Source of the DNA: Gemmatimonadota bacterium
GTDB lineage: Bacteria; Gemmatimonadota; Gemmatimonadetes; Longimicrobiales; Gaopeijiaceae
Direction: 5' to 3'
DNA: 57,515 nt
NCBI GenBank assembly: GCA_009844885.1
Contig: VYAQ01000201.1
Location: 1-57,515, forward strand
In this document: in pieces, positions 1-57,515 of the stretch
Numbering within the stretch: the first letter of the stretch is position 1
How the letters are laid out: every line of letters begins with the position of its first letter
Notes under the pieces: model-generated
The model's database searches: none
Seen by the model: the letters and a program-made list of their open reading frames with translations, nothing else
What the model was told of the DNA's origin: nothing
Position numbers and translations under genes: made by a program

Positions 1-2
1 CT

Positions 3-1061
3 TCCACCTGGGTCGAATCGAAGCGGGGCCAGCGCAGCATGTCGGCCCTGGTGGAAGTCTGGCGCGGCGCGGAACTCGAACGCGTGCGCCGGCGGCGCGA
101 CGATCCGGCTTCGCTGGCTTTCAGCCGCTTCAACCGGATCATGTACGGCGACCATCCCGTCGGATGGGAGATGAGTCCCTCGGACCTCGAACCCGACGAC
201 CTCGGCGAGGAGAAGCTGCGGTACGTCCATGAAGCGGTCATCTGCCCCGGCAACATGGTGCTCGGCGTCGCCGGAGATGTCACCTGGAGCCGCGCGTCGC
301 GGATGCTGGACCGGATCCTGGCCGACTGGCCGCCATGCTCGGGGAACCTCCTGGAGGACCCACAACCCGATATCCGGACCGAGCCGGGCGTCTTCGTAAT
401 CCAGAAGGAGATCGAACAGAGTGTTGTCGTGCTGGCCCATTCGTCTTCGTTGCGTCAGGGGGACACCGGCGAGTACTTCGCGTCGCGGATCGCGAATTCC
501 ATTCTGGGGGCATCGGGACTTTCCAGCCGGCTCGCCACGGAACTTCGAACCCGGCAGGGATTGTCGTACGGCGCGTCGTCGATCTGGACCGCCTCGCGGA
601 GGGACGACGGCCTCGTGGGAGCGCTGACGCGAACCAGACCCCGGCGCACGCTCGCGGCGGCGCGTCTGCTGCTGGCAGCCCTCGACTCCGTTCGGACCAC
701 GGCACCGGCCACCGACGAAGTGGACCACGCCGTCGGCGAGATCGTCAACGGGTTCGTATTCAACTTCCGCACGCCTCTTCAGGTCGTGGCGCGCGGCATG
801 ACCTACGAGAGCCTGGGGCTCCCCGATGACTGGCTCGAGCGCTTCCTCGACGGGATACGCGACGTAACGGCCGATGACGTGCTGGAGGTATTCCGGGCGG
901 AGATGGATCCGGCCCGAATGACCATCCTGCTGGTCGGAGACACGACCCGCTTCGACGGATCCCCCTCGGAATTGGGAGCGGTTACGGTGCTCTCCGAGGA
1001 CCTGATCCGGTCTGGCGACCCGCCTTTGCCGCCACGTGAATGGCCGCGATCCCCCCACTGA
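3..1061 (+). CDS. M16 family zinc metallopeptidase, 3' part
   Basis: The reading frame is open from the left edge, so the true start lies outside the window. What is present looks like the second half of a pitrilysin/insulinase-type (M16) protein: a SSRLATELRTRQGLSYG segment at about 530-580 nt matches the Arg/Tyr pair region of the M16 C-terminal domain, which helps close the chamber on the substrate. The zinc-binding HxxEH motif of the N-terminal domain is not in the window, so activity cannot be judged. Such proteins are usually periplasmic and often come as two adjacent M16 genes. The last 80 bases overlap the 3' end of the convergent menG. The family call is fairly sure, the substrate unknown. 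Confidence 0.85.
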   Translation, partial: STWVESKRGQRSMSALVEVWRGAELERVRRRRDDPASLAFSRFNRIMYGDHPVGWEMSPSDLEPDDLGEEKLRYVHEAVICPGNMVLGVAGDVTWSRASRMLDRILADWPPCSGNLLEDPQPDIRTEPGVFVIQKEIEQSVVVLAHSSSLRQGDTGEYFASRIANSILGASGLSSRLATELRTRQGLSYGASSIWTASRRDDGLVGALTRTRPRRTLAAARLLLAALDSVRTTAPATDEVDHAVGEIVNGFVFNFRTPLQVVARGMTYESLGLPDDWLERFLDGIRDVTADDVLEVFRAEMDPARMTILLVGDTTRFDGSPSELGAVTVLSEDLIRSGDPPLPPREWPRSPH

Positions 1062-1737
1062 CCAGGCTCCACTCGACCGACGCGAAGCCGGCGCTTCGAA
1101 GCTGTTCGGCCAGCGCAACCGGACCCGGAAAGCCGCGAACGGACCTGGGCAGGTAGGTGTACGCCCACGGATGGCCCGAAACCAGTCGCCCGACCAGAGG
1201 GAGGATGCGATTGAAGTAGAAAAGGTAGGCCGCACGCAGGAATCTTCCCGGAGGCACGGTGAACTCCAGCACAACGAGACGCCCGCCGGGCTCCAGCACG
1301 CGATGAAGTTCGCGGAATCCGGCGGACAGGTCGGACAGGTTGCGCACACCGAATCCCACGGTCGCGCCCGCGAACGTAGCCGCGCCAAACGGCAGCATCT
1401 GCGTGTCGCCGCATACGGGCGCCACGGCGGCGGCGTGGATCTTGGGCAGTCCCCGGGCCAGCATGGGAAGCGCAAAGTCGGCTCCCACCACACGACCCGC
1501 AAACCCGTGCCGCCCCGCCAGTTCCAGGGCGAGATCGAAGGTGCCCGCGCACGCATCCAGATAGGTTCCGTGCGGGGCGCGTTCCCACCCGAGGGCCCGT
1601 ACGGCGCGCCGGCGCCATCTCCGGTCGATGTTCAGGCTCAGGACGTGATTCAGGAGATCGTAGCGCGGTGCGATCTCGCTGAAGAGCGTTCGAACCTGCA
1701 CGGCGCGCTCATCCCCGGCTGCCGGGTCCGCGGTCAA
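982..1737 (-). CDS. menG: Demethylmenaquinone methyltransferase (UbiE/MenG)
   Basis: SAM-dependent methyltransferase of the UbiE/MenG family, 251 aa, the usual length. It would methylate demethylmenaquinone in the last step of menaquinone synthesis; whether ubiquinone is also made cannot be told here. Visible family features are the N-terminal IAPRYDLLNHVLSLNIDRRWRR block, the glycine-rich SAM site (LDACAGTFDLALELA), GFGVRNLSDL, and the long ELHRVLEPGGRLVVLEFTVP block followed by YLPRSV. The start codon ATG at 1737 gives the normal N-terminus. Its C-terminal coding end overlaps the tail of the convergent M16 gene by 80 bp. It diverges from the ECF sigma gene, leaving a 166-bp shared upstream region. 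Confidence 0.93.
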   Translation of the reverse strand: MTADPAAGDERAVQVRTLFSEIAPRYDLLNHVLSLNIDRRWRRRAVRALGWERAPHGTYLDACAGTFDLALELAGRHGFAGRVVGADFALPMLARGLPKIHAAAVAPVCGDTQMLPFGAATFAGATVGFGVRNLSDLSAGFRELHRVLEPGGRLVVLEFTVPPGRFLRAAYLFYFNRILPLVGRLVSGHPWAYTYLPRSVRGFPGPVALAEQLRSAGFASVEWSLVSGGIAAIHVAAKAGRQTGSGPRRAP

Positions 1738-1781
1738 GGCGTCACCTCCCTGATGCGTGGAGTCGTGGACAAAGGGCGCTC

Positions 1782-1855
1782 GAAACGTAGAATCCCTACG
1801 GGAGCCGAATCCACCCGCTCGTGCCGATTGACGGGAATTCGCCCCTGAAACGTAG
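1782..1855 (+). promoter_or_regulatory. Repeated GAAACGTAG elements, possible ECF -35 boxes
   Basis: The 9-mer GAAACGTAG occurs twice in the same orientation (1782-1790 and 1847-1855) in the 166 bp between menG and the ECF sigma gene. GAAAC-type sequences are common -35 elements of ECF sigma factors, and the second copy lies about 50 bases upstream of the sigma start, with a TCGA about 16 bases further on. Autoregulation is an inference; no transcript start is known. Confidence 0.35.
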
Positions 1856-1903
1856 TCCGTTCTCGAATCGACCGGGGATCGTCGCCGCGGTCCCCAGGAA
1901 CCT

Positions 1904-2542
1904 GTGCTCCCTTCAAGGAACGGCCCACGGCCCGACCCACAGTCCTTGCAAGATCCCGCACCCGATGACAGGACCCTGGCCGCCCAGGCCGCGAATGGAC
2001 GCCAGCGTGCGTTTCGGGAGCTACTGAAGCGTTACGAACGACCGGTCTTTTCGCTCGTCTACCGGATGGTTCGTGACCGGAGCCTCGCCGAGGACCTGTC
2101 TCAGGAGGCCTTCATCCGGGCCTTCAATGCGATCGGGAGCTACAACCCCAAGTACAAGTTCTCCAGCTGGGTCTTCAAGATTGCCAACAACGTCACCATC
2201 GATCACCTGCGCAAGAAGCGCCTCGATACCATTTCGCTGCAGGGCTCCCCCCACGCCCTGACGGACGAGGCGCAGGCGCAGACCACACCGATTGTGGAGT
2301 CGCCGGACGAACGGCCGGATGCCTACGTGGAGAACATGGAGCTCGGAAGCCAGATTGAAGCTGCGATCGGCAGGCTGCGGCCCGAGTATCGCACCGTAAC
2401 GCTGCTGCGGCATGTGGAAGGCTATTCCTACAAGGAAATCGCGGAGATCATGGGGTTGCCTCTGGGGACGGTGAAGACGTACATCCACAGAGCCCGTCTT
2501 GAGTTGAAGGAGTCGTTGGCCCACGTGGTCGATCAGGGCTAG
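1904..2542 (+). CDS. ECF RNA polymerase sigma factor, RpoE-like
   Basis: A 212-aa group 4 sigma-70 factor. Region 2 is clear (RAFRELLKRYERPVFSLVYRMVRD, then LAEDLSQEAFIRAFNAI and the -10-binding FSSWVFKIANNVTIDHLRKKR); region 4 follows after an acidic linker (YRTVTLLRHVEGYSYKEIAEIMGLPLGTVKTYIHRARLELK). The proposed GTG start has AGGAA about 5 bases upstream; an internal start nearer region 2 is possible because the first 25 residues are low in conservation features. Downstream, within 90 bases, comes a protein that looks like its anti-sigma factor, followed by envelope proteins, so it probably drives an envelope-related regulon and perhaps its own promoter. Confidence 0.92.
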   Translation: MLPSRNGPRPDPQSLQDPAPDDRTLAAQAANGRQRAFRELLKRYERPVFSLVYRMVRDRSLAEDLSQEAFIRAFNAIGSYNPKYKFSSWVFKIANNVTIDHLRKKRLDTISLQGSPHALTDEAQAQTTPIVESPDERPDAYVENMELGSQIEAAIGRLRPEYRTVTLLRHVEGYSYKEIAEIMGLPLGTVKTYIHRARLELKESLAHVVDQG

Positions 2543-2629
2543 CCGGAACCGCCGCAGGGTGGCGCACGCAAGTGAAACCAGCGGAATTCGGGGACCGTAG
2601 TGCAGGCAAATCCCGGAGGATATACGAAA

Positions 2630-3535
2630 GTGACCAAGACCGATCGCACAGTGAGGGCGCTGGACCCGGAGACGAGAAGGATCTTCTCGTACCTGGACGG
2701 CGAATTGCGCCCCGGCGACGCTCTCGAGTTCGAACACGAGCTCACGGTCAACCCGGGGCTCGAGGCCGAAGTCCGCGCTTTTCGCTCCGTGCTTGCGGCC
2801 CTTGATCAACTGGCGCTGTTCGCGCCCTCCCCGGACTTCAGAGTACGCGTGCTCGTGGCGCTGTACGCGGGAAGATCCTGGCGCGCCCGGGCACGGGCGT
2901 GGGTCGGTGGAGGCTCTTTTGCCATCGTGCCGAATGCGCTCGCCACCCTCCTGGACGAGGGTCTGCCGAGGCGCCAGGCCAGGGCTCTGTCCGCATTCGT
3001 GGCGAGTGACCCCGAGGCGGCCGGCGCCCTTGCCGAGTGGAAGCAGCTGCACGACAAGCTGGACCGTCTGCCGGTCCATGCGCCGACTGCCGGATTCCGC
3101 GATCGGGTCATGGCCCGGGTGGACACGGTGCCCGCTGCCTCCGCACGGCGCAGCGGGTTTGCACAGCGAATAGGGCGAGCCTGGTCTCGCCCGGCGGACC
3201 GTCTGGCGGCCGCGTCAGGGATCGCCTTCGGGCCGACCACCGCCGTGCTGGCAACCGCGTACATGCTCTTTTCCAACAACCCCCTCGTTACCGCGTCGAA
3301 CGTCGCGAGCTTCCTCTGGACCAGGACCGCCGACGCTCTTTCGGGTCTCGTCGACAGCGGCTTCGGGAGTGCGGCAGGCAGCCTGTTCGGACTCCTCGAC
3401 GGCGTGGCGCCACAGGGGCCGGCCCTGGCCGTCAGTGCTTTCGTCTTCGCCTGTCTCACGCTGGTTTCGGCGTGGGTCCTCTACAGAAACATCGTCAAGG
3501 TTCCGGCTTCGGAGCGTCGCTATGTACCGATTTGA
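2630..3535 (+). CDS. Putative transmembrane anti-sigma factor
   Basis: A 301-aa protein with a cytoplasmic N-terminal part and two likely hydrophobic segments (about residues 195-215 and 265-285). The beginning, DPETRRIFSYLDGELRPGDALEFEHELTVNPGLEAEVRAFRSVLAAL, has the layout of the anti-sigma zf-HC2 helix bundle but lacks its Cys/His zinc ligands; a related block recurs at about residues 100-155 (ARALSAFVASDPEAAGALAEWKQLHDKLDRLP). The start GTG at 2630 is preferred over one at 2600 because GGAGGA sits 9 bases before it. Position directly after the ECF gene and before exported proteins supports an anti-sigma role; the partner is inferred. The 3' end overlaps the next gene by 14 bases. Confidence 0.7.
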   Translation: MTKTDRTVRALDPETRRIFSYLDGELRPGDALEFEHELTVNPGLEAEVRAFRSVLAALDQLALFAPSPDFRVRVLVALYAGRSWRARARAWVGGGSFAIVPNALATLLDEGLPRRQARALSAFVASDPEAAGALAEWKQLHDKLDRLPVHAPTAGFRDRVMARVDTVPAASARRSGFAQRIGRAWSRPADRLAAASGIAFGPTTAVLATAYMLFSNNPLVTASNVASFLWTRTADALSGLVDSGFGSAAGSLFGLLDGVAPQGPALAVSAFVFACLTLVSAWVLYRNIVKVPASERRYVPI

Positions 3536-5087
3536 TCGAATGAACTGGTTGCTCGCCGCGGTTGCCGGCGGCGGAGGCATGCTCGCCGCCGCGGATGCCA
3601 CGGCTCAGGAGCGGCAGGTCGTCCACAATCAGTTGGGGGTCTCGAGTTCGGAGGCGTCGCTGGAGCTCGAATTCTCCGACGGCGCGACCTTCTCGATTTC
3701 CTTCGAGAACGGTCTCGTCACGGCCGACGGCGAGGTCCTCGGCACCTACCAGTCCGGTGGCGCGGCCGAGCAGGAGTGGCGCAGCCTTCTCTCGGACGTC
3801 CTCTCCCTGGCGAACGGCCCCTTGGCTGAAGCGCTCGAGCGGTGGGAGCCGGGTCCGGATCTCACCGGGGGCGAGGCGGATCTCCTGCGCGCGGTCGACG
3901 GAGCCCTGGAGGGTGCGGTGGCGGGCGTCGCCGGCGGGGTCAGCCGTTCCGTGGCCGGGCAGAGAATGGGAGAACTCCTGGAGGCCGTGGCGCACAGCGA
4001 AAACGTCGAGGCGCTGGGGACGGCCCTGGAGGATGTCGATCTCGAGGCGCTGGGGATCTGGCTGCATCAGGACTACACGGTGCGCGAAGGAACTTCGCAC
4101 TCGGGATCCGTGCTGGTCGTAGGAGGACATCTCGACGTTCGCGGCAGCGTGGACGGCGACGTGATCGTGCTCGATGGCACCATCACGTTGCGGGAGGACG
4201 GAGAGGTCGATGGCGATGTCCATCTGATCCAGTCGGATCTGGTACGGCGTGGCGGTGAGGTCGACGGCGACGTGATGGATGTGACGCGGCAGCTGCGACG
4301 GGCGGAAAACCAGGTCCGCGAAGAGATCAGGGCCGAGGTCGCGCGCGAACTGGGACCCACCCGGAATGCCGGACGGGGACGCGGGTTCGCGAGGGTCAGC
4401 CGCGCCATGGGCGATATCTTCGAGACCGGTATCACCTTTGTGATTCTGGGTCTGTTGACGCTGCTCCTCACACGGTTCTCGGCGGATCGCGTGGACGTGG
4501 TTACCCGGGCGGTCGGAAGCCAGCCGGCGCGCAGTGCCGTGGTCGGGTTTGCGGGCGGATTCCTGATCCTCCCCGTCTATGTCCTCGGGATGGTGGTGCT
4601 GGCGATTTCCGTGGTGGGGCTGCCGGTGCTGCTGGCCTGGGTGCCGCTCTTCCCGCTGGCGGTGGTCGTCGCGGGCTTCATGGGGTACGTGGGGGTCGGC
4701 CAGCAAGTGGGAAGATGGGTGCTCGAGCATGACATCCCCTGGCTCGACTGGGTCGACCGCAACCGCCCCACGCACCTCCGCCTCCTCGGGCTTGCTACGC
4801 TGCTCGTCCCGTTCGTCGTCGGCAACGCCCTGCAGGTGCTGCCGCTGGTGGGCTGGACCGGCTCGCTCGTCATCGGGATGGGGAGCATCGCGAGTGTCGC
4901 CGCGATACTGACCGGCCTGGGCGCGGTCATCGTGACACGCGGGGGCCGCCGTCCCGTCGAGTACGGATTCGAGGAACACGCATACGAGCCGGTCGACTGG
5001 CACGAGGCCGAGGACGACGGGGCTTCGGACGAAGCCGGCGATGACGTGGACCATGGGACGACCGCCGCCGGGGACGACGAGTCATGA
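3522..5087 (+). CDS. Exported bactofilin-like domain protein with multiple TM helices
   Basis: A 521-aa protein with an unusual order of parts. Residues 1-30 are a signal peptide ending ATAQE. A helical region follows; residues about 190-255 form short beta repeats (GSVLVVGGHLDVRGSVDGDVIVLDG and repeated EVDGDV) like the right-handed beta-helix of bactofilins. Then come a charged coiled-coil-like stretch, five or so hydrophobic helices (about 300-470) and an acidic tail. Bactofilins are normally cytoplasmic polymers, but this one has a signal sequence, so the repeats would lie outside the membrane. The ATG at 3522 has GGAG upstream and overlaps the preceding gene by 14 bases. Co-transcription with the sigma/anti-sigma pair suggests a role in envelope stress; the molecular job is unknown. 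Confidence 0.75.
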   Translation: MYRFDRMNWLLAAVAGGGGMLAAADATAQERQVVHNQLGVSSSEASLELEFSDGATFSISFENGLVTADGEVLGTYQSGGAAEQEWRSLLSDVLSLANGPLAEALERWEPGPDLTGGEADLLRAVDGALEGAVAGVAGGVSRSVAGQRMGELLEAVAHSENVEALGTALEDVDLEALGIWLHQDYTVREGTSHSGSVLVVGGHLDVRGSVDGDVIVLDGTITLREDGEVDGDVHLIQSDLVRRGGEVDGDVMDVTRQLRRAENQVREEIRAEVARELGPTRNAGRGRGFARVSRAMGDIFETGITFVILGLLTLLLTRFSADRVDVVTRAVGSQPARSAVVGFAGGFLILPVYVLGMVVLAISVVGLPVLLAWVPLFPLAVVVAGFMGYVGVGQQVGRWVLEHDIPWLDWVDRNRPTHLRLLGLATLLVPFVVGNALQVLPLVGWTGSLVIGMGSIASVAAILTGLGAVIVTRGGRRPVEYGFEEHAYEPVDWHEAEDDGASDEAGDDVDHGTTAAGDDES

Positions 5088-5953
5088 GCCGGCCCGTAAT
5101 GGCCGTCATGAGCCGGTCGATGCTGGCCGTGGCGGCGGGTGTTGCGCTCGCCGCGCCCCTGCCGCTCGCAGCCCAGAGCTGGAAGACCTTCACTTCCTCC
5201 AGGCTTGTCACGAACGAGGACCGCCTCGGTGTCTCGGTCGGCTACGGAGCCGGCGTACTCAAGCTGAGCAGGGGCGATGAGGGCTCCCTGTACAGAGCGC
5301 TGTTCCGCTTCGACGAAGAAACGGCCGACCCGGTCGCCGAATACGGAAACCAGCACCTCAGGGTCGGAATCTCCATCGACGACCACCGCGGACGGAGCTT
5401 TCGCGGCAGGTCCGAAAGCCCCTCGCTGGATCTGCAACTCGGACCGGACGTGCCGGCGGCCATCGAACTGGATTTCGGTGCGGGACGCGCGGATGTGGAC
5501 CTCACCGGCATACCCGTATCGCGGCTCGAGCTTAATACGGGCGCCTCGGAATCGGTTCTGAGAATACGGGAGTTGAATCCGGAGCCGATGGAGGAGGCGA
5601 TTATCACCGTGGGGGCGGCCGATCTGCGCGTAAGCGGACTCGGGAACTTCCACACGAGCGATATCGAGGTGAACGCGGGCCTGGGTTCGGTGGTGCTGGA
5701 ACTGGATGGACGCTGGGTGGAGAACGCCATGCTGTCGGTCGATATGGGGTTGGGCGCGCTGGAGATCCGCGTACCTGAATCGCTGGGGATTCGCGTTCAC
5801 CGCCAGAGCCGCTTCCTTTCCACGTTCGATGCGGAGCGGCTCGTCAGGAATGGAGACGTGTACCAGTCGGTGAACTGGGACGCTGCCGATCGCAGGGTGG
5901 AAATCGACGTCTCCGCCGCGCTTGGCAGTGTCGACATCGTGTGGATCGGCTGA
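5084..5953 (+). CDS. Secreted beta-rich protein, LiaF/DUF2154-like
   Basis: A 289-aa exported protein. An N-terminal signal peptide ends near LPLAAQS (residues 25-33). The rest is rich in beta strand with recurring short repeats of the type VDLTG, LELNTGAS, EVNAGLGSVVLELDG and DMGLGALEIRVPESLGIRV. This resembles the C-terminal domain of LiaF-type cell-wall-stress proteins, in which similar strands stack; the similarity is judged by eye. It starts with an ATGA overlap on the upstream bactofilin-like gene, so translation is probably coupled. The product likely sits in the periplasm or on the membrane surface together with its neighbour. No catalytic motif is visible. Confidence 0.7.
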   Translation: MSRPVMAVMSRSMLAVAAGVALAAPLPLAAQSWKTFTSSRLVTNEDRLGVSVGYGAGVLKLSRGDEGSLYRALFRFDEETADPVAEYGNQHLRVGISIDDHRGRSFRGRSESPSLDLQLGPDVPAAIELDFGAGRADVDLTGIPVSRLELNTGASESVLRIRELNPEPMEEAIITVGAADLRVSGLGNFHTSDIEVNAGLGSVVLELDGRWVENAMLSVDMGLGALEIRVPESLGIRVHRQSRFLSTFDAERLVRNGDVYQSVNWDAADRRVEIDVSAALGSVDIVWIG

Positions 5954-5981
5954 CGCGCGGCGCGGAGGTGACAACCACCGC

Positions 5982-6013
5982 GAAACGAATCAGTGTTATT
6001 GTTAGTCTGACAA
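5982..6013 (+). promoter_or_regulatory. Putative ECF-type promoter overlapped by a palindrome
   Basis: Upstream of the small membrane gene at 6082, GAAACG (5982-5987) is followed 19 bases later by TCTGA (6006-6010), close to the RpoE-type layout and sharing GAAACG with the repeats upstream of the sigma gene. Overlapping it is an imperfect inverted repeat, TTGTTAG-T-CTGACAA (5999-6013), with 6 of 7 base pairs matching, which could be a repressor site. Both readings are inference. Confidence 0.35.
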
Positions 6014-6081
6014 CATTTTCGTCCCGCCTGAGCGGCTGACCGTTCGGTCGCCCCGGAGGGACCCGCTAGACCGGGGAAGGC

Positions 6082-6321
6082 ATGATCGGAACGCTGTTGA
6101 CATTCCTGGCCATGGGCATCGTCAGCATCGTCGTGGTGTGGATCGTCCTCTCGGTGATCGGCGCTCTTCTCGGCCTCACCGCCGGAATCGCCGGGTTCCT
6201 CCTCTGGAAGGTGGTCCCGGTCATGTTCGTGGGCTGGTTCGTGCTGAAGGTGCTCGCCCGGGTGCGGAGGGGTCCCGGGGCCCTCTCGGCGGCCGACCGC
6301 CAATGGCTGGAGGGCGAATAG
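6082..6321 (+). CDS. Small two-TM membrane protein
   Basis: A 79-aa protein made mostly of two long hydrophobic segments (about residues 3-35 and 38-58) and a short charged tail, LARVRRGPGALSAADRQWLEGE. I recognise no family with confidence; small proteins of this look are often annotated as phage-shock or envelope-stress accessory proteins, but no specific motif supports that. It lies 128 bp after the LiaF-like gene, behind its own possible promoter, in the same direction as the sigma-factor cluster. Confidence 0.6.
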   Translation: MIGTLLTFLAMGIVSIVVVWIVLSVIGALLGLTAGIAGFLLWKVVPVMFVGWFVLKVLARVRRGPGALSAADRQWLEGE

Positions 6322-6335
6322 ACCCTCGCGCCCGT

Positions 6336-6358
6336 CTCGCCGGGCCAATCGCGGCGAG
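6336..6358. terminator. Hairpin between convergent genes
   Basis: CTCGCCG and CGGCGAG form a perfect 7-bp stem with a 9-base loop in the 72-bp gap between the small membrane gene and the convergent mrp gene. There is no T-run on either side, so if it terminates transcription it is not a classical intrinsic terminator. Confidence 0.4.
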
Positions 6359-6393
6359 GTCATGGTAGCGCCGCGGCAACGCGACGCTCACGG

Positions 6394-7548
6394 CTAGCGG
6401 CGCGGCGGCAGGCCTTCGAGCGCTTGCAGCAGGTTCGCGCCGATCTCCGCGAGCGCTGCCGCCGCGGGAGAATCGGGTGCGGACAGCACGGTCGGCCGTC
6501 CTTCGTCCCCAGCCCTCCTCACCGCGATGTCGATCGGCACCCTGCCCAGGAACGGGATCGACAATTCCCGGGAGAGCTCCTCGCCGCCACCACGTCCGAA
6601 AAGATCAACCACCTCGTCCGATCCCGGGATCTGGAAGCCGCACATGTTTTCCACGACGCCGAGCACCCGGGTGTTGACCCGCTCGAACATCTTGATCCCG
6701 CGCCGCACATCCCCTGTTGCCACCTTCTGAGGCGTCGTGACCATCACCGCGCCATCGAGATCAACCGTCTGCACCAGGGATAGCTGAGCGTCGCCGGTGC
6801 CGGGCGGCATGTCCACGACCATCAGGTCCAGTTCGCCCCACGCCACCTGCTCCATGAACTGCTTGAGAATGCCGGCGATAAGCGGGCCCCGCATGATCGC
6901 GGGCTGGGCGCGGTCGAGCAGGAAACCGAGGCTCATGAGTCGGACGCCATGCGACTCCAGGGGCACAATCATCTCCGACCCCTTGGCGCCGGACACGGGG
7001 GGGCGGCGGCGCTCTCCGAACATGAGCGGGATGTTCGGTCCGTAGATATCCGCGTCCAGCAGACCCGTGCTCAACCCGCGAGCGGCAGCGTGCGCCGCCA
7101 GGTTCGTGGCCACCATGGACTTGCCGACCCCGCCCTTCCCGGAGCTGATCGCGATGATTCGCTTGACGCCGGCCAGGATGCCGGGCTTCGGAGTGGGAGG
7201 CGGAACCGAGCCCGGTTGCAGTCCCCGCGGCCGCCGCTGGACGTCCGGCTTGCGGTCGGCCTGGCCCTCACCATCGGGCGGTGTCTGGGGCAACTGGACA
7301 TCCACCTTCACGGAAGTCACGCCCTCGACGGCCTCGGCAGCGGCTCTGGCCCGGCGCACCAGCGTCCCGGGGTCACCACGCCGCAGCGCAAACACGAAGC
7401 GCGCGTTGCCCTGCGAATCCACGTCCACGCCACTGACCTGGCCCCCGTCGACCACGTTCTGGCCCGTCACCGGGTTGACGATGCCCGTCAACGCCTGCGT
7501 CACAGCGGCAGCAAGTCCGCCCTGGCTCATTTGAGGCTCAAATGGCAT
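6394..7548 (-). CDS. apbC: Mrp/ApbC-type iron-sulfur carrier ATPase
   Basis: A 384-aa P-loop ATPase of the Mrp/NBP35 family, which holds and delivers [4Fe-4S] clusters to target enzymes in the cytoplasm. The first 100 residues form a MIP18/DUF59 domain (LTGIVNPVTGQNVVDGGQVSGVDV...), followed by a low-complexity linker and the deviant Walker A ISSGKGGVGKSMVATNLA at about 135-150. DADIYGPN, VDMPPGTGDAQLSL and MCGFQIPGS match the family; the usual CxxC near the C-terminus is not obvious, since only one Cys (in MCGF) is seen there. It overlaps the NifU-like gene by 11 bases, so the two are translated as a unit for Fe-S assembly. Confidence 0.92.
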   Translation of the reverse strand: MPFEPQMSQGGLAAAVTQALTGIVNPVTGQNVVDGGQVSGVDVDSQGNARFVFALRRGDPGTLVRRARAAAEAVEGVTSVKVDVQLPQTPPDGEGQADRKPDVQRRPRGLQPGSVPPPTPKPGILAGVKRIIAISSGKGGVGKSMVATNLAAHAAARGLSTGLLDADIYGPNIPLMFGERRRPPVSGAKGSEMIVPLESHGVRLMSLGFLLDRAQPAIMRGPLIAGILKQFMEQVAWGELDLMVVDMPPGTGDAQLSLVQTVDLDGAVMVTTPQKVATGDVRRGIKMFERVNTRVLGVVENMCGFQIPGSDEVVDLFGRGGGEELSRELSIPFLGRVPIDIAVRRAGDEGRPTVLSAPDSPAAAALAEIGANLLQALEGLPPRR

Positions 7549-7768
7549 CTACCGTCAGCACCTCGGGCACGGACGCCCTGAGCCGCTGTTCGATCCCCTC
7601 CTTGAGGGTGAACATGGATATCGGACACGCTTCGCAGGCACCCATCAGCCGGACTTCGACCCTGCCCCGCTCCGCATCCCAGGCCACCAGCTCCACGTCA
7701 CCCCCGTCCATGCGGATGGCGGGACGAATCGTCTCGAGGACCTCTTCGATCCGCTCTATGGTAGCCAT
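7538..7768 (-). CDS. NifU-like iron-sulfur scaffold domain protein
   Basis: A 76-aa stand-alone NifU C-terminal domain (Nfu type). The CxxCP cluster-binding motif is present (GACEACPISMFTLKEGIEQRL), preceded by the standard IRPAIRMDGGDVELV segment. Such proteins accept and hand on Fe-S clusters as a dimer, one CxxC from each subunit. It is the first gene of a two-gene unit with the Mrp-type ATPase, an arrangement that fits a joint role in cluster delivery. Complete for its family. Confidence 0.92.
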   Translation of the reverse strand: MATIERIEEVLETIRPAIRMDGGDVELVAWDAERGRVEVRLMGACEACPISMFTLKEGIEQRLRASVPEVLTVDAI

Positions 7769-7825
7769 TCTCCGTCCAGGTCACAGGCACGGGTCCGAAC
7801 CGGCCCCGAGGATGGTGGCTGTGAC

Positions 7826-7858
7826 GACCACGGAAACTACCGAACGCGTTTCCCGGTC
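7826..7858. other. Inverted repeat between divergent nifU-like and pruA genes
   Basis: GGAAAC (7832-7837) pairs with GTTTCC (7848-7853) across a 10-base spacer, and the arms extend through GACC (7826) and GGTC (7855) with one bulge. It lies in the 298-bp region between two divergent transcription units, where a regulator could bind. No known operator is recognised. Confidence 0.3.
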
Positions 7859-7914
7859 GTCAATGCCGGTTGCGCGCGCGGCCCGCTTTCGTGAGATTGC
7901 CTGCGATTCCGGCG

Positions 7915-7944
7915 TTGACGAGCACCCGGAAAACCGCGTTCAAA
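7915..7944 (+). promoter_or_regulatory. Possible sigma-70 promoter for pruA
   Basis: TTGACG at 7915-7920 is separated by 18 bases from TTCAAA at 7939-7944, about 120 bases before the pruA start. The -35 match is good and the -10 weak, so this is a tentative call. Confidence 0.3.
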
Positions 7945-8066
7945 ACAGACCCCTGGCCGGTCCACCCGCAACCGTCGCACGACCGTTGCGAGAGGCGGAG
8001 GCTGCTTGGTGAAGCGCCTCCCCAAGGGCTCGAGCGCTCCCGCCAACCACCAATCTCGATCAGCCC

Positions 8067-9695
8067 ATGTCTGGAACGTTCCGCGTGCCCGCCCCCGTCA
8101 ACGAACCCATCCACTCCTATGCGCCCGGCACCCCGGAGAGAGCGGAACTGAAGGCCGCCCTCGGCAGGATCGGCGGCCAGCAGGTCGATATCCCGGTCAT
8201 CATCGGGGGCGAAGCGGTCCGGACCGGAAGGACCCACGAAATCCGCTCGCCGCACGACCATGACCTCCTCCTGGGCGTCTGGCACGAGGCGGGCCCGGCG
8301 GAAGCGCAAAAGGCAATCGCCAACACGGTCGAGGCACGCCGCGAATGGGCGTCGTGGCCCTGGGAGGATCGCGCAGCCGTGTTCCTGAAGGCTGCGGACC
8401 TTCTCGCCGAGACATGGAGGTCCACGCTCAACGCCGCGACGATGCTCGGGCAGAGCAAGAACGCATTCCAATCCGAGATCGACGCAGCCTGCGAGATCGT
8501 GGATTTCTACCGTTTCGGGGCCCACTTCGCGGACCGCATCTTCGAACAGCAGCCCATCTCGGACAGGGGTGTCTGGAACCGCATGGAGTATCGGCCTCTG
8601 GAAGGCTTCGTCTACGCGGTCAGCCCCTTCAACTTCACCGCGATCGGGGCCAACCTGGCCGGCACCCCGGCAATGGTGGGGTGCGGTGTGCTGTGGAAGC
8701 CCTCCAAGCACGCAGTCCTGTCCGGCTACTATACGTACAAGCTGCTGGAAGAGGCCGGCCTTCCTCCCGGAGTGATCAACTTCGTGCCGGGCAACCCTGC
8801 CGGCATCACCGAGGTCGCGATGGGCCACCCGGACTTCGCCGGCCTGCACTTTACGGGATCGACCGAGGTATTTCAGTCCCTGTGGAACACCGTCGGCAGA
8901 AACATCGCGACCTACCGGTCCTACCCCAGGCTGGTCGGCGAAACCGGCGGCAAGGACTTCATCGTCGCTCACCCGTCGGCCGACCACGCCGCGCTGCGCA
9001 CCGCGATCATCCGCGGGTCGTTCGAGTACCAGGGCCAGAAGTGTTCCGCGGCCTCCAGGGCGTATATCCCGCGCTCGGTGTGGAAGGCGATACGCGACGA
9101 CCTGGTCGACGAAACGAACGAACTGCGGATGGGGGTGCCGACGGATTTCCGGAACTTCGTCAACGCGGTGATCGACCGAGGTGCCTTCAGCTCCATCACG
9201 GGCTACATCGACCGGGCTGCGGCCAGCGCCGACGCGGACGTGATCGCGGGCGGCGAGTATTCGGACGCCGAGGGCTTCTTCATCCGGCCGACCCTCATAG
9301 AGGCCCGGCGACCCGACCACGAGTCGATGTGCGACGAGATCTTCGGCCCCGTCATGTCGATCTACGTCTACCCCGACAATGAGTGGTCCGAGACGCTGGA
9401 CACCGTCGACAGGACCTCGCCGTACGCGCTGACGGGCGCGGTGTTCTCGCAGGACCGGACGGGGGTGCGCGACGCGCTGGATCGCCTGCGGAACGCCGCC
9501 GGCAACTTCTACATCAACGACAAGCCCACGGGGGCCGTGGTGGGACAGCAGCCATTCGGCGGCGGCCGGGCGTCCGGGACGAACGACAAGGCCGGCTCGG
9601 CGTTCAACATCATCCGCTGGCTCACGCCCAGGACCATCAAGGAGACGATGGTCCCTGCGACGAGCGTCGGCTATCCGTTCATGGAAGAGGCATAG
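8067..9695 (+). CDS. pruA: L-glutamate gamma-semialdehyde (P5C) dehydrogenase
   Basis: A 542-aa NAD-dependent aldehyde dehydrogenase of the stand-alone P5C dehydrogenase type, oxidising glutamate semialdehyde to glutamate in proline and arginine breakdown. Its N-terminus (PVNEPIHSYAPGTPERAEL) matches this subfamily. Catalytic residues are visible: general base Glu292 in LVGETGGKDF and nucleophile Cys326 in EYQGQKCSAASR, plus the cofactor loop FTGSTEVF and the C-terminal NDKPTGAVVGQQPFGGGRASGTNDKAG. No proline dehydrogenase gene is next to it, so its partner must lie elsewhere. A hairpin stands just after the stop, facing the convergent transsulfuration gene. Confidence 0.95.
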   Translation: MSGTFRVPAPVNEPIHSYAPGTPERAELKAALGRIGGQQVDIPVIIGGEAVRTGRTHEIRSPHDHDLLLGVWHEAGPAEAQKAIANTVEARREWASWPWEDRAAVFLKAADLLAETWRSTLNAATMLGQSKNAFQSEIDAACEIVDFYRFGAHFADRIFEQQPISDRGVWNRMEYRPLEGFVYAVSPFNFTAIGANLAGTPAMVGCGVLWKPSKHAVLSGYYTYKLLEEAGLPPGVINFVPGNPAGITEVAMGHPDFAGLHFTGSTEVFQSLWNTVGRNIATYRSYPRLVGETGGKDFIVAHPSADHAALRTAIIRGSFEYQGQKCSAASRAYIPRSVWKAIRDDLVDETNELRMGVPTDFRNFVNAVIDRGAFSSITGYIDRAAASADADVIAGGEYSDAEGFFIRPTLIEARRPDHESMCDEIFGPVMSIYVYPDNEWSETLDTVDRTSPYALTGAVFSQDRTGVRDALDRLRNAAGNFYINDKPTGAVVGQQPFGGGRASGTNDKAGSAFNIIRWLTPRTIKETMVPATSVGYPFMEEA

Positions 9696-9737
9696 GCGCC
9701 ACCCAAGTCAGATCGTCGAGGGGCTCCAGACCTCTGC

Positions 9738-9757
9738 CGGGGCGAGCCGCCGCCCCG
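9738..9757. terminator. GC hairpin between convergent genes
   Basis: CGGGGCG and CGCCCCG form a perfect 7-bp stem around a 6-base loop in the 64-bp gap between pruA and the convergent PLP-enzyme gene. No T-run follows in either direction. Its position suggests a bidirectional terminator or mRNA end stabiliser. Confidence 0.45.
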
Positions 9758-9759
9758 AG

Positions 9760-10962
9760 TCAGGCCGTCACGGCAGCGGCCGGACGCGTCGCGGCGGCCA
9801 CCGCCCGGCTGAAATCGGCCTTGAGGTCGGCGACGTCCTCGAGGCCCACCGAGATGCGCACGAATCCGTCCGGGATGCCGAGTTCGTCGCGCTCCGACGG
9901 ACTCAGGTCCACATGGGAGGTGTGCCGGGGTTGGGAGACCAGGGTCTCCACACCACCCAGCGAGGGCGCGGGGGCGGCGAGGCGTAGCGCCGCCGAGAAG
10001 CGGTCGGCAGCCGCGCCGCCCCCGTCCAGCACGATGGACACCATGCCCCCATAGCCGTTGAGCATGCGGGTCGCCAGCACGTGGTCGGGGTGGTCCGGCA
10101 GGCCGGGATGGATCACCCTGCGGACTCCGGGCACGCCCGTGAACCACTCGGCAAGCGCGAGCGCGGAGCGATTGTGCCGTTCCATTCTGGCGGGCAGCGT
10201 GCGGATGCCGCGCTCAAGGAGCCACGCGGTCTGCGGGTCGATCGAGCCGCCGTAGAGCTTCATCATCTTCGCGACCCGCCGGATCAGTCCCCTGCTTCCG
10301 GCAACGACTCCGGCGATCAGGTCCGAGTGGCCGCCCAGGTACTTGGTGGCCGAGTGGATCACGGCGTCGACCCCGTGCTCTGCGGCGCGGATGTTCATGG
10401 GCGTCGCGAAGGTCACGTCGGCCGCGAGGATCGCGCCCACGCCGCGCGCGGCGCGGCAGGCCGGCTCGATGTCGAAGACGCGAAGCGCGGGATTGGTGGG
10501 CAGCTCGACCAGCACCACGCGGGTGTCCGGGGTGACCGCCTGGTCCCACGCGCCGGGATCGCCGGGATCCACGAACGTCGTCGTGATGCCGCGCCGCGGG
10601 AACTCCTTCGAGAGGAGGGCCCAGGTGGCCCCGTAGAGATGCCGGCTCGCGACGATGTGGTCCCCCTGCCCGGCGGCGGCGAGCAGGGTCATGGAGATGG
10701 CCGCCATCCCGCTGGCCAGCGCCAGCGCGTCGTCCGTCCCTTCCAGCGCCGCGACCCTGGCGGCCACGGACTCCTGGTTGGGATTGTTGCCGTAGCGGCT
10801 GTACAGCAGATCGATGCCGTCCTCGGGGCCGGCCCAGTGAAAGGTCGAACTGCGCACGATGGGGGCCACGACCGGAGCGCCCGGCCGGGGTTCGGGCTGA
10901 CCCGCGTGCACCGCCTGCGTGGCCGGACCGTGTTTCCCTTCCCTTGTCCCGTGATTCCTCAT
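9760..10962 (-). CDS. Cys/Met metabolism PLP-dependent enzyme (transsulfuration family)
   Basis: A 400-aa PLP enzyme of the cystathionine gamma-synthase / beta-lyase / methionine gamma-lyase family. Lys207 in HSATKYLGGHSD is the Schiff-base lysine; YSRYGNNPNQESVAARVAALEG and ALASGMAAI are typical cofactor-site segments, and ADVTFATP replaces the usual DNTFATP. The exact reaction (making or breaking cystathionine, or gamma-elimination) cannot be read from motifs. The ATG at 10962 is chosen because GGAG stands 8 bases before it and it clears the upstream stop by 20 bases. It is the last gene of a long minus-strand operon that begins with lepA, with no obvious functional link. Confidence 0.88.
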   Translation of the reverse strand: MRNHGTREGKHGPATQAVHAGQPEPRPGAPVVAPIVRSSTFHWAGPEDGIDLLYSRYGNNPNQESVAARVAALEGTDDALALASGMAAISMTLLAAAGQGDHIVASRHLYGATWALLSKEFPRRGITTTFVDPGDPGAWDQAVTPDTRVVLVELPTNPALRVFDIEPACRAARGVGAILAADVTFATPMNIRAAEHGVDAVIHSATKYLGGHSDLIAGVVAGSRGLIRRVAKMMKLYGGSIDPQTAWLLERGIRTLPARMERHNRSALALAEWFTGVPGVRRVIHPGLPDHPDHVLATRMLNGYGGMVSIVLDGGGAAADRFSAALRLAAPAPSLGGVETLVSQPRHTSHVDLSPSERDELGIPDGFVRISVGLEDVADLKADFSRAVAAATRPAAAVTA

Positions 10963-10982
10963 TGCCTGTCTCCGTGGGTTGT

Positions 10983-11585
10983 CTACCGTGTTCGCGCCAG
11001 AGCGCTCAGAGCGGCCGCTCCGCCATTGCCGCTCCAATAGGCCAGGCGCCGCCGGGCCAATCCCCTCAGCAGGGGCTCCCCGAGTTCGCCAAGTGCCCCC
11101 GCCAGATCGCGGGGACGGATCCGTTCACACCGCTCCAGCGTGTCCCAGGCCTTACGCTCCTCGGGTGTCGCCGGACCGAGCAGCTGGAAGCCGCCGCCGA
11201 CATCGCAGACCGCGGCCAGGCCATGCCGTGCCAGGACCTCCTCGACCGCATGCCTGTGCATCTCGTCCACGGCCCGGAACAGGAAGAAGATGTTGCCCGG
11301 CCGGTCGGGACCGTGATAGCGAAGGAGCAGCTTGGCCACGACCTCATCCGCGCAACTGAAGTCGAGGATCCGGACGCGCGTGAAGTCGATCAGCATGACG
11401 AAGGGAGACGGCGACATCGGGGTCAGGCGCTGTTCGATCGCCTCCCGGACCGCTCTTCCGGTCGGGCGGGTGACCAGATTGTGGCCGCGCGACGCCACGG
11501 TATCGGTGACGATCGCGGCCACGTCGATTGCGGCGGGCCAGTCCGGGCCGCCCCCGTGGCGATCGTGCGCCAGCCGCTCAGTCAT
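10983..11585 (-). CDS. STAS-like (DUF4325) domain protein
   Basis: A 200-aa protein. Its central part, PTGRAVREAIEQRL...VMLIDFTRVRILDFSCADEVVAKLLLRY, has the strand-helix pattern of STAS-like DUF4325 domains, which act as switch partners of HATPase-type kinases. The C-terminal third is helical and without a recognised domain. The ATG at 11585 lies inside the stop region of the upstream STAS-ATPase gene (ATGACTGA, 8-base overlap), so the two are translationally coupled and most likely bind one another. The lower-strand frame stays open further upstream, but that part overlaps coding sequence of the neighbour. Regulated target unknown. Confidence 0.7.
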   Translation of the reverse strand: MTERLAHDRHGGGPDWPAAIDVAAIVTDTVASRGHNLVTRPTGRAVREAIEQRLTPMSPSPFVMLIDFTRVRILDFSCADEVVAKLLLRYHGPDRPGNIFFLFRAVDEMHRHAVEEVLARHGLAAVCDVGGGFQLLGPATPEERKAWDTLERCERIRPRDLAGALGELGEPLLRGLARRRLAYWSGNGGAAALSALARTR

Positions 11586-12465
11586 CGATTCGCTCGGGCA
11601 GAACAAGGTTGATCTGCGCGCCCGGAAACCGCGGCAGGCCGTCCACGACGGGGGGACTCGGATGCCAGGAGGGGCTGTCCGCGATACGGGCCGTGCCGCT
11701 GCGGATGGAGACAAGGCCCTGCCAGCGTGCCACCTGTTTTCGGATCTGCTGGATCCCCTGCCCCCGCCCGGTGTCCGGAAAACGGGTGAGGCCCATGAGA
11801 AACGCCGCTTCCAGAGCGGTCACGTCTCCCCAGCGATCGCCAAAACGTTCCGCGTGCTCTTCCGCGAGCGAGTCCCGGAAACCCCGTCCGACGTCCGACA
11901 CCCCGATCACCAGTACCTGGCGGCCCAGCCGGCGGGTCCAGTTGTAGCGCTGCGCCGCAACCCATCCCGGCCCGTCCGCGTGCTCGACGATGTTCTGGCA
12001 GACTTCGGACAGGATCACCGAAAACTGGACCACCGCGGCCAGCGGATAGCGGAGGGTCCGGGAGAGGATCGCCCCCGCCCGGGACTGGACCCGGTCGACC
12101 ACCTCGTGCACGTCGGAGTTCGTCGCAATCGGTGTGATCTCCAGCAACACGTCCGACTCTCGGGAGGGCGGGCGGACCGCACGCTGCGGCGACCCGCGGA
12201 ATACGCGTGCCGCGGCCGCGGGGAACCCCATGCGGTCCAGGTATCCCACAACGTCGCCTCCCGCAGGCAACGACAGACGGGCAGTGGCACCGTTGGCGGA
12301 CGCGACCTGTCCGGCACAGAGAAGTGCCAGCATCCCGTTCGGGTCGATCCACCGCAGCCGCCGCGCGTCGAAGAGCACCGGTTCCGCCCCGGCGGCGGCC
12401 GCTTCCGCGAAGACGGTATCGACGTTTCGGTAGTCGAGCGAGGACGGGATCTCCACGACCCGCAT
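11578..12465 (-). CDS. STAS domain plus HATPase (anti-sigma-like) protein
   Basis: A 295-aa protein with an N-terminal STAS-like domain (IPSSLDYRNVDTVFAEAAAAGAEPVLFDARRLRWIDPNGMLALLCA) joined to a GHKL ATPase domain. ATP-site boxes are visible: N box FSVILSEVCQNIVEHA, G1 box VSDVGRGF and G2 box DTGRGQGIQQIRK. This is the fold of SpoIIAB/RsbW-type kinases, here fused to its usual type of partner. The start ATG at 12465 is one base after the stop of the PfkB gene. The following gene encodes a second STAS-like protein. Role inferred: a switch module, possibly controlling a sigma factor or a metabolic enzyme. Confidence 0.78.
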   Translation of the reverse strand: MRVVEIPSSLDYRNVDTVFAEAAAAGAEPVLFDARRLRWIDPNGMLALLCAGQVASANGATARLSLPAGGDVVGYLDRMGFPAAAARVFRGSPQRAVRPPSRESDVLLEITPIATNSDVHEVVDRVQSRAGAILSRTLRYPLAAVVQFSVILSEVCQNIVEHADGPGWVAAQRYNWTRRLGRQVLVIGVSDVGRGFRDSLAEEHAERFGDRWGDVTALEAAFLMGLTRFPDTGRGQGIQQIRKQVARWQGLVSIRSGTARIADSPSWHPSPPVVDGLPRFPGAQINLVLPERIDD

Positions 12466-12466
12466 T

Positions 12467-13405
12467 TCAGCGTGAGCTCCAGGGCGGACGAGGACCCTCT
12501 TCGGCCAGGTGTCGCCGCGTCTCGTCGGCGCCGCGACAGCGCAGCTTGCACCTGGCCAGAGCATGCGCGTACGTGATCGCGGTGCCCCGGTCGGCCCCCG
12601 CCAGAGCTCCCGAGAAGAAGGCGGCTCCCCACACGTCGCCGCACCCCGTGGGTTCGCTGGAAGCCGGGCCGGACGAGGTCGGGACATCCCACACGTTGGG
12701 GTCCCCATCCCGCCTGGCCGCGATCACCTTCACGCCCTCGCTGCCACGGGTCACCGCGATCATGCGCAAGCGTCCCTCGAAAGCCGACGCGGCGGCGCGG
12801 ACCGGGTCGGCTGCGCCGCGGGAGAACATGGCGAATTCATCTTCGTTCATCTGCACGGTATCGAAACACCCGGCCCATTCCTCGGAAGACCGAAGATAAC
12901 GGGGCACGCGGCGTCCGTCGCTCTCGACACCCAGGAACAGCGAGTGCAGATCGGCATGCGAGGGTCCGGCAAGCCCGTCCCGGATGCGCCGCGCCCCTGA
13001 CAGCGTCAATTCCATCCCGGAGATGAAGTTCACGTACAGGGCGTCGAGATCTTTCAGGAATTCCCCCACGTCGCGGACCGCCCACCCCGGGACACCCCCG
13101 CTCAGGATCTCCAGGCGGTCGGCGTCGTTCGCGTAGACGAGCTCGACGCGGTTGTTCGGCTCCGGCACCATGTGCAGGAAGCGCGAGTCGCCGACCCGGG
13201 TGAAGGAGCGGATGAACGAGGTCGCCCGGGCGTAAAGGTCGCCACCGATCTTGACGATCGGAACCGTGCTCCAGCCGTTGGGAAGGGCGACCTCGAAGGC
13301 CGCGAGCGCATACGCGATACCTCCCCATGCGCGCACCGGACCGGGTGCCGCCGGGTGTCTGATCGTGTCGCGGACCAGCGTGCCAAGAACCCCGAGCCGT
13401 TTCAT
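12467..13405 (-). CDS. PfkB-family carbohydrate kinase
   Basis: A 312-aa ribokinase-fold sugar or nucleoside kinase. The C-terminal signature is present as SEPTGCGDVWGAAFFSGAL, where the Asp of GCGD is the catalytic base (canonical form GAGD). The N-terminus LGTLVRDTIRHP and the GGIAYALAAF segment are typical of the substrate side. The substrate cannot be inferred. It overlaps the upstream ROK kinase gene by 4 bases and ends one base before the STAS-ATPase gene, so two different sugar-kinase families sit in one transcript with a switch pair. Confidence 0.87.
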   Translation of the reverse strand: MKRLGVLGTLVRDTIRHPAAPGPVRAWGGIAYALAAFEVALPNGWSTVPIVKIGGDLYARATSFIRSFTRVGDSRFLHMVPEPNNRVELVYANDADRLEILSGGVPGWAVRDVGEFLKDLDALYVNFISGMELTLSGARRIRDGLAGPSHADLHSLFLGVESDGRRVPRYLRSSEEWAGCFDTVQMNEDEFAMFSRGAADPVRAAASAFEGRLRMIAVTRGSEGVKVIAARRDGDPNVWDVPTSSGPASSEPTGCGDVWGAAFFSGALAGADRGTAITYAHALARCKLRCRGADETRRHLAEEGPRPPWSSR

Positions 13406-14388
13406 CGCGGGCGGCCGTGATGGGCGCGCATGAAGACGCCGGCGGCGCCGATTACTCCGGCGCTGTCGCCCAGTTCGCTCTGCACGATCCGGCAGGCGCG
13501 CATGTGCGCGCCGAATACCCGGCGCCGGACTTCGCGCCGAAGGGGCCGCAGAAGGCGGTCGCCCGCATTCGCGACGCCACCTCCGATGACCACCGCGTCG
13601 GGGTTGAGGAGGTGGATCAGGTTGGTGACCGCGGTTGCGAGGATGCGCGCCGTGTCCCGCACAACCCCGTCGGCGTGCGGGTCACCGGCCGCGGCGGCTC
13701 TGCAGACGATTTCGGCCGTGATTTCGCCAAGGTCGCCGCCCACCATCGACGCCAGGATGGAGTCGCCGCCATCGGCGATCGCTTCGACCGCCCTTACCGC
13801 AATCGCGGGCCCAGACGCGTACGCCTCGATACACCCCCGGGCGCCGCACGGGCAACGCCTGCCGCGGAAGTCGATCGACATGTGGCCCACCTCGCCAGCG
13901 GCACCGGAAGCGCCGTGATGGATCTCGCCGTCGATCACGATGCCCCCGCCGATCCCGGTGCCGAGCGTGATGCCCACCAGGCGCCGGGAGCCCCGCCCCG
14001 CACCCATCCACCATTCGCCGTACGTGAAGCAATTGGCGTCATTGTCCAGAGTCACGGGCAGCCCGCAAGCCTCGGCGACGAGGTCGCGCAAGGGGTAGTC
14101 CCGCCAGCCGAGGTTGGGTGTCTCGGTAACGACTCCCGATGCCCTGTCCAGCGGGCCGGGTGCGCCGAGACCGATTCCGGCGACATTGTCCCGTCCCACA
14201 TCGGCCACCGATTCACGAATCATGGTGACGAGGCGGTCGAGAACACGGTCCGAACCGCTCGCCGCCCGCGTGCTGCGGCGCCGGACCGCCACGGGTGGCG
14301 CGCCGCCTTCGATGGGCACAGTACCGACCCGCAGGTTGGTGCCTCCGATGTCCACCCCTACGACCCAGGCCGGCCGCCGGCCCTTCAC
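13402..14388 (-). CDS. ROK family sugar kinase (glucokinase-like)
   Basis: A 328-aa ROK protein, probably a cytoplasmic glucokinase or related hexose kinase. ATP loop [13 protein letters not shown] is at residues 8-20; [14 protein letters not shown] carries the catalytic Asp; the ROK zinc motif is complete ([18 protein letters not shown]). No N-terminal HTH is present, so it is not a ROK repressor. GTG at 14388 gives a GTGA overlap with the lepA stop and yields the standard N-terminus; a longer frame would run through lepA coding sequence. Substrate specificity is not certain. Confidence 0.9.
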
Positions 14389-16193
14389 GACCGGTCGTCG
14401 TCGAGTTGCAGCACGGCCATGAACGCCTCCTGCGGGATCTCCACCGAGCCGACCTGCTTCATCCGTCTCTTGCCCTCGCGCTGGCGCTCCAGGAGCTTGC
14501 GCTTGCGCGTGATGTCGCCGCCGTAGCACTTGGCCGTCACGTTTTTGCGGACCGCCTTCACGGTCTGCCGGGCAATGACCTGGCCTCCGATAGCGGCCTG
14601 CAGGGCCACCTCGAACTGCTGCCTCGGGATCAGTTCCTTGAGCTTCCGGACCAGTTGATTGCCGTGGCGGTACGCGTTGTCGCGGTGGAGGATGACCGAA
14701 AAGGCGTCGACGGGTTCGCGGTTGACGAGGATATCGAGCTTGACCAGATCACCCGCGCGGTACTCCTGGAACTCGTAGTCCAGCGCCGCATACCCCTTCG
14801 TGCCTCCCTTCAGGCGGCCATAGAAGTCCAGGACGATCTCGGCCAGCGGAAGCTCGAAGTCCATCTCCACGCGGCGCGGATCCAGGTAGCTCATCCCCTT
14901 GAACAGGCCCCTGCGCTCGTGGCACAGCTTCTGCACGTTGCCGATGAAGGCCGACGGCGTCACGATGTGGGCCCGCACCACGGGCTCCGCGACCGAATCG
15001 ACAAGCGCGCGGTCCGGCAGATCCGTGGGGTTCTCGATCGACAGCACGGATCCGTCCGCCATGGACACCCGGTACTTCACGTTCGGTACCGTCGTGACGA
15101 GCTTGACCCCGAATTCGCGGTCGAGCCGTTCCTGCACGATCTCCAGGTGCAGGAGCCCGAGGAAGCCGCACCGGAAGCCGAAGCCCAGCGCCCGCGACGT
15201 CTCGGGCTCGAACTGCAGAGAGGCATCGTTGAGCTGCAGGCGGCGCAGTGACTCCCTGAGCTCCTCGTAGTCGTCGGCATCGGAGGGATAGAGGCCCGCG
15301 AACACCATCGGCTTGGCTTCCTGGTAGCCGGGAAGCAGCTGCCCGGCAGGGTCCGCGGCGTCAAGCACCGTGTCTCCCACGCGTGTATCCGCCACGGCCT
15401 TGATCGCCGCCACCAGATACCCGACCTCTCCCGGTCCGACCGACTGCGACGGGATCCGGCCTAGGCACAGGTGGCCCACCTCCGTCACCTCGTAGCACGA
15501 GTCGACGGCTCCGAACGTGATGGACATACCGGGCCGCAGCGTGCCGTCGAAGACCCGGATCGTGGGAACGGCGCCGAGGTACTGGTCGTAGTACGAATCG
15601 AAGATCAGCGCCCTCAGGGGGGCATCCGGGTCGCCGCCGGGCGCAGGCACGCGCTCGACGACGGCTTCCAGCACATCCTCGATTCCCGACCCCTCCTTTG
15701 CCGAAACGGCCAGCACCAGTTCGGGGTCGATTCCCATCAGCTCGGCGACCTCCCGGCGCCGGCGCTCCGGCTCCGCGCCCGGGAGGTCGATCTTGTTGAG
15801 GACCGGCACGATCTCGAGGTCGGCATCCAGGGCCAGGAAGAGGTTGGAAAGGGTCTGTGCCTGGACTCCCTGGGTGGCGTCCACGACCAGGATCGCCCCC
15901 TCGCACGCCGCCAGCGACCGCGACACCTCGTAGGTGAAGTCGACGTGGCCGGGGGTGTCGATCAGGTTGAACTGCAGCTGCCGGCCGTCCTTCGCCCGGT
16001 ACGACATGCGCACGGCGTGGAGCTTGATGGTGATGCCGCGCTCGCGTTCGAGCTCGTTCGAGTCCAGCACCTGCTCACGCATCTGGCGGCTGTCGAGCGT
16101 GGCGGTCGCTTCCAGGAGCCTGTCCGCCAGGGTGGACTTGCCGTGATCGATGTGAGCGATGATGCAGAAGTTGCGGATGAGGTCGGTTCTCAC
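14385..16193 (-). CDS. lepA: Elongation factor 4 (LepA)
   Basis: A 602-aa translational GTPase of normal LepA length, which binds stalled or assembling ribosomes. G motifs are visible: [16 protein letters not shown] (G1), [10 protein letters not shown] (G2), DTPGHVDF (G3) and [10 protein letters not shown] (G4). The LepA-specific C-terminal end is present ([32 protein letters not shown] in closely similar form). The GTG start at 16193 gives the expected N-terminus [19 protein letters not shown]. It heads a minus-strand operon of six genes, with a 4-base overlap to the ROK kinase. Confidence 0.97.
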
Positions 16194-16408
16194 CGGTCGC
16201 GACGCCCGGAGTGTGGGGTGCGGTGCCGCTCGTGCGCCATGCGGCCTGTTGGCGGGGCTCCGAGCGCGGACTTTCGAAGGTAACCGGGCCGATTTTGGAC
16301 GGTCAATCGCGGAGCCGGAAGTTCGGGGTGGGACCGGCACCCGTGCGTCCGCTCGCATCGGGGCCCGGCCTGGCTTCGTTTCCAGTGACAACGACAGAAT
16401 CGGTCATT

Positions 16409-16432
16409 TGTGCGACAAAATCGGCACAAAAA
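16409..16432. promoter_or_regulatory. Operator-like inverted repeat TTTGTGC-N10-GCACAAA
   Basis: Two perfect 7-base arms, TTTGTGC (16409-16415) and GCACAAA (16426-16432), are separated by 10 bases, a spacing of about two helical turns between arm centres, as for a dimeric repressor or activator. It stands about 95 bases before the TonB-receptor start and just upstream of a possible promoter. The arms recall Rex or CRP/FNR half-sites, but the spacing differs from both, so the binding protein is unknown. Confidence 0.45.
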
Positions 16433-16444
16433 GCGGATTTCAAG

Positions 16445-16473
16445 TTGCGCCCGGATAGCCGCATCGTTTTGAT
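16445..16473 (+). promoter_or_regulatory. Possible promoter of the TonB-receptor gene
   Basis: TTGCGC (16445-16450) and TTTGAT (16468-16473) are spaced by 17 bases, about 55 bases before the start codon of the receptor. The match to sigma-70 consensus is moderate. Confidence 0.3.
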
Positions 16474-16526
16474 TAGGGGAACGTGGTCCGGCGGTTTCCA
16501 ACCGCACAATACAGCCGAGGTGCGTC

Positions 16527-17276
16527 ATGTTGCATTGCCCCAACCGGTCGAGGGTTCCTCGTCAACCTGCTGTTCTCCTCCTTTGTCTCGCCCTGTGCTC
16601 GACCGCCGCGCACACCGCGTCGGCCCAGGCCACCGGCTCCATTACCGGGATCGTGACCGATGCCGCGAGCGGACAGCCGATCGCGGGAGCCCAGGTTTCC
16701 GTTTCGGAGCTGGGGACCGGAGTCCTGTCGCTGGCGGACGGACGGTTCGCCCTCGTGGGTCTGCCGCCCGGCACGCATGAAGTGCAGGCCGAGATGATCG
16801 GCCACCTCGCCACCTCCGAGAGCGTTGTTGTGCCGGAAGGCGGGGCCGTGTTCGTCGAACTGCGGATGCAGCCGACCGTCCTCCAGCTGCAGGGAGTGGT
16901 CGTCACCGGGACGGCCTTCGAGGAATCACCGGTCGACCTGCCGTACTCCGTTGCCGTTTCCGGCCGCCGCTCCCTGGCGGAGCAGGGATCGCCGCAGGCG
17001 GTCGACTTCTTCCGGAACCTGGGCGCCAGTGCGGGCGTCCTCGGCGATCGCCAGGGCTGGTACACCACCAGACCGACTGCCGCGGTGCCGGAAACGGTGG
17101 CCAGCGTGAATCTTCGCGGCATCGGGCCTTCGCGCACGCTCGTCCTGCTGAACGGCAGGCGCCAGGTCTACGTCCCGATGCGGCTGCTGGGGGGCCGGTT
17201 TGTGGACGTCAACGCCTTCCCGTCGATCGCCCTCGACCGGATCGAGGTGGTGAAGGAGGGCGCCTCGGCGATCTAA
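16527..17276 (+). CDS. TonB receptor, N-terminal part (signal, CarboxypepD_reg, plug start)
   Basis: The first 249 residues of the receptor. A signal peptide (about 1-34, ending TASAQ) is followed by a carboxypeptidase-regulatory-like beta domain (GSITGIVTDAASGQPIAGAQVSVSELGTGVLSLADGRFALVGLPPGTH) found at the start of SusC-like and FCB-group receptors, then VVVTGTAFEESPVDLPYSVAVSGR and the plug with VNLRGIGPSRTLVLLNGRRQVYVPM. Translation would end at the TAA within the plug, so this product alone could not form a barrel. Confidence 0.8.
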   Translation: MLHCPNRSRVPRQPAVLLLCLALCSTAAHTASAQATGSITGIVTDAASGQPIAGAQVSVSELGTGVLSLADGRFALVGLPPGTHEVQAEMIGHLATSESVVVPEGGAVFVELRMQPTVLQLQGVVVTGTAFEESPVDLPYSVAVSGRRSLAEQGSPQAVDFFRNLGASAGVLGDRQGWYTTRPTAAVPETVASVNLRGIGPSRTLVLLNGRRQVYVPMRLLGGRFVDVNAFPSIALDRIEVVKEGASAI

Positions 17277-17339
17277 GGCTCGGACGCCGTCGCCGGCGTC
17301 GCCAACTTCCTTACCCGTGGGGACTTCGAGGGGTTCGAG

Positions 17340-19733
17340 GTGTCCGGTGCCCACGAGTACCTGCCGGGGGCGGGCGACACCAACGTGGGCGCCATTTGGG
17401 GTTCACGGCTTGCCGAGAGCGCGCACGCGGTCGTGTCGGCCGAGGTCGCGCTTACGCAGGAACTGAACCCCCAGGAGCGGGAGTGGGCACTGCGCCCCTT
17501 TACTTCCGGGGGCGGAGCCTGGTCGTATACGGGCAATCCCGGCGCGTTTCTTTTCCCCAGACTGACCGGCAACGAGACGAAGGAGGAGTTCGTCGCGGCG
17601 CTGGCAGACGCGCAGTTCGGCGGCTGGGGCGGCGTCTTCATCGACCCGCAGTGCACGGCGTTCGGCGGCCATCTCGAAGGGGAGACCTGCCGCTTCCGCT
17701 ACCAGCCCTGGGACAACCTGATCCAGGCGGCCCGCCATGTTCGCGTCTTCGGCGAACTGAACGGCGAACTGAGTGATCAGTCCCGGTATCACGTCGAGGC
17801 GCTCTGGGCGGAGGCCGCCACCCCGGACTGGGTGACCACTCCGTCGTTCCCTCCGATCTCGCCGTACAACGGTGCGCAGGTCATCACTCCCGGCAACCCG
17901 GGACGGCGGGCTTTCTGCCAGGGCCATGCGCAAGCGGCGGGGTTCGCGGGCCAGGAGGCGTGTCTCGCGAACGACTGGTACTTCTACGGCCGCCTAGTGG
18001 GCAACAGCGGCCCCGGTCGCACCCTGGACCGCGTATCCCGCACCGGACGGATCGCCGCCTCGCTGGAGCGCGAGATCGAGTCTCTCGGCGGAAACCCGGC
18101 TTCACTGGAGTTCTCCACGTCGTTCTCGCGCACCGCCGGAAATGTCAACCTCCCGGCCGAGTACGCCTACCGGAAGTTCCTCGCGTTCCGCGGCTTCGGA
18201 GGACCGAACTGCGGGGTCGACGTGGTGCTGGATCCGTCCAGCCCCTCGGGCATGGCCCTCGGCGCACTGAACGGCGCCGTGGCCGGCCAGGGGAACTGCA
18301 TGTACTACAACCCCTTCAGCAACGCGCACCAGTACTCCGCACAGCCCGGAGCGCGCTACCTCGATCAAGCCAACCCGGATTACATGCCCGGGCTCGAAAA
18401 CAGTCCGGCGCTGATCGACTGGATCAACGAAGAGGTCGACCTGGACAACACCGCGAACCTGCTGGTCGCGGATGCCATACTCAAGGGCGCGCTGGCGGAA
18501 GACATGGCCCAATATGCCGTCGGGTACCAGTTCCGCTGGTTCGACGTGGAGGCGCAGCCGAATGCGCCGGGCAACCTCGAGCTCAGTCCCTGTCCCGTGC
18601 CCGGCGACCGGACCTGCCTGGAGAAGGCCGGCGCCTTTACCTTCACCACCGGTCACTACCCCTATCACGCCGCCCAGACCGTCCACCGTTTCTTCGTCGA
18701 ATCCCAGCTGGGGCTCGGATCGAGGGTGGACGCCCAGGTGGCCGCCAACTACGAGTTCCACGGGTCCGTGACCAGCTTTGATCCGAAGCTGGCGCTGCGC
18801 GTGGATCTGGCCGAGGCGCTGGCCCTGCGCGCGTCGTTGCAGACGACCTTCCGCACGCCCTCCGTCGACGACCTCAACGAGGACCGCGCCACCTCGCTGG
18901 AGTACGTGGCCGAAGCGGGGATCTACAAGGCGCTGGACGCCTTCGGAAACCCGGACCTGGCACCTGAGCGGGCGTTCACCTACAACGTGGGCCTCACGCT
19001 CGAACTCGCGCGCATGCGCGCTTCGCTGGACTACTGGAGCTACGACTTCCGTGACGTCATCGACATCATTCCCGCTCCCGGAGTCACACGCCTGTACGAT
19101 CTGGGCGGCGCTTCACGCAATGCCGTGCAGCAATTCGTGAGCTGTCCGGACGGGCCGGGCACCGGCACATGCCCAACGAGCGCCATCGAACGGATCGCCG
19201 TACGCACCATCAACTGGCCGGGCATCGAGCTGTCGGGACTCGACTGGCACGTCAGCACGCGTCTGCCCGCGGGCGAGGGCGTCTTCTCCCTCGGGATGGA
19301 CGGCACCTTCACACGGAGATTCTTCGTCCGCGCCCTCGATCTGAACAGCGTGGAGGTCTTTCCGGCCCAGGACGCCGCCGGAAAGCTGAACTGGAACAAT
19401 CCCATCGCACCCCCGCTGCCCCAGTGGAAGAGCCGTTTTTCCGCAGGCTACCACTTCGGAGACTACAGTGTGGTCAACTACGTCAACTCGGTCTCGGGTT
19501 ACGCGAACGAAGTCTTCCCCGACACCGAATTCGCCGAGATCGACCGGTTCCTGACCTGGGACCTGAGCGTGCTGCGGCGTGCCTCCCGCAGGAGCGACGT
19601 GGCGCTGTCCGTTCTGAACCTCCTGGACGCGCCGCCTCCGCTGGTCAACTGGGAGCAGTCGTACGACGGATTCACCCACAGTCCCAAGGGGCGGCGGATC
19701 AAACTCTCGCTGACCTATCGCATGGGCGGCTGA
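17340..19733 (+). CDS. TonB receptor, C-terminal part (plug end and beta-barrel)
   Basis: The same frame continues from 17277, with the first possible Met/Val start at 17340. The 797 residues hold the end of the plug and the 22-strand barrel: alternating aromatic and polar strands, FRTPSVDDLNEDRATSLEYVAEAG, and the family pattern FGNPDLAPERAFTYNVGLTLELARMRASLDYWSYDFRDVID near residues 530-580. It ends with strand GRRIKLSLTYRMGG. A cysteine-bearing extracellular loop (CTAFGGHLEGETCRFRY) and others are seen. Without the signal peptide it could not be exported, so it is functional only if the TAA is not real or is read through. Confidence 0.78.
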   Translation: MSGAHEYLPGAGDTNVGAIWGSRLAESAHAVVSAEVALTQELNPQEREWALRPFTSGGGAWSYTGNPGAFLFPRLTGNETKEEFVAALADAQFGGWGGVFIDPQCTAFGGHLEGETCRFRYQPWDNLIQAARHVRVFGELNGELSDQSRYHVEALWAEAATPDWVTTPSFPPISPYNGAQVITPGNPGRRAFCQGHAQAAGFAGQEACLANDWYFYGRLVGNSGPGRTLDRVSRTGRIAASLEREIESLGGNPASLEFSTSFSRTAGNVNLPAEYAYRKFLAFRGFGGPNCGVDVVLDPSSPSGMALGALNGAVAGQGNCMYYNPFSNAHQYSAQPGARYLDQANPDYMPGLENSPALIDWINEEVDLDNTANLLVADAILKGALAEDMAQYAVGYQFRWFDVEAQPNAPGNLELSPCPVPGDRTCLEKAGAFTFTTGHYPYHAAQTVHRFFVESQLGLGSRVDAQVAANYEFHGSVTSFDPKLALRVDLAEALALRASLQTTFRTPSVDDLNEDRATSLEYVAEAGIYKALDAFGNPDLAPERAFTYNVGLTLELARMRASLDYWSYDFRDVIDIIPAPGVTRLYDLGGASRNAVQQFVSCPDGPGTGTCPTSAIERIAVRTINWPGIELSGLDWHVSTRLPAGEGVFSLGMDGTFTRRFFVRALDLNSVEVFPAQDAAGKLNWNNPIAPPLPQWKSRFSAGYHFGDYSVVNYVNSVSGYANEVFPDTEFAEIDRFLTWDLSVLRRASRRSDVALSVLNLLDAPPPLVNWEQSYDGFTHSPKGRRIKLSLTYRMGG

Positions 19734-19776
19734 TCCCCGGCCGCCCTCTCCCGGCGGCCCGCCACTTCCGCATGCC

Positions 19777-20733
19777 ATGGCTCCAGTCCAGATTCAATGG
19801 ACCATGGCCACCAACGAGACGACGACTCCGCACCGGGACCGGCGCACGGACCTGCTGGATCCGGCCACTCTGGCGCAGCTCGGCGGGATCGACATCATCG
19901 CGCGGCAGGTAGTGCAGGGCTTTCTGCTGGGCCTGCATCGTTCGCCGAACCGGGGATTCTCCGCCGAATTCGCGGAACTGCGGCAGTACCAGCCGGGCGA
20001 CGACCTGCGGACGCTGGACTGGCGGATGTTCGCCCGGTCGGACCGCTTCTATGTCAAGCAGTACGAGGAAGAGACGAACCTGAGGGCGTACATGCTGGTC
20101 GACATCAGCGAGTCCATGGCCTGGTCGTCGCAGACCCGCCTCCCCTCGAAGCTCTGGTATGCCAAGCATCTGGCTGCCGCGTTGTCGCTGATCCTGATTC
20201 GGCAGGGAGACATCGTGGGACTGATCGCCTTCCACGAGAGGATCGTGCGGCAGACGCAGGCCCGCGGGGGCAAGGTGCACTGGCGGCTTCTGCTTCAGCA
20301 CCTGAACGCACTGCAGGGCAGCGGGCGCACGGAAGCCGAGTCCGCGCTGAAGAGCGTGGCCATGAGGCTCAAGCGGAAGGGCCTCGTGATCCTGATCTCC
20401 GACCTCCTGGTCGACCCCGAAGGCACCGCCAAGGCCCTGATCTACCTGCAGCACACGGGCCACGAGGTGCTGGTCTTCCACCTGATCGACCCCGGAGAAC
20501 GCGACCTGCCCACCACGGGCGAGACACGGTTCGTGGATCCGGAGACGGGGGATTCGCTCCAGGTGTCGGTTGCGGACATGCGGCGCCAGTACCGCAACGC
20601 GGTGGAGGAAGCCGTAGCCGAATGGACCGCCGCCCTGACGAGTCGCGGGATCGCGTACTCCACGATCGGCACTGACGAACCCCTTTCGCGGGCGCTCCGG
20701 CTCTATCTGTGGAAGCGCCAGCGTCTTCCCTGA
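19777..20733 (+). CDS. DUF58 domain protein
   Basis: A 318-aa cytoplasmic protein of the DUF58 family (GIDIIARQVVQGFLLGLHRSPNRGFSAEFAELRQYQPGDDLRTLDWRMFARSDRFYVKQYEEETNLRAYMLVDISESM), with a vWA-like fold and the MIDAS-type DISES motif. These proteins usually work with MoxR AAA+ ATPases and Bat proteins. No MoxR gene is adjacent in the window. The start is uncertain: ATG 19777 or ATG 19804, neither with a strong ribosome-binding site. The stop is one base before the next gene's GTG. Confidence 0.9.
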   Translation: MAPVQIQWTMATNETTTPHRDRRTDLLDPATLAQLGGIDIIARQVVQGFLLGLHRSPNRGFSAEFAELRQYQPGDDLRTLDWRMFARSDRFYVKQYEEETNLRAYMLVDISESMAWSSQTRLPSKLWYAKHLAAALSLILIRQGDIVGLIAFHERIVRQTQARGGKVHWRLLLQHLNALQGSGRTEAESALKSVAMRLKRKGLVILISDLLVDPEGTAKALIYLQHTGHEVLVFHLIDPGERDLPTTGETRFVDPETGDSLQVSVADMRRQYRNAVEEAVAEWTAALTSRGIAYSTIGTDEPLSRALRLYLWKRQRLP

Positions 20734-20734
20734 A

Positions 20735-22696
20735 GTGGGCTTCCTCAACCCCCTTTTCCTTCTGGCCGGCGTCGCAGTGCTCGTGCCCGTGATCCTGCAC
20801 CTGTTCTATCGGCAGGAGAGCAAGACGTTCACCTTCCCCGCCATTCGCTACCTGCTCCGGACCGAAAAGGACCACGCCCGCCAGATCCGCACCCAGCAGC
20901 TCCTGCTGCTCCTGCTCCGTGTGGCCGCAATCCTGCTTCTGGTCGTGCTGGGAGCACGGTTCCACATGCCCGGCCCGGGGGGGAGCCACGACCCGACCGC
21001 CCTGGCGCTGGTGCTCGACAATTCGCTCAGCGCTACGATCATCGAGGACGGACGCCGCCGGCTCGACACGTTGAAAGCCGTCGCGCGAATCAGCTTGGAG
21101 GCCGCAAGCTACGACGACGTCATCTGGGTCGTCCGGGCCGGCAGTCCGTGGGAGGTTGCGGTGCCGGTGGGTCTGACCCAGGCCGCCCAGGCCATCGACG
21201 AGACGGGCCCCAGCCACGGGCGGGGTGACCTGAGCCACGCGATCGCACGGGCTCGGGCGCTGGTCGCCCAGAGCGATCTGCCGCGGCGGGAAGTGCATGT
21301 CTTTACGGATCTCCAGGCGACGGCGTTTTCGGGTTCGGCGGGCGGAGACCCCGATGTCCCGGTCATCGTTTTCGCCGCCCCCTCGGGCGAGTTGGTAAAT
21401 CGCGGCATCGACGGGGTATCGATCGGCGGTGGACTGCCTCCGCTCCAGGGGCGGCGCGCCGAGGCTGCGGTCTCGATTGCGGGTGGATCGGCGGGCGACA
21501 CCGTCGGCGTGCGACTCTACGTAGGCGACCAGGTGCGCGCCGCGGCAACAGCGCCTGCGGGGGCCACGATTCGCCTGCCCATGGGCCCGTTCCCGTCCGG
21601 ACGCGTCGACGGCTACGCCGAGATCGATCCGGACCCCCTCACCGGTGACGACCGCCACTTCTTCTCCTTCATGGTCCGGGACCCCACGCCGGTCGCGGCC
21701 GTCGGTCCCACGCCCTTCTTTCTCGCCGAAGCGCTCGCGGTCCTGGAGGAGAGTGAGCGCATCTCGCTCGGTGGTGCGGGTCGCGCCGCCACGCTCATCA
21801 ATCTCGGTGGCGAGGGGTTGCAGGAGCGCGCGACCGCGCAGAGCGCGCTTGTGGTGCCTCTCGCCGATCCGGCCCGGCTCCCCGCACTGAATCTCCGCCT
21901 CGCCGAAGCGGGCATTCCCTATCGCTATCGGCCGGGGCCGGAAGAGGGAGCCCGCGTCGCGCAGAGCGACCTCCCGCTTGATCTTGAGGGGCTCGACATT
22001 CGCCGGTTCTACAGGATGGTGTCCGCCGACTCGGCCGAAGACCCCACCGGGACCGCTGCTTCCGCGGCTGGCGGTGCAGGCGCGAGCCCCGGGACCGGCA
22101 GCGACGGATCCCTGGTCACGTTGTCAACCGGTGACCCCTGGCTCCTGACCGGAACCGCCTCGACCGGACCCTATATCCTCCTTGCGTCGCCCATGGACGA
22201 GCAGTCGACCAGTCTGCCCGTCTCCGCGGCCATGATTCCGTTGCTTGAATGGGTGATCGAACGCCGGTTCGGGGATGCGGCAGGTCTGTCCGGGGTCACC
22301 GCGGGGACGAGCTTTCGACCCTCGCCCCTCGCCAATGCGGTCCGTGGTCCCGACGGTTCCGTGCTACAGGTCGATGGGGATCAACCCTTCCTCGAGACCG
22401 CGGCGGCGGGGATCTACCACGTGCTCGCCGGCGACAGCGTACTGCAAGCCATCCCGGTGAATCCGCCGGCGGCCGAGGGACAACTCGCGCCCGCTTCGCC
22501 CCGCGAGGTCAGGCGCACTGTCCGCGGAGTGCGCGACATCGTCGACGACGCCACCGCGTGGTCGCGTCACATCTTCCGGGCGGGACGCGGTCCGGAGCCC
22601 TGGCGGCCCCTTGCGGCCATCCTCCTGGCGCTGCTTGTCCTGGAGACCATCGTGGCCGCGTCGCGCGCGCTCCGCACCCGGCAACCCGGTGCATAG
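20735..22696 (+). CDS. BatA-domain membrane protein with vWA-like region
   Basis: A 653-aa protein starting with the BatA (aerotolerance regulator N-terminal) module: FLNPLFLLAGVAVLVPVILHLFYRQESKTFTFPAIRYLL, then a second TM helix at about 58-75. A vWA-like domain follows (ALALVLDNSLSA with MIDAS-like DNSLS), a long periplasmic-looking stretch, and a C-terminal TM helix (about 625-645). The DUF58-BatA order is the common MoxR-cluster arrangement. GTG at 20735 begins one base after the upstream stop. The 3' end overlaps mfd by 8 bases. Confidence 0.85.
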   Translation: MGFLNPLFLLAGVAVLVPVILHLFYRQESKTFTFPAIRYLLRTEKDHARQIRTQQLLLLLLRVAAILLLVVLGARFHMPGPGGSHDPTALALVLDNSLSATIIEDGRRRLDTLKAVARISLEAASYDDVIWVVRAGSPWEVAVPVGLTQAAQAIDETGPSHGRGDLSHAIARARALVAQSDLPRREVHVFTDLQATAFSGSAGGDPDVPVIVFAAPSGELVNRGIDGVSIGGGLPPLQGRRAEAAVSIAGGSAGDTVGVRLYVGDQVRAAATAPAGATIRLPMGPFPSGRVDGYAEIDPDPLTGDDRHFFSFMVRDPTPVAAVGPTPFFLAEALAVLEESERISLGGAGRAATLINLGGEGLQERATAQSALVVPLADPARLPALNLRLAEAGIPYRYRPGPEEGARVAQSDLPLDLEGLDIRRFYRMVSADSAEDPTGTAASAAGGAGASPGTGSDGSLVTLSTGDPWLLTGTASTGPYILLASPMDEQSTSLPVSAAMIPLLEWVIERRFGDAAGLSGVTAGTSFRPSPLANAVRGPDGSVLQVDGDQPFLETAAAGIYHVLAGDSVLQAIPVNPPAAEGQLAPASPREVRRTVRGVRDIVDDATAWSRHIFRAGRGPEPWRPLAAILLALLVLETIVAASRALRTRQPGA

Positions 22697-25600
22697 CCGA
22701 GGTCCCACCGCGGCCCCACACCCCGCCACGGCCGCGCTCGCGCGTACCCCCGCCTTCCGCGAACTCCTCCGCAGCATCCCCTCGGCCGGCGGTTCCCTCA
22801 GGGTGGGAGGCGCAGCCGGTTCGCTGCCCGCCACGGCCGTCGCCGCGCTCGCCGACCACCTGCCCACCCGGCTCTGGGTTCTCACCGCCTCCGCACCGGA
22901 CAAGGCCGCCGAGTACCTCGGCGATTTGGAAGCCCTGACGGGCCCGGGGGCAGTGGTGCCGTATCCGCAAAGCGAAGACCTTGCAGCGGACGGCGACCGC
23001 AACGGCGAGGTCGAAGGGCAGCGGGTCGAAGCGGTCGAGGCACTGCTCACGGGTCAGGCCCGGGTGATGGTCGCGACCCACCGCGCGCTTCAGGAACTCG
23101 CCCCGATACCGGACGATGTCGCCGAGTTGCGCTTCACGGCGGCGACCGGCGACCGGTTGCGGCGCGATGCGCTGATCGACGCTCTCGAGGCTCGCGGGTT
23201 CGTGCGGTCCCCCATGGTGGAGGCGGCGGGCAGCTACACGGTGCGGGGCGGTCTCATCGACGTCTTCTCCTACGGCGCGGCCGGTCCCGTCCGAATCGAA
23301 TTCCTGGGTGACGAAATCGAGTCTATCCGCCACTTCGGCGTATTGGACCAAAGGTCGACGGAGACGGTGGCACGGGCCGACATCCTGCCCGTGAGGTTCG
23401 ACTCCGCGATCGATGCCCGGCGACGAACGGACTGCTCCCTGCTGGACCGGCTGCCACAGGACACGGTTCTGGTACGGATCGGCGAGGACCTGGTGCGCGA
23501 GCAGGCCCGGGCGGCGTGGAAACGCGCGGACACCCGCTATCGCGATGCCCTGCGCTACGGCAACCCGGCCACGGATCCGGCGACCATCCTCCTGACGCCC
23601 GAGGGACTCCAGGAGCGAGTCGCCCGATACGGCCGCGTCGCCTTCGCCGAGGAGCACGTGGGCAGCGTGGTTTTTCAGGCGCGCCGGCCGCCGGCGATCG
23701 ACCGGCAGATCGGGCGGCTGCGGTCGTTCCTGTCCACCGCCGCCAAAGCGGGACAGGAGACGTTCATCCTTTGCGACAACGACGGCCAGGCCAGCCGGCT
23801 CGACGACCTGCTCGCGGACCGCCGGGGAGCACCTCCCCCCGGGTGCCACCTGGTCGTGGGTTCACTCTCCAGCGGCTATCTTATAGAAGATTCTAACCGT
23901 TCTGTCAATATTCTCACGGATCACGAGATCTTTCGCCGCGGCCGGAAACTGCGCCGGCGCCGGCGCTTCCGCGGGTCCGCGTCGCTCGAGAGCCTCGCCC
24001 AGCTCAGCCCCGGCGACCACGTCGTTCACATGGAACACGGGATCGGGCGCTTCCGCGGCCTGGAACGCGTCGTGATCGGGGGTGAGTCGATCGAGGCGCT
24101 CGTCATCGGCTACGCGGACGGCGAAGTACTGCGGGTCCCGGTCTACCGTCTCGACGAGGTGGAACGCTGGGTCGGGACCCACCCCGACGACAAGCCGGCG
24201 AGCCTGCACCGGATCGGCGGGAAGCGGTGGAGGCGGCTCAGGCGGAAGACCGAGGCCGCGATCCACCAGATGACCGCCGAGTTGCTGGACCTCTACGCCG
24301 CGCGGCGGGCCCGCCCCGGCTACGCGTTCTCCCCGGACACCCGCTGGCAGCGCGAGATGGAGGCGGCTTTCGTATACGAAGACACGCCCGATCAGCGCAC
24401 CGCAGTCGAGGACGTCAAGCGGGACATGGAGTCATCGGGTGTGATGGACCGCCTCGTGTGCGGCGACGCCGGCTACGGCAAGACGGAGGTCGCCGTCCGG
24501 GCAGCCTTCAAGGCTGTCCAGGACGGAAAGCAGGTCGCGGTGCTGGCCCCCACCACCGTGCTCGTCGCGCAGCACGCCAGGACCTTCGGCGACCGGCTCG
24601 CCGAGTATCCCGTCGTCGTCCGCTCCCTTTCCCGGTTCGACCCCCCGCGCCGGCAGCGCGAGGTCGCGGCCGGCCTTCTGGACGGAACGGTGGACATCGT
24701 GATCGGCACCCACCGCCTCCTCTCGGGCGACATCGCGTTTCGCGACCTGGGGCTCGTGGTGATCGACGAGGAGCAGCGGCTCGGCGTGCGCCAGAAGGAG
24801 CGGCTGAAGAGGCTTCGCACCACGGTGGACGCTCTTACCCTGACGGCGACGCCGATACCCCGCACCCTGTACCTCTCCCTGGCGGGCATCCGCGATCTGT
24901 CGCTCATGCGGACCCCGCCCAGGGACCGCATGGCCATCGTCACCCATGTCATCTCCTGGAGCGACCACCTGATCGCCGAAGCCTGCCAGCGGGAACTCGA
25001 CCGCGGCGGACAGGTGTTCTTTCTCCACAACCGGGTCGAGACGATCGAGACGGCGGCCGAACGCGTGCGCTGCCTCGTGGGAGATGCGGCCGTCGACGTC
25101 GCCCACGGCCAGATGGGCACCGGTCCGCTGGAACGGGCCATGACCCGCTTCGTGGATGGGAAGACCCAGGTGCTCGTCTGCTCCTCGATCATCGAGAACG
25201 GATTGGACGTGGCCAACGCCAATACCCTGATCGTTGCCGGGGCGCATCGCTTCGGCCTCTCGCAACTCTATCAGATTCGGGGGCGAGTCGGCCGTTGGGA
25301 CCGTCGCGCGTACTGCTACCTGGTGGTGCCGGACAACATTACGGAGGAAGCCGAAAAGCGCCTGCAGGTGCTTGAACACTTTACCGAGCTCGGCAGCGGC
25401 TACCAGATTGCCCTGAGGGACCTTGAGGTCCGCGGTGCGGGCAACCTCCTCGGCGAACACCAATCCGGGTTTGCGCACGCGGTCGGACTGGACACCTACA
25501 TGCGGCTCATGGAGGATGCAGTACGCCGGGTCCGCGAAGGAGACCGGGGCGTCCGTCATGCACGGCCGGAGATTACGATGGCGGACAGTGCGTACCTGCC

Positions 25601-26015
25601 GGACGACTATATTCAGGACCAGCACCAGAAGCTCCACCTGTACCGCCGTCTCGCAAGGGTCTCCGGAGCCTGCGAGGTGAAGGCCCTCGCCGATGAGATC
25701 ACGGACCGGTTCGGACGGCCGCCTTCCGCGGTGAGGCGGCTGCTTGACCAGTCGCTGCTGGGACTCGTCGGCCGCAGCGCCGGAGCCGATCGCATTCTGG
25801 TGCGGGGCAACAGGGCACGGGTCAACTTCCGTCCAGAAGTCGTCCCGCGCATTTCCGCTCTGGAGGGGACACTTGAGGGTGAAGCCGTGGCGCTGGAGGT
25901 TCGGAGAATCGCTCCGCTCTCGGTAACCTTCGCCTGTGAGGAAGCGGACAGGCTTGCCCCCGTGCTGGTACGCGCGCTGGAAACGCTCGGAGGAGGCAGG
26001 AATGGAGACATATAG
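22689..26015 (+). CDS. mfd: Transcription-repair coupling factor Mfd
   Basis: A 1,108-aa translocase that removes RNA polymerase stalled at DNA damage and recruits UvrA. The UvrB-like N-terminal module is followed by the polymerase-interacting domain near residue 445 (SPGDHVVHMEHGIGRFRGLERVV), then a RecG-like motor with Walker A GDAGYGKTEVAVRA at about 592 and DEEQRLGVRQKERLK at about 693, motif TATPIPRTLY, QIRGRVGRWDRRAYCYLVV, and the TRCF C-terminal domain. GTG at 22689 overlaps the BatA-like stop by 8 bases; upstream extension of the frame lies in that gene. It shares 14 bases with the next gene. Confidence 0.97.
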   Translation: MHSRGPTAAPHPATAALARTPAFRELLRSIPSAGGSLRVGGAAGSLPATAVAALADHLPTRLWVLTASAPDKAAEYLGDLEALTGPGAVVPYPQSEDLAADGDRNGEVEGQRVEAVEALLTGQARVMVATHRALQELAPIPDDVAELRFTAATGDRLRRDALIDALEARGFVRSPMVEAAGSYTVRGGLIDVFSYGAAGPVRIEFLGDEIESIRHFGVLDQRSTETVARADILPVRFDSAIDARRRTDCSLLDRLPQDTVLVRIGEDLVREQARAAWKRADTRYRDALRYGNPATDPATILLTPEGLQERVARYGRVAFAEEHVGSVVFQARRPPAIDRQIGRLRSFLSTAAKAGQETFILCDNDGQASRLDDLLADRRGAPPPGCHLVVGSLSSGYLIEDSNRSVNILTDHEIFRRGRKLRRRRRFRGSASLESLAQLSPGDHVVHMEHGIGRFRGLERVVIGGESIEALVIGYADGEVLRVPVYRLDEVERWVGTHPDDKPASLHRIGGKRWRRLRRKTEAAIHQMTAELLDLYAARRARPGYAFSPDTRWQREMEAAFVYEDTPDQRTAVEDVKRDMESSGVMDRLVCGDAGYGKTEVAVRAAFKAVQDGKQVAVLAPTTVLVAQHARTFGDRLAEYPVVVRSLSRFDPPRRQREVAAGLLDGTVDIVIGTHRLLSGDIAFRDLGLVVIDEEQRLGVRQKERLKRLRTTVDALTLTATPIPRTLYLSLAGIRDLSLMRTPPRDRMAIVTHVISWSDHLIAEACQRELDRGGQVFFLHNRVETIETAAERVRCLVGDAAVDVAHGQMGTGPLERAMTRFVDGKTQVLVCSSIIENGLDVANANTLIVAGAHRFGLSQLYQIRGRVGRWDRRAYCYLVVPDNITEEAEKRLQVLEHFTELGSGYQIALRDLEVRGAGNLLGEHQSGFAHAVGLDTYMRLMEDAVRRVREGDRGVRHARPEITMADSAYLPDDYIQDQHQKLHLYRRLARVSGACEVKALADEITDRFGRPPSAVRRLLDQSLLGLVGRSAGADRILVRGNRARVNFRPEVVPRISALEGTLEGEAVALEVRRIAPLSVTFACEEADRLAPVLVRALETLGGGRNGDI

Positions 26016-27378
26016 TGTGAATAATTTATGTTTGTCAAGTCCCCTGTTGTTGACGCTGACGCTCGCGGGCTGTGGCCCCGGATCGCTCGCGGAAGCGGAC
26101 GGACGCACGCTTCGCGTCGAGGACGCCGCCACCCTGATCGCCGACAACAGCCGTGTCCTGCCCGATTCCCAGATCGTGCGGGTGGTCGCCGAACTCTGGG
26201 TGGACTATACCCTGCTGGCCTCCCGCCTCACGGAGGACTCCACCCTGCAGTCGCTGGACGTCGGCCTGGTGACGGAAGCGCCGCTGAACGAGTTGATGAT
26301 CGCCCGCCTCAGGGACGAGGTGGTGGAAGTCGACACGATCGTCGGGGACGAGGAGCTGATGGCCCGGTTCGCCGCCGACATGCCCGGCGCCCGCGCCACC
26401 GCGTCGCAGATTCTGATTCTGCTGCCCCGTGGCGCGACGACCCTTCAGCGCGACAGCGTTCGCGCCCTGGCGGCCGGCCTGCGGTCCCAGCTGGACGCGG
26501 GCGCGGACTTCGCGGGACTGGCTGCCCGCCACAGCGACGATCCCGGGAGCGCCGCGAGGGGCGGAAGCATGGGGACCTTCGGGCGCGGCGAGATGCTCGC
26601 GCCGGTCGACTCGGCCGTCTTCGGTCTGGACCCGGGGGAGACGGCCGGGCCCGTCGAGTCCGTCCTCGGCTACCACCTCCTGAGGCTCGACGCCCTCGAG
26701 GTCCCGGAGCTGTCGGAGGTGGGCGCGGAATTCCGCCGGCAGATCCAGCTCGAGCGTCTGGCCCGGGCCGAGGCCGAATACGTCACGGAACTCGACTCCA
26801 CGTCCGGACTGAGCCTTGCGGACGGAGCGGTGGAACTGGCCCGGGCGCTGGCTACGACGGCTCCCTCGCGTATTTCGGGGCGCGCCGCCGAGCGACCGCT
26901 GGTCACGTGGGACGCGGGCTCCTATTCGGCGGGGGACTTCCTCTCGCTCGTGCGTCTTTCCGGGGAGGGGTTCGGCGAGGGCGTCGCCTCCGCGTCGGAC
27001 CAGGAGATGGAAGCGGTGCTTCGACGTCTCGCGCAGGAGGAAGTGCTGCTGGAGCACGCCCGGTCGCTCGGATTCGCGCCGACGGCTGCCGAGATCGACT
27101 CGGTATCGGCCGAGGCGCGGGCCGCGATCCGGGAACGCGCCGCATTGATCGGGCTCACGGCACAGGGAACCGAATCCGACTCCGACTCCGTCCCCATCGA
27201 GCCCGGGTACGCGTCCGCGCCGATGCAGGTGGACGCGGCGCTGGCCCGGATCGTGTCCGGCGAGACCGAGATCATTCCGCTGGGCGGCGTTACATTGCTA
27301 CTCCGGGACCAGGGTTCATGGCGCATCAACGCGTCCGCCGTGGCGGCAACGCTGGAACGGATCGAACAACTCAGATAG
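26002..27378 (+). CDS. PpiC-type peptidyl-prolyl isomerase lipoprotein
   Basis: A 458-aa exported foldase. The signal ends in a lipobox (LTLAGCGPG, Cys at about 24), so it is probably a membrane-anchored lipoprotein facing the periplasm. A parvulin/rotamase domain is at about 130-235 ([76 protein letters not shown]). A second, weaker half follows without clear rotamase motifs. ATG at 26002 is chosen for the GGAGG just upstream and the signal peptide; it overlaps the end of mfd by 14 bases. It is followed by a second isomerase gene, so the pair likely serves outer-membrane protein folding. Confidence 0.88.
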
Positions 27379-27418
27379 GTGTCGGCCCCTGAGCGTACTT
27401 CGGATGTGCAGGACGATC

Positions 27419-28747
27419 ATGAAACAGACGATTCCCCTCCCCACCCTGACGGCCCCTCTTGCGGCCATCGTCGTGCTTCTCACGGCCGTGCCGGAGTCCT
27501 TCGCGCAAATGGAGCGCGAGGAGCTGGTCGACGAGGTCGTGGCGATCGTCGGCGACTCGGTGATCGTTCTGTCGCAGGTCATTCAGCAGGAGAACCAGTG
27601 GCGGGCCCAGGGCCGGCCCGTGCCGGAGGAAGGCACGCGGGAGCGGGATGAATTCCGGGAGGACAGGCTCGAGGATCTCGTAGAGCAGCTGCTGGTGCTG
27701 CAGGCGGCGGCCCAGGATACGCTGCTCGAGGTGGAGGACGAACGCGTCGAGGATCAGCTCCAGGAACGCATGGCGCAGATCGAGAGCAACTTCGGCAGCC
27801 GAACCGCGATGGAGCAGCAACTGGAGATCGAGGGACTCACGATCCAGAGCTACCGGGAGATGATGCGGGAGCAGATCGCCCAGGAGCAGCTCGTGCAACT
27901 CTACATGGCCCGCCACGGGGATCAGGGCGCCGTGGAAGTCACCGAAGACGAAATGCGCGCGTTTTTCGAGGAGGGGCGGGCGACCCTGGAAGAGCGTCCC
28001 GCCACGGTGACGTTCAAGCAGGTGATGCTCAGCGTCGCTCCTTCGGATTCTTCCCGACAGGCCGCACGCGAGACGCTCGAGGCCCTGCTGGAGCGGGCCC
28101 GTGCGGGCGAAGATTTTGCCGAACTGGCGACCGAGTATTCACAGGATCCCGGCTCGGCGACCGCGGGGGGAGATCTGGGCTGGTTCCGCCGGGGCGACAT
28201 GGTCGACGAGTTCGAAGAAACCGCCTTTACGATGCTGGAAGGCGGCATCAGCGAAGTGGTCGAAACGATTCACGGCTTCCACATCATCCTGCTGGAACGC
28301 ATGCGCGTCGCCGAGCGGAGGGCCCGGCACATCCTGATCCGGCCGGAGACAGGTCCCCAGGACAATGCCCGGACGCGCCGGGTAGCCGAAGAGGTTGCGG
28401 CGCGCGCCGCAACAGACGACTTCGAGGCGCTGATCGACGAATACCACGACACCAGCCTGCCCGATTCGGCGACGGTACCGCTGCGTCAGATCGCGCAAAT
28501 CCTGCCGGCCGCCTACCTGGTGGCCCTGACGGGGCGGGAGGAAGGCGAAGTCGTGGGTCCCCTGCAGTTCGGCTATCTGGGGCAGGAGCGGTTCGCCGTC
28601 CTGAAGATCGTCGAACAGAGAGATGCGGGCGAATTCACCTACGAAGACCTCGAGCCCCAGATTCGCGCTACGCTGATGCGGCAGAAGCGGGTCGAGGCGC
28701 TGATGGCGAACCTGCGCGCCAGGACCTACGTCGAGTACGTAAACTGA
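27419..28747 (+). CDS. SurA-like periplasmic chaperone / peptidyl-prolyl isomerase
   Basis: A 442-aa exported protein with a signal peptide ending ESFAQM. The SurA-type N-terminal helical domain ([18 protein letters not shown]...) is followed by one clear rotamase domain ([74 protein letters not shown]) and a second, less conserved one ([25 protein letters not shown]). SurA escorts unfolded outer-membrane proteins across the periplasm. The start at 27419 has AGGA close upstream; an ATG at 27404 is an alternative. The stop overlaps the proposed CTG start of pdxA. Confidence 0.88.
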
Positions 28748-29676
28748 ACAGCCTGGCCGTCACCCTGGGCGACCCCCGGGGCATCGGGCCGGAGGTGACC
28801 GCAAAGGCCCTGGCCGCCGCCGATCTGCACGATGTCACGGTGCGCGTCACCGGACCGGTCGAGTTCGCGGCAGACTTCCGGGACGTGTGCCGGTACGAGG
28901 CGCTGGAGGGCGGGGCCGCGGGCCTGGCGCCGGGCCGAGCGGCCGGCCTCGCGATCGAACGGGCGGTACAATGGGCGCTCACCGGCGAGGTGGACGCCCT
29001 GGTGACCGCGCCCGTCCACAAGCCGGCGCTCGAGGAGGCGGGGTATCATCCGGGCCACACCGAGATGCTGATGGCGCTTTCCGGTGCGCCGCGTGTGGGC
29101 ATGCTGATGTGCGACGAGGGGCCGGGCGGCGAAGGCGCCCGGCCCGCGAAGCGCGTGCTTCTCGCGACCACGCACATTCCGCTGGCCAGGGTGCCCGACG
29201 CGGTCACGGCGGAACTGCTCGTCGCCCAGACGCGACTGCTCGCGGCGGCGCTTCATTCCGACTGGCGGCTGCCGACGCCGCGCATCGCCCTTTGCGCCCT
29301 GAACCCGCACGCCTCCGACGAGGGACTGTTCGGCTCCGAGGAGCACGAAGTGTACGGGCCCGCGCTGGCGACCCTGGAGAACGGCCCCTGGTCCGTAACC
29401 GGACCGGTGCCGGCCGACACCGTCTTCGGCCGTGCGTTTGCAGGCGAATTCGATGCCGTGGTCGCCCCGTACCACGACGTGGGCATGGCCGCGTTCAAGA
29501 CGGCGGCCTTCGGCCAGGGGGTCAACGTCACGATCGGCCTCCCGTTCGTGCGCACATCGCCCGACCACGGCACCGCGTTCGATATCGCGGGCAAGGGGGT
29601 GGCGGACGCTTCATCCATGGTCGAAGCCATTCGGCTCGCGATCAGGCTCGCCCGGGGCCGCCACGGCATGGCCTGA
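28744..29676 (+). CDS. pdxA: 4-hydroxythreonine-4-phosphate dehydrogenase (PdxA)
   Basis: A 310-aa NAD-dependent enzyme of pyridoxal-5'-phosphate synthesis (DXP-dependent route). Family motifs: [15 protein letters not shown] at the start, [33 protein letters not shown] and [17 protein letters not shown], with the metal-binding His residues. The usual start codons in this frame (first GTG 28795) would remove the conserved GDPxGIGPE loop. The only upstream candidate is CTG at 28744, overlapping the surA-like stop as CTGA, and it gives the standard N-terminus. A CTG start is rare, so this start is inferred from conservation and translational coupling. Confidence 0.9.
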
Positions 29677-29775
29677 TGGCCTGGCCGGGTGTCCCGGCAT
29701 CGGCTCGGCCGGACGTCCCGCGGATGGCCTGACCGGGATCGAGGGCCGTGTTTCCGCGGAGCCGATTGCACGTTT

Positions 29776-29803
29776 TTGCCCTGAGAACTGTCATATATAT
29801 GTA
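29776..29803 (+). promoter_or_regulatory. Possible promoter of the thioredoxin-like/propeller/sigma run
   Basis: TTGCCC (29776-29781), 16 bases, then TATGTA (29798-29803), embedded in the most AT-rich patch nearby (ATATATAT). It precedes the TTG start at 29848 by 45 bases. Moderate sigma-70-like match; an ECF-type promoter was not recognised here. Confidence 0.35.
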
Positions 29804-29847
29804 AGGGCCGATCTACGGTCCGCCGATTCAAGACCGGGAGCACGCCG

Positions 29848-30399
29848 TTGATTGCAGTCAGGAGCACAAAGACCGCCGCCGCGCTGGCAACCCTGGCAGC
29901 CGTGCAGTTCACGCTGCTCGCCGACCGGCTGGAGACCGGGAGTGACGGGCATGTCGCGATAGGCGACGACCTCTCGGGTGTCCGGGTCGGCGGCGATGAC
30001 GGCCGGGACAGCCTGCTCGGCGAGTTCCAGCTGGTGCTGGTGTTCGATCCCGAGTGCGCACATTCCGGGCTGGCAGCCTCAAAGTGGGAAGCACTCCTGC
30101 GGGACCCCGACCGACCCGGAAGCATCGTCGCGGTCGCCCCGGGGTCGTTCGAAGCAGCCGCCCGGCATGCCGCCGCCCAAGGCTGGCAGGTCACCGTGGC
30201 GACCGTGGACCGCTTCCGCCCGGGAAGCCGGGAACACGCGCTGGTCAGCCGTACCCCGTGGGTCTTCGCGCTGCAGGACGGCCGCGTGGTCGCTCAGGGG
30301 CACGGAGACGAGTTGGCCGAAGTCGTCGCGGCGCTGTCGCCCGCCACCCGCACACCAGGCACTGCGCGGCCACAATTCGCGACGGTTTACCTGCCATGA
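29848..30399 (+). CDS. Exported thioredoxin-like protein with degenerate active site
   Basis: A 183-aa protein with an N-terminal hydrophobic signal or anchor (ALATLAAVQFTLLADR). The later part, LLGEFQLVLVFDPECAHSGLAASKWEALLRDPD...VATVDRFRPGSREHALVSRTPWVFALQDGRVVAQGHGDELAEVVAAL, follows a thioredoxin fold: strand, active-site turn and a cis-Pro-like SRTPWVF. The turn is DPECAHS, with one Cys instead of CxxC, so it could bind or exchange disulfides but is not a normal oxidoreductase. TTG is the proposed start. It shares an ATGA junction with the next gene. The fold is judged by pattern, not by search. Confidence 0.6.
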   Translation: MIAVRSTKTAAALATLAAVQFTLLADRLETGSDGHVAIGDDLSGVRVGGDDGRDSLLGEFQLVLVFDPECAHSGLAASKWEALLRDPDRPGSIVAVAPGSFEAAARHAAAQGWQVTVATVDRFRPGSREHALVSRTPWVFALQDGRVVAQGHGDELAEVVAALSPATRTPGTARPQFATVYLP

Positions 30400-31523
30400 G
30401 GCCCCGCCTCCTGATGTCCGGCATCGCCTGCGCGGTCGCGAGCGCCTGCGCCAGTGCGGACGCCGCGATCGAGTTTCGCGAGGTACCGGCCGAGGCGCTC
30501 ACGACGCCTTTTCCGGGTGTGGAATTCACGGCCATCCGGGACATTGCGGAAGCACCGGACGCGGTCTGGGTCCTCGACACCTCTCCACCGTTCCTCACGC
30601 GGATCGAGCATACCGGCGGTGGCGCCCTTCGCGGTGGCGAACGCGGTGAAGGTCCGGAGGATCTTCTCTTTCCCATCGCCCTTCAGGTCGACCCGGACAG
30701 CGGGCTGGCGCATGTGTGGGACCTCGGCGCCAGGGCGCACAAGGTCTTCGACGCGACGATGTCGCTGGTCCGGTCGGATCGTCTGCGGGGAGCGGACTGG
30801 GCGCGCCGCACGGATTTCACCGACGTCTCCTACGCGGACCCCTACCGCGTCCGTCTGGATGGACGGGGCGCGGTCGTCGTGGACACGCCCGCCAACCTCG
30901 ACGTCACGGCCGACTTCCGGCGAGCGTCTCTCGTGCGGGCCGATCTCGCGCTGGAGACGCGGCGGGAAGTCGTCGCCTTCTCGGATCACATGCGATTGAC
31001 GCGGGATGACCCTGGAGAATTCACGCCCGTTCCACTGTGGGACGCCTGCGGAAGCGACCTCGTGCTTTGGCGTCCCGCCTCGCATGATCTGACCTGGCTG
31101 CGCGACGACGGATCGATCGCAGCCCAGGTCCCGATTCCAGGACGTCCTGCCCCGATCCGGGAGGCGGACATCGTACTCTATCTGGAGAAGATGATCCGCC
31201 TCGAACTCGGGCCGAACTACGCCGAAGCCGGGATCGACCTGGAGGTCATGGCCCGGGATGTGCGAGCCCAATTCTCGGATGAACTGCCGTTCGTGACCAC
31301 GGTGCGGTGCCAGGCCGGGGGCCCGGCGTGGCTCCGTGTTTTCGACAATCGGAACGATCCCCTTGGACACGGCCGCCGCTGGCTGCAGGTGACCACAGCG
31401 GGATCTGTCGACGCACTCGAATTCCCCCCTTCGTTCGAGCCTCTGACCGCGACGCCGCGAGGAGTGCTCGGTTCCCTTGAATCCTCCGACGGGATACAGC
31501 GGCTCGCCGAATGGACGAGGTAG
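30396..31523 (+). CDS. Six-bladed beta-propeller-like exported protein
   Basis: A 375-aa protein with a short signal ending at a lipobox-like VASACAS (Cys about 19). The body has repeated strand pairs such as FTAIRDIAEAPDAVWVLDTSPPFLTRIEHTGG...GERGEGPEDLLFPIALQVDPDSGLAHVWDLGARAHKVFD, resembling the six-bladed propeller proteins of Bacteroidota and Gemmatimonadota. GEGPEDL (EGPxE) is a typical element of that group. No catalytic site is seen; a binding or scaffold role at the membrane surface is likely. ATG at 30396 overlaps the upstream stop. A Cys-rich mini-protein gene follows 41 bases later. Confidence 0.65.
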   Translation: MRPRLLMSGIACAVASACASADAAIEFREVPAEALTTPFPGVEFTAIRDIAEAPDAVWVLDTSPPFLTRIEHTGGGALRGGERGEGPEDLLFPIALQVDPDSGLAHVWDLGARAHKVFDATMSLVRSDRLRGADWARRTDFTDVSYADPYRVRLDGRGAVVVDTPANLDVTADFRRASLVRADLALETRREVVAFSDHMRLTRDDPGEFTPVPLWDACGSDLVLWRPASHDLTWLRDDGSIAAQVPIPGRPAPIREADIVLYLEKMIRLELGPNYAEAGIDLEVMARDVRAQFSDELPFVTTVRCQAGGPAWLRVFDNRNDPLGHGRRWLQVTTAGSVDALEFPPSFEPLTATPRGVLGSLESSDGIQRLAEWTR

Positions 31524-31564
31524 ACCGTATCGCGTCGCGTCACCCTTACGTGGAGACATGGCAC

Positions 31565-31771
31565 ATGCGCAAGCTGGTCATAGCGGGTCTGATCGTTCTC
31601 AATGTTGTGCTGGCCGTCGCTCTGTTCGCGACGCCCGCACGCACGCTCGTCACCCGTTTCACGCGTGCCGACTGCTGCTGGGGCGAGGGCACCGCGGCAT
31701 ACTGCTGCCGCGAGTGTTGCTGGCTCATCAAGAACTGTGACCGCCACAGCGAATGCAAGCCCGATCCATGA
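31565..31771 (+). CDS. Cysteine-rich exported mini-protein
   Basis: A 68-aa protein: residues 4-22 form a hydrophobic signal or anchor (KLVIAGLIVLNVVLAVALFATPA), and the C-terminal 32 residues hold eight Cys (37, 38, 47, 48, 51, 52, 58, 64) in three CC pairs plus two singles. Such density points to a disulfide-linked or metal-binding module outside the cytoplasm. ATG 31565 is preferred over 31511 because GGAG stands 9 bases before it and the N-terminus is then a clean signal. Its stop overlaps the start of the next gene (ATGA). I know no family for it; small Cys-rich NVEALA-type proteins next to propeller genes in Bacteroidota are a possible parallel, though no NVEALA motif is present. Confidence 0.6.
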   Translation: MRKLVIAGLIVLNVVLAVALFATPARTLVTRFTRADCCWGEGTAAYCCRECCWLIKNCDRHSECKPDP

Positions 31772-33045
31772 GCGGGCCGTCCAAACGCCGCAGGGCTGCC
31801 ACCGGAATGACCGGGATGGGCCAGGCACTGAAGGCGGCAAGCATCTGCACCCTCGGACTGGTGGCCGCGATCGTCGTGTTCGTCACCCTGGCCGTGGACC
31901 AGCCGCAACCATGGTCGGGCTGGGCGTGGCTCGAGTACCTGGCGGGCCGGCTTGGCTTCATCCTGCCCTTCGCCGCATTTGCCGGTGGGGTCGCGATTTG
32001 GTGGCGAGGTCCAGCCGCGGGACGAACCTGGGTGGCGGTATGGGCCGGGCTGGCAATCGGGCTGGCGAGCTATGCTTCGTCCGAGATCGTCGGCCCGCTC
32101 GCGAACTATGCCGCCCTGGCGGACGAGCCCGACCTGGCCGACGTGAGACCCTTCGGGCCGAGCACCCCGGCGGGCAAGCTTCGCCAGCTCCGCTTCGTCG
32201 ATGCGAACCCTCCGGAGCAGTACAGTCTGGGCGACGCCGCGCGTACCCCACCCAACTACGTCCGGTTCCTGCTGCACCTTCCGGTGGCTTTTGTGGTGTT
32301 CTCGATCCTGAACTGCCTGCTGGGCCTTTACGCGAGACGAATGATGTACGTGCTGCGGTCCGCGACCCGCCGAAACGGCTGCCTCGCGATCGGTCTGGCC
32401 GGCGGTCTGGGGCTCTTTGCCGCGGCCTTTGTGGCCGGCCACCCGAACCGCGACTGGGTCTCGGTCTCCGGTGTGGCGGCCGCCTGGCTCCCGCTGACGA
32501 TACCGCTCCTCGAAGCCATGGTGTTCGGCGTGATCATCCTCTACAACGAGGACCGCCTCGACTGGTTGTACCGCAAGTTGGCCCTCCTGACGCGGGGACC
32601 CCGAGGCATCCCCTGTCCCGACATCATTGACGTCACCGACGATCGACCTGGTGTCGAGGTGGACGCCGATGTGCGCGAACACGTCAGGACCTGCCCGTCG
32701 TGCCAACTCGATCTGCGCGTGGTCCGGGCGGCAAGGAAGGCATTCGAGCCGGATCCGGAAACCCGGGCGCGCCTCAACATTCTCAATGAGCGTGTCCTGC
32801 GGAACATTGCGGAACTGCGGATCCAGCGGGCAGTCGTTCGTCCCGCCGACAACGGGGTGACCGCGTTGCTGGCGGCCCTGGCAGCAGCCGCCGCGATCCT
32901 GACAGCCGGGGGACACCTGCAGCCGGGAGCCACTGCCTTCGAGCTGGCACTTGCCGCTGCGGGTGTGGGCGTGGCGGCCGCATGGGCTCACCGTCTGGCC
33001 GGCAGAAGGGAGCACACGCTGGCGCTTCAGGCCGCGCGGACCTGA
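31768..33045 (+). CDS. Multi-TM protein with zinc-finger anti-sigma domain
   Basis: A 425-aa membrane protein. About six hydrophobic segments occupy residues 20-260; a cytoplasmic zf-HC2-like zinc site follows: Cys283 in IPCPDIIDV, then His305, Cys309 and Cys312 in EHVRTCPSC, the ligand spacing (HxxxCxxC) of ZAS anti-sigma factors. Two more hydrophobic segments close the protein. The next gene, 25 bases on, encodes an ECF sigma factor, so this is very likely its anti-sigma. It is far larger and more membrane-embedded than usual ZAS proteins, and it precedes rather than follows the sigma gene. Translation is coupled to the Cys-rich mini-protein (ATGA at 31768). Confidence 0.7.
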   Translation: MSGPSKRRRAATGMTGMGQALKAASICTLGLVAAIVVFVTLAVDQPQPWSGWAWLEYLAGRLGFILPFAAFAGGVAIWWRGPAAGRTWVAVWAGLAIGLASYASSEIVGPLANYAALADEPDLADVRPFGPSTPAGKLRQLRFVDANPPEQYSLGDAARTPPNYVRFLLHLPVAFVVFSILNCLLGLYARRMMYVLRSATRRNGCLAIGLAGGLGLFAAAFVAGHPNRDWVSVSGVAAAWLPLTIPLLEAMVFGVIILYNEDRLDWLYRKLALLTRGPRGIPCPDIIDVTDDRPGVEVDADVREHVRTCPSCQLDLRVVRAARKAFEPDPETRARLNILNERVLRNIAELRIQRAVVRPADNGVTALLAALAAAAAILTAGGHLQPGATAFELALAAAGVGVAAAWAHRLAGRREHTLALQAART

Positions 33046-33070
33046 CCTCGCGGATTCGCCCGCGCAATCC

Positions 33071-33685
33071 ATGACCGGTCCCCGGGACAGAGACGCGAAG
33101 CGCGTGCCGTTCGATGCGGCGAGGTTCGTGGCCGGTGGCAACTACGCACGCCGCGTCGTGGAGGAGAACGGTCCCCTGGTAAGGGCCATATGCAAGGGAT
33201 ACGCGCGCGACCACCACCACCTGGATGACCTGTACCAGGAGACCTGGTTGAAGGTGTACGCGACTGCAGGGTCCTTTCGGGCAACCGGCACATTTCGGGG
33301 CTGGCTCTCACGGCTGACTCGAAGCGTTTGCGTCAGCGACTATCGTGCCCGGACGGCCGCGGCCAGGAACCTTGAACGCTACGCCGGCCAACTGGCCGTC
33401 ACCGACACGGCCGGAGCGGATCCCGATCCGCTCGAGCTCACCGAGAAGCAGTTCCTCCACCACGCGCTTCGCGAAGCGATCGACGACCTCCCTGCCCGGG
33501 AGAGGCAGGCGTTGACCCTCCGGCTGATCGACGAAAGGCGCCCGGCCGAGGTGGCTCGCCAGATGCGCATCCGGCCTGCGACCGTGCGCTCCCACATTCG
33601 CCATGCCCTCAACCGGCTCAGGAAGCGGATCGAGGACCCACAGGACCCATTGCACGTCCTTCTGCGCTTCCGGGACGACAGCTGA
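33071..33685 (+). CDS. ECF RNA polymerase sigma factor
   Basis: A 204-aa group 4 sigma factor. Region 2 (NGPLVRAICKGYARDHHHLDDLYQETWLKVYATAGSFRATGTFRGWLSRLTRSVCVSDYRAR) and region 4 (LREAIDDLPARERQALTLRLIDERRPAEVARQMRIRPATVRSHIRHALNRLRKRI) are both present. ATG at 33071 gives a standard length; the longer frame runs back into the anti-sigma gene. It ends the run that starts at 29848, so the exported proteins upstream may be its sensory input and also its targets. It differs clearly from the first ECF factor of the window. Confidence 0.88.
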   Translation: MTGPRDRDAKRVPFDAARFVAGGNYARRVVEENGPLVRAICKGYARDHHHLDDLYQETWLKVYATAGSFRATGTFRGWLSRLTRSVCVSDYRARTAAARNLERYAGQLAVTDTAGADPDPLELTEKQFLHHALREAIDDLPARERQALTLRLIDERRPAEVARQMRIRPATVRSHIRHALNRLRKRIEDPQDPLHVLLRFRDDS

Positions 33686-33715
33686 CGAGCGACTTGTCGG
33701 CCAGGCCCGCGCCTT

Positions 33716-34912
33716 GTGAAGGATACGGGCTCAATCGATACTTCGGTTGCAATGCCGTCGACCAACCAGCAACCGCCGGTCCCTCCCCGGTTCCGGGGAC
33801 ACGAGGGGCTCCGCGCGTCACTCACCCGCGCCCTCGACCGCAACGCCCTGCCCGCCACGGTGCTGATCCACGGCATGCCGGGCTGCGGCAAGCAATCCCT
33901 GGCACTCTGGCTGGCTCGCGCCCGGCTGTGCACCGCAGACGCCGCGCGCCCGTGCGATCGCTGTGGAAGCTGTCGGCTGGCCCTGCGTCTCGAGCACCCG
34001 GACATCCACTGGTACTTTCCGCTTCCGCGCCCGAAGCGCGCTCACGGGCCCGGCAAGCTGGCGGAGGCCCTGGAGGCCGCGCGCCACGAACGGCTCGCGG
34101 AGTTCCGGAGACAGCCGCTCCGGGCCGAAGGAGGCAATGAAGTCAAGGGCATCTATCTGGCCGCGGTGTTCACGCTCCGCAGCCAGGCCCACCGGCGGCC
34201 GGCCATGAGCGACGAGCAGTTCTTCGTCGTGGGCGACGCGGAGCACCTTGTCCCCCAGGAGGCCAGCCCCGAAGCTGCCAACGCGCTCCTCAAGCTCCTG
34301 GAGGAGCCTCCGGACGGCACGCGGTTCATCCTGACATCCGGGAAGCCGGGAAGCCTGCTGGAAACCGTTCGTTCCCGCGCTCTCCCCATCCATCTTCCCC
34401 CGCTCCCGGCGAATGACGTTGCCGGCTTCCTGGAAGAGGAGTGCGGGGCCGACCGGAACGCGGCAGAGCGCGCGGCCGCCCTTTCGCAGGGGTCGATCGG
34501 CGCAGCGCTCGGCTATCTGGACCAGGAGGGCTTTCAGGCAGGCCAGCGAAGCAGCGCGCTGCAGCTGCTCCGGATCGTGACGGGCGGGAAGCGTGCGGAG
34601 ATCTTCAAGGCGGCCCTCGACTTCGGACCCGCAGGGGCCAGGGGCCTGCTCGACCTCCTGGGCGCGCTGCAACTCTGGATCCGCGACCTCGGGGCGGCCG
34701 GTCTCGGTCAAGACAACCGAGTGATCAACGCCGATGAATTGCCCTACCTGCGTGAAGCCGCCGGGCGCCTGAAGCTGACGCCCGCGCGGGTCGCGCGAGC
34801 CGTCGATCAGGTGGAGCGGGCCCGGATGCTCGCGCTCGGGAACGTGAACCCGCAGCTATTCGTCAGTACACTTCTTCTGGAGCTGGAAGAAACACTAAAC
34901 AAAATGGTTTAG
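33716..34912 (+). CDS. holB: DNA polymerase III subunit delta' (HolB)
   Basis: A 398-aa clamp-loader subunit. The N-terminal AAA+ fold has the P-loop-like [17 protein letters not shown] and a four-Cys zinc module ([25 protein letters not shown]) shared by delta' and Dna[26 protein letters not shown] contains the SRC-like region's preceding motif (FIL...RSRALPI). An insertion at about 95-160 ([29 protein letters not shown]) makes it longer than E. coli HolB (334 aa). GTG 33716 and ATG 33752 are both possible starts. moaC begins two bases after its stop. Confidence 0.9.
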
Positions 34913-34914
34913 TA

Positions 34915-35481
34915 ATGTCGAACTCGAGCCCTGCAGACACGAATCGGCCGGTGCAGGCCGCGGCTGGAGACAGTGGAGACACGGGCGCCTCCGCGGCACG
35001 CCGGACGCTGACCCACCTTGGCCCGGAGGGCGAGGCGACGATGGTCGACGTGACGGACAAGGCTTCCACCGCCCGCGAGGCCGTCGCGCGAGGCCTGCTG
35101 AGGTGCTCGCCACGTGCCTTTCGGCTCCTCACGGAGGGCGGCAATCCGAAGGGAGATGTCGAACACGTCGCCCGTCTCGCGGGCATCATGGCGGGCAAGC
35201 GCGCAGGCGAACTCATTCCCCTTTGCCATGTGCTGCCGGCGGCCAGCATCGCGGTAGAACTCGAACCGGACCCGTCCCTGCCCGGTCTGAGGGTCACCGC
35301 GAGCGCCAGCATCAAGGGACGGACGGGGGTGGAGATGGAGGCCCTGACCGCCGTCTCCGTGACCTTGCTGACCGCATACGACATGCTCAAGTCCGTCGAC
35401 CGCGGCATGACCATCGAGTCGATCGAACTGGCAAGGAAATCCGGCGGGCGTTCGGGGTCCTGGCAACGCGGCCGGGACTGA
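34915..35481 (+). CDS. moaC: Cyclic pyranopterin monophosphate synthase (MoaC)
   Basis: A 188-aa enzyme of molybdenum cofactor synthesis that forms cyclic pyranopterin phosphate from the MoaA product. Conserved elements: [83 protein letters not shown] and the C-terminal basic KSGG. About 28 residues before [15 protein letters not shown] are extra relative to typical MoaC (about 160 aa). moeA lies elsewhere in the window (44.2 kb), so Moco genes are scattered. It sits directly after holB. Confidence 0.95.
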
Positions 35482-35499
35482 CGGCCGACCGCTGGCGGT

Positions 35500-36720
35500 T
35501 CAGCCCGGGAGAGGCGTGCCGGACCTGTTCCCGGGAGCCCGCGGAATCACCAGAACAGTGCCGATCTGAAGCAGCCTGGGCTCCACCTCAGGATTCGCCG
35601 CGCGGAGGTCCCGCAGCGAGACGCGATAGCTGCGCGCGATGCCCGAGAGCGTTTCGCCCGGATTCACCCGGTGGTGCGCATACGTCACCCGGTCACCTTC
35701 CGGAATCGCGGCAAAGCGGGCTTCGAAGCCGGTCCCGGAGCCCCGTGGGACGCGGACGGCCGTCGTGGCTCCCGCCGGCGTAAGGCCCAGTACCAGGTGG
35801 GGATTCAGCAGCCGCACCTCCTCTTCGCCGGACCCCGCGGCTCCCGCAATGACATCGATCGAAGCGGGACCCGCCACGTCCACCACATCGAAGGACTGCG
35901 GCGGTTCCCTCGAGTGTTCCGCAAGGCCGAACGAGGCCGGATCCCGTGCCAGACGCACGGCTGCCAGGTACTTGGGGATGAAGTCGCGCGTCTCGAACGG
36001 TAGCCGATGCCGAATCCGGTGAAACACGTCATCGGCCCACGGGCGCTCGGATTCGTATTCCGACAGGATGCGGCGCAGGCGTCCCGGTCCGCCGTTGTAC
36101 GCTGCAAGAGCGAGAAACCACGATCCGAACTGCTCATGCAGGCTGGCCAGGTAGTCCAGCGCCCTGGGGGTTGCCACGTACGGGTCGTAACGCTGATCCA
36201 CCAGCGGGCCCACCTCGATCCCGAGCCACCGCGCCGTGGCCGGCATAAACTGCCAAAGTCCTCCCGCGCCGGCCGGCGAGTCGGCCCTCGGGTAGTAGCT
36301 CGCTTCGATGATGGGCAGGTAGCGTAGTGAAGGCGGCAAACCTCGCGCGGCAAGCTCGGCATCGATGTAGTCCTCGTACCTCCCCATGCGTACAAGTGCC
36401 CGCACGAATCGGTCGGCGGCGCGCGTCTGCCAGTAGTCCAGCCACCAGGCGACGCGGTCGGCAATCGCATCCTCCTGTGCCGAGGGTGAAGTGAGGATCG
36501 GATCGGTCGCGGTGTCGCCGAGGTTCAGGGCCCGGGGCCGACCGGACGGTCGGCGGCGCGTGGGGATATCGGGTGTCGGGGCCCGCACGATCACCGGTTG
36601 TGGAGCTTGGGGAACGGGGTGCGCAGGATTCGCGTCGGCAGCCGGAGGCGGCGGGGTTCCCGCACAGGCCGCGCCCAGCATGCAGAGCAGAGCCGGGAGC
36701 CCGGGGCCCGAAGCCGGCAT
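35500..36720 (-). CDS. Lytic transglycosylase with LysM (MltD-like)
   Basis: A 406-aa exported murein hydrolase. A signal peptide with a possible lipidation Cys (19) is followed by a Pro-rich linker, the transglycosylase SLT domain with catalytic Glu139 (YLPIIEASYYPRADSPAGAGGLWQFMPATARWLGI, and FLALAAYNGGPGRLRR), and one LysM repeat at the C-terminus (YAHHRVNPGETLSGIARSYRVSLRDLRAANPEVEPRLLQIGTVLVIP). It would cleave glycan strands to anhydromuropeptides. ATG 36720 starts 28 bases after the guaB stop; the longer frame lies partly inside guaB. Confidence 0.9.
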   Translation of the reverse strand: MPASGPGLPALLCMLGAACAGTPPPPAADANPAHPVPQAPQPVIVRAPTPDIPTRRRPSGRPRALNLGDTATDPILTSPSAQEDAIADRVAWWLDYWQTRAADRFVRALVRMGRYEDYIDAELAARGLPPSLRYLPIIEASYYPRADSPAGAGGLWQFMPATARWLGIEVGPLVDQRYDPYVATPRALDYLASLHEQFGSWFLALAAYNGGPGRLRRILSEYESERPWADDVFHRIRHRLPFETRDFIPKYLAAVRLARDPASFGLAEHSREPPQSFDVVDVAGPASIDVIAGAAGSGEEEVRLLNPHLVLGLTPAGATTAVRVPRGSGTGFEARFAAIPEGDRVTYAHHRVNPGETLSGIARSYRVSLRDLRAANPEVEPRLLQIGTVLVIPRAPGNRSGTPLPG

Positions 36721-36748
36721 TCCAGCGGCTCGCTGCAGGGGGGCGCGG

Positions 36749-38263
<1,515 letters not shown>

Positions 38264-38267
38264 CTAG

Positions 38268-38762
38268 TCAACGGTCGTGCGGCTCATCCGGCGCGGGGGC
38301 CCGATCCACGTCGCCCGTAGACGGGGCCGCGCTCTCCGCGGCCGTATCGTCCATTGACGGGGGCGTACGCTTCGAGCCCTGGCGGTCGGTCGACCCTGCT
38401 GCTGCCTTCGATCTCTCGTCGTCCGTGGAGGCAGCGGCTCCTTCCGGATCCTCCCCGTCCGCCGAGCCGCCCGCGAGTTCGTCCATGAGCTGCCGACCCG
38501 CCCTGGCGACGCCGCTGAGCGCACGGTCGGCGGCGGCGACCACCTGGAACGCTTCGCGCAGATTCGATGGGTTGAAGGACGAACCGCGAAGCCGGTCCTC
38601 AATGCCTTCCGCGAGCCGCTGCAGTCCGCTCGGCCCCTTCTCCGCCTCGTCGGACGCGTAGCGGGATTCGAGAAACTCGATGTAGTCCAGCACCTGATAG
38701 ACCTGCGCCTCGGGAAGGCTCTCGATCTTCCGCACCAAACGGGCTCTGAGGACATCGTGCAT
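38268..38762 (-). CDS. Small protein with DUF2281-like start and disordered tail
   Basis: A 164-aa protein of unknown function. The first 35 residues, RARLVRKIESLPEAQVYQVLDYIEFLESRYASDE, have the amphipathic helical pattern seen in DUF2281 and some antitoxin-like proteins. Residues 45-90 look helical, and the last 70 are Ser/Asp/Glu/Pro/Lys-rich and probably disordered. No toxin partner is adjacent. It lies just upstream of guaB in the same direction, with 25 bases between the two. Confidence 0.6.
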   Translation of the reverse strand: MHDVLRARLVRKIESLPEAQVYQVLDYIEFLESRYASDEAEKGPSGLQRLAEGIEDRLRGSSFNPSNLREAFQVVAAADRALSGVARAGRQLMDELAGGSADGEDPEGAAASTDDERSKAAAGSTDRQGSKRTPPSMDDTAAESAAPSTGDVDRAPAPDEPHDR

Positions 38763-38883
38763 CTTCTAAGAAGCCGCTGACGGATCATTAACGCAAGCCG
38801 GGGTTATCTTCCGGCACACCCCGTGGGCCGCGGGCGTCATTCGGTCGCCCCGCAGGCTCTCGATGACCCCCGAGTCCCCTGGC

Positions 38884-39696
38884 ATGTCAGACACGACCGA
38901 CTATCGATTCCTGCCGCTGCGCAGCGTGTCCCTTCGCGAGGGATGCGAACTCCGATACGACCGCTGGCTGGCATCGCTGGAGGACGAGCTCTCCGACCCA
39001 GGCACCGACCGATACGGTTTCTGCCGGAGGGTCCTCGAGGACATCTACTTTCCCGGCGGAATCGAAACGGCCCACCCGATTCTCCGCGATCAGCTGGACG
39101 CGCGCAACGTCACGCTGGAGCCCGAATACTACGTCGACACCGACCTCGAGCGGTACGATCGCGTCAAGCCGCTGATCTGGCTCTGGGAGATGTTCGACAA
39201 GAGCCTGCTGGGCGAAAACGTGCACCTGGGCGTGCAGTTCCGCCGCATGCTCGCCAAGCGGATCTTCGCACGGTGCGGGAAGAACTTCAAAGCCTTTCAC
39301 TGCGTGAAGCTGTCGTTCGGCTACGGGATCGAGGTCGGGGACGATGTGGTCGTGCACCGGCACGTCCTGCTCGACGACCGGGGCGGGATCCGGATCGGGA
39401 GCCGGGTGTCGATCTCCGACTACGCGAACGTGTACTCGCACAGTCATCACATCTGCGAGCCGCGCGACGTGCGCACGCCTCGCACGGTGATCGGCGACGG
39501 CGTGCGCATCGCCTATCACGCGACGGTGCTCGCCGGCACGAACCTGGCGCCCAACTCGATGGTCGGCGCGGGGGCACTCGTCACGAGGGACACCGAACCC
39601 GACACGGTCCATGTCGGAATACCCGCCAAACCGGTGACGCGGAAGCCCATGCGGAAGCGCCGGCCGCCGACGCCGGACCCGCTCGCCGAAGGATAA
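38884..39696 (+). CDS. Left-handed beta-helix acyltransferase
   Basis: A 270-aa protein with hexapeptide-repeat sequence in its C-terminal half (GIEVGDDVVVHRHVLLDDRGGIRIGSRVSISDYANVYSHSHHICEP...VIGDGVRIAYHATVLAGTNLAPNSMVGAGALVTRD), like maltose/galactoside O-acetyltransferases. SHSHH carries the likely catalytic His. An N-terminal extension of about 130 residues (LREGCELRYDRWLASLEDELSDPGTDRYGFCRRVLEDIYFPGG...) is not standard and may contribute the acceptor site. ATG 38863 is an alternative start; neither has a clear ribosome-binding site. Acceptor unknown. Confidence 0.8.
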   Translation: MSDTTDYRFLPLRSVSLREGCELRYDRWLASLEDELSDPGTDRYGFCRRVLEDIYFPGGIETAHPILRDQLDARNVTLEPEYYVDTDLERYDRVKPLIWLWEMFDKSLLGENVHLGVQFRRMLAKRIFARCGKNFKAFHCVKLSFGYGIEVGDDVVVHRHVLLDDRGGIRIGSRVSISDYANVYSHSHHICEPRDVRTPRTVIGDGVRIAYHATVLAGTNLAPNSMVGAGALVTRDTEPDTVHVGIPAKPVTRKPMRKRRPPTPDPLAEG

Positions 39697-39728
39697 CCGC
39701 CCCAAGCCTTTGGAACCGGCGCCCCTCG

Positions 39729-41681
<1,953 letters not shown>

Positions 41682-41789
41682 TCTCGGAGTATGTAAGGCG
41701 CCCCGCATACGGGCAACCGTTGACACTGGGCCACCGGCCATACATGCTAGTCAGAGCGCTCAGGCCGGTTCCAGCGAGGAGGCTGCGAG

Positions 41790-42224
41790 GTGCCCCAGGT
41801 CAGTTCATCCGTGTCCGCGGATCGCCTCAGAGAGACCCTGGAGGCGCACGGCCATCGTTTTACGGAACAAAGAGGCGCCGTCTACCGGTTTCTTTCGGGC
41901 ACCGACCGGCATCCGACGGCCGAAGAGGTATTCAACGGCGTTCGCGAACTGGTTCCCGCGATTTCGCTCGCGACCGTCTACAAGAACCTGGAGACACTGG
42001 TCGGATGCGGCATGGCGCTGAAGCTGACCTACTCGGACGGCTCCGCCCGATACGACGGACGAACGGATCCCCACCACCACGCACGCTGCACGCACTGCGG
42101 CACGGTTCGGGACGTGCCCGGAAGCCTTCCGCGCGAACTGGTGGCCGGCCCGGAAGCCTGCGCCGACTTTCACGTGACGGGATACCGGCTGGAGTTGACC
42201 GGCTACTGCGCCGATTGCGCCTGA
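41790..42224 (+). CDS. Fur-family transcriptional regulator
   Basis: A 144-aa metal-dependent repressor. A winged helix (LRETLEAHGHRFTEQRGAVYRFLSGTDRHPTAEEVFNGVRELVPAISLATVYKNLETLVGCGM) is followed by the dimerisation domain with metal residues DPHHHARCTHCG and the second CxxC, GYCADCA, that forms the structural zinc site. Short and PerR-like in layout; whether it senses iron, zinc or peroxide cannot be told. GTG start with AGGAGG nearby upstream. It diverges from acs over 108 bases, so it might control acs or itself. Confidence 0.9.
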   Translation: MPQVSSSVSADRLRETLEAHGHRFTEQRGAVYRFLSGTDRHPTAEEVFNGVRELVPAISLATVYKNLETLVGCGMALKLTYSDGSARYDGRTDPHHHARCTHCGTVRDVPGSLPRELVAGPEACADFHVTGYRLELTGYCADCA

Positions 42225-42231
42225 GCCGCGA

Positions 42232-42492
42232 CTACGAAGCCGGGGCGGGCACCCCCGACCGACCCAGCGCCGAGCGCAGACGCCGCCTGAGTTCCACTCC
42301 CGACATCGTCGCCAGCGTGCGCTCCGCCGTTCGGGTCGAGTTCCAGCGAACGTCGGTCAGTGCCACGGAGTCGCCACCGCCATCGCCGGCCCGTCGCATC
42401 ACGAGATAGAAGGCCCCCTTGTAGTCTCCGCCGTCCTCGCGGGCGACGAGCGCCACCCAGGGATCATTTCTGTCGTCAACGAACTGTCGCAC
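42232..42492 (-). CDS. Small conserved-looking hypothetical protein
   Basis: An 86-aa protein: VDDRNDPWVALVAREDGGDYKGAFYLVMRRAGDGGGDSVALTDVRWNSTRTAERTLATMSGVELRRRLRSALGRSG. It looks like a compact alpha/beta domain without signal peptide or TM helix. The gene is convergent with the Fur-family gene (7 bases between). No function proposed. Confidence 0.55.
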   Translation of the reverse strand: MRQFVDDRNDPWVALVAREDGGDYKGAFYLVMRRAGDGGGDSVALTDVRWNSTRTAERTLATMSGVELRRRLRSALGRSGVPAPAS

Positions 42493-42557
42493 GCAAGCCT
42501 CGCTGAACGTGGGAGGGACGCCGGATCACCAGAGAAGCAGGATCAATATAGCAGTGG

Positions 42558-43364
42558 TCACTGGTCGGCGTCGCCGGACCCGAGCTTGCCCCGGTGCCTC
42601 ACCTCGGGGAACTCGTAGTACAGCACGCCGTCGTCCGTGATCTCCGAGCGCACCCGAAACCCGTCGTCCATCGCGACCATGATCTTCTCGGCGGCGGGAA
42701 TGGTGAGGTCCAGCTCCGCCGCCACGTCGGTGACGGTGAGAACCCCCTCGCGACGGGTGGCCAGCATCAGGACCCTGCGGTTCAGGGCGTTCAGCACCGA
42801 TTCCCGCCGTTGCTGAAGTGCCTTCCATCCCCATAGGAAGAGGCCGGAGCCCGCCATGCCGATCGCGGACCCAATGACGACGGGTTCGAAGACGCTCGTG
42901 GAGATGCCGGCCGTGATCATGATGGTCGCCAGTACCGCCAACGACCCCCCGAATACCCGCCGACCGATTCCGCTGGGCGGAAGCGGCGCTTCCCGAGTGG
43001 GCGCGGCCGCCGTGGATCGGGCCTTGACGGGCGCAAGTTCCTCCGTCGAGAATCCCTCGCCCGGCTCCCGGCTGTGTTCCCAGCCCAGCCCGCAATTGGG
43101 ACAAACGCGGCGCCGGCGGCGAAGGGCGTAGTAGACCACGCCGCCCACCCCGTAGGTGAACACGCTGAGACCGACCAGCAGCCCGATGTGGCTGGCCTTG
43201 CGGAAGTAGGAAATGCCGTCGCCCCGGTACGCGCACCGCGGACACTGGCGGACATGGCGCTGCGATACGGGGACCCTCGAAGCCACCGCGGCGCCGCAGG
43301 TGGGGCACCGCGCCTCTCCAGCCCGCAGGGTCTCGCCGCAGGTCGAACACCGCATCAGATCCAT
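42558..43364 (-). CDS. Zinc-ribbon membrane protein with C-terminal winged-helix-like domain
   Basis: A 268-aa protein. The N-terminus has three Cys-rich ribbons: MRCSTCGETLRAGEARCPTCGAAV, RQCPRCAYRG and CPNCGLGWE. Between the last two is a TM segment (IGLLVGLSVFTYGVGGVVYYALRRR), and two more hydrophobic segments follow at about 140-190. The C-terminal 75 residues (RRVLMLATRREGVLTVTDVAAELDLTIPAAEKIMVAMDDGFRVRSEITDDGVLYYEFPE) resemble a winged helix. ATG 43364 is preferred because AAAGGA stands just before it and the first ribbon follows at once. A membrane-bound regulator or assembly factor is possible; nothing specific is known. Confidence 0.65.
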   Translation of the reverse strand: MDLMRCSTCGETLRAGEARCPTCGAAVASRVPVSQRHVRQCPRCAYRGDGISYFRKASHIGLLVGLSVFTYGVGGVVYYALRRRRRVCPNCGLGWEHSREPGEGFSTEELAPVKARSTAAAPTREAPLPPSGIGRRVFGGSLAVLATIMITAGISTSVFEPVVIGSAIGMAGSGLFLWGWKALQQRRESVLNALNRRVLMLATRREGVLTVTDVAAELDLTIPAAEKIMVAMDDGFRVRSEITDDGVLYYEFPEVRHRGKLGSGDADQ

Positions 43365-43534
43365 GGTCCTTTCGCCGGGGCGGGTACGGGCAACCATTCT
43401 GCGCCCACGGAACACCTCTTCATACGAAACCGCAACCAGCAGGATTCACTCCAGCCGGGAGCGGTCGGTACACGTCGATGAATCAGATTACATTCACTGC
43501 AGTTTCGCGTAAACCACGATACACACCCGAATCG

Positions 43535-44233
43535 ATGACCGTATCCGGTAACTTCCGCGCCGCCGCGCTTCTCACCCTTTTTGCGCTTTTGACCAAGGCT
43601 CCGGTCCAGGGCCAGTCCATTCCCTCCCCCTACCGCTATATCGAGTACGGCCAGGAGGCGTCCGCGCTGTGGGGCACGCTCCATCTGTCCACCGGATCGC
43701 TCGATCTGGGACCCCGGACGGCGTCGTTCCTGGGTGGCCGCTACGTGGTCGAGGCCAGCGGTCCACTGTTCATCGAGGGCATGCTCACTTACCTGCCGAC
43801 CGTCCGGGACGTGATCGATCCGCGGAGGGCCGAGGGTGACCGCTCGATCGGCGAGACGGACGTACACCTCTTCATGCTGGACGCGCGCCTGGGCTTCAGC
43901 CTGACCGGGCGGCGAACCTGGAACCGGATCAGCCCCCACCTGTTCGTGGGCGGCGGCATCGCCTACGACGCCGCGGGCCTGAGCGCGCTGGAGGAGGTCC
44001 TGCTCCCGGAGGATGTCTTCGATTTCGGCACCGCGTTCACGGCAAGCGCGGGCACCGGTGTCAAACTGGCCATCTCTTCCAGACTCATGCTTCGCGCCGA
44101 CGGCAGCCTGAAGCTGTGGCAGCTGACGACCCCTTCCGGCTTCGACGACGAGGCCAAGCAGCTTGACTCGATCGAGCAGAGCGAATGGGCCAGCGGATAC
44201 GGTTTCTCGGTCAGCCTGGCGCTACGCTTCTGA
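43535..44233 (+). CDS. Exported protein, probable outer-membrane beta-barrel
   Basis: A 232-aa protein with a signal peptide ending PVQGQS and alternating strand sequence throughout (GTLHLSTGSLDLGPRTASFLGGRYVVEASGPLFIEGMLTYLPT, DARLGFSLTGRRTWNRISPHLFVGGGIAYD, TGVKLAISSRLMLRADGSLKLWQL, ASGYGFSVSLALRF), ending in the C-terminal Phe typical of barrels. Size fits an 8-10-strand barrel. ATG 43535 is chosen since the signal peptide begins there; 43478 is an alternative. Upstream neighbours give no hint of function. Confidence 0.65.
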   Translation: MTVSGNFRAAALLTLFALLTKAPVQGQSIPSPYRYIEYGQEASALWGTLHLSTGSLDLGPRTASFLGGRYVVEASGPLFIEGMLTYLPTVRDVIDPRRAEGDRSIGETDVHLFMLDARLGFSLTGRRTWNRISPHLFVGGGIAYDAAGLSALEEVLLPEDVFDFGTAFTASAGTGVKLAISSRLMLRADGSLKLWQLTTPSGFDDEAKQLDSIEQSEWASGYGFSVSLALRF

Positions 44234-44244
44234 CAGATCGCCGA

Positions 44245-45528
44245 ATGGGTGAGTTCGAGAGCCTCGCGGCCGATTGGCTGTCCTACGAGGAGGCCCTCGC
44301 GCACGTCCTGAACGAGGCCTCCCCGATGCCGACCGCGCGCGTGCCGGCGTGGAGCGCATTCGGGCGATCGCTGGCGGAGCCCATTCGTGCCCGCGCAGAT
44401 CTTCCCGCCTGGCCCAACAGCGCGATGGACGGCTTCGCCGTGCGAAGCGAGGACCTGGCCGCGGCCGCCACCACCCCGGTCACGCTCCCCGTCCAGGGAG
44501 CATCGTATCCCGGTTCCGTGCCGCTCGAGAAGGTCCCGCCCGGCGCCGTGGTGCGCATCATGACGGGTGGAGCCGTGCCAGCGGGCTTCGACACGGTGAT
44601 CCGCGTCGAGCACACCGACGGCGAGGCGTCTCCGGGATGGGTGGTCATTCACCGCACCGACGACCTGGGCAGGCACGTGCGCTCCGCTGGCAAGGACATG
44701 ACCGCCGGCGAAGAGACCGTTCCCGAGGGAGCGATCGTGCACTCGGGTTCCGTGCCGGTGATCCTCGCGAGCGGGCAGGACCCGGTTGCGGTGTACCGGA
44801 GACCTCGGGTCGGAGTGCTGTCCAGCGGAGACGAGCTGGTGGGTCCGGAGCGGTTCGACCGTGTGGTGGAAGGCCGGGCGGTGCCCGACACGAACCGGGC
44901 GATGATCGCCGCGGGTGTCCGCGAGGCCGGAGGCGTCCCGGTCGATCTGGGTGTGGTCGACGACGATCCCGAGTCGCTGGGAAACAGTCTGGATTCCCTC
45001 CCGGATGTCGATGTGCTGGTGACGACCGGGGGCGCCTCGATGGGCGAGAAGGACCTCCTCAAGCGAATCCTGCTGAACATGCCGTTCCGTCTCGGCTTCT
45101 GGCGGGTCCGGGTCCGGCCGGGCAGTCCGATCTCGTTCGGGCACCTGCGGCGCGGAGACCACGATCTGCCGGTTTTCGGACTCCCCGGGAACCCGGCGTC
45201 GGCATTCGTGACCTTCCATGTCTTCGTGGCCCCCTACATGCGCGCCTGCCTGGGATCGCCGCGTCCGGGCGGGACACCCGTGGTCGTGTGTACGGATGCG
45301 CCTCTCGCCTCTCCCGAAGGGCTGACCCAATTCTACCGCGTCACCCTGCATGGGCCGCCGAATGACGGGGGGTCCCGCTGGGCGCGCTGCTCGCTGACCG
45401 GGCCACAGGGGAGCGGGCTCGTCCGTTCGCTCCGGGACGCCGAAGGGCTCGCCGTCATACCCGAGGGCGTGGCCAGGATCCAAAGGAACGAGCCCGTTTC
45501 GGTGATGCTGCTCCCCGGTCCCCGATGA
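44245..45528 (+). CDS. moeA: Molybdopterin molybdenumtransferase (MoeA)
   Basis: A 427-aa enzyme that inserts molybdate into adenylated molybdopterin. Conserved segments: RADLPAWPNSAMDGFAVRSED, PPGAVVRIMTGGAVPAGFDTVIRVE, VGVLSSGDELVGP, DTNRAMIAAGVREAGGVPVDLGVVDDDPESL, TTGGASMGEKD, and FGLPGNPASAFVTFHVFVAPYMRACLG. The ATG at 44245 gives the family N-terminus. It overlaps the M23 peptidase gene by 4 bases, an unexpected partner for moco synthesis. moaC lies about 9 kb away. Confidence 0.95.
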   Translation: MGEFESLAADWLSYEEALAHVLNEASPMPTARVPAWSAFGRSLAEPIRARADLPAWPNSAMDGFAVRSEDLAAAATTPVTLPVQGASYPGSVPLEKVPPGAVVRIMTGGAVPAGFDTVIRVEHTDGEASPGWVVIHRTDDLGRHVRSAGKDMTAGEETVPEGAIVHSGSVPVILASGQDPVAVYRRPRVGVLSSGDELVGPERFDRVVEGRAVPDTNRAMIAAGVREAGGVPVDLGVVDDDPESLGNSLDSLPDVDVLVTTGGASMGEKDLLKRILLNMPFRLGFWRVRVRPGSPISFGHLRRGDHDLPVFGLPGNPASAFVTFHVFVAPYMRACLGSPRPGGTPVVVCTDAPLASPEGLTQFYRVTLHGPPNDGGSRWARCSLTGPQGSGLVRSLRDAEGLAVIPEGVARIQRNEPVSVMLLPGPR

Positions 45529-45965
45529 AGCGCGGCGTCGCGGCACTCCTGGCGCTTGCCTCAATCTCGTGCCAAACCCCTCAGTGGCCGGTCGAGGGCC
45601 CCCTGAGCTCCCCCTACGGCATGCGGATGGAAGGCGTCGTGGGCGGTCTGCATCGTGGTGTGGACATCGCCGCGCCGCAGGGAACGCCGGTTCGGCCCGT
45701 CCTCTCCGGCAGGGTGCGCTTCGCGGGCACGATGAGCGGCTACGGGCTGGTGATCTGGATCGACCACCCCGATGATGTGATTACGGTATACGCGCACCTC
45801 TCCGAGATCTCCGTCGAGGCGGGTCAGGAGGTGTCCAAGGGAACGGTTATCGGGCTGACGGGGCAGTCCGGCAACTCGCGTGGCGCGCACCTTCACCTTG
45901 AAATCTGGCGGTGGGGCCGTGAAGTGGACCCGGTCGCGATGCTCGGCCGTCCTCCAGGAAGCTGA
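45525..45965 (+). CDS. M23 peptidase (LytM-like) lipoprotein
   Basis: A 146-aa zinc peptidase of the M23 family, small and with little beyond the catalytic domain. A short signal ends in a lipobox-like LASISCQ (Cys 16). The metal and catalytic residues are visible in HRGVDIAAPQGTPV (His, Asp) and GAHLHLEIWRWG (HxH), so it should be active on peptidoglycan cross-links. An ATGA overlap couples it to moeA. It ends about 80 bases before the convergent etfA. Confidence 0.88.
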   Translation: MKRGVAALLALASISCQTPQWPVEGPLSSPYGMRMEGVVGGLHRGVDIAAPQGTPVRPVLSGRVRFAGTMSGYGLVIWIDHPDDVITVYAHLSEISVEAGQEVSKGTVIGLTGQSGNSRGAHLHLEIWRWGREVDPVAMLGRPPGS

Positions 45966-46024
45966 AAGGCTGGAACGTGGCGACCGGCGTCGTGCCCCGC
46001 ACGGGATTCTGGCGGGCCGACTCA

Positions 46025-46039
46025 GTCAGGTCACCTGAC
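46025..46039. terminator. Short hairpin between convergent genes
   Basis: GTCAGG and CCTGAC form a perfect 6-bp stem with a TCA loop, in the gap between the M23 peptidase gene and etfA. No T-run follows. Third hairpin of this sort at a convergent gene end in the window. Confidence 0.35.
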
Positions 46040-46043
46040 CAGG

Positions 46044-47015
46044 TTAGCCGTCGCGCAACTCGCGAATCGCCGCGGCCAACGCCGGGACGACGTCAAACGC
46101 GTCACCCACGATTCCGTAGTCGGCGACGCCGAAGATCGGTGCGTCGGCATCGCGGTTCACGGCCACGATCACTCCCGAGGTCCGCATCCCGGCGAGGTGC
46201 TGAATCGCCCCCGAGATCGCGACCGCAAGGTACAGTTTGGGTGTCACGGTCTTGCCCGTCTGGCCCACCTGCTCGGAATGCGGCCTCCATCCGGCATCGA
46301 CCACCGCCCGCGACGCGCCCAGCGCGGCGGACTCGCCGAGCGCGTCCCTGAGGTCCTCGACGACATGCCAGTTCTCCGGACCCTTCAGGCCACGTCCGCC
46401 CGACACGACGATCGTGGCTTCGCTGACGTCGATGGCTGCTCCCCGGGACGCCTCGAAGCCAACGACCCTGTAGCCGGGAGACCGATCCGAGGTGTCCGCG
46501 GCGACCGTCTCCATGATCGCATCGCGCGGTGATTCGGCCGCGGGGAAGACGTTGGGCCGAATGGAAAGCAGCGCCGGGGAGGCAACGGCCCGCACCTGTG
46601 CCAGCGCCTTGCCGGCGAACACTGGACGCGTGACCAGAATGCCGCCTGCGTCGACTGCAACGTCCGTGACGTCCGTGAGCAGCGATGTGCCCAGCTTTGC
46701 GGCCACCCGGGGCGCCAGATCCTTGCCTGCCGCGGTGGCCGCGATGACCACGGCCGCATAGTCGCCTGCGCGGATCCGGCCCACCAGCGCGGCGGCCCAC
46801 GCGTCGACCTGGCCGGGCAGGAGATCGTCACCGGCCATGTGCACGATCCGGTCGGCGCCGTAACGCGCGAGCTCGTCGGCGGACGCAGCCGTGGCGGCAA
46901 CCTCTACCAGGCAGCCCAGTTCGTCCGCCATCCTGCGGGCGACGGCAACTACTTCCCGGGACACCCCCGCGAGCGCCTCCTGCTTCGACTCGGCTACCGC
47001 AAGCACATCCGCCAT
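46044..47015 (-). CDS. etfA: Electron transfer flavoprotein alpha subunit
   Basis: A 323-aa FAD-binding subunit. The C-terminal FAD site is clear: [73 protein letters not shown]...[19 protein letters not shown]. The N-terminal half is the ETF domain. With EtfB it collects electrons from acyl-CoA dehydrogenases for the quinone pool. ATG 47015 overlaps the etfB stop by one base (TGATG). The acyl-CoA-synthetase-like gene is in the same operon; no acyl-CoA dehydrogenase is seen in the window. Confidence 0.95.
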
Positions 47016-47764
47016 CAGAGAACCTTCGCCTCCTCGCGCAGAAGCCGCACAAGTTCGGGAACCGCCTCGGGCCCCTCTCCCACGATCCGCCCCTCTGGCC
47101 GCTGGGGCGGATGACGCAGCGCCTCGACCGCAAGGCCCGGCTCCACGGCCGGAGCCGCCTTCTCGGTCAACGGCTTGCGCTTGGCCATCATGATTCCGCG
47201 CAGAGACGCATAGCGCGGTTCGTACCTGCCCTTGGTCACCGTGGCCACGGCGGGGAGGTCCATCTCCACGACCTCCTGTCCCCCCTCCACCGCCCTGCGG
47301 CAGGTCGCCACTCCGTCGCCAACGTCGATTGCCGTGACCGAGGTCGCACACGGCCGTTTCAGCAGTTCGGCCACCATGGGACCCACCTGCTGCTGATCGT
47401 CGTCCACTGCCTTGATCCCGAAAAGCACCAGTCCCGCATCGCCGTCCTTCAACTCGGTGGCGAGCACGCGCGCGGTTGCCCACCCGTCCATCGAGGGATT
47501 GCCGGCCAGGAGCACCGCGCGGTGGGCGCCCAGCGCAAGACCGGAGCGGAGCGATTCGGTCGTGGCCGCGTCCCCGTAGCTGAGCAGCGTGACCTCCCCT
47601 GCACCGGTCTGTTCGACCAGTTGCAGCGCCGCCTCGACCGCAAATTCATCGTAGGGACTGAGCACGTACTTCACCCCGTCCCGAGAGATGTCCCTGCCGT
47701 CGTCCGTGATCCGGATACGGGTCTCCGTGTCGGGAACCCGCTTGACGCAGACGGTGATGTTCAC
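47015..47764 (-). CDS. etfB: Electron transfer flavoprotein beta subunit
   Basis: A 249-aa subunit starting NITVCVKRVPDTETRIRI and containing the AMP/FAD-side segments VKYVLSPYDEFAVEAALQL, LSYGDAATTESLRSGLALGAHRAVLL and VATVTKGRYEPRYASLRGIMMAKRKPL. Together with etfA it forms the heterodimeric ETF. Located 9 bases after the NhaC antiporter gene and fused by overlap to etfA. Normal length. Confidence 0.95.
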   Translation of the reverse strand: MNITVCVKRVPDTETRIRITDDGRDISRDGVKYVLSPYDEFAVEAALQLVEQTGAGEVTLLSYGDAATTESLRSGLALGAHRAVLLAGNPSMDGWATARVLATELKDGDAGLVLFGIKAVDDDQQQVGPMVAELLKRPCATSVTAIDVGDGVATCRRAVEGGQEVVEMDLPAVATVTKGRYEPRYASLRGIMMAKRKPLTEKAAPAVEPGLAVEALRHPPQRPEGRIVGEGPEAVPELVRLLREEAKVL

Positions 47765-47773
47765 GCTTCCTCG

Positions 47774-49192
47774 CTACAGAAACGCCCCCGCGAGCGCGAA
47801 ACACACCGTGGCCACGGCACCGCCGGCGAGCGCATAGGGAAGCTGGGTACGCACATGATCGACATGGTCCGTCGCCGCGGCCATCGAGGAGATGATCGTG
47901 GTGTCGCTGATCGGCGAACAGTGGTCGCCGAAGATTCCTCCGGAGAGTGCCGCCGCCAGGAACGGCGCCAGGTCCAGTCCGAGGCCGCCCGCCGCCGGAA
48001 CGATGATGGGGATCATGATCGCGAAGGTTCCCCAGCTCGATCCGATCGAAAACGCGATTGCGGACGCGACGACGAAGACCAGCGGGAGGAATACGCCGGG
48101 TGACAAGGCCCCCTGCACCACGGTGGCAACGTAGTCGCCCGTGCCCAGCGTTCTGGTCACGCTTCCCAGCGCCAGCGCCAGGAGAAGGATCACGGCAAGC
48201 GGTATCAGGCCGCCGGCTCCGCGCAGCGCGATGCGGGTCAGCTCGTCCAGGGAATACGCCTTCTGGAACAACAGCAGGATCCAGGCCACCGTCAGCGCGG
48301 CCAGGGAGGCCCACAGCACCGAGGTTGAACCATCCCCCGCGGCGAAGTCTCCGTTGCCGGTGATCCACAGCCCGACCGGCATCATCGCGACCAGCACGAC
48401 GATCGGCACGACCATGTTGAGCGCGCGGGGTGCGACCGGTGGCTCGACATTCTGCCCGAGCACTTCCTCATCCATCATCGGGGTCGCTCCGGGCCACAGG
48501 ACTTCGCCCTTCGCCGCCCGGGCCTCCGCGCGTTTCATCGGCCCCCAGTCCATTGTGAAAAGCACCACTCCCAGCGCGAGGGCAACGGCGGCGAACGAGT
48601 AGAAGTTGAACACGATCGATCGCAGGAAGACGGACAGGGTCTCGGTCTGGGGCACGCCCGCCTCGGCAAGCAGCCGCAGGTTGGTCGCGCCCCACGCGTT
48701 CAGCGGTATGAGGATGCAGATCGGCGCGCTGGTGGAATCGATCAGGTACGCCAGTTTCTCGCGGGAATTGCGGTAGCGGTCGAAGAGCGGCCGCGATACG
48801 GATCCGGCAACCAGCACCGTAATGTTCGACTCGATGAAGATGATCACGCCGATCACCCACGCCAGCAGCTGCGCGCGGCGTCCGTTGGTGACCCAGCGCT
48901 TGCGTTCGAGCCAGCCCACGAACCCCGCGACGCCCCCCGACGATCCGACCGTGGAGATGAGGGCGCCCATCACAAGCGTGAACATGATCACCTGCGCGTT
49001 GCCGGGACTTCCGAGCACGCCGACGGTGGATTCCACGGCGTCCATCAGGCCCGCGCCGAAGTTCCAGCCGGCAAGGATCGACCAGGCCAGCCACAGCCCT
49101 CCCGCGAGCGACAGATACACCTGGCGGGTAGCGATCGCCAGACCGATCGCGAGAAGGGGCGGCAACAGGGTAATCCAGGTCGGATCGTTCAT
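47774..49192 (-). CDS. Na+/H+ antiporter, NhaC family
   Basis: A 472-aa inner-membrane carrier with about 11-12 TM helices. The NhaC signature region is present, GIFGDHCSPISDTTIISSMAAATDHVDHVRTQLPYAL, as are the helices FSIGSSWGTFAIMIPIIVPAAGG and the FIESNITVLVAGSVSRPLFD motif. It could equally carry another cation or organic substrate within the ion-transporter superfamily. In the operon it sits between the DNA glycosylase and etfB genes, 9 bases from each. Confidence 0.88.
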   Translation of the reverse strand: MNDPTWITLLPPLLAIGLAIATRQVYLSLAGGLWLAWSILAGWNFGAGLMDAVESTVGVLGSPGNAQVIMFTLVMGALISTVGSSGGVAGFVGWLERKRWVTNGRRAQLLAWVIGVIIFIESNITVLVAGSVSRPLFDRYRNSREKLAYLIDSTSAPICILIPLNAWGATNLRLLAEAGVPQTETLSVFLRSIVFNFYSFAAVALALGVVLFTMDWGPMKRAEARAAKGEVLWPGATPMMDEEVLGQNVEPPVAPRALNMVVPIVVLVAMMPVGLWITGNGDFAAGDGSTSVLWASLAALTVAWILLLFQKAYSLDELTRIALRGAGGLIPLAVILLLALALGSVTRTLGTGDYVATVVQGALSPGVFLPLVFVVASAIAFSIGSSWGTFAIMIPIIVPAAGGLGLDLAPFLAAALSGGIFGDHCSPISDTTIISSMAAATDHVDHVRTQLPYALAGGAVATVCFALAGAFL

Positions 49193-49201
49193 GTCCCTAA
49201 A

Positions 49202-49828
49202 CTACCACCTCGGCGCCTTGACCGCCGGATGCCCGCGGACAAAGAACCTGAGCGGCCAGTCCGCAGCCCGGGACACCCCGATGCGGCCCGAACTGCCGAC
49301 ATCGGCGTCCGCCACGGCCGGGCCCTTCACCAGCTGGACCGGCGGCCCGGCGAGGTCGTGGTAGTTGTGGCTCAGCGTGATGCCGAGCGCCTGCGCGAGC
49401 CGTCCGGGTCCATTGCAAAGGTCGCGCGCCCGTCCGCGCCGTCCGGCCATCGCGTCCAGGCCCGTGGAGGGCTCGAGGGCCCTCACGAGAACCGCGGCCG
49501 GGTCGTCCACCTCGCCGGTCACCACGTTGATGCAGTGATGGATTCCATAGGACACGTACACGTACAGCGTGCCCAGGCCCGCAAACATGGCGTCGTTTCG
49601 CGGCGTGCGTCCCTTCGAGGCGTGTGCGTGCGAGGCCGGGTCGCCCCGTCCGAGATAGGCCTCGGTCTCCACGATCATGCCGCCGGCCTCCACGCCGTCC
49701 ACCGTCGAGACCAGGGTACAGCCGAGCAGCCGTCGGGCCGCCGCGACGGTGTCGCCCGCGAGATACCCCCAGTCCGCGTGGCGGAGGCATGACGTGCGGG
49801 CGTCAGCGCTGCCGGCCCGCGCCTTCAC
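49202..49828 (-). CDS. DNA-3-methyladenine glycosylase (AAG/MPG family)
   Basis: A 208-aa base-excision glycosylase. Family segments: LLGCTLVSTVDGVEAGGMIVETEAYLGRGDPASHAHASKGRTPRNDAMFAGLGTLYVYVSYGIHHCINVVTG (containing the catalytic Glu of ETEAY), VLVRALEP, GPGRLAQALGIT and FFVRGHPAVKAPRW. It removes alkylated or deaminated purines. GTG 49828 overlaps the NYN gene end by 26 bases; a shorter start is possible. The neighbour is a predicted nuclease, which may be no coincidence. Confidence 0.94.
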   Translation of the reverse strand: MKARAGSADARTSCLRHADWGYLAGDTVAAARRLLGCTLVSTVDGVEAGGMIVETEAYLGRGDPASHAHASKGRTPRNDAMFAGLGTLYVYVSYGIHHCINVVTGEVDDPAAVLVRALEPSTGLDAMAGRRGRARDLCNGPGRLAQALGITLSHNYHDLAGPPVQLVKGPAVADADVGSSGRIGVSRAADWPLRFFVRGHPAVKAPRW

Positions 49829-51590
49829 GGGAACGGCGGCCGCGACGGAAGAGCCCCATCAGACCGGATCGTCCCGGTTTCCCGTCATCGCCAACGGCCT
49901 TCTTGCGATCCACCATTGCCGCAGCCTCGTCCGCACCACCGGACGGGGTGTCGGGCGATCCCCGTTTCGCGAGCCTGGACGACCGTGACGATGAGGAGCC
50001 GGACCGGGTTGCGGGAGCCTGCCCGGTCGAGGCTCCCGTCGCGCCACCGGGCTTGCGGCCCGACGTCGGGGAGGTGTTCGCCGACTGCCCGGACCCGTCG
50101 ACCGCCCTTGAGCGCGCCAGGGCCGCGCTTCTCCGCTTGTAGTCGCCCTCCCAGGCGGCCATGACGCTGTTGGCGCGAGCACGAACAGCTTTCCTTACGC
50201 GGTCGGGCTCACGGTGCAGGACCGAGAAAACCTCGGCGCCAAACGCATCGACCAGCCGCTCGGCCGTCTTCACTCCCACGCCCTTGTACCGGTTGGCAAG
50301 GTAGCTCTTGATGGACCCCTCCGTCACCGGAAGCCCCAGGGCCTTCGGGTCAAAGGGTATGACGACCGTTTCACGCCTCGGCTCCACCAACGCAAGGCCG
50401 TAACTTCCATCCTTCGCACGTTCGAGCCTCACAACACCTTGCTTCTCCGCATAGCGCAGAAACTTGCTGAATTTGCCGAAGCCATGCGCCGCTTCGGAGA
50501 AGTTCCTGTCGATTGCCAGCATTCGGCGCTTGACGTCGGAGTCACGTACACGCCCTTGCTGTTTGCCGCCTACCTCCACCACGGCCCGTTTCAACAGATC
50601 CAGCGAAGGGGCGGGGTCCTTTACGGCGCGGCCCGGCTGGGTCGCGGGCGGCTCTCGCACCGCCTGGGCCCGGTTCCCTCCACGCGGGTCGGTGCTGCGG
50701 CCTCCCCGGCCAGCTTGCCGGCGTGCCGGAGGCGATCGTCTCGCCCGCCTGCGGTTCTGCTCGCCATTCTCGGCCGCTTCACCTGATTGTTCAACCGGAC
50801 CCTTCTGCGCGGGGGCGTCTCCGCGGGGGGTGATATGGTATTGCCCGTTCTCCCCCCGCTCGATGTCCAGCAACCCCCTGTTCGCCGCTTCCACGAGGAA
50901 CTTGGAGAACTTCTTGTAGCCCAGATTCCGTTCGTCGAACGATGGCGACATCTCCATGATGACCTGCTTCAGCCGGTCGGAGCGCATCACGTCGCCACGG
51001 GAAGCCATCTGCGCGACCGCCTCTTCCACGCACTGCCAGGCGTCCGGTGCACCGGTCCCGTGCTCGGAGGTGCGGCTCAAGCCCGTGAGCGCGGTGTACG
51101 AGTAGTATTCGTCGCAGTTCTGAACCAGGATGTCCGAACTGGACTCCTGAATCCCGATCCCGATCACGTACTTCCCGTACTCCTTCAACTTGAGGACCAG
51201 GCTGGAGAAGTCGGAGTCGCCCGTGAGAAGGATGAAGGTCCCGATCTCGGGCCGGATAAAGACCAGCTCGATGCCGTCGATCGCCATCCTGATGTCGGTC
51301 GCGTTCTTCTTCGAACTGCCGTAGGCGGGCGCGAAGATGAGGTCGATCGAGGCTTCCGAAAGGGGAACGATGTATTGGGGATAGCGGCGCCAGTCCGCAT
51401 AGGCCCGCTGGACCGTCACCTTGCCCTTGATGATGTCCGAGTCAAGGAGGTTCTTGAGTTCCTTGGCCAGATCACTGCGCATGCCCATCGTGACGTTGTC
51501 GAAGTCGATGAGCAGCGCCGCATTGGGAGCCTCCCGGGAAACGTGTCGACCCGGGTCGGTATGAGGGGTCTTCATATACGGATTCCGCAT
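49803..51590 (-). CDS. NYN-OST-HTH-HhH nuclease-like protein
   Basis: A 595-aa protein. The NYN (PIN-like, LabA) domain is at about 20-170 with acidic residues Asp29, Asp31, Asp99, Asp125 and Asp127 (LLIDFDNV, ATDIRM, TGDSDF). Two OST-HTH/LOTUS domains follow at about 184-256 and 328-402 (SDRLKQVIMEMSPSFDERNLGYKKFSKFLVEA and SDVKRRMLAIDRNFSEAAHGFGKFSKFLRYAEKQGVVRLE). Residues 424-462 are a helix-hairpin-helix unit, SIKSYLANRYKGVGVKTAERLVDAFGAEVFSVL, of a type seen at the start of RecD2 helicases. The tail is Ser/Arg-rich and disordered. Probably a DNA- or RNA-acting nuclease or adaptor. ATG 51590 begins 2 bases after the upstream stop; 51575 is possible. Confidence 0.85.
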   Translation of the reverse strand: MRNPYMKTPHTDPGRHVSREAPNAALLIDFDNVTMGMRSDLAKELKNLLDSDIIKGKVTVQRAYADWRRYPQYIVPLSEASIDLIFAPAYGSSKKNATDIRMAIDGIELVFIRPEIGTFILLTGDSDFSSLVLKLKEYGKYVIGIGIQESSSDILVQNCDEYYSYTALTGLSRTSEHGTGAPDAWQCVEEAVAQMASRGDVMRSDRLKQVIMEMSPSFDERNLGYKKFSKFLVEAANRGLLDIERGENGQYHITPRGDAPAQKGPVEQSGEAAENGEQNRRRARRSPPARRQAGRGGRSTDPRGGNRAQAVREPPATQPGRAVKDPAPSLDLLKRAVVEVGGKQQGRVRDSDVKRRMLAIDRNFSEAAHGFGKFSKFLRYAEKQGVVRLERAKDGSYGLALVEPRRETVVIPFDPKALGLPVTEGSIKSYLANRYKGVGVKTAERLVDAFGAEVFSVLHREPDRVRKAVRARANSVMAAWEGDYKRRSAALARSRAVDGSGQSANTSPTSGRKPGGATGASTGQAPATRSGSSSSRSSRLAKRGSPDTPSGGADEAAAMVDRKKAVGDDGKPGRSGLMGLFRRGRRSREGAGRQR

Positions 51591-51592
51591 CC

Positions 51593-53227
51593 TCAGTCTG
51601 CCGTCAAGCGTGGTTTCGCGTTCGCCTTCGGCGGGCCGGTCCGTGCGGAGGACACCTGGCGGGCCAGCTCCTGCCGCCATATGCCGCCGGAGGCAGTACG
51701 CGGAAAGTCGTCCATGAAACTAACAAAGTCGGGCACCTTGTACGCCGAGAGCGTCGCCGCGCTCCACTCCCTGACTTCGTTCTCCGAAACCACACCGCCC
51801 TCGACGCGGATCACACAGGCGCAGATCGCCTCCCCCAGAATCTCGTCCGATACGCCGACGACCACTGCGCGCGCAATGGCGGGATGGGCCGTCAGGCGAT
51901 CCTCCAGTTCCCTGGGATACACGTTGAAACCACCGCGGATCATCACGTCTTCCCTGCGGCCGATCACATGGAGGCACCCCTCATCGTCCAGCATGCCCAG
52001 GTCGCCGGTCTTCAGAAACCCTTCCTCGTCGAACGATGCTGCCGTCTCTTGTGGCTGGCGGTGATACCCGCACATCACGCCCGGCCCCTGTACACGAATC
52101 TCCCCGACGCTTTCGCCGGGAAGCGGCGTCCCGTCGTCCTCGGTCACGCGCACGGTCGTGCCCTCCAGGGGCCGGCCGACCGTGAACCACCGGGTCGCAG
52201 CGGCCTCCTGGTGCCGCCCGATGGCCAGGGTGGACGCCGCCTCGGTCAGCGAATACGCGATGATCAACGGCACTCCGAAGGACTCCTCCACGCGGCGGGC
52301 AAGCGACTCGCGCACCGGTGCCCCGGCCGCGATGCACAGCCTGAGGGATTCGGGCGCCCGCGAAGGGTTCTCGACGTCCCCAAGGGCCGCGGCAAAGAGG
52401 CTGGGGACCGAGTTGACGATCGTTGCGCCATGGCGCTCCGCCAACGCAAACGTCTCGACTGGATCGCGGTCATCCTGCAGAATCAGACTGGCTCCCTCGA
52501 GCGCCGTGCCCAGGAGCCCGGGACCCAGACCGAAGGCGTGATGGAGAGCGCCGACCCCGGCCACGACGTCACGGGCGTTCATCCCCGTGGCCGCTGCCGT
52601 GCCGGCTGCCGCGTACAGCAGGTTGCCGTGCGACAGTTCGACCCCCTTTGGCTTGCCCGTGGTCCCGAAGGTGTAGACGATCGCGAAGGGCGTCCGAGGG
52701 TCGACTTCCGGCTCCGCGAAGTCGCGTCCCCGACCCGGCGACACGAGGTCTTCCCACTGGAAGATGCGGTCGTCATACCAAAGGTCCTCCTCACCCACCG
52801 TGACCAGATGGCGGAGTCCCGGCAACTCGTTGAGCAGGTCCTCGAAGAGCTGCAGGTAGTCGATCCCGTAGGCGTCCTCTGCCGAGACCGCGCAAACCGC
52901 GCCCGAATGCCTGAGCATGTAACGGAGATCCGGCAGCGTCAGCCGTGGATCCAGGGGGACGACCCGGGCCCCAAGCTTGGCAGCGGCGAACACCGCGACC
53001 GCGAACTCGGGCCATGCCGGAAGCACCAGCGCCACTCGGTCACCTTCGCCGACACCCAGGTTCTTCAGCGAAGCGGCCAGTGACAACGCCTGAGCCTCGA
53101 CTTCCCCATACGACCACGTCGCGTCACCGAAATGCAGGAACGGCGACCCCGGGGCAACGGCTGTGCGCCGGGCCAGGACCTCGGAGACGGTTGGCGACGA
53201 GCCTTCACCCACGCTCCTGCGGCTCAT
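51593..53227 (-). CDS. AMP-binding acyl-CoA-synthetase-like protein with altered motifs
   Basis: A 544-aa ANL-superfamily protein. P-loop A3 reads [19 protein letters not shown]: Phe187 stands where nearly all members have Ser (YTSGTTG). Hinge and later motifs look normal (GFLKTGDLGMLDDEGCLHVIGRREDVMIRGGFNVYPRELED), but the A10 motif reads FPRTASGGIWRQEL, with Gly515 instead of the catalytic Lys (SGK). Family knowledge says that Lys is needed for the adenylation half-reaction. So it may have lost adenylation, or do a different chemistry. ATG 53227 overlaps the aroB stop as ATGA. Confidence 0.88.
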   Translation of the reverse strand: MSRRSVGEGSSPTVSEVLARRTAVAPGSPFLHFGDATWSYGEVEAQALSLAASLKNLGVGEGDRVALVLPAWPEFAVAVFAAAKLGARVVPLDPRLTLPDLRYMLRHSGAVCAVSAEDAYGIDYLQLFEDLLNELPGLRHLVTVGEEDLWYDDRIFQWEDLVSPGRGRDFAEPEVDPRTPFAIVYTFGTTGKPKGVELSHGNLLYAAAGTAAATGMNARDVVAGVGALHHAFGLGPGLLGTALEGASLILQDDRDPVETFALAERHGATIVNSVPSLFAAALGDVENPSRAPESLRLCIAAGAPVRESLARRVEESFGVPLIIAYSLTEAASTLAIGRHQEAAATRWFTVGRPLEGTTVRVTEDDGTPLPGESVGEIRVQGPGVMCGYHRQPQETAASFDEEGFLKTGDLGMLDDEGCLHVIGRREDVMIRGGFNVYPRELEDRLTAHPAIARAVVVGVSDEILGEAICACVIRVEGGVVSENEVREWSAATLSAYKVPDFVSFMDDFPRTASGGIWRQELARQVSSARTGPPKANAKPRLTAD

Positions 53228-54339
53228 CGCCACTTCTCCATCATTCTCACCAGATCATCGACTTCCACCGGGATGGTTACCTCACTCCCTGTACCCACGC
53301 GTCCGAGTTCCTCCAGCCGGACCAGGTGAACGACCCCCGACCGCGTCTTCTTGTCTCTCGTCATCCGGTCGGCGAGCTGCCGGGGCCGCGCCAGGCCGTC
53401 ATGCGTATCGGGCAGCCCGAAGGCGCGCACGAGACGCCGGACCTGGTCGGCGGTACCCCTGGCCGTGACGGACAGTTCCTCGCCGACCCTGGCTTCCGCC
53501 ACCATCCCTACGGCTACCGCGTGGCCATGTGACAGCTTGTAGCCGGAGTCGGCCTCGAGCGCGTGCCCCACGGTATGGCCGAAGTTGAGCACCTGACGGT
53601 GGCCGGCCTCGAATTCGTCGGCCGACACGACCCCGGCCTTGATCTCGACCGAGCGGACCACCGCGCGCTCTACATCCTCCCCGCGTCCATCCAGCAGCGA
53701 CACGGCCCGGCTCGCAAGCCACTGCCCGTAGTCCGCGTCCACGATGACGCCGTGCTTGACCGCCTCGGCAAACCCCTCCGCCCTGGCACGGCGCCCGAGC
53801 GTGACCAGGAAATCAGGATCGGCCAGCACCATTTCGGGCGCGTGGAACGCTCCCACGAGGTTCTTGCCCAGCGCGTGGTCCACCCCCGTCTTCCCCCCGA
53901 CGGATGCGTCGATCATGGCCAGGGTTGTGGTCGGAACCTGGATGAAGGGGATTCCACGCAGATACGTGGCCGCAACGAAGCCCGCAACATCGCCTACCAC
54001 GCCCCCTCCGAGCGAAACCACGCAACTGTCCCGACCCACGCGGGCCTCGAGGAGCGAATCGGTGAGATGCGCCCAGGTCTCCCGAGTCTTGCGGGCTTCG
54101 CCGGCCGGAAACGAGACGGTCACAACGTCGATTCCGGCCGCCACCAGGTGCGCGTGCACCTCGGGGCCCCAAAGTCCCTGCACGTTGTGGTCGGTGATCA
54201 GGGCGCATCGACCCGATGGTGCCGCGATGGCGACCGCCGAAGTGAGAAGTCGGCGCACTCCCCCGCCCACGCACACACGATAGCCGCCAGAGGCGGAACG
54301 AACGGACACCTCGCTGTGCTTTCCCAGTGACCGCTCCAA
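53224..54339 (-). CDS. aroB: 3-dehydroquinate synthase
   Basis: A 371-aa NAD- and metal-dependent enzyme of the shikimate pathway. GGGVVGDVAGFVAATYLRGIPFIQVPTTTLAMIDASVGGKTGVDHALGKNLVGAF is the core signature; RARAEGFAEAVKHGVI and LNFGHTVGHALEADSGYKLSHGHAVAVGM carry metal His and Glu residues. First gene of a seven-gene minus-strand operon. The start is uncertain: TTG 54339 with weak AGG upstream, or GTG 54309, which fits the family N-terminus better. Confidence 0.95.
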   Translation of the reverse strand: MERSLGKHSEVSVRSASGGYRVCVGGGVRRLLTSAVAIAAPSGRCALITDHNVQGLWGPEVHAHLVAAGIDVVTVSFPAGEARKTRETWAHLTDSLLEARVGRDSCVVSLGGGVVGDVAGFVAATYLRGIPFIQVPTTTLAMIDASVGGKTGVDHALGKNLVGAFHAPEMVLADPDFLVTLGRRARAEGFAEAVKHGVIVDADYGQWLASRAVSLLDGRGEDVERAVVRSVEIKAGVVSADEFEAGHRQVLNFGHTVGHALEADSGYKLSHGHAVAVGMVAEARVGEELSVTARGTADQVRRLVRAFGLPDTHDGLARPRQLADRMTRDKKTRSGVVHLVRLEELGRVGTGSEVTIPVEVDDLVRMMEKWR

Positions 54340-54481
54340 TTGCCTGGCAAACCGCGGATGGCTTCACGAATGAAGCATCATCGTCGGCTGGCGCCCGGTC
54401 AACCCGTCTGCGGGCACCGCGCACCTTTTCGGGCATCGGTCCGCAACCGGTGGACGCCGACGCCCCCCAACCCGGTCCGTC

Positions 54482-54498
54482 ATCACCCAAATGGTGAT
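54482..54498. promoter_or_regulatory. Inverted repeat ATCACC-N5-GGTGAT
   Basis: Perfect 6-base arms in the 281-bp region between aroB (minus) and the penicillin-binding protein gene (plus). The spacing suits a dimeric regulator or a short hairpin in the transcript. No regulator is known. Confidence 0.3.
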
Positions 54499-54620
54499 AG
54501 ATTGGAGCGGGCGGGCCCGGTCTCGGATTCGGCCGATAGCGATCGTGGGGACGGCAGAAACCGGAACGGGGATGGGCGCGTCCGGAGCGGAGACTCGCAC
54601 GGGCGGGAGGAGTGACAAGC

Positions 54621-56768
54621 GTGCTGCGTGGCGTCTTGCAGAGGATTCGAAGGATCCCTCGGACCGTGTGGTTCGTGGGCCTGTTCCTCTTTGCCGCGGG
54701 GCTTGGGCTGGCCGCGGGCTCCTGGCGGAACCTGTGCGCCGATTGTCCTTCGATCGCTCAGATCTACACCTATGAGCCGCAGCAGACGTCCAAGGTCTTC
54801 GCGCGCGATTCGACGTTGGTGAGCGAGATCGGTCTGCAGCGACGCACCCCCGTCGCGCTGGCCAGTCTGCCGGTGCACGTGCCCCAGGCGTTCATCGCGA
54901 TCGAGGATCGTCGGTTCTACTCGCACGGCGGCCTCGACTGGAGAGGGATCGCCCGGGCGGGCCTGGAAGCGATAAGGAACCTGTCACTGTCCGGCGCTGG
55001 TGGCAGCACCATCACGCAACAGCTGGCGCGACACATGTTCACGGATCGCATCGGCTTCGAAAAGAGGGTGTTGCGCAAGCTCAAGGAGTGGCAGGTCGCG
55101 ATCGCGTTGGAGGAGGCGTATACGAAAGACCAGATCATCGAGGCATACATGAATCAGATCGGGTATGCCCATGGTTGGTACGGACTTCAGACGGCTTCGC
55201 GAAACTACTTTGGCAAGAATGCCATCGACATGAACCCGGCGGAAGCCGCCCTGCTGGCGGCGATTGCCAACCTGCCGGAGGTCTACAGTCCCTTCAACAA
55301 CCCCGACGCAGGACTGCGGCGCCGCAATCTCGTTCTGGATCTGATGACGCGCGAGGGCTATCTGACCGACGAGGAAGCGGAGCATTGGAAGGCGGAGCCG
55401 CTCCCCACCGAGAGGGCCCGCAACGTGCAAGTGCAGGCTCCGTACTTCGTGGAATGGGTGCGGGGCATTCTCGCCGACCGGTTCGGCGGCAAGCTCTACA
55501 CGGGGGGGCTGAGGATCTACACGACGCTCGACCTCGAAATGCAGGCGGCGGCCCGAGTCGCCATGGAGAACGGCTGGGACAGGATCGAGCAGCGACCCGG
55601 GTTCACGCACATGACCTATCGGGAGTTCGCCGGCCAGACGGACGACGCGGACGTTCCGGAAATCCCCTACGTGCAGGGAATGTTCATCGCTGCCGACCCT
55701 GCCACGGGTCACGTTCGTGCGATGATCGGTGGGCGTGACTTCGTGCACTCCAAGTTCAACCGGGCAATCCAGGCGAGGCGCCAGGCAGGGTCGTCCTTCA
55801 AGCCGTTCGTCTATACCGCGGCGCTGGAAAGCGGCATCCCGGCCTCGGAAGTCTTCCAGGACAGCCCTGTCATGCTTGACCAGGTGGACGGAACGACCTG
55901 GGCCCCCAGCAACTACGAACCGGAGTTCCTCGGGTCCATCACAATGCGTGAGGCCATGAGCAAGTCGATCAACATGGTCGCCATCAAGGTCGGTATGCAG
56001 GTGGGACTCGAGAGCGTCGGCCAGATGGCCCGCCGTTTGGGTATTCGAACGGAGGTGGAACGGTATCCGTCGAGCGCGATCGGCGCCGCCGAGGTGATCC
56101 CCATCCAGATGCTGGAAGCGTATTCGGTGTTTGCGACGCTCGGGGAGAGGGTTCGTGCGTTCCCGATCCTGAGGGTCGAAAGCGCCGACGGCGAGGTGCT
56201 CTGGGAACCACGGCCGGAGCGCACCCGGGTGCTGGATCCGCTCGTGGCCCGGCTGGCGGTGTCGATGTTGGAGGAGGTCGTGGCGCAGGGAACGGGGAAC
56301 CTCGGCATCCGCCAGGTGGCGGGACTGCCCACGGCTGTTCCGGCGGCCGGCAAGACCGGCACGACCAACGAAGGCAGAAACGTCTGGTTCCTGGGCTTCA
56401 CCCCGACTCTGGCGGCCGCGGTCTGGTTCGGGATGGACCAGCCCATCCCGATTGTTCCCCGCGCCACCGGCGGCGGTCTCGCGTCGCCGGTCTGGGGCGA
56501 ATTCATGAAGCGCGTCTATTACGGGGATGGGCCGCTGGCCAGCGACGAGACCCGGGTCGGCGACGTCATGCCGCTCCTGCCCGTCCCCGACCCCTGGCTC
56601 ATACCCGAGGCGCTGATCACTCGCAGGGTCGACAGCCGCACGGGGTTGCTGGCGTCCCGCTGGTGCCCGTCGGAAGACGCTTACGACGAGCTGTACCTCC
56701 CCGGCACGGAGCCTGTGCAGCCGTGCGATCGCCCCGATCAGTCCATCATTCCAGGCCGCGAGCCCTGA
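54621..56768 (+). CDS. Class A penicillin-binding protein (PBP1A-like)
   Basis: A 715-aa bifunctional peptidoglycan synthase. A TM anchor at about 15-33 is followed by the GT51 glycosyltransferase with catalytic Glu95 (IEDRRFYSHGGLDWRGIARA) and STITQQLARHMF, then the transpeptidase with SxxK nucleophile Ser391 (QAGSSFKPF), SKSIN and KTGTTNEGRNVWFLGF. The C-terminal 80 residues after the transpeptidase (SRWCPSEDAYDELYLPGTEPVQPCDRPD) are seen in several PBP1 proteins. GTG 54621 is preferred over GTG 54612 because GGGAGGA lies 9 bases before it. Confidence 0.94.
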   Translation: MLRGVLQRIRRIPRTVWFVGLFLFAAGLGLAAGSWRNLCADCPSIAQIYTYEPQQTSKVFARDSTLVSEIGLQRRTPVALASLPVHVPQAFIAIEDRRFYSHGGLDWRGIARAGLEAIRNLSLSGAGGSTITQQLARHMFTDRIGFEKRVLRKLKEWQVAIALEEAYTKDQIIEAYMNQIGYAHGWYGLQTASRNYFGKNAIDMNPAEAALLAAIANLPEVYSPFNNPDAGLRRRNLVLDLMTREGYLTDEEAEHWKAEPLPTERARNVQVQAPYFVEWVRGILADRFGGKLYTGGLRIYTTLDLEMQAAARVAMENGWDRIEQRPGFTHMTYREFAGQTDDADVPEIPYVQGMFIAADPATGHVRAMIGGRDFVHSKFNRAIQARRQAGSSFKPFVYTAALESGIPASEVFQDSPVMLDQVDGTTWAPSNYEPEFLGSITMREAMSKSINMVAIKVGMQVGLESVGQMARRLGIRTEVERYPSSAIGAAEVIPIQMLEAYSVFATLGERVRAFPILRVESADGEVLWEPRPERTRVLDPLVARLAVSMLEEVVAQGTGNLGIRQVAGLPTAVPAAGKTGTTNEGRNVWFLGFTPTLAAAVWFGMDQPIPIVPRATGGGLASPVWGEFMKRVYYGDGPLASDETRVGDVMPLLPVPDPWLIPEALITRRVDSRTGLLASRWCPSEDAYDELYLPGTEPVQPCDRPDQSIIPGREP

Positions 56769-56819
56769 TTCCCTGTCGACCTGATTCCCTATCGACCCGA
56801 CTCCCGATCGAACCGCGCC

Positions 56820-57047
56820 ATGACCGACAATTCCGCTCCCCGCATCTTCATCTTCGAGACCACCCACCATGCGATGTGGGCCGAGGACGTTGCCCGCGAG
56901 CAGGCGATACCCGTGGAGGTCGTACCCGCGCCACCGGAGGGCGGCGCCAAGTGCGGAATCGCCCTGCGCATTCCCGAGAGCCGAGCCGCCGAGCTGACGA
57001 ACGCACTCGACGAGGAACGGATTCTCTATCGGGTTCTACAGGCCTGA
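56820..57047 (+). CDS. DUF3343 small protein (putative Se/S carrier-like)
   Basis: A 75-aa cytoplasmic protein: IFIFETTHHAMWAEDVAREQAIPVEVVPAPPEGGAKCGIALRIPESRAAELTNALDEERILYRVLQA. The ETTHHAM...PVEVVPAPPEGGAKCGIALRI pattern with its single Cys matches DUF3343, a family linked to selenium or sulfur transfer in some lineages. No selenium gene is in the window, so the role here is open. It lies 52 bases after the PBP gene, in the same direction. Confidence 0.82.
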   Translation: MTDNSAPRIFIFETTHHAMWAEDVAREQAIPVEVVPAPPEGGAKCGIALRIPESRAAELTNALDEERILYRVLQA

Positions 57048-57116
57048 ACCCGCCGGAGAGGGACGACTCAACAACCCCGGACAAGGTCCTTCCCCCGCAC
57101 CCGGCGGGGTCTTCGG

Positions 57117-57515
57117 TCAACCGCCGGCCACGCGCTCGAGCACAAGCGGCAACGGATCGTCTCCCAGCCGATCGGCGACCTCGACGGCGTCTTCCAATAC
57201 CCTGGCTCCGACGAGCAGATCGTCCGGCGAGGCGCCGTGAACGACCGCAAGAGGGTCACCGCGCGACACCTGGTCACCCACCCGGGCACACAGTTCGAAT
57301 CCGACCCGTGGATCGATGTCCTGATCCTGGCGTGTCCGCCCCCCGCCCATTGGAATTACCCCATACCCGAGCGCGCGCGGATTGATTCTCGAGACCACTC
57401 CTCCCCGGTTCGCCGCAACGACCCTGGTCATCGGTGCAATCGGCAACCCGTAGTCGTCCCTCGAGAAGCGCAACGTTCCCCCCTGGGCTCTCACGAGCCG
57501 CCGGAACCTCTCCAG
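57117..57515 (-). CDS. Thymidine/pyrimidine-nucleoside phosphorylase, C-terminal part
   Basis: The frame runs off the right edge, so only the last 132 or so residues are present. ANRGGVVSRINPRALGYGVIPMGGGRTRQDQDIDPRVGFELCARVGDQVSRGDPLAVVHG is the pyrimidine-nucleoside phosphorylase C-terminal domain, in which this all-beta part closes the active site. Whether it prefers thymidine or uridine cannot be told from the end alone. It is convergent with the DUF3343 gene. Confidence 0.88.
   Translation of the reverse strand: MERFRRLVRAQGGTLRFSRDDYGLPIAPMTRVVAANRGGVVSRINPRALGYGVIPMGGGRTRQDQDIDPRVGFELCARVGDQVSRGDPLAVVHGASPDDLLVGARVLEDAVEVADRLGDDPLPLVLERVAGG

Follow-up and report, generated by a model that had tools for sequence, protein, structure and literature searches.

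The window, by which we mean the whole 57,515-nucleotide stretch of Gemmatimonadota DNA that was analysed (contig VYAQ01000201.1), contains a compact run of five genes on the plus strand. A thioredoxin-like gene with a TTG start (29848–30399) overlaps a beta-propeller gene (30396–31523) in an ATGA at 30396. After a gap of 41 bases follows the gene of a mini-protein of 68 amino acids with exactly eight cysteines (31565–31771), which overlaps in a second ATGA at 31768 with a fused gene for a multi-TM protein and a zinc anti-sigma factor (31768–33045; H-x3-C-x2-C at residues 305–312). An ECF sigma gene (33071–33685; regions 2 and 4) begins after another 25 bases. A sequence-only reading of this DNA had described the same reading frames, overlaps and gaps, and all of them are correct, as are the length and cysteine count that it gave for the small, Cys-rich exported protein.

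The five genes had been taken for one unit, and their inheritance agrees with this. In five genomes of the genus the entire cassette lies between pdxA and holB; in eight others, which have no cassette, pdxA is directly joined to holB. The arrangement is not due to chance, since between these two genes the whole block is either there or missing. All five genes are under purifying selection among orthologues (Ka/Ks 0.11–0.47; 0.11–0.20 for the mini-protein). At one orthologous locus, G017, the propeller gene and the fusion gene appear to be frameshifted.

Upstream of the sigma factor's own operon lies a predicted bipartite ECF-type promoter, TTGCAC-N17-TGTC (29766–29792, plus strand), which is conserved at all five orthologous loci, 83–134 bp before the first gene. 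The AT-rich promoter candidate that had been suspected here is thus real as a candidate, but is a conserved element rather than mere AT-richness. Exact matches are rare, just seven in the 4.9-Mb genome, five of them at these modules. The 329 kb of module DNA hold 53 promoter sites, compared to one for the reversed-pattern control, and promoter copies away from the modules precede Cys-rich exported proteins and propellers. In the three genomes of the genus that lack the six-TM protein (G009, G011 and G015) there are 4, 0 and 0 matches, none of the consensus type. The −10 tetramer is common to both promoters in 26 of 26 within-locus pairs, and the maximum over 20,000 shuffles in an automatic test was 19 agreeing pairs. 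Therefore each copy of the cassette appears to use its own sigma factor. The operon, its promoter, its inheritance as a unit, the fusion and the paralogue-specific −10 elements can all be read directly from the DNA, and they support the reading of the five genes as one transcription unit that includes a sigma/anti-sigma pair of its own. A spaced word before the mini-proteins, TTGCGA...TTATCC, was rejected as a promoter candidate; it consists of the TTG start codon together with coding sequence. The true promoter adjoins it.

The sigma factor itself is an ordinary member of the ECF family, with sigma-70 regions 2 and 4 in about 200 amino acids (Pfam Sigma70_r2, E 2e-15, 56.6 bits; Sigma70_r4_2, 1e-11, 44.8 bits; TIGR02937, 1e-26, 93.6 bits; all above cut-off). 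The zinc anti-sigma domain (32611–33045, plus strand) was delimited by alignment with relatives and reads C-x21-H-x3-C-x2-C, followed by two hydrophobic segments at fusion residues 363–381 and 387–405. The histidine and both cysteines of Hx3Cx2C (H305, C309 and C312 in the fusion) are invariant in the aligned relatives (19 or 20). The ZAS-type site beside a likely sigma gene is therefore as the sequence-only reading had claimed: as in class I ZAS factors, the motif sits in a short N-terminal domain of the anti-sigma part, beside the gene of an ECF sigma factor. The zf-HC2 model matches below its curated cut-off (E 0.058, 14 of 22.2 bits). In the paralogues, and in its relatives generally except for this locus type, the anti-sigma gene directly follows a sigma gene; here the domain directly precedes it. 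The further suggestion that the zinc site implies redox sensing is not supported, since zinc motifs are reported in about half of membrane-bound class I anti-sigma factors, with a suggested structural role (PMC7406223).

The first part of the fusion, residues 1–281 (31768–32610, plus strand), resembles LptF and LptG of the lipopolysaccharide exporter according to an AlphaFold model and a fold search. The model (pLDDT 90.8, pTM 0.85) shows six TM helices in the three-plus-three arrangement of these proteins, and its top 16 PDB fold matches are all LptF or LptG, with probabilities of mostly 1.00 and TM-scores (query) of 0.48–0.59 for the best. The periplasmic beta-jellyroll between TM3 and TM4 is absent from the model; about 45 residues without strands stand there. 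This predicted periplasmic loop (about residues 117–162) is the most conserved stretch of the protein and lies where LptF/G carry their jellyroll. Homology to true LptF/G at the sequence level is marginal. Pfam LptF_LptG matches 10 of 26 six-TM relatives weakly (best E 9e-4, below the gathering cut-off) and does not match the window's own six-TM protein, hhalign against canonical LptF/G gives an E of 0.022 and covers the C-terminal TMs only, and the six-TM profile HMM found nothing among PDB sequences. What is shared with the exporter proteins is hence the six-TM fold and this marginal similarity, whereas the cassette protein is shorter, lacks the jellyroll and adjoins sigma/anti-sigma genes. 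True LptF and LptG are encoded in the host genome by genes of their own.

The "multi-TM zinc anti-sigma" arose recently by fusion of two proteins, as can be seen when the DNA of five orthologues is aligned. Three orthologues have TGA-xxx-ATG at the fusion point; here, at 32602–32610 (plus strand), the sequence is CGA-GGC-ATC, the TGA stop codon having become CGA and the next ATG ATC. The two proteins are encoded by separate genes at three of the four other orthologous loci. Gene and motif had been seen correctly without database searches; the fusion with a separate LptF/G-like partner had been missed.

The three remaining proteins, like the membrane protein of the window, are assigned to no family by Pfam, NCBIfam or PHROGs. 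Of 395 genomes from the phylum, 28 encode homologues of the mini-protein. It has a single predicted N-terminal membrane helix (residues 2–22), and its eight cysteines and Asn13 are invariant in 25 relatives. Its structure model is of low confidence (pLDDT 70.6, pTM 0.34). Searching genome contigs with one mini-protein returned a single locus, in a Gemmatimonadetes MAG. For the thioredoxin-like protein, a profile of 21 relatives supports a thioredoxin fold, matching Trx-like/TlpA-like chains in the PDB (2m72, 7e-5; 3hcz, 3e-4; 3ewl) and PDI domains. Its only cysteine lies in FDPECAHS, with CxHS in place of CxxC; the redox pair is absent from the sigma/ZAS branch (CxHS/T) and present only in some relatives of other branches. 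Cys70, Trp80 and Pro137 are invariant, as is a Gln within the hydrophobic segment near the N-terminus, and the protein is predicted to be membrane-anchored or exported. The propeller profile matches NHL-repeat propellers with E down to 1e-15. Cys218 and Cys305 are invariant, and the lipobox-like N-terminus points to a probable exported lipoprotein. Propellers are numerous around these loci.

Across 44 paralogous loci of the genus, the mini-protein gene is usually followed by those of the six-TM protein, the sigma and then the anti-sigma, and the order Trx-propeller-mini-6TM-sigma-ZAS is found at a locus in another genus (L076). The mini-protein gene is immediately upstream of the six-TM gene at 29 of the 44. 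The co-occurrence of mini-protein and anti-sigma, which the sequence-only reading had named as a check, is thus kept at these 29 loci and in another genus. Of 29 loci with a mini-protein that were checked, 21 have a thioredoxin-like gene, and of 13 loci that lack the mini-protein none has one (Fisher p 1.6e-5), an association that holds across several losses and supports a functional pair. Many loci lack both genes and retain the core of membrane protein, sigma and anti-sigma, so the pair is not essential to the core everywhere. That the mini-protein signals to the anti-sigma is not supported, since it was lost several times while the core stayed. Of the proposed disulfide-based sensor it holds that the two proteins go together; the mechanism is hypothetical, and the core persists through repeated loss. 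The propeller beside a small Cys-rich protein is likewise present, as a feature of this locus type that is absent from most paralogues. In a group of Gemmatimonadota the cassette exists in several copies per genome, apparently insulated from one another. The group has few cultured members.

We consider it fairly probable that these genes form a self-regulated envelope-signalling cassette: an ECF sigma/zinc anti-sigma pair with an LptF/G-like protein and a periplasmic accessory layer. We infer sigma binding, disulfide exchange, topology and the direction of signalling as follows. The zinc domain would hold the sigma factor in the cytoplasm. The anti-sigma appears to be almost without a periplasmic part, its two hydrophobic segments being joined by few residues; therefore the signal would have to come via the six-TM protein. 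Since the two are fused in this species, they would be physically coupled. Facing the periplasm, the membrane-anchored mini-protein, the single-Cys thioredoxin-like protein and the probable lipoprotein propeller may form an accessory sensing or client layer, in which the thioredoxin-like protein most likely handles the disulfides of the mini-protein. A signal would free the sigma factor to read TTGCAC-N17-TGTC-type promoters and so to induce the operon that encodes it, along with other genes for propellers and for exported Cys-rich proteins.

One could also argue that the periplasmic trio is output, a sigma-induced, exported Cys-rich peptide with its folding factor and a propeller for binding or processing, and that only the six-TM protein senses. 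The promoter copies far from the modules and the joint loss of mini-protein and thioredoxin-like protein would fit this, as would the trio's place beside a PAS histidine kinase and a LuxR-type regulator in another genus (L079, L082). We nevertheless think it rather unlikely, though a serious contender. The mini-protein gene stands immediately before the six-TM gene at 29 of 44 loci, an invariant Asn in the membrane helix goes beyond the needs of a disposable signal peptide, and the trio is retained beside three different regulator types.

It is very improbable that the trio is a merely sigma-regulated periplasmic oxidoreductase akin to methylamine dehydrogenase or to quinohemoprotein amine dehydrogenase. 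Such enzymes have similar parts, i.e., a propeller, a cross-linked small Cys-rich subunit and a MauD-like, thioredoxin-like maturation protein, and two mini-proteins weakly match the NCBIfam QH_gamma model (E 0.038). The cofactors, however, need tryptophan, two for TTQ and one for CTQ, and no Trp is invariant among 17 or 25 aligned mini-proteins; a TTQ/CTQ small subunit was set aside for this reason. The cassette also lacks a radical-SAM, MauE or cytochrome gene, and the thioredoxin-like protein lacks CxxC in this branch. Finally, that these are ordinary neighbours without a functional link around a plain cytoplasmic redox switch can hardly be right: propellers do abound here and RsrA/ChrR-like zinc anti-sigmas are common, but the predicted shared promoter, the anti-sigma's fusion to a membrane protein and the inheritance as a unit between pdxA and holB already largely refute it, and an order conserved in two genera and many paralogues also speaks against it.

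The cassette has partial counterparts elsewhere. In Bacteroidota, 6-bladed propeller genes stand beside small exported proteins such as NVEALA; the neighbourhood is alike, but our mini-protein has no NVEALA or other Pfam/NCBIfam match and a different cysteine pattern. Three-part systems of the Cnr type (CnrY anti-sigma, CnrX periplasmic sensor, CnrH sigma) also have a separate periplasmic-side sensor, which acts on the membrane anti-sigma that controls an ECF sigma factor. Their proteins are unrelated to those of the cassette, in which a six-TM LptF/G-like protein is the partner and the anti-sigma bears a zinc motif. NrsF/DUF1109 anti-sigma factors have six TM segments. Like the cassette's membrane protein they are polytopic membrane regulators of an ECF sigma, known for Caulobacter SigF (PMC3511200) and from Brucella (PMC8315932), but here the anti-sigma function resides in a separate zinc domain, and DUF1109 is not among the matches listed for the 26 six-TM relatives (25 of 27 families, E up to 1). 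Closest are ECF sigmas with membrane-bound class I anti-sigmas such as RsiW/SigW (PMC7406223), which share sigma regions 2 and 4, the adjacent Hx3Cx2C domain, membrane anchorage and an autoregulated promoter. In contrast to these, the cassette's anti-sigma ends in two hydrophobic segments, lacks a sensor domain, works with (and is here fused behind) the six-TM protein, and is joined by the mini-protein/Trx/propeller set.

The open-access literature yielded no described system with these parts, in line with what the sequence-only reading had supposed. ECF/anti-sigma signalling is a known kind; what is new is the set of parts, an LptF/G-like partner and an 8-Cys mini-protein. A bolder view, which we regard as possible rather than probable, is a new class of envelope receptor: a jellyroll-less, LptF/G-derived six-TM protein, gated by a membrane-anchored, disulfide-rich mini-protein whose state is set by the single-Cys thioredoxin-like protein, would control an anti-sigma and could become covalently joined to it, with several insulated paralogues per genome, each with its own promoter code.

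If our reading is true, ECF sigma signalling would have taken over a transporter-type fold for its transmembrane part, and a natural fusion would tie the LptF/G-like protein to the anti-sigma. The parallel sigma systems with their locus-specific −10 elements may serve as ready material for studies of how paralogous pairs of sigma and anti-sigma stay insulated. In the 8-Cys mini-protein and the single-Cys thioredoxin-like protein coupled to it, there may be a testable case of a link between disulfide chemistry and transcription.

The five plus-strand genes described by the sequence-only reading are all present, and their overlaps and gaps agree with it. They encode a thioredoxin-like protein (29848–30399, start codon TTG), a propeller (30396–31523), a mini-protein of 68 amino acids with exactly eight cysteines (31565–31771), a multi-TM protein with an H-x3-C-x2-C motif (31768–33045) and an ECF sigma factor (33071–33685). 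Comparison with four orthologous loci reveals purifying selection on all of these genes, most clearly on the mini-protein (Ka/Ks 0.11–0.20).

The cassette is flanked by pdxA (5′) and holB (3′), as it is in four other genomes of the genus (G001, G004, G017 and G018). Eight congeners checked have pdxA directly next to holB, the two genes overlapping by 4 bases in several of them; for a ninth, G015, holB is where the contig begins. By this distribution, the cassette is gained or lost as one block. In another genus of the family (locus L076) the order is thioredoxin-like gene (a fragment), propeller, mini-protein, six-TM protein, sigma and anti-sigma. A third genus (genome G349) has the same parts divided between two contigs, L078 and L229. 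Here we can only infer the gene order, because the propeller/mini-protein join on L229 looks collapsed: a 50-aa chimera of both N-termini (L229:4367-4519) is probably a collapsed assembly, and the intact trio lies on the short contig L078. The propeller gene and the fused membrane/anti-sigma gene of G017 seem frameshifted (L133:3910-6525; one G is missing from a G run), which may reflect MAG assembly error or decay.

The multi-TM anti-sigma proposed earlier exists as a protein with the zinc motif, but it is a fusion of two parts that are separate genes in paralogues. When the window's own genome was searched, residues ~15–260 and ~282–425 matched paralogues encoded as distinct genes, spaced apart by about the size of a sigma gene; gene order in paralogues is mini-protein, six-TM protein, sigma, zinc anti-sigma. 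In G001, G004 and G018 the orthologous loci encode the two parts side by side, with TGA-xxx-ATG between them. Both the window and G017 have CGA in place of the stop. The window also has ATC instead of the ATG, which removes the separate start of the anti-sigma. The fusion naturally links the six-TM protein to the anti-sigma. The C-terminal anti-sigma part retains Cys283, His305, Cys309 and Cys312, the last three invariant across 20 relatives. Its two hydrophobic segments (residues 363–405) leave almost no periplasmic portion.

What is the six-TM protein? An AlphaFold model built from 26 relatives is confident and predicts six long helices (pLDDT 90.8, pTM 0.85). In a PDB fold search, LptF or LptG accounts for each of the 16 best matches; the probability is 1.00 for most of them, though E-values run from 0.03 to 0.7. 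Sequence similarity is marginal: Pfam LptF_LptG matches 10 of the 26 relatives weakly (best E 9e-4), and profile–profile comparison with LptF/G of the same phylum does no better than E 0.022, limited to the last three helices. LptF and LptG carry a jellyroll between TM3 and TM4, whereas the six-TM protein has a loop of ~45 residues, which holds many of its most conserved positions (F129, G130, T133, P134, P148, P149, P161, P162, N163). Genuine LptF and LptG genes are present elsewhere in the genome. Hence, the protein is predicted to share the LptF/G fold without the jellyroll and, by these tests, to lie outside the exporter family.

Of the 23 genomes of the genus, 20 carry one to four copies of the six-TM family, which is also present in two further genera among 40 of the family. 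A phylum-wide sample of 395 genomes has the mini-protein in 28. At 29 of the genus's 44 six-TM loci it lies directly upstream on the same strand. All but three of its 32 strongest matches adjoin a six-TM match of that search; the others are at a contig end, in L076 next to a six-TM gene, and in G349. Across 25 relatives, among them the ones next to other regulators, the mini-protein's eight cysteines never vary, nor does an Asn within its membrane helix. The thioredoxin-like protein likewise has an invariant Gln, in its N-terminal hydrophobic segment. Of 29 loci with the mini-protein, 21 have a detectable thioredoxin-like gene; of 13 without the mini-protein, none does (Fisher p 1.6e-5; the 13 include G012:C28, interrupted by a contig end). 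The six-TM tree requires eight changes of mini-protein state, at least five forced by well-supported branches. The two proteins thus behave as a pair: they were lost jointly on more than one occasion, whereas the six-TM/sigma/anti-sigma core was retained.

The trio also accompanies other regulators. One lineage (L085:1778-6797, L230:1406-6437, L073-L075, L087) has a different ECF sigma, followed by thioredoxin-like protein, propeller, 8-Cys mini-protein, a larger membrane protein of roughly 400 aa that matches LptF/G weakly (G010:C56, E 3e-7) and an AraC-type regulator. At L079:2732-6807 and L082:4235-8304, mini-protein, thioredoxin-like protein and propeller precede a PAS histidine kinase and a LuxR-type response regulator; a divergent ABC transporter lies at both loci and at L080. 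Next to a module, three tandem small exported proteins share an SVRP/SIRP...C motif (L029:2942-3639).

In the window, a promoter of the form TTGCAC-N17-TGTC lies 83 bp upstream of the first start codon; each of the four other orthologous loci has TTGCAC-N17-(C/T)GT(C/T) ahead of its first gene. The exact form occurs seven times in the 4.9 Mb genome, five times at these modules. Module DNA totalling 329 kb contains 53 sites, versus one for the reversed pattern. All 26 within-locus site pairs share the −10 tetramer (expected 9.3, maximum 19 in 20,000 shuffles), a count that is not an exact probability because near-identical sister-genome loci were included. In the three congeners that lack the six-TM protein, matches number 4, 0 and 0, and none is of the consensus type. 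At L137:5369 and L138:6575 the mini-protein is missing and the promoter immediately precedes the six-TM gene, which looks like the outcome of deleting an intervening mini-protein gene. Small proteins also follow this promoter: C310-type loci have a 68-aa MAN/MAD...TQRLRRVE protein, other loci a 77–79-aa AGDIVMLRSGGPWMTVEE protein (L149:9236-10173, minus strand; L146, L134, L024, L027, L039). Outside the modules the element precedes many unlinked genes (L151-L168), among them exported Cys-rich proteins, propellers, other ECF sigmas and orphan LuxR-type regulators. Each sigma would thus read the promoters of its own locus plus those of a small exported-protein regulon, and a sigma cascade is possible.

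One could argue that the mini-protein/thioredoxin-like pair and the propeller are simply products induced by the sigma. We consider this unlikely as the whole explanation and judge it reasonably probable that the genes form a sensing cassette. With the anti-sigma almost devoid of a periplasmic portion, the signal most likely would reach it via the six-TM protein, on which the pair and propeller could form a sensing layer. The redox argument drawn earlier from the zinc site is weak, because roughly half of the membrane-bound class I anti-sigmas are reported to have zinc motifs, for which a structural role has been suggested (PMC7406223).

The pairing of an ECF sigma with a zinc anti-sigma is already known. 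In open-access papers we found no description of the LptF/G-like partner, this mini-protein or their combination, in line with the earlier remark that no described system with these parts was known to its author. The cassette is therefore a variant of known signalling. In a more novel reading, the six-TM protein with its set may be a new receptor class.

Follow-up and report, generated by a model that had tools for sequence, protein, structure and literature searches.

Which function is selected in an acyl-CoA-synthetase-like protein whose A10 motif has no lysine? The question was raised by a stretch of 57,515 nucleotides from a Gemmatimonadota bacterium (assembly GCA_009844885.1, contig VYAQ01000201.1; hereafter the window), which is one whole contig of a 4.9-Mb genome. 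A published comparison of 374 ANL sequences found five invariant residues, a glutamate, a glycine, an aspartate, an arginine and the A10 lysine (PMC6122825). The Lys-to-Ala mutant of CBL showed a 500- to 600-fold loss, and the activity of FadD13 K487A was down by 96.3%, with about 4% left (PMC6122825). Here, a residue reported as invariant in 374 of 374 ANL enzymes was found to be repeatedly dropped in one ortholog family under strong selection.

The ANL protein and its motifs

The gene (51593..53227, minus strand) was translated from the ATG at 53227 into a single frame of 544 aa ending in a stop. PF00501 and PF13193, the two ANL domains, together span the whole length of the protein (AMP-binding 261.6 bits with a cut-off of 29.9, AMP-binding_C 65.1 bits with a cut-off of 24.5). 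The best-scoring NCBIfam model was PRK06187, a long-chain-fatty-acid--CoA ligase, with 355.8 bits, which is below the curated cut-off of 476. An AlphaFold2 model made from a 28-row alignment reached a pLDDT of 79.6 and a pTM of 0.76, the C-terminal domain being of lower confidence. The best Foldseek match was 5wm3 (E 1.7e-48), ANL enzymes were matched over the full length, the best VIA row was 4wv3_A (Z 50.0, rmsd 5.5, 496 aligned), and the best 50 PDB matches listed for the model were ANL enzymes. For this predicted structure, the fold search establishes the ANL fold only.

The preliminary description had placed a phenylalanine at the A3 serine and a glycine at the A10 lysine, and both were confirmed by translation and ungapped alignment. 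In the A3/P-loop motif YTFGTTGKPK (residues 185-194, 52646..52675, minus strand), residue 187 is F (codon 52667-52669) at the position that is usually Ser, and residue 515 is G (codon 51683-51685) within PRTASGGIWRQELAR, in place of the A10 lysine; the whole A10 motif of the window protein, PRTASGGIWRQEL, covers residues 509-521 (51665..51703, minus strand). The A3 serine position contacts the gamma-phosphate via a water. The other four superfamily-invariant residues are present as E329, G375, D409 and R424, and the spacing G-34-D-15-R-91-K is identical to that of the Thermus enzyme of PMC6122825. The view that the remaining ANL motifs were intact had to be given up, as A5 reads YSLTE instead of YGxTE (with Ser at that place in 105 of the 185 family rows described below) and A8, formed by R424, E426 and G433, departs at E426 from the published Rx(D/K)x6G (PMC8388817). 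The window protein thus shares the whole fold, both domains and the Glu, Gly, Asp and Arg residues with ANL acyl-CoA synthetases, but is unlike them in having neither the A10 Lys nor the A3 Ser and in carrying E at the D/K position of A8. With Gly at 515 it falls outside the ANL enzymes that adenylate by means of the A10 lysine.

The alignment with close homologues that had been suggested for F187 and G515 showed that the three nearest relatives (90-94% identity) also have F187, together with G or S at 515. Both motifs are ungapped in the alignment of these relatives and of the genus. The three relatives were assembled separately, one of them into a single-contig genome, and since the pattern is common to them it is neither a sequencing error nor a private change; a private mutation was therefore rejected. 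Nearly all named relatives are metagenome-assembled genomes, which might speak for an assembly or alignment artefact, but the recurrence of the same residues in separate assemblies, including the single-contig genome, and the ungapped A10 alignment within the genus leave that explanation with hardly any probability.

Loss of the A10 lysine in the ortholog family

Searches at strict cut-offs (E 1e-90 or 1e-80) gave an ortholog in 22 of the 23 genomes from the genus, in 127 of 154 genomes of the order and in 138 of 297 genomes of a phylum draw, the last all within one Gemmatimonadota class. There was one match per genome, with the sole exception of G243, which had a second, partial copy. The alignment of 126 order-level and 60 class-level copies, less one partial copy, contained 185 rows. 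The record titles of three loci (L208, L218 and L220) name Gammaproteobacteria, and these look like mislabelled metagenome bins.

The A10 position was occupied by Lys in 129 rows, by another residue in 54 and by a gap in two. The replacements were Q (29), T (10), R (5), G (3), D (3), S (2), E (1) and H (1). Losses occurred in 13 genera, and copies with and without Lys coexist in five of them (g1, g21, g31, g53 and f5.g71). It had been held that relatives with Lys at 515 would mark the change as a private mutation; such relatives do exist, in nine rows of the window's genus, but 13 rows of the genus are without Lys and the loss is shared. In the genus f7.g85 the Gly before the A10 Lys position is also lost, the pair reading A-Q in 10 and T-Q in one of 11 rows (L252-L254, L256, L257, L260, L261, L263-L265 and L305).

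A maximum likelihood tree (quick search, LG+G4), made with columns 187 and 515 masked, required at least 14 changes between Lys and non-Lys. One reconstruction, rooted on f4-f6, makes Lys ancestral with 10 losses and 4 regains, several of its branches being poorly supported (15 to 76). Starred branches of the quick-search tree carry ten independent Lys/non-Lys pairs. The A10 column itself changes 21 times, the median over 512 columns being 24. As a control, Lys was found at A10 in all 30 ANL paralogs of the genus, namely 10 genes of the window genome and, picked from a list of matches, 20 copies in 19 further genomes. They form 11 groups at more than 50% identity and are not 30 independent cases, the biggest group consisting of 13 copies of one gene. 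A compensating lysine near A10 was looked for and rejected, as 43 of the 54 Lys-lost rows have no lysine anywhere at residues 500-530. The claim that the protein is specialised is borne out insofar as a clade shares the loss of Lys, which is seen again in other lineages. In the titles and abstract openings of the papers retrieved from the open-licence PMC literature, no description of natural ANL proteins without the A10 lysine was found.

The remaining active-site positions fell into kept and free ones. E329, G375 and D409 are each present in 185 of 185 orthologs with no change on the tree, and R424 in 184 of 185 with a single change. In the Lys-lost rows these four, as well as the Mg2+ residue T186, G302 and G433, are conserved in 54 of 54 each, and the P-loop is nearly so, with G188 in 53, G191 in 53 and position 194 being Lys in 48 and Arg in 6. 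At the A3 serine position there are 15 changes (S 133, A 31, P 13, F 4, E 2, L 1, T 1). It is Ser in 24 and Gly in 6 of the 30 paralogs, which makes a change at A3 less telling than the loss of Lys. Both residues are lost in 26 rows, Lys only in 28 and Ser only in 26, and tree-aware pairs, a low-power test, gave no usable signal of linkage between the two. Position 190 changes 20 times, position 230 11 times, and T328 and T189 seven times each. The hinge residue of A8, at position 426, undergoes 29 changes; K or D stands there in 96 of all 185 rows and in 19 of the 54 Lys-lost ones. G432 (CBL G408) changes 28 times. With the hinge residue and G432 both varying, the proposal that all second-step machinery is kept was rejected.

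Fixed in the family are thus the nucleoside/Mg2+ residues and the A8 Arg, and replaced many times are the A10 Lys, the A3 Ser position and the A8 hinge; adenylation contacts and other contacts were sorted by a published table, which is not a blind test. The safest statement that the alignment permits is that the nucleoside/Mg2+ site is fixed and that two residues, the adenylation lysine and that of the hinge, are free. The Lys-lost orthologs would be naturally occurring ANL proteins in which adenylation is separable from nucleotide binding.

The family is also set apart from ANL acyl-CoA synthetases by a nearly invariant segment, VGEEDLWYDDRIFQWEDLVSPG, with an LWYDD core (residues 144-165; 52733..52798, minus strand). 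W150 is found in 183 and D152 in 180 of the 185 ortholog rows, and neither has a counterpart in the 30 paralogs. The segment is far better conserved than the A10 lysine and would suit a partner-binding site.

Gene neighbourhood and in-place gene loss

The ATG of the ANL gene at 53227 overlaps the stop of the upstream aroB (3-dehydroquinate synthase by Pfam; 53224..54339, minus strand) as ATGA, an overlap of 4 nt. The full frame overlapping aroB, as previously described, was thereby verified, but aroB adjoins the ANL gene only in some families, being directly upstream in 117 of 174 copies overall and only in families f1, f2, f7 and f9. The constant neighbour is a predicted RNase with NYN and OST-HTH/LOTUS domains (Pfam; 49803..51590, minus strand), with its likely ATG 2 nt beyond the stop of the ANL gene. 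In 172 of the 176 ANL copies with enough flank it is the gene directly downstream, in the same orientation. Two of the four misses (G085 and G035) have an adjoining PF01936 match, a third is the partial copy that was excluded from the alignment, and the last, L258, has no such adjoining match. In G123, where the ANL copy is near a contig end, an ANL match but no PF01936 match was found.

A 3-methylpurine-DNA glycosylase gene (MPG by Pfam; 49202..49828, minus strand) comes next in 119 of the 130 loci that could be evaluated and is present in all eight families. Farther downstream on the minus strand, also by Pfam, an NhaC-type Na+/H+ antiporter (47774..49192) is found in families f1 and f7, and EtfB (47015-47764) with EtfA (46044-47021; together 46044..47764) in f1 and two f2 loci. 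Since MPG and NYN are kept across families and aroB, NhaC and EtfBA are not, the constant block is ANL-NYN-MPG.

Residues 434-499 of the NYN+OST-HTH protein gave a weak match to a RecD2 helicase model (26.3 bits against a cut-off of 500), possibly reflecting a shared helix-hairpin-helix stretch. None of the PADLOC defence models was matched by the ANL or the NYN protein at E 0.001, and an anti-phage defence system was rejected as a reading of the locus.

The same two domains as in the downstream neighbour are combined in the bacterial NYN/DUF88 + OST-HTH proteins of PMC2848206, for which that study reports no conserved neighbourhood with known RNA-processing genes. A link between the NYN and ANL genes across one class would be compatible with that report and does not conflict with it. 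By title, nothing relevant to a link of NYN with acyl-CoA synthetases or with Gemmatimonadetes was found in the open-licence PMC literature. The ANL gene is a concrete candidate partner gene for a bacterial NYN+OST-HTH protein.

No ANL match at the cut-off was obtained in 27 genomes of the order, of which 20 are listed by name, and 15 that have NYN, all of family f1, were examined. In ten of them (L326, L327, L329, L333-L335, L337-L340) aroB and NYN are 0.35-0.9 kb apart without an ANL match between them, and the other five (L328, L330, L331, L332, L336) retain ANL fragments or a truncated copy. Fourteen of the 15 assemblies are 1.6-2.7 Mb in size and G065 is 3.3 Mb, several of them being incomplete. 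These in-place losses indicate that the ANL gene is dispensable in some lineages, and the retention of NYN in all 15 that NYN does not require ANL.

Selection and competing explanations

The dN/dS of the ANL gene was calculated by Nei-Gojobori with aroB of the same genomes for comparison. The 11 Lys-lost pairs gave 0.09-0.20, below aroB in 10, and the seven Lys-keeping pairs 0.085-0.182, below aroB in all seven. In another list of 30 pairs, Lys-lost pairs with differences ranged over 0.088-0.205 and Lys-keeping pairs over 0.000-0.241, and it was very close pairs that gave the extremes. The low dN/dS argues strongly that the intact copies are not drifting neutrally, and neither broken frames nor a dN/dS near 1, as expected of a pseudogene, were found. 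The preliminary description was right that this is not random decay, the frame being intact and purifying selection at least as strong as on aroB; as a whole, its interpretation is partly supported. Decay was rejected by dN/dS and residue conservation, and what the in-place losses keep alive is a relaxed constraint, in which the need for the enzyme fades, eventually to the point of gene loss, and the lysine is not maintained. The 15 genomes with NYN and an absent or broken ANL gene would fit this, as would genus g49, which holds both Lys-lost and gene-lost genomes. Against it stand the low dN/dS of the full-frame copies kept, the four other superfamily-invariant residues, conserved in 54 of 54 Lys-lost rows, and the loss of the gene also in genera g51 and g23, whose sampled sister kept Lys, so that we consider such relaxation improbable.

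Scarcely more probable is a protein that carries out the CoA half-reaction only, from acyl-AMP and CoA to acyl-CoA or in reverse, for which the A10 lysine is not used. Mutation of CBL G409 blocks thioesterification only, and the CBL counterpart of G302 may hold the pantetheine tunnel open (PMC6122825); G302 and G433, by position CBL G409, are both fully kept in the Lys-lost rows. The variable hinge residue 426 makes this reading less likely, G432 is not kept either, free acyl-AMP has no known source here, and the P-loop would need no keeping.

The main rival is that the protein still is an acyl-CoA synthetase, in which slow adenylation without the A10 Lys, or with a substitute group, suffices because the substrate has a low flux or is unusually reactive. 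This would be a real possibility, in our estimate, but on balance doubtful. It is favoured by the P-loop, Mg2+ and ribose residues kept in the Lys-lost rows and by EtfBA downstream in f1, which fits acyl-CoA metabolism. Lysine 492 of an amide bond synthetase is presumably the A10 lysine. On that assumption, this reading is also favoured by the K492H variant, altered at a lysine implicated in ATP contact, which was crystallised in the adenylation conformation with AMP-CPP (PMC10804368), and so is it by the residual activity of FadD13 K487A (PMC6122825). The replacements at A10 are, however, chemically unlike one another, no substitute lysine is visible at residues 500-530 in 43 of the 54 rows, and the same-genus paralogs examined all keep Lys.

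We tentatively prefer, at somewhat less than an even chance, a conserved Gemmatimonadota ANL protein with a selected function that is independent of adenylation driven by the A10 lysine, perhaps as a ligand-binding partner of NYN. For a putative ligand-sensing or regulatory role, the latter already proposed in the preliminary description, the observations are gene adjacency and residue conservation. A fixed nucleotide site with a free lysine is the pattern expected if the function needs nucleotide binding and not fast formation of acyl-AMP. Such a protein would still bind nucleotide (ATP or AMP), perhaps also CoA or acyl-CoA, would form acyl-AMP at a very low rate if at all, and may act as a ligand-binding partner, most plausibly of the adjacent NYN protein, which gene order only makes the obvious candidate. 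Against this preference, the P-loop glycines and lysine kept in Lys-lost rows would fit continued use of ATP, the published Lys mutants such as FadD13 K487A are crippled and not dead (PMC6122825), Lys is still found in most orthologs (129 of the 183 with a letter at A10), and NYN is retained by the 15 relatives examined that have lost or truncated the ANL gene. A bolder and rather unlikely form of a partnership with NYN is that the ANL fold was turned into a nucleotide or acyl-CoA sensor for the NYN+LOTUS protein, by which RNA decay in Gemmatimonadota would be tied to the cell's energy or acyl-CoA state; if so, the A10 Lys would be free to vary since adenylation would no longer be the task of the ANL protein.

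The same ANL residue is the target of a known control in the AcsA/AcuA system, where acetylation of the A10 lysine turns off adenylation (PMC11255334). In that study Gln served as an imperfect mimic of acetyl-lysine, and Gln is the commonest replacement in the family described here. The AcsA/AcuA switch is reversible, whereas here the residue is altered in the gene, with T, R, G, D, S, E and H occurring besides Gln.
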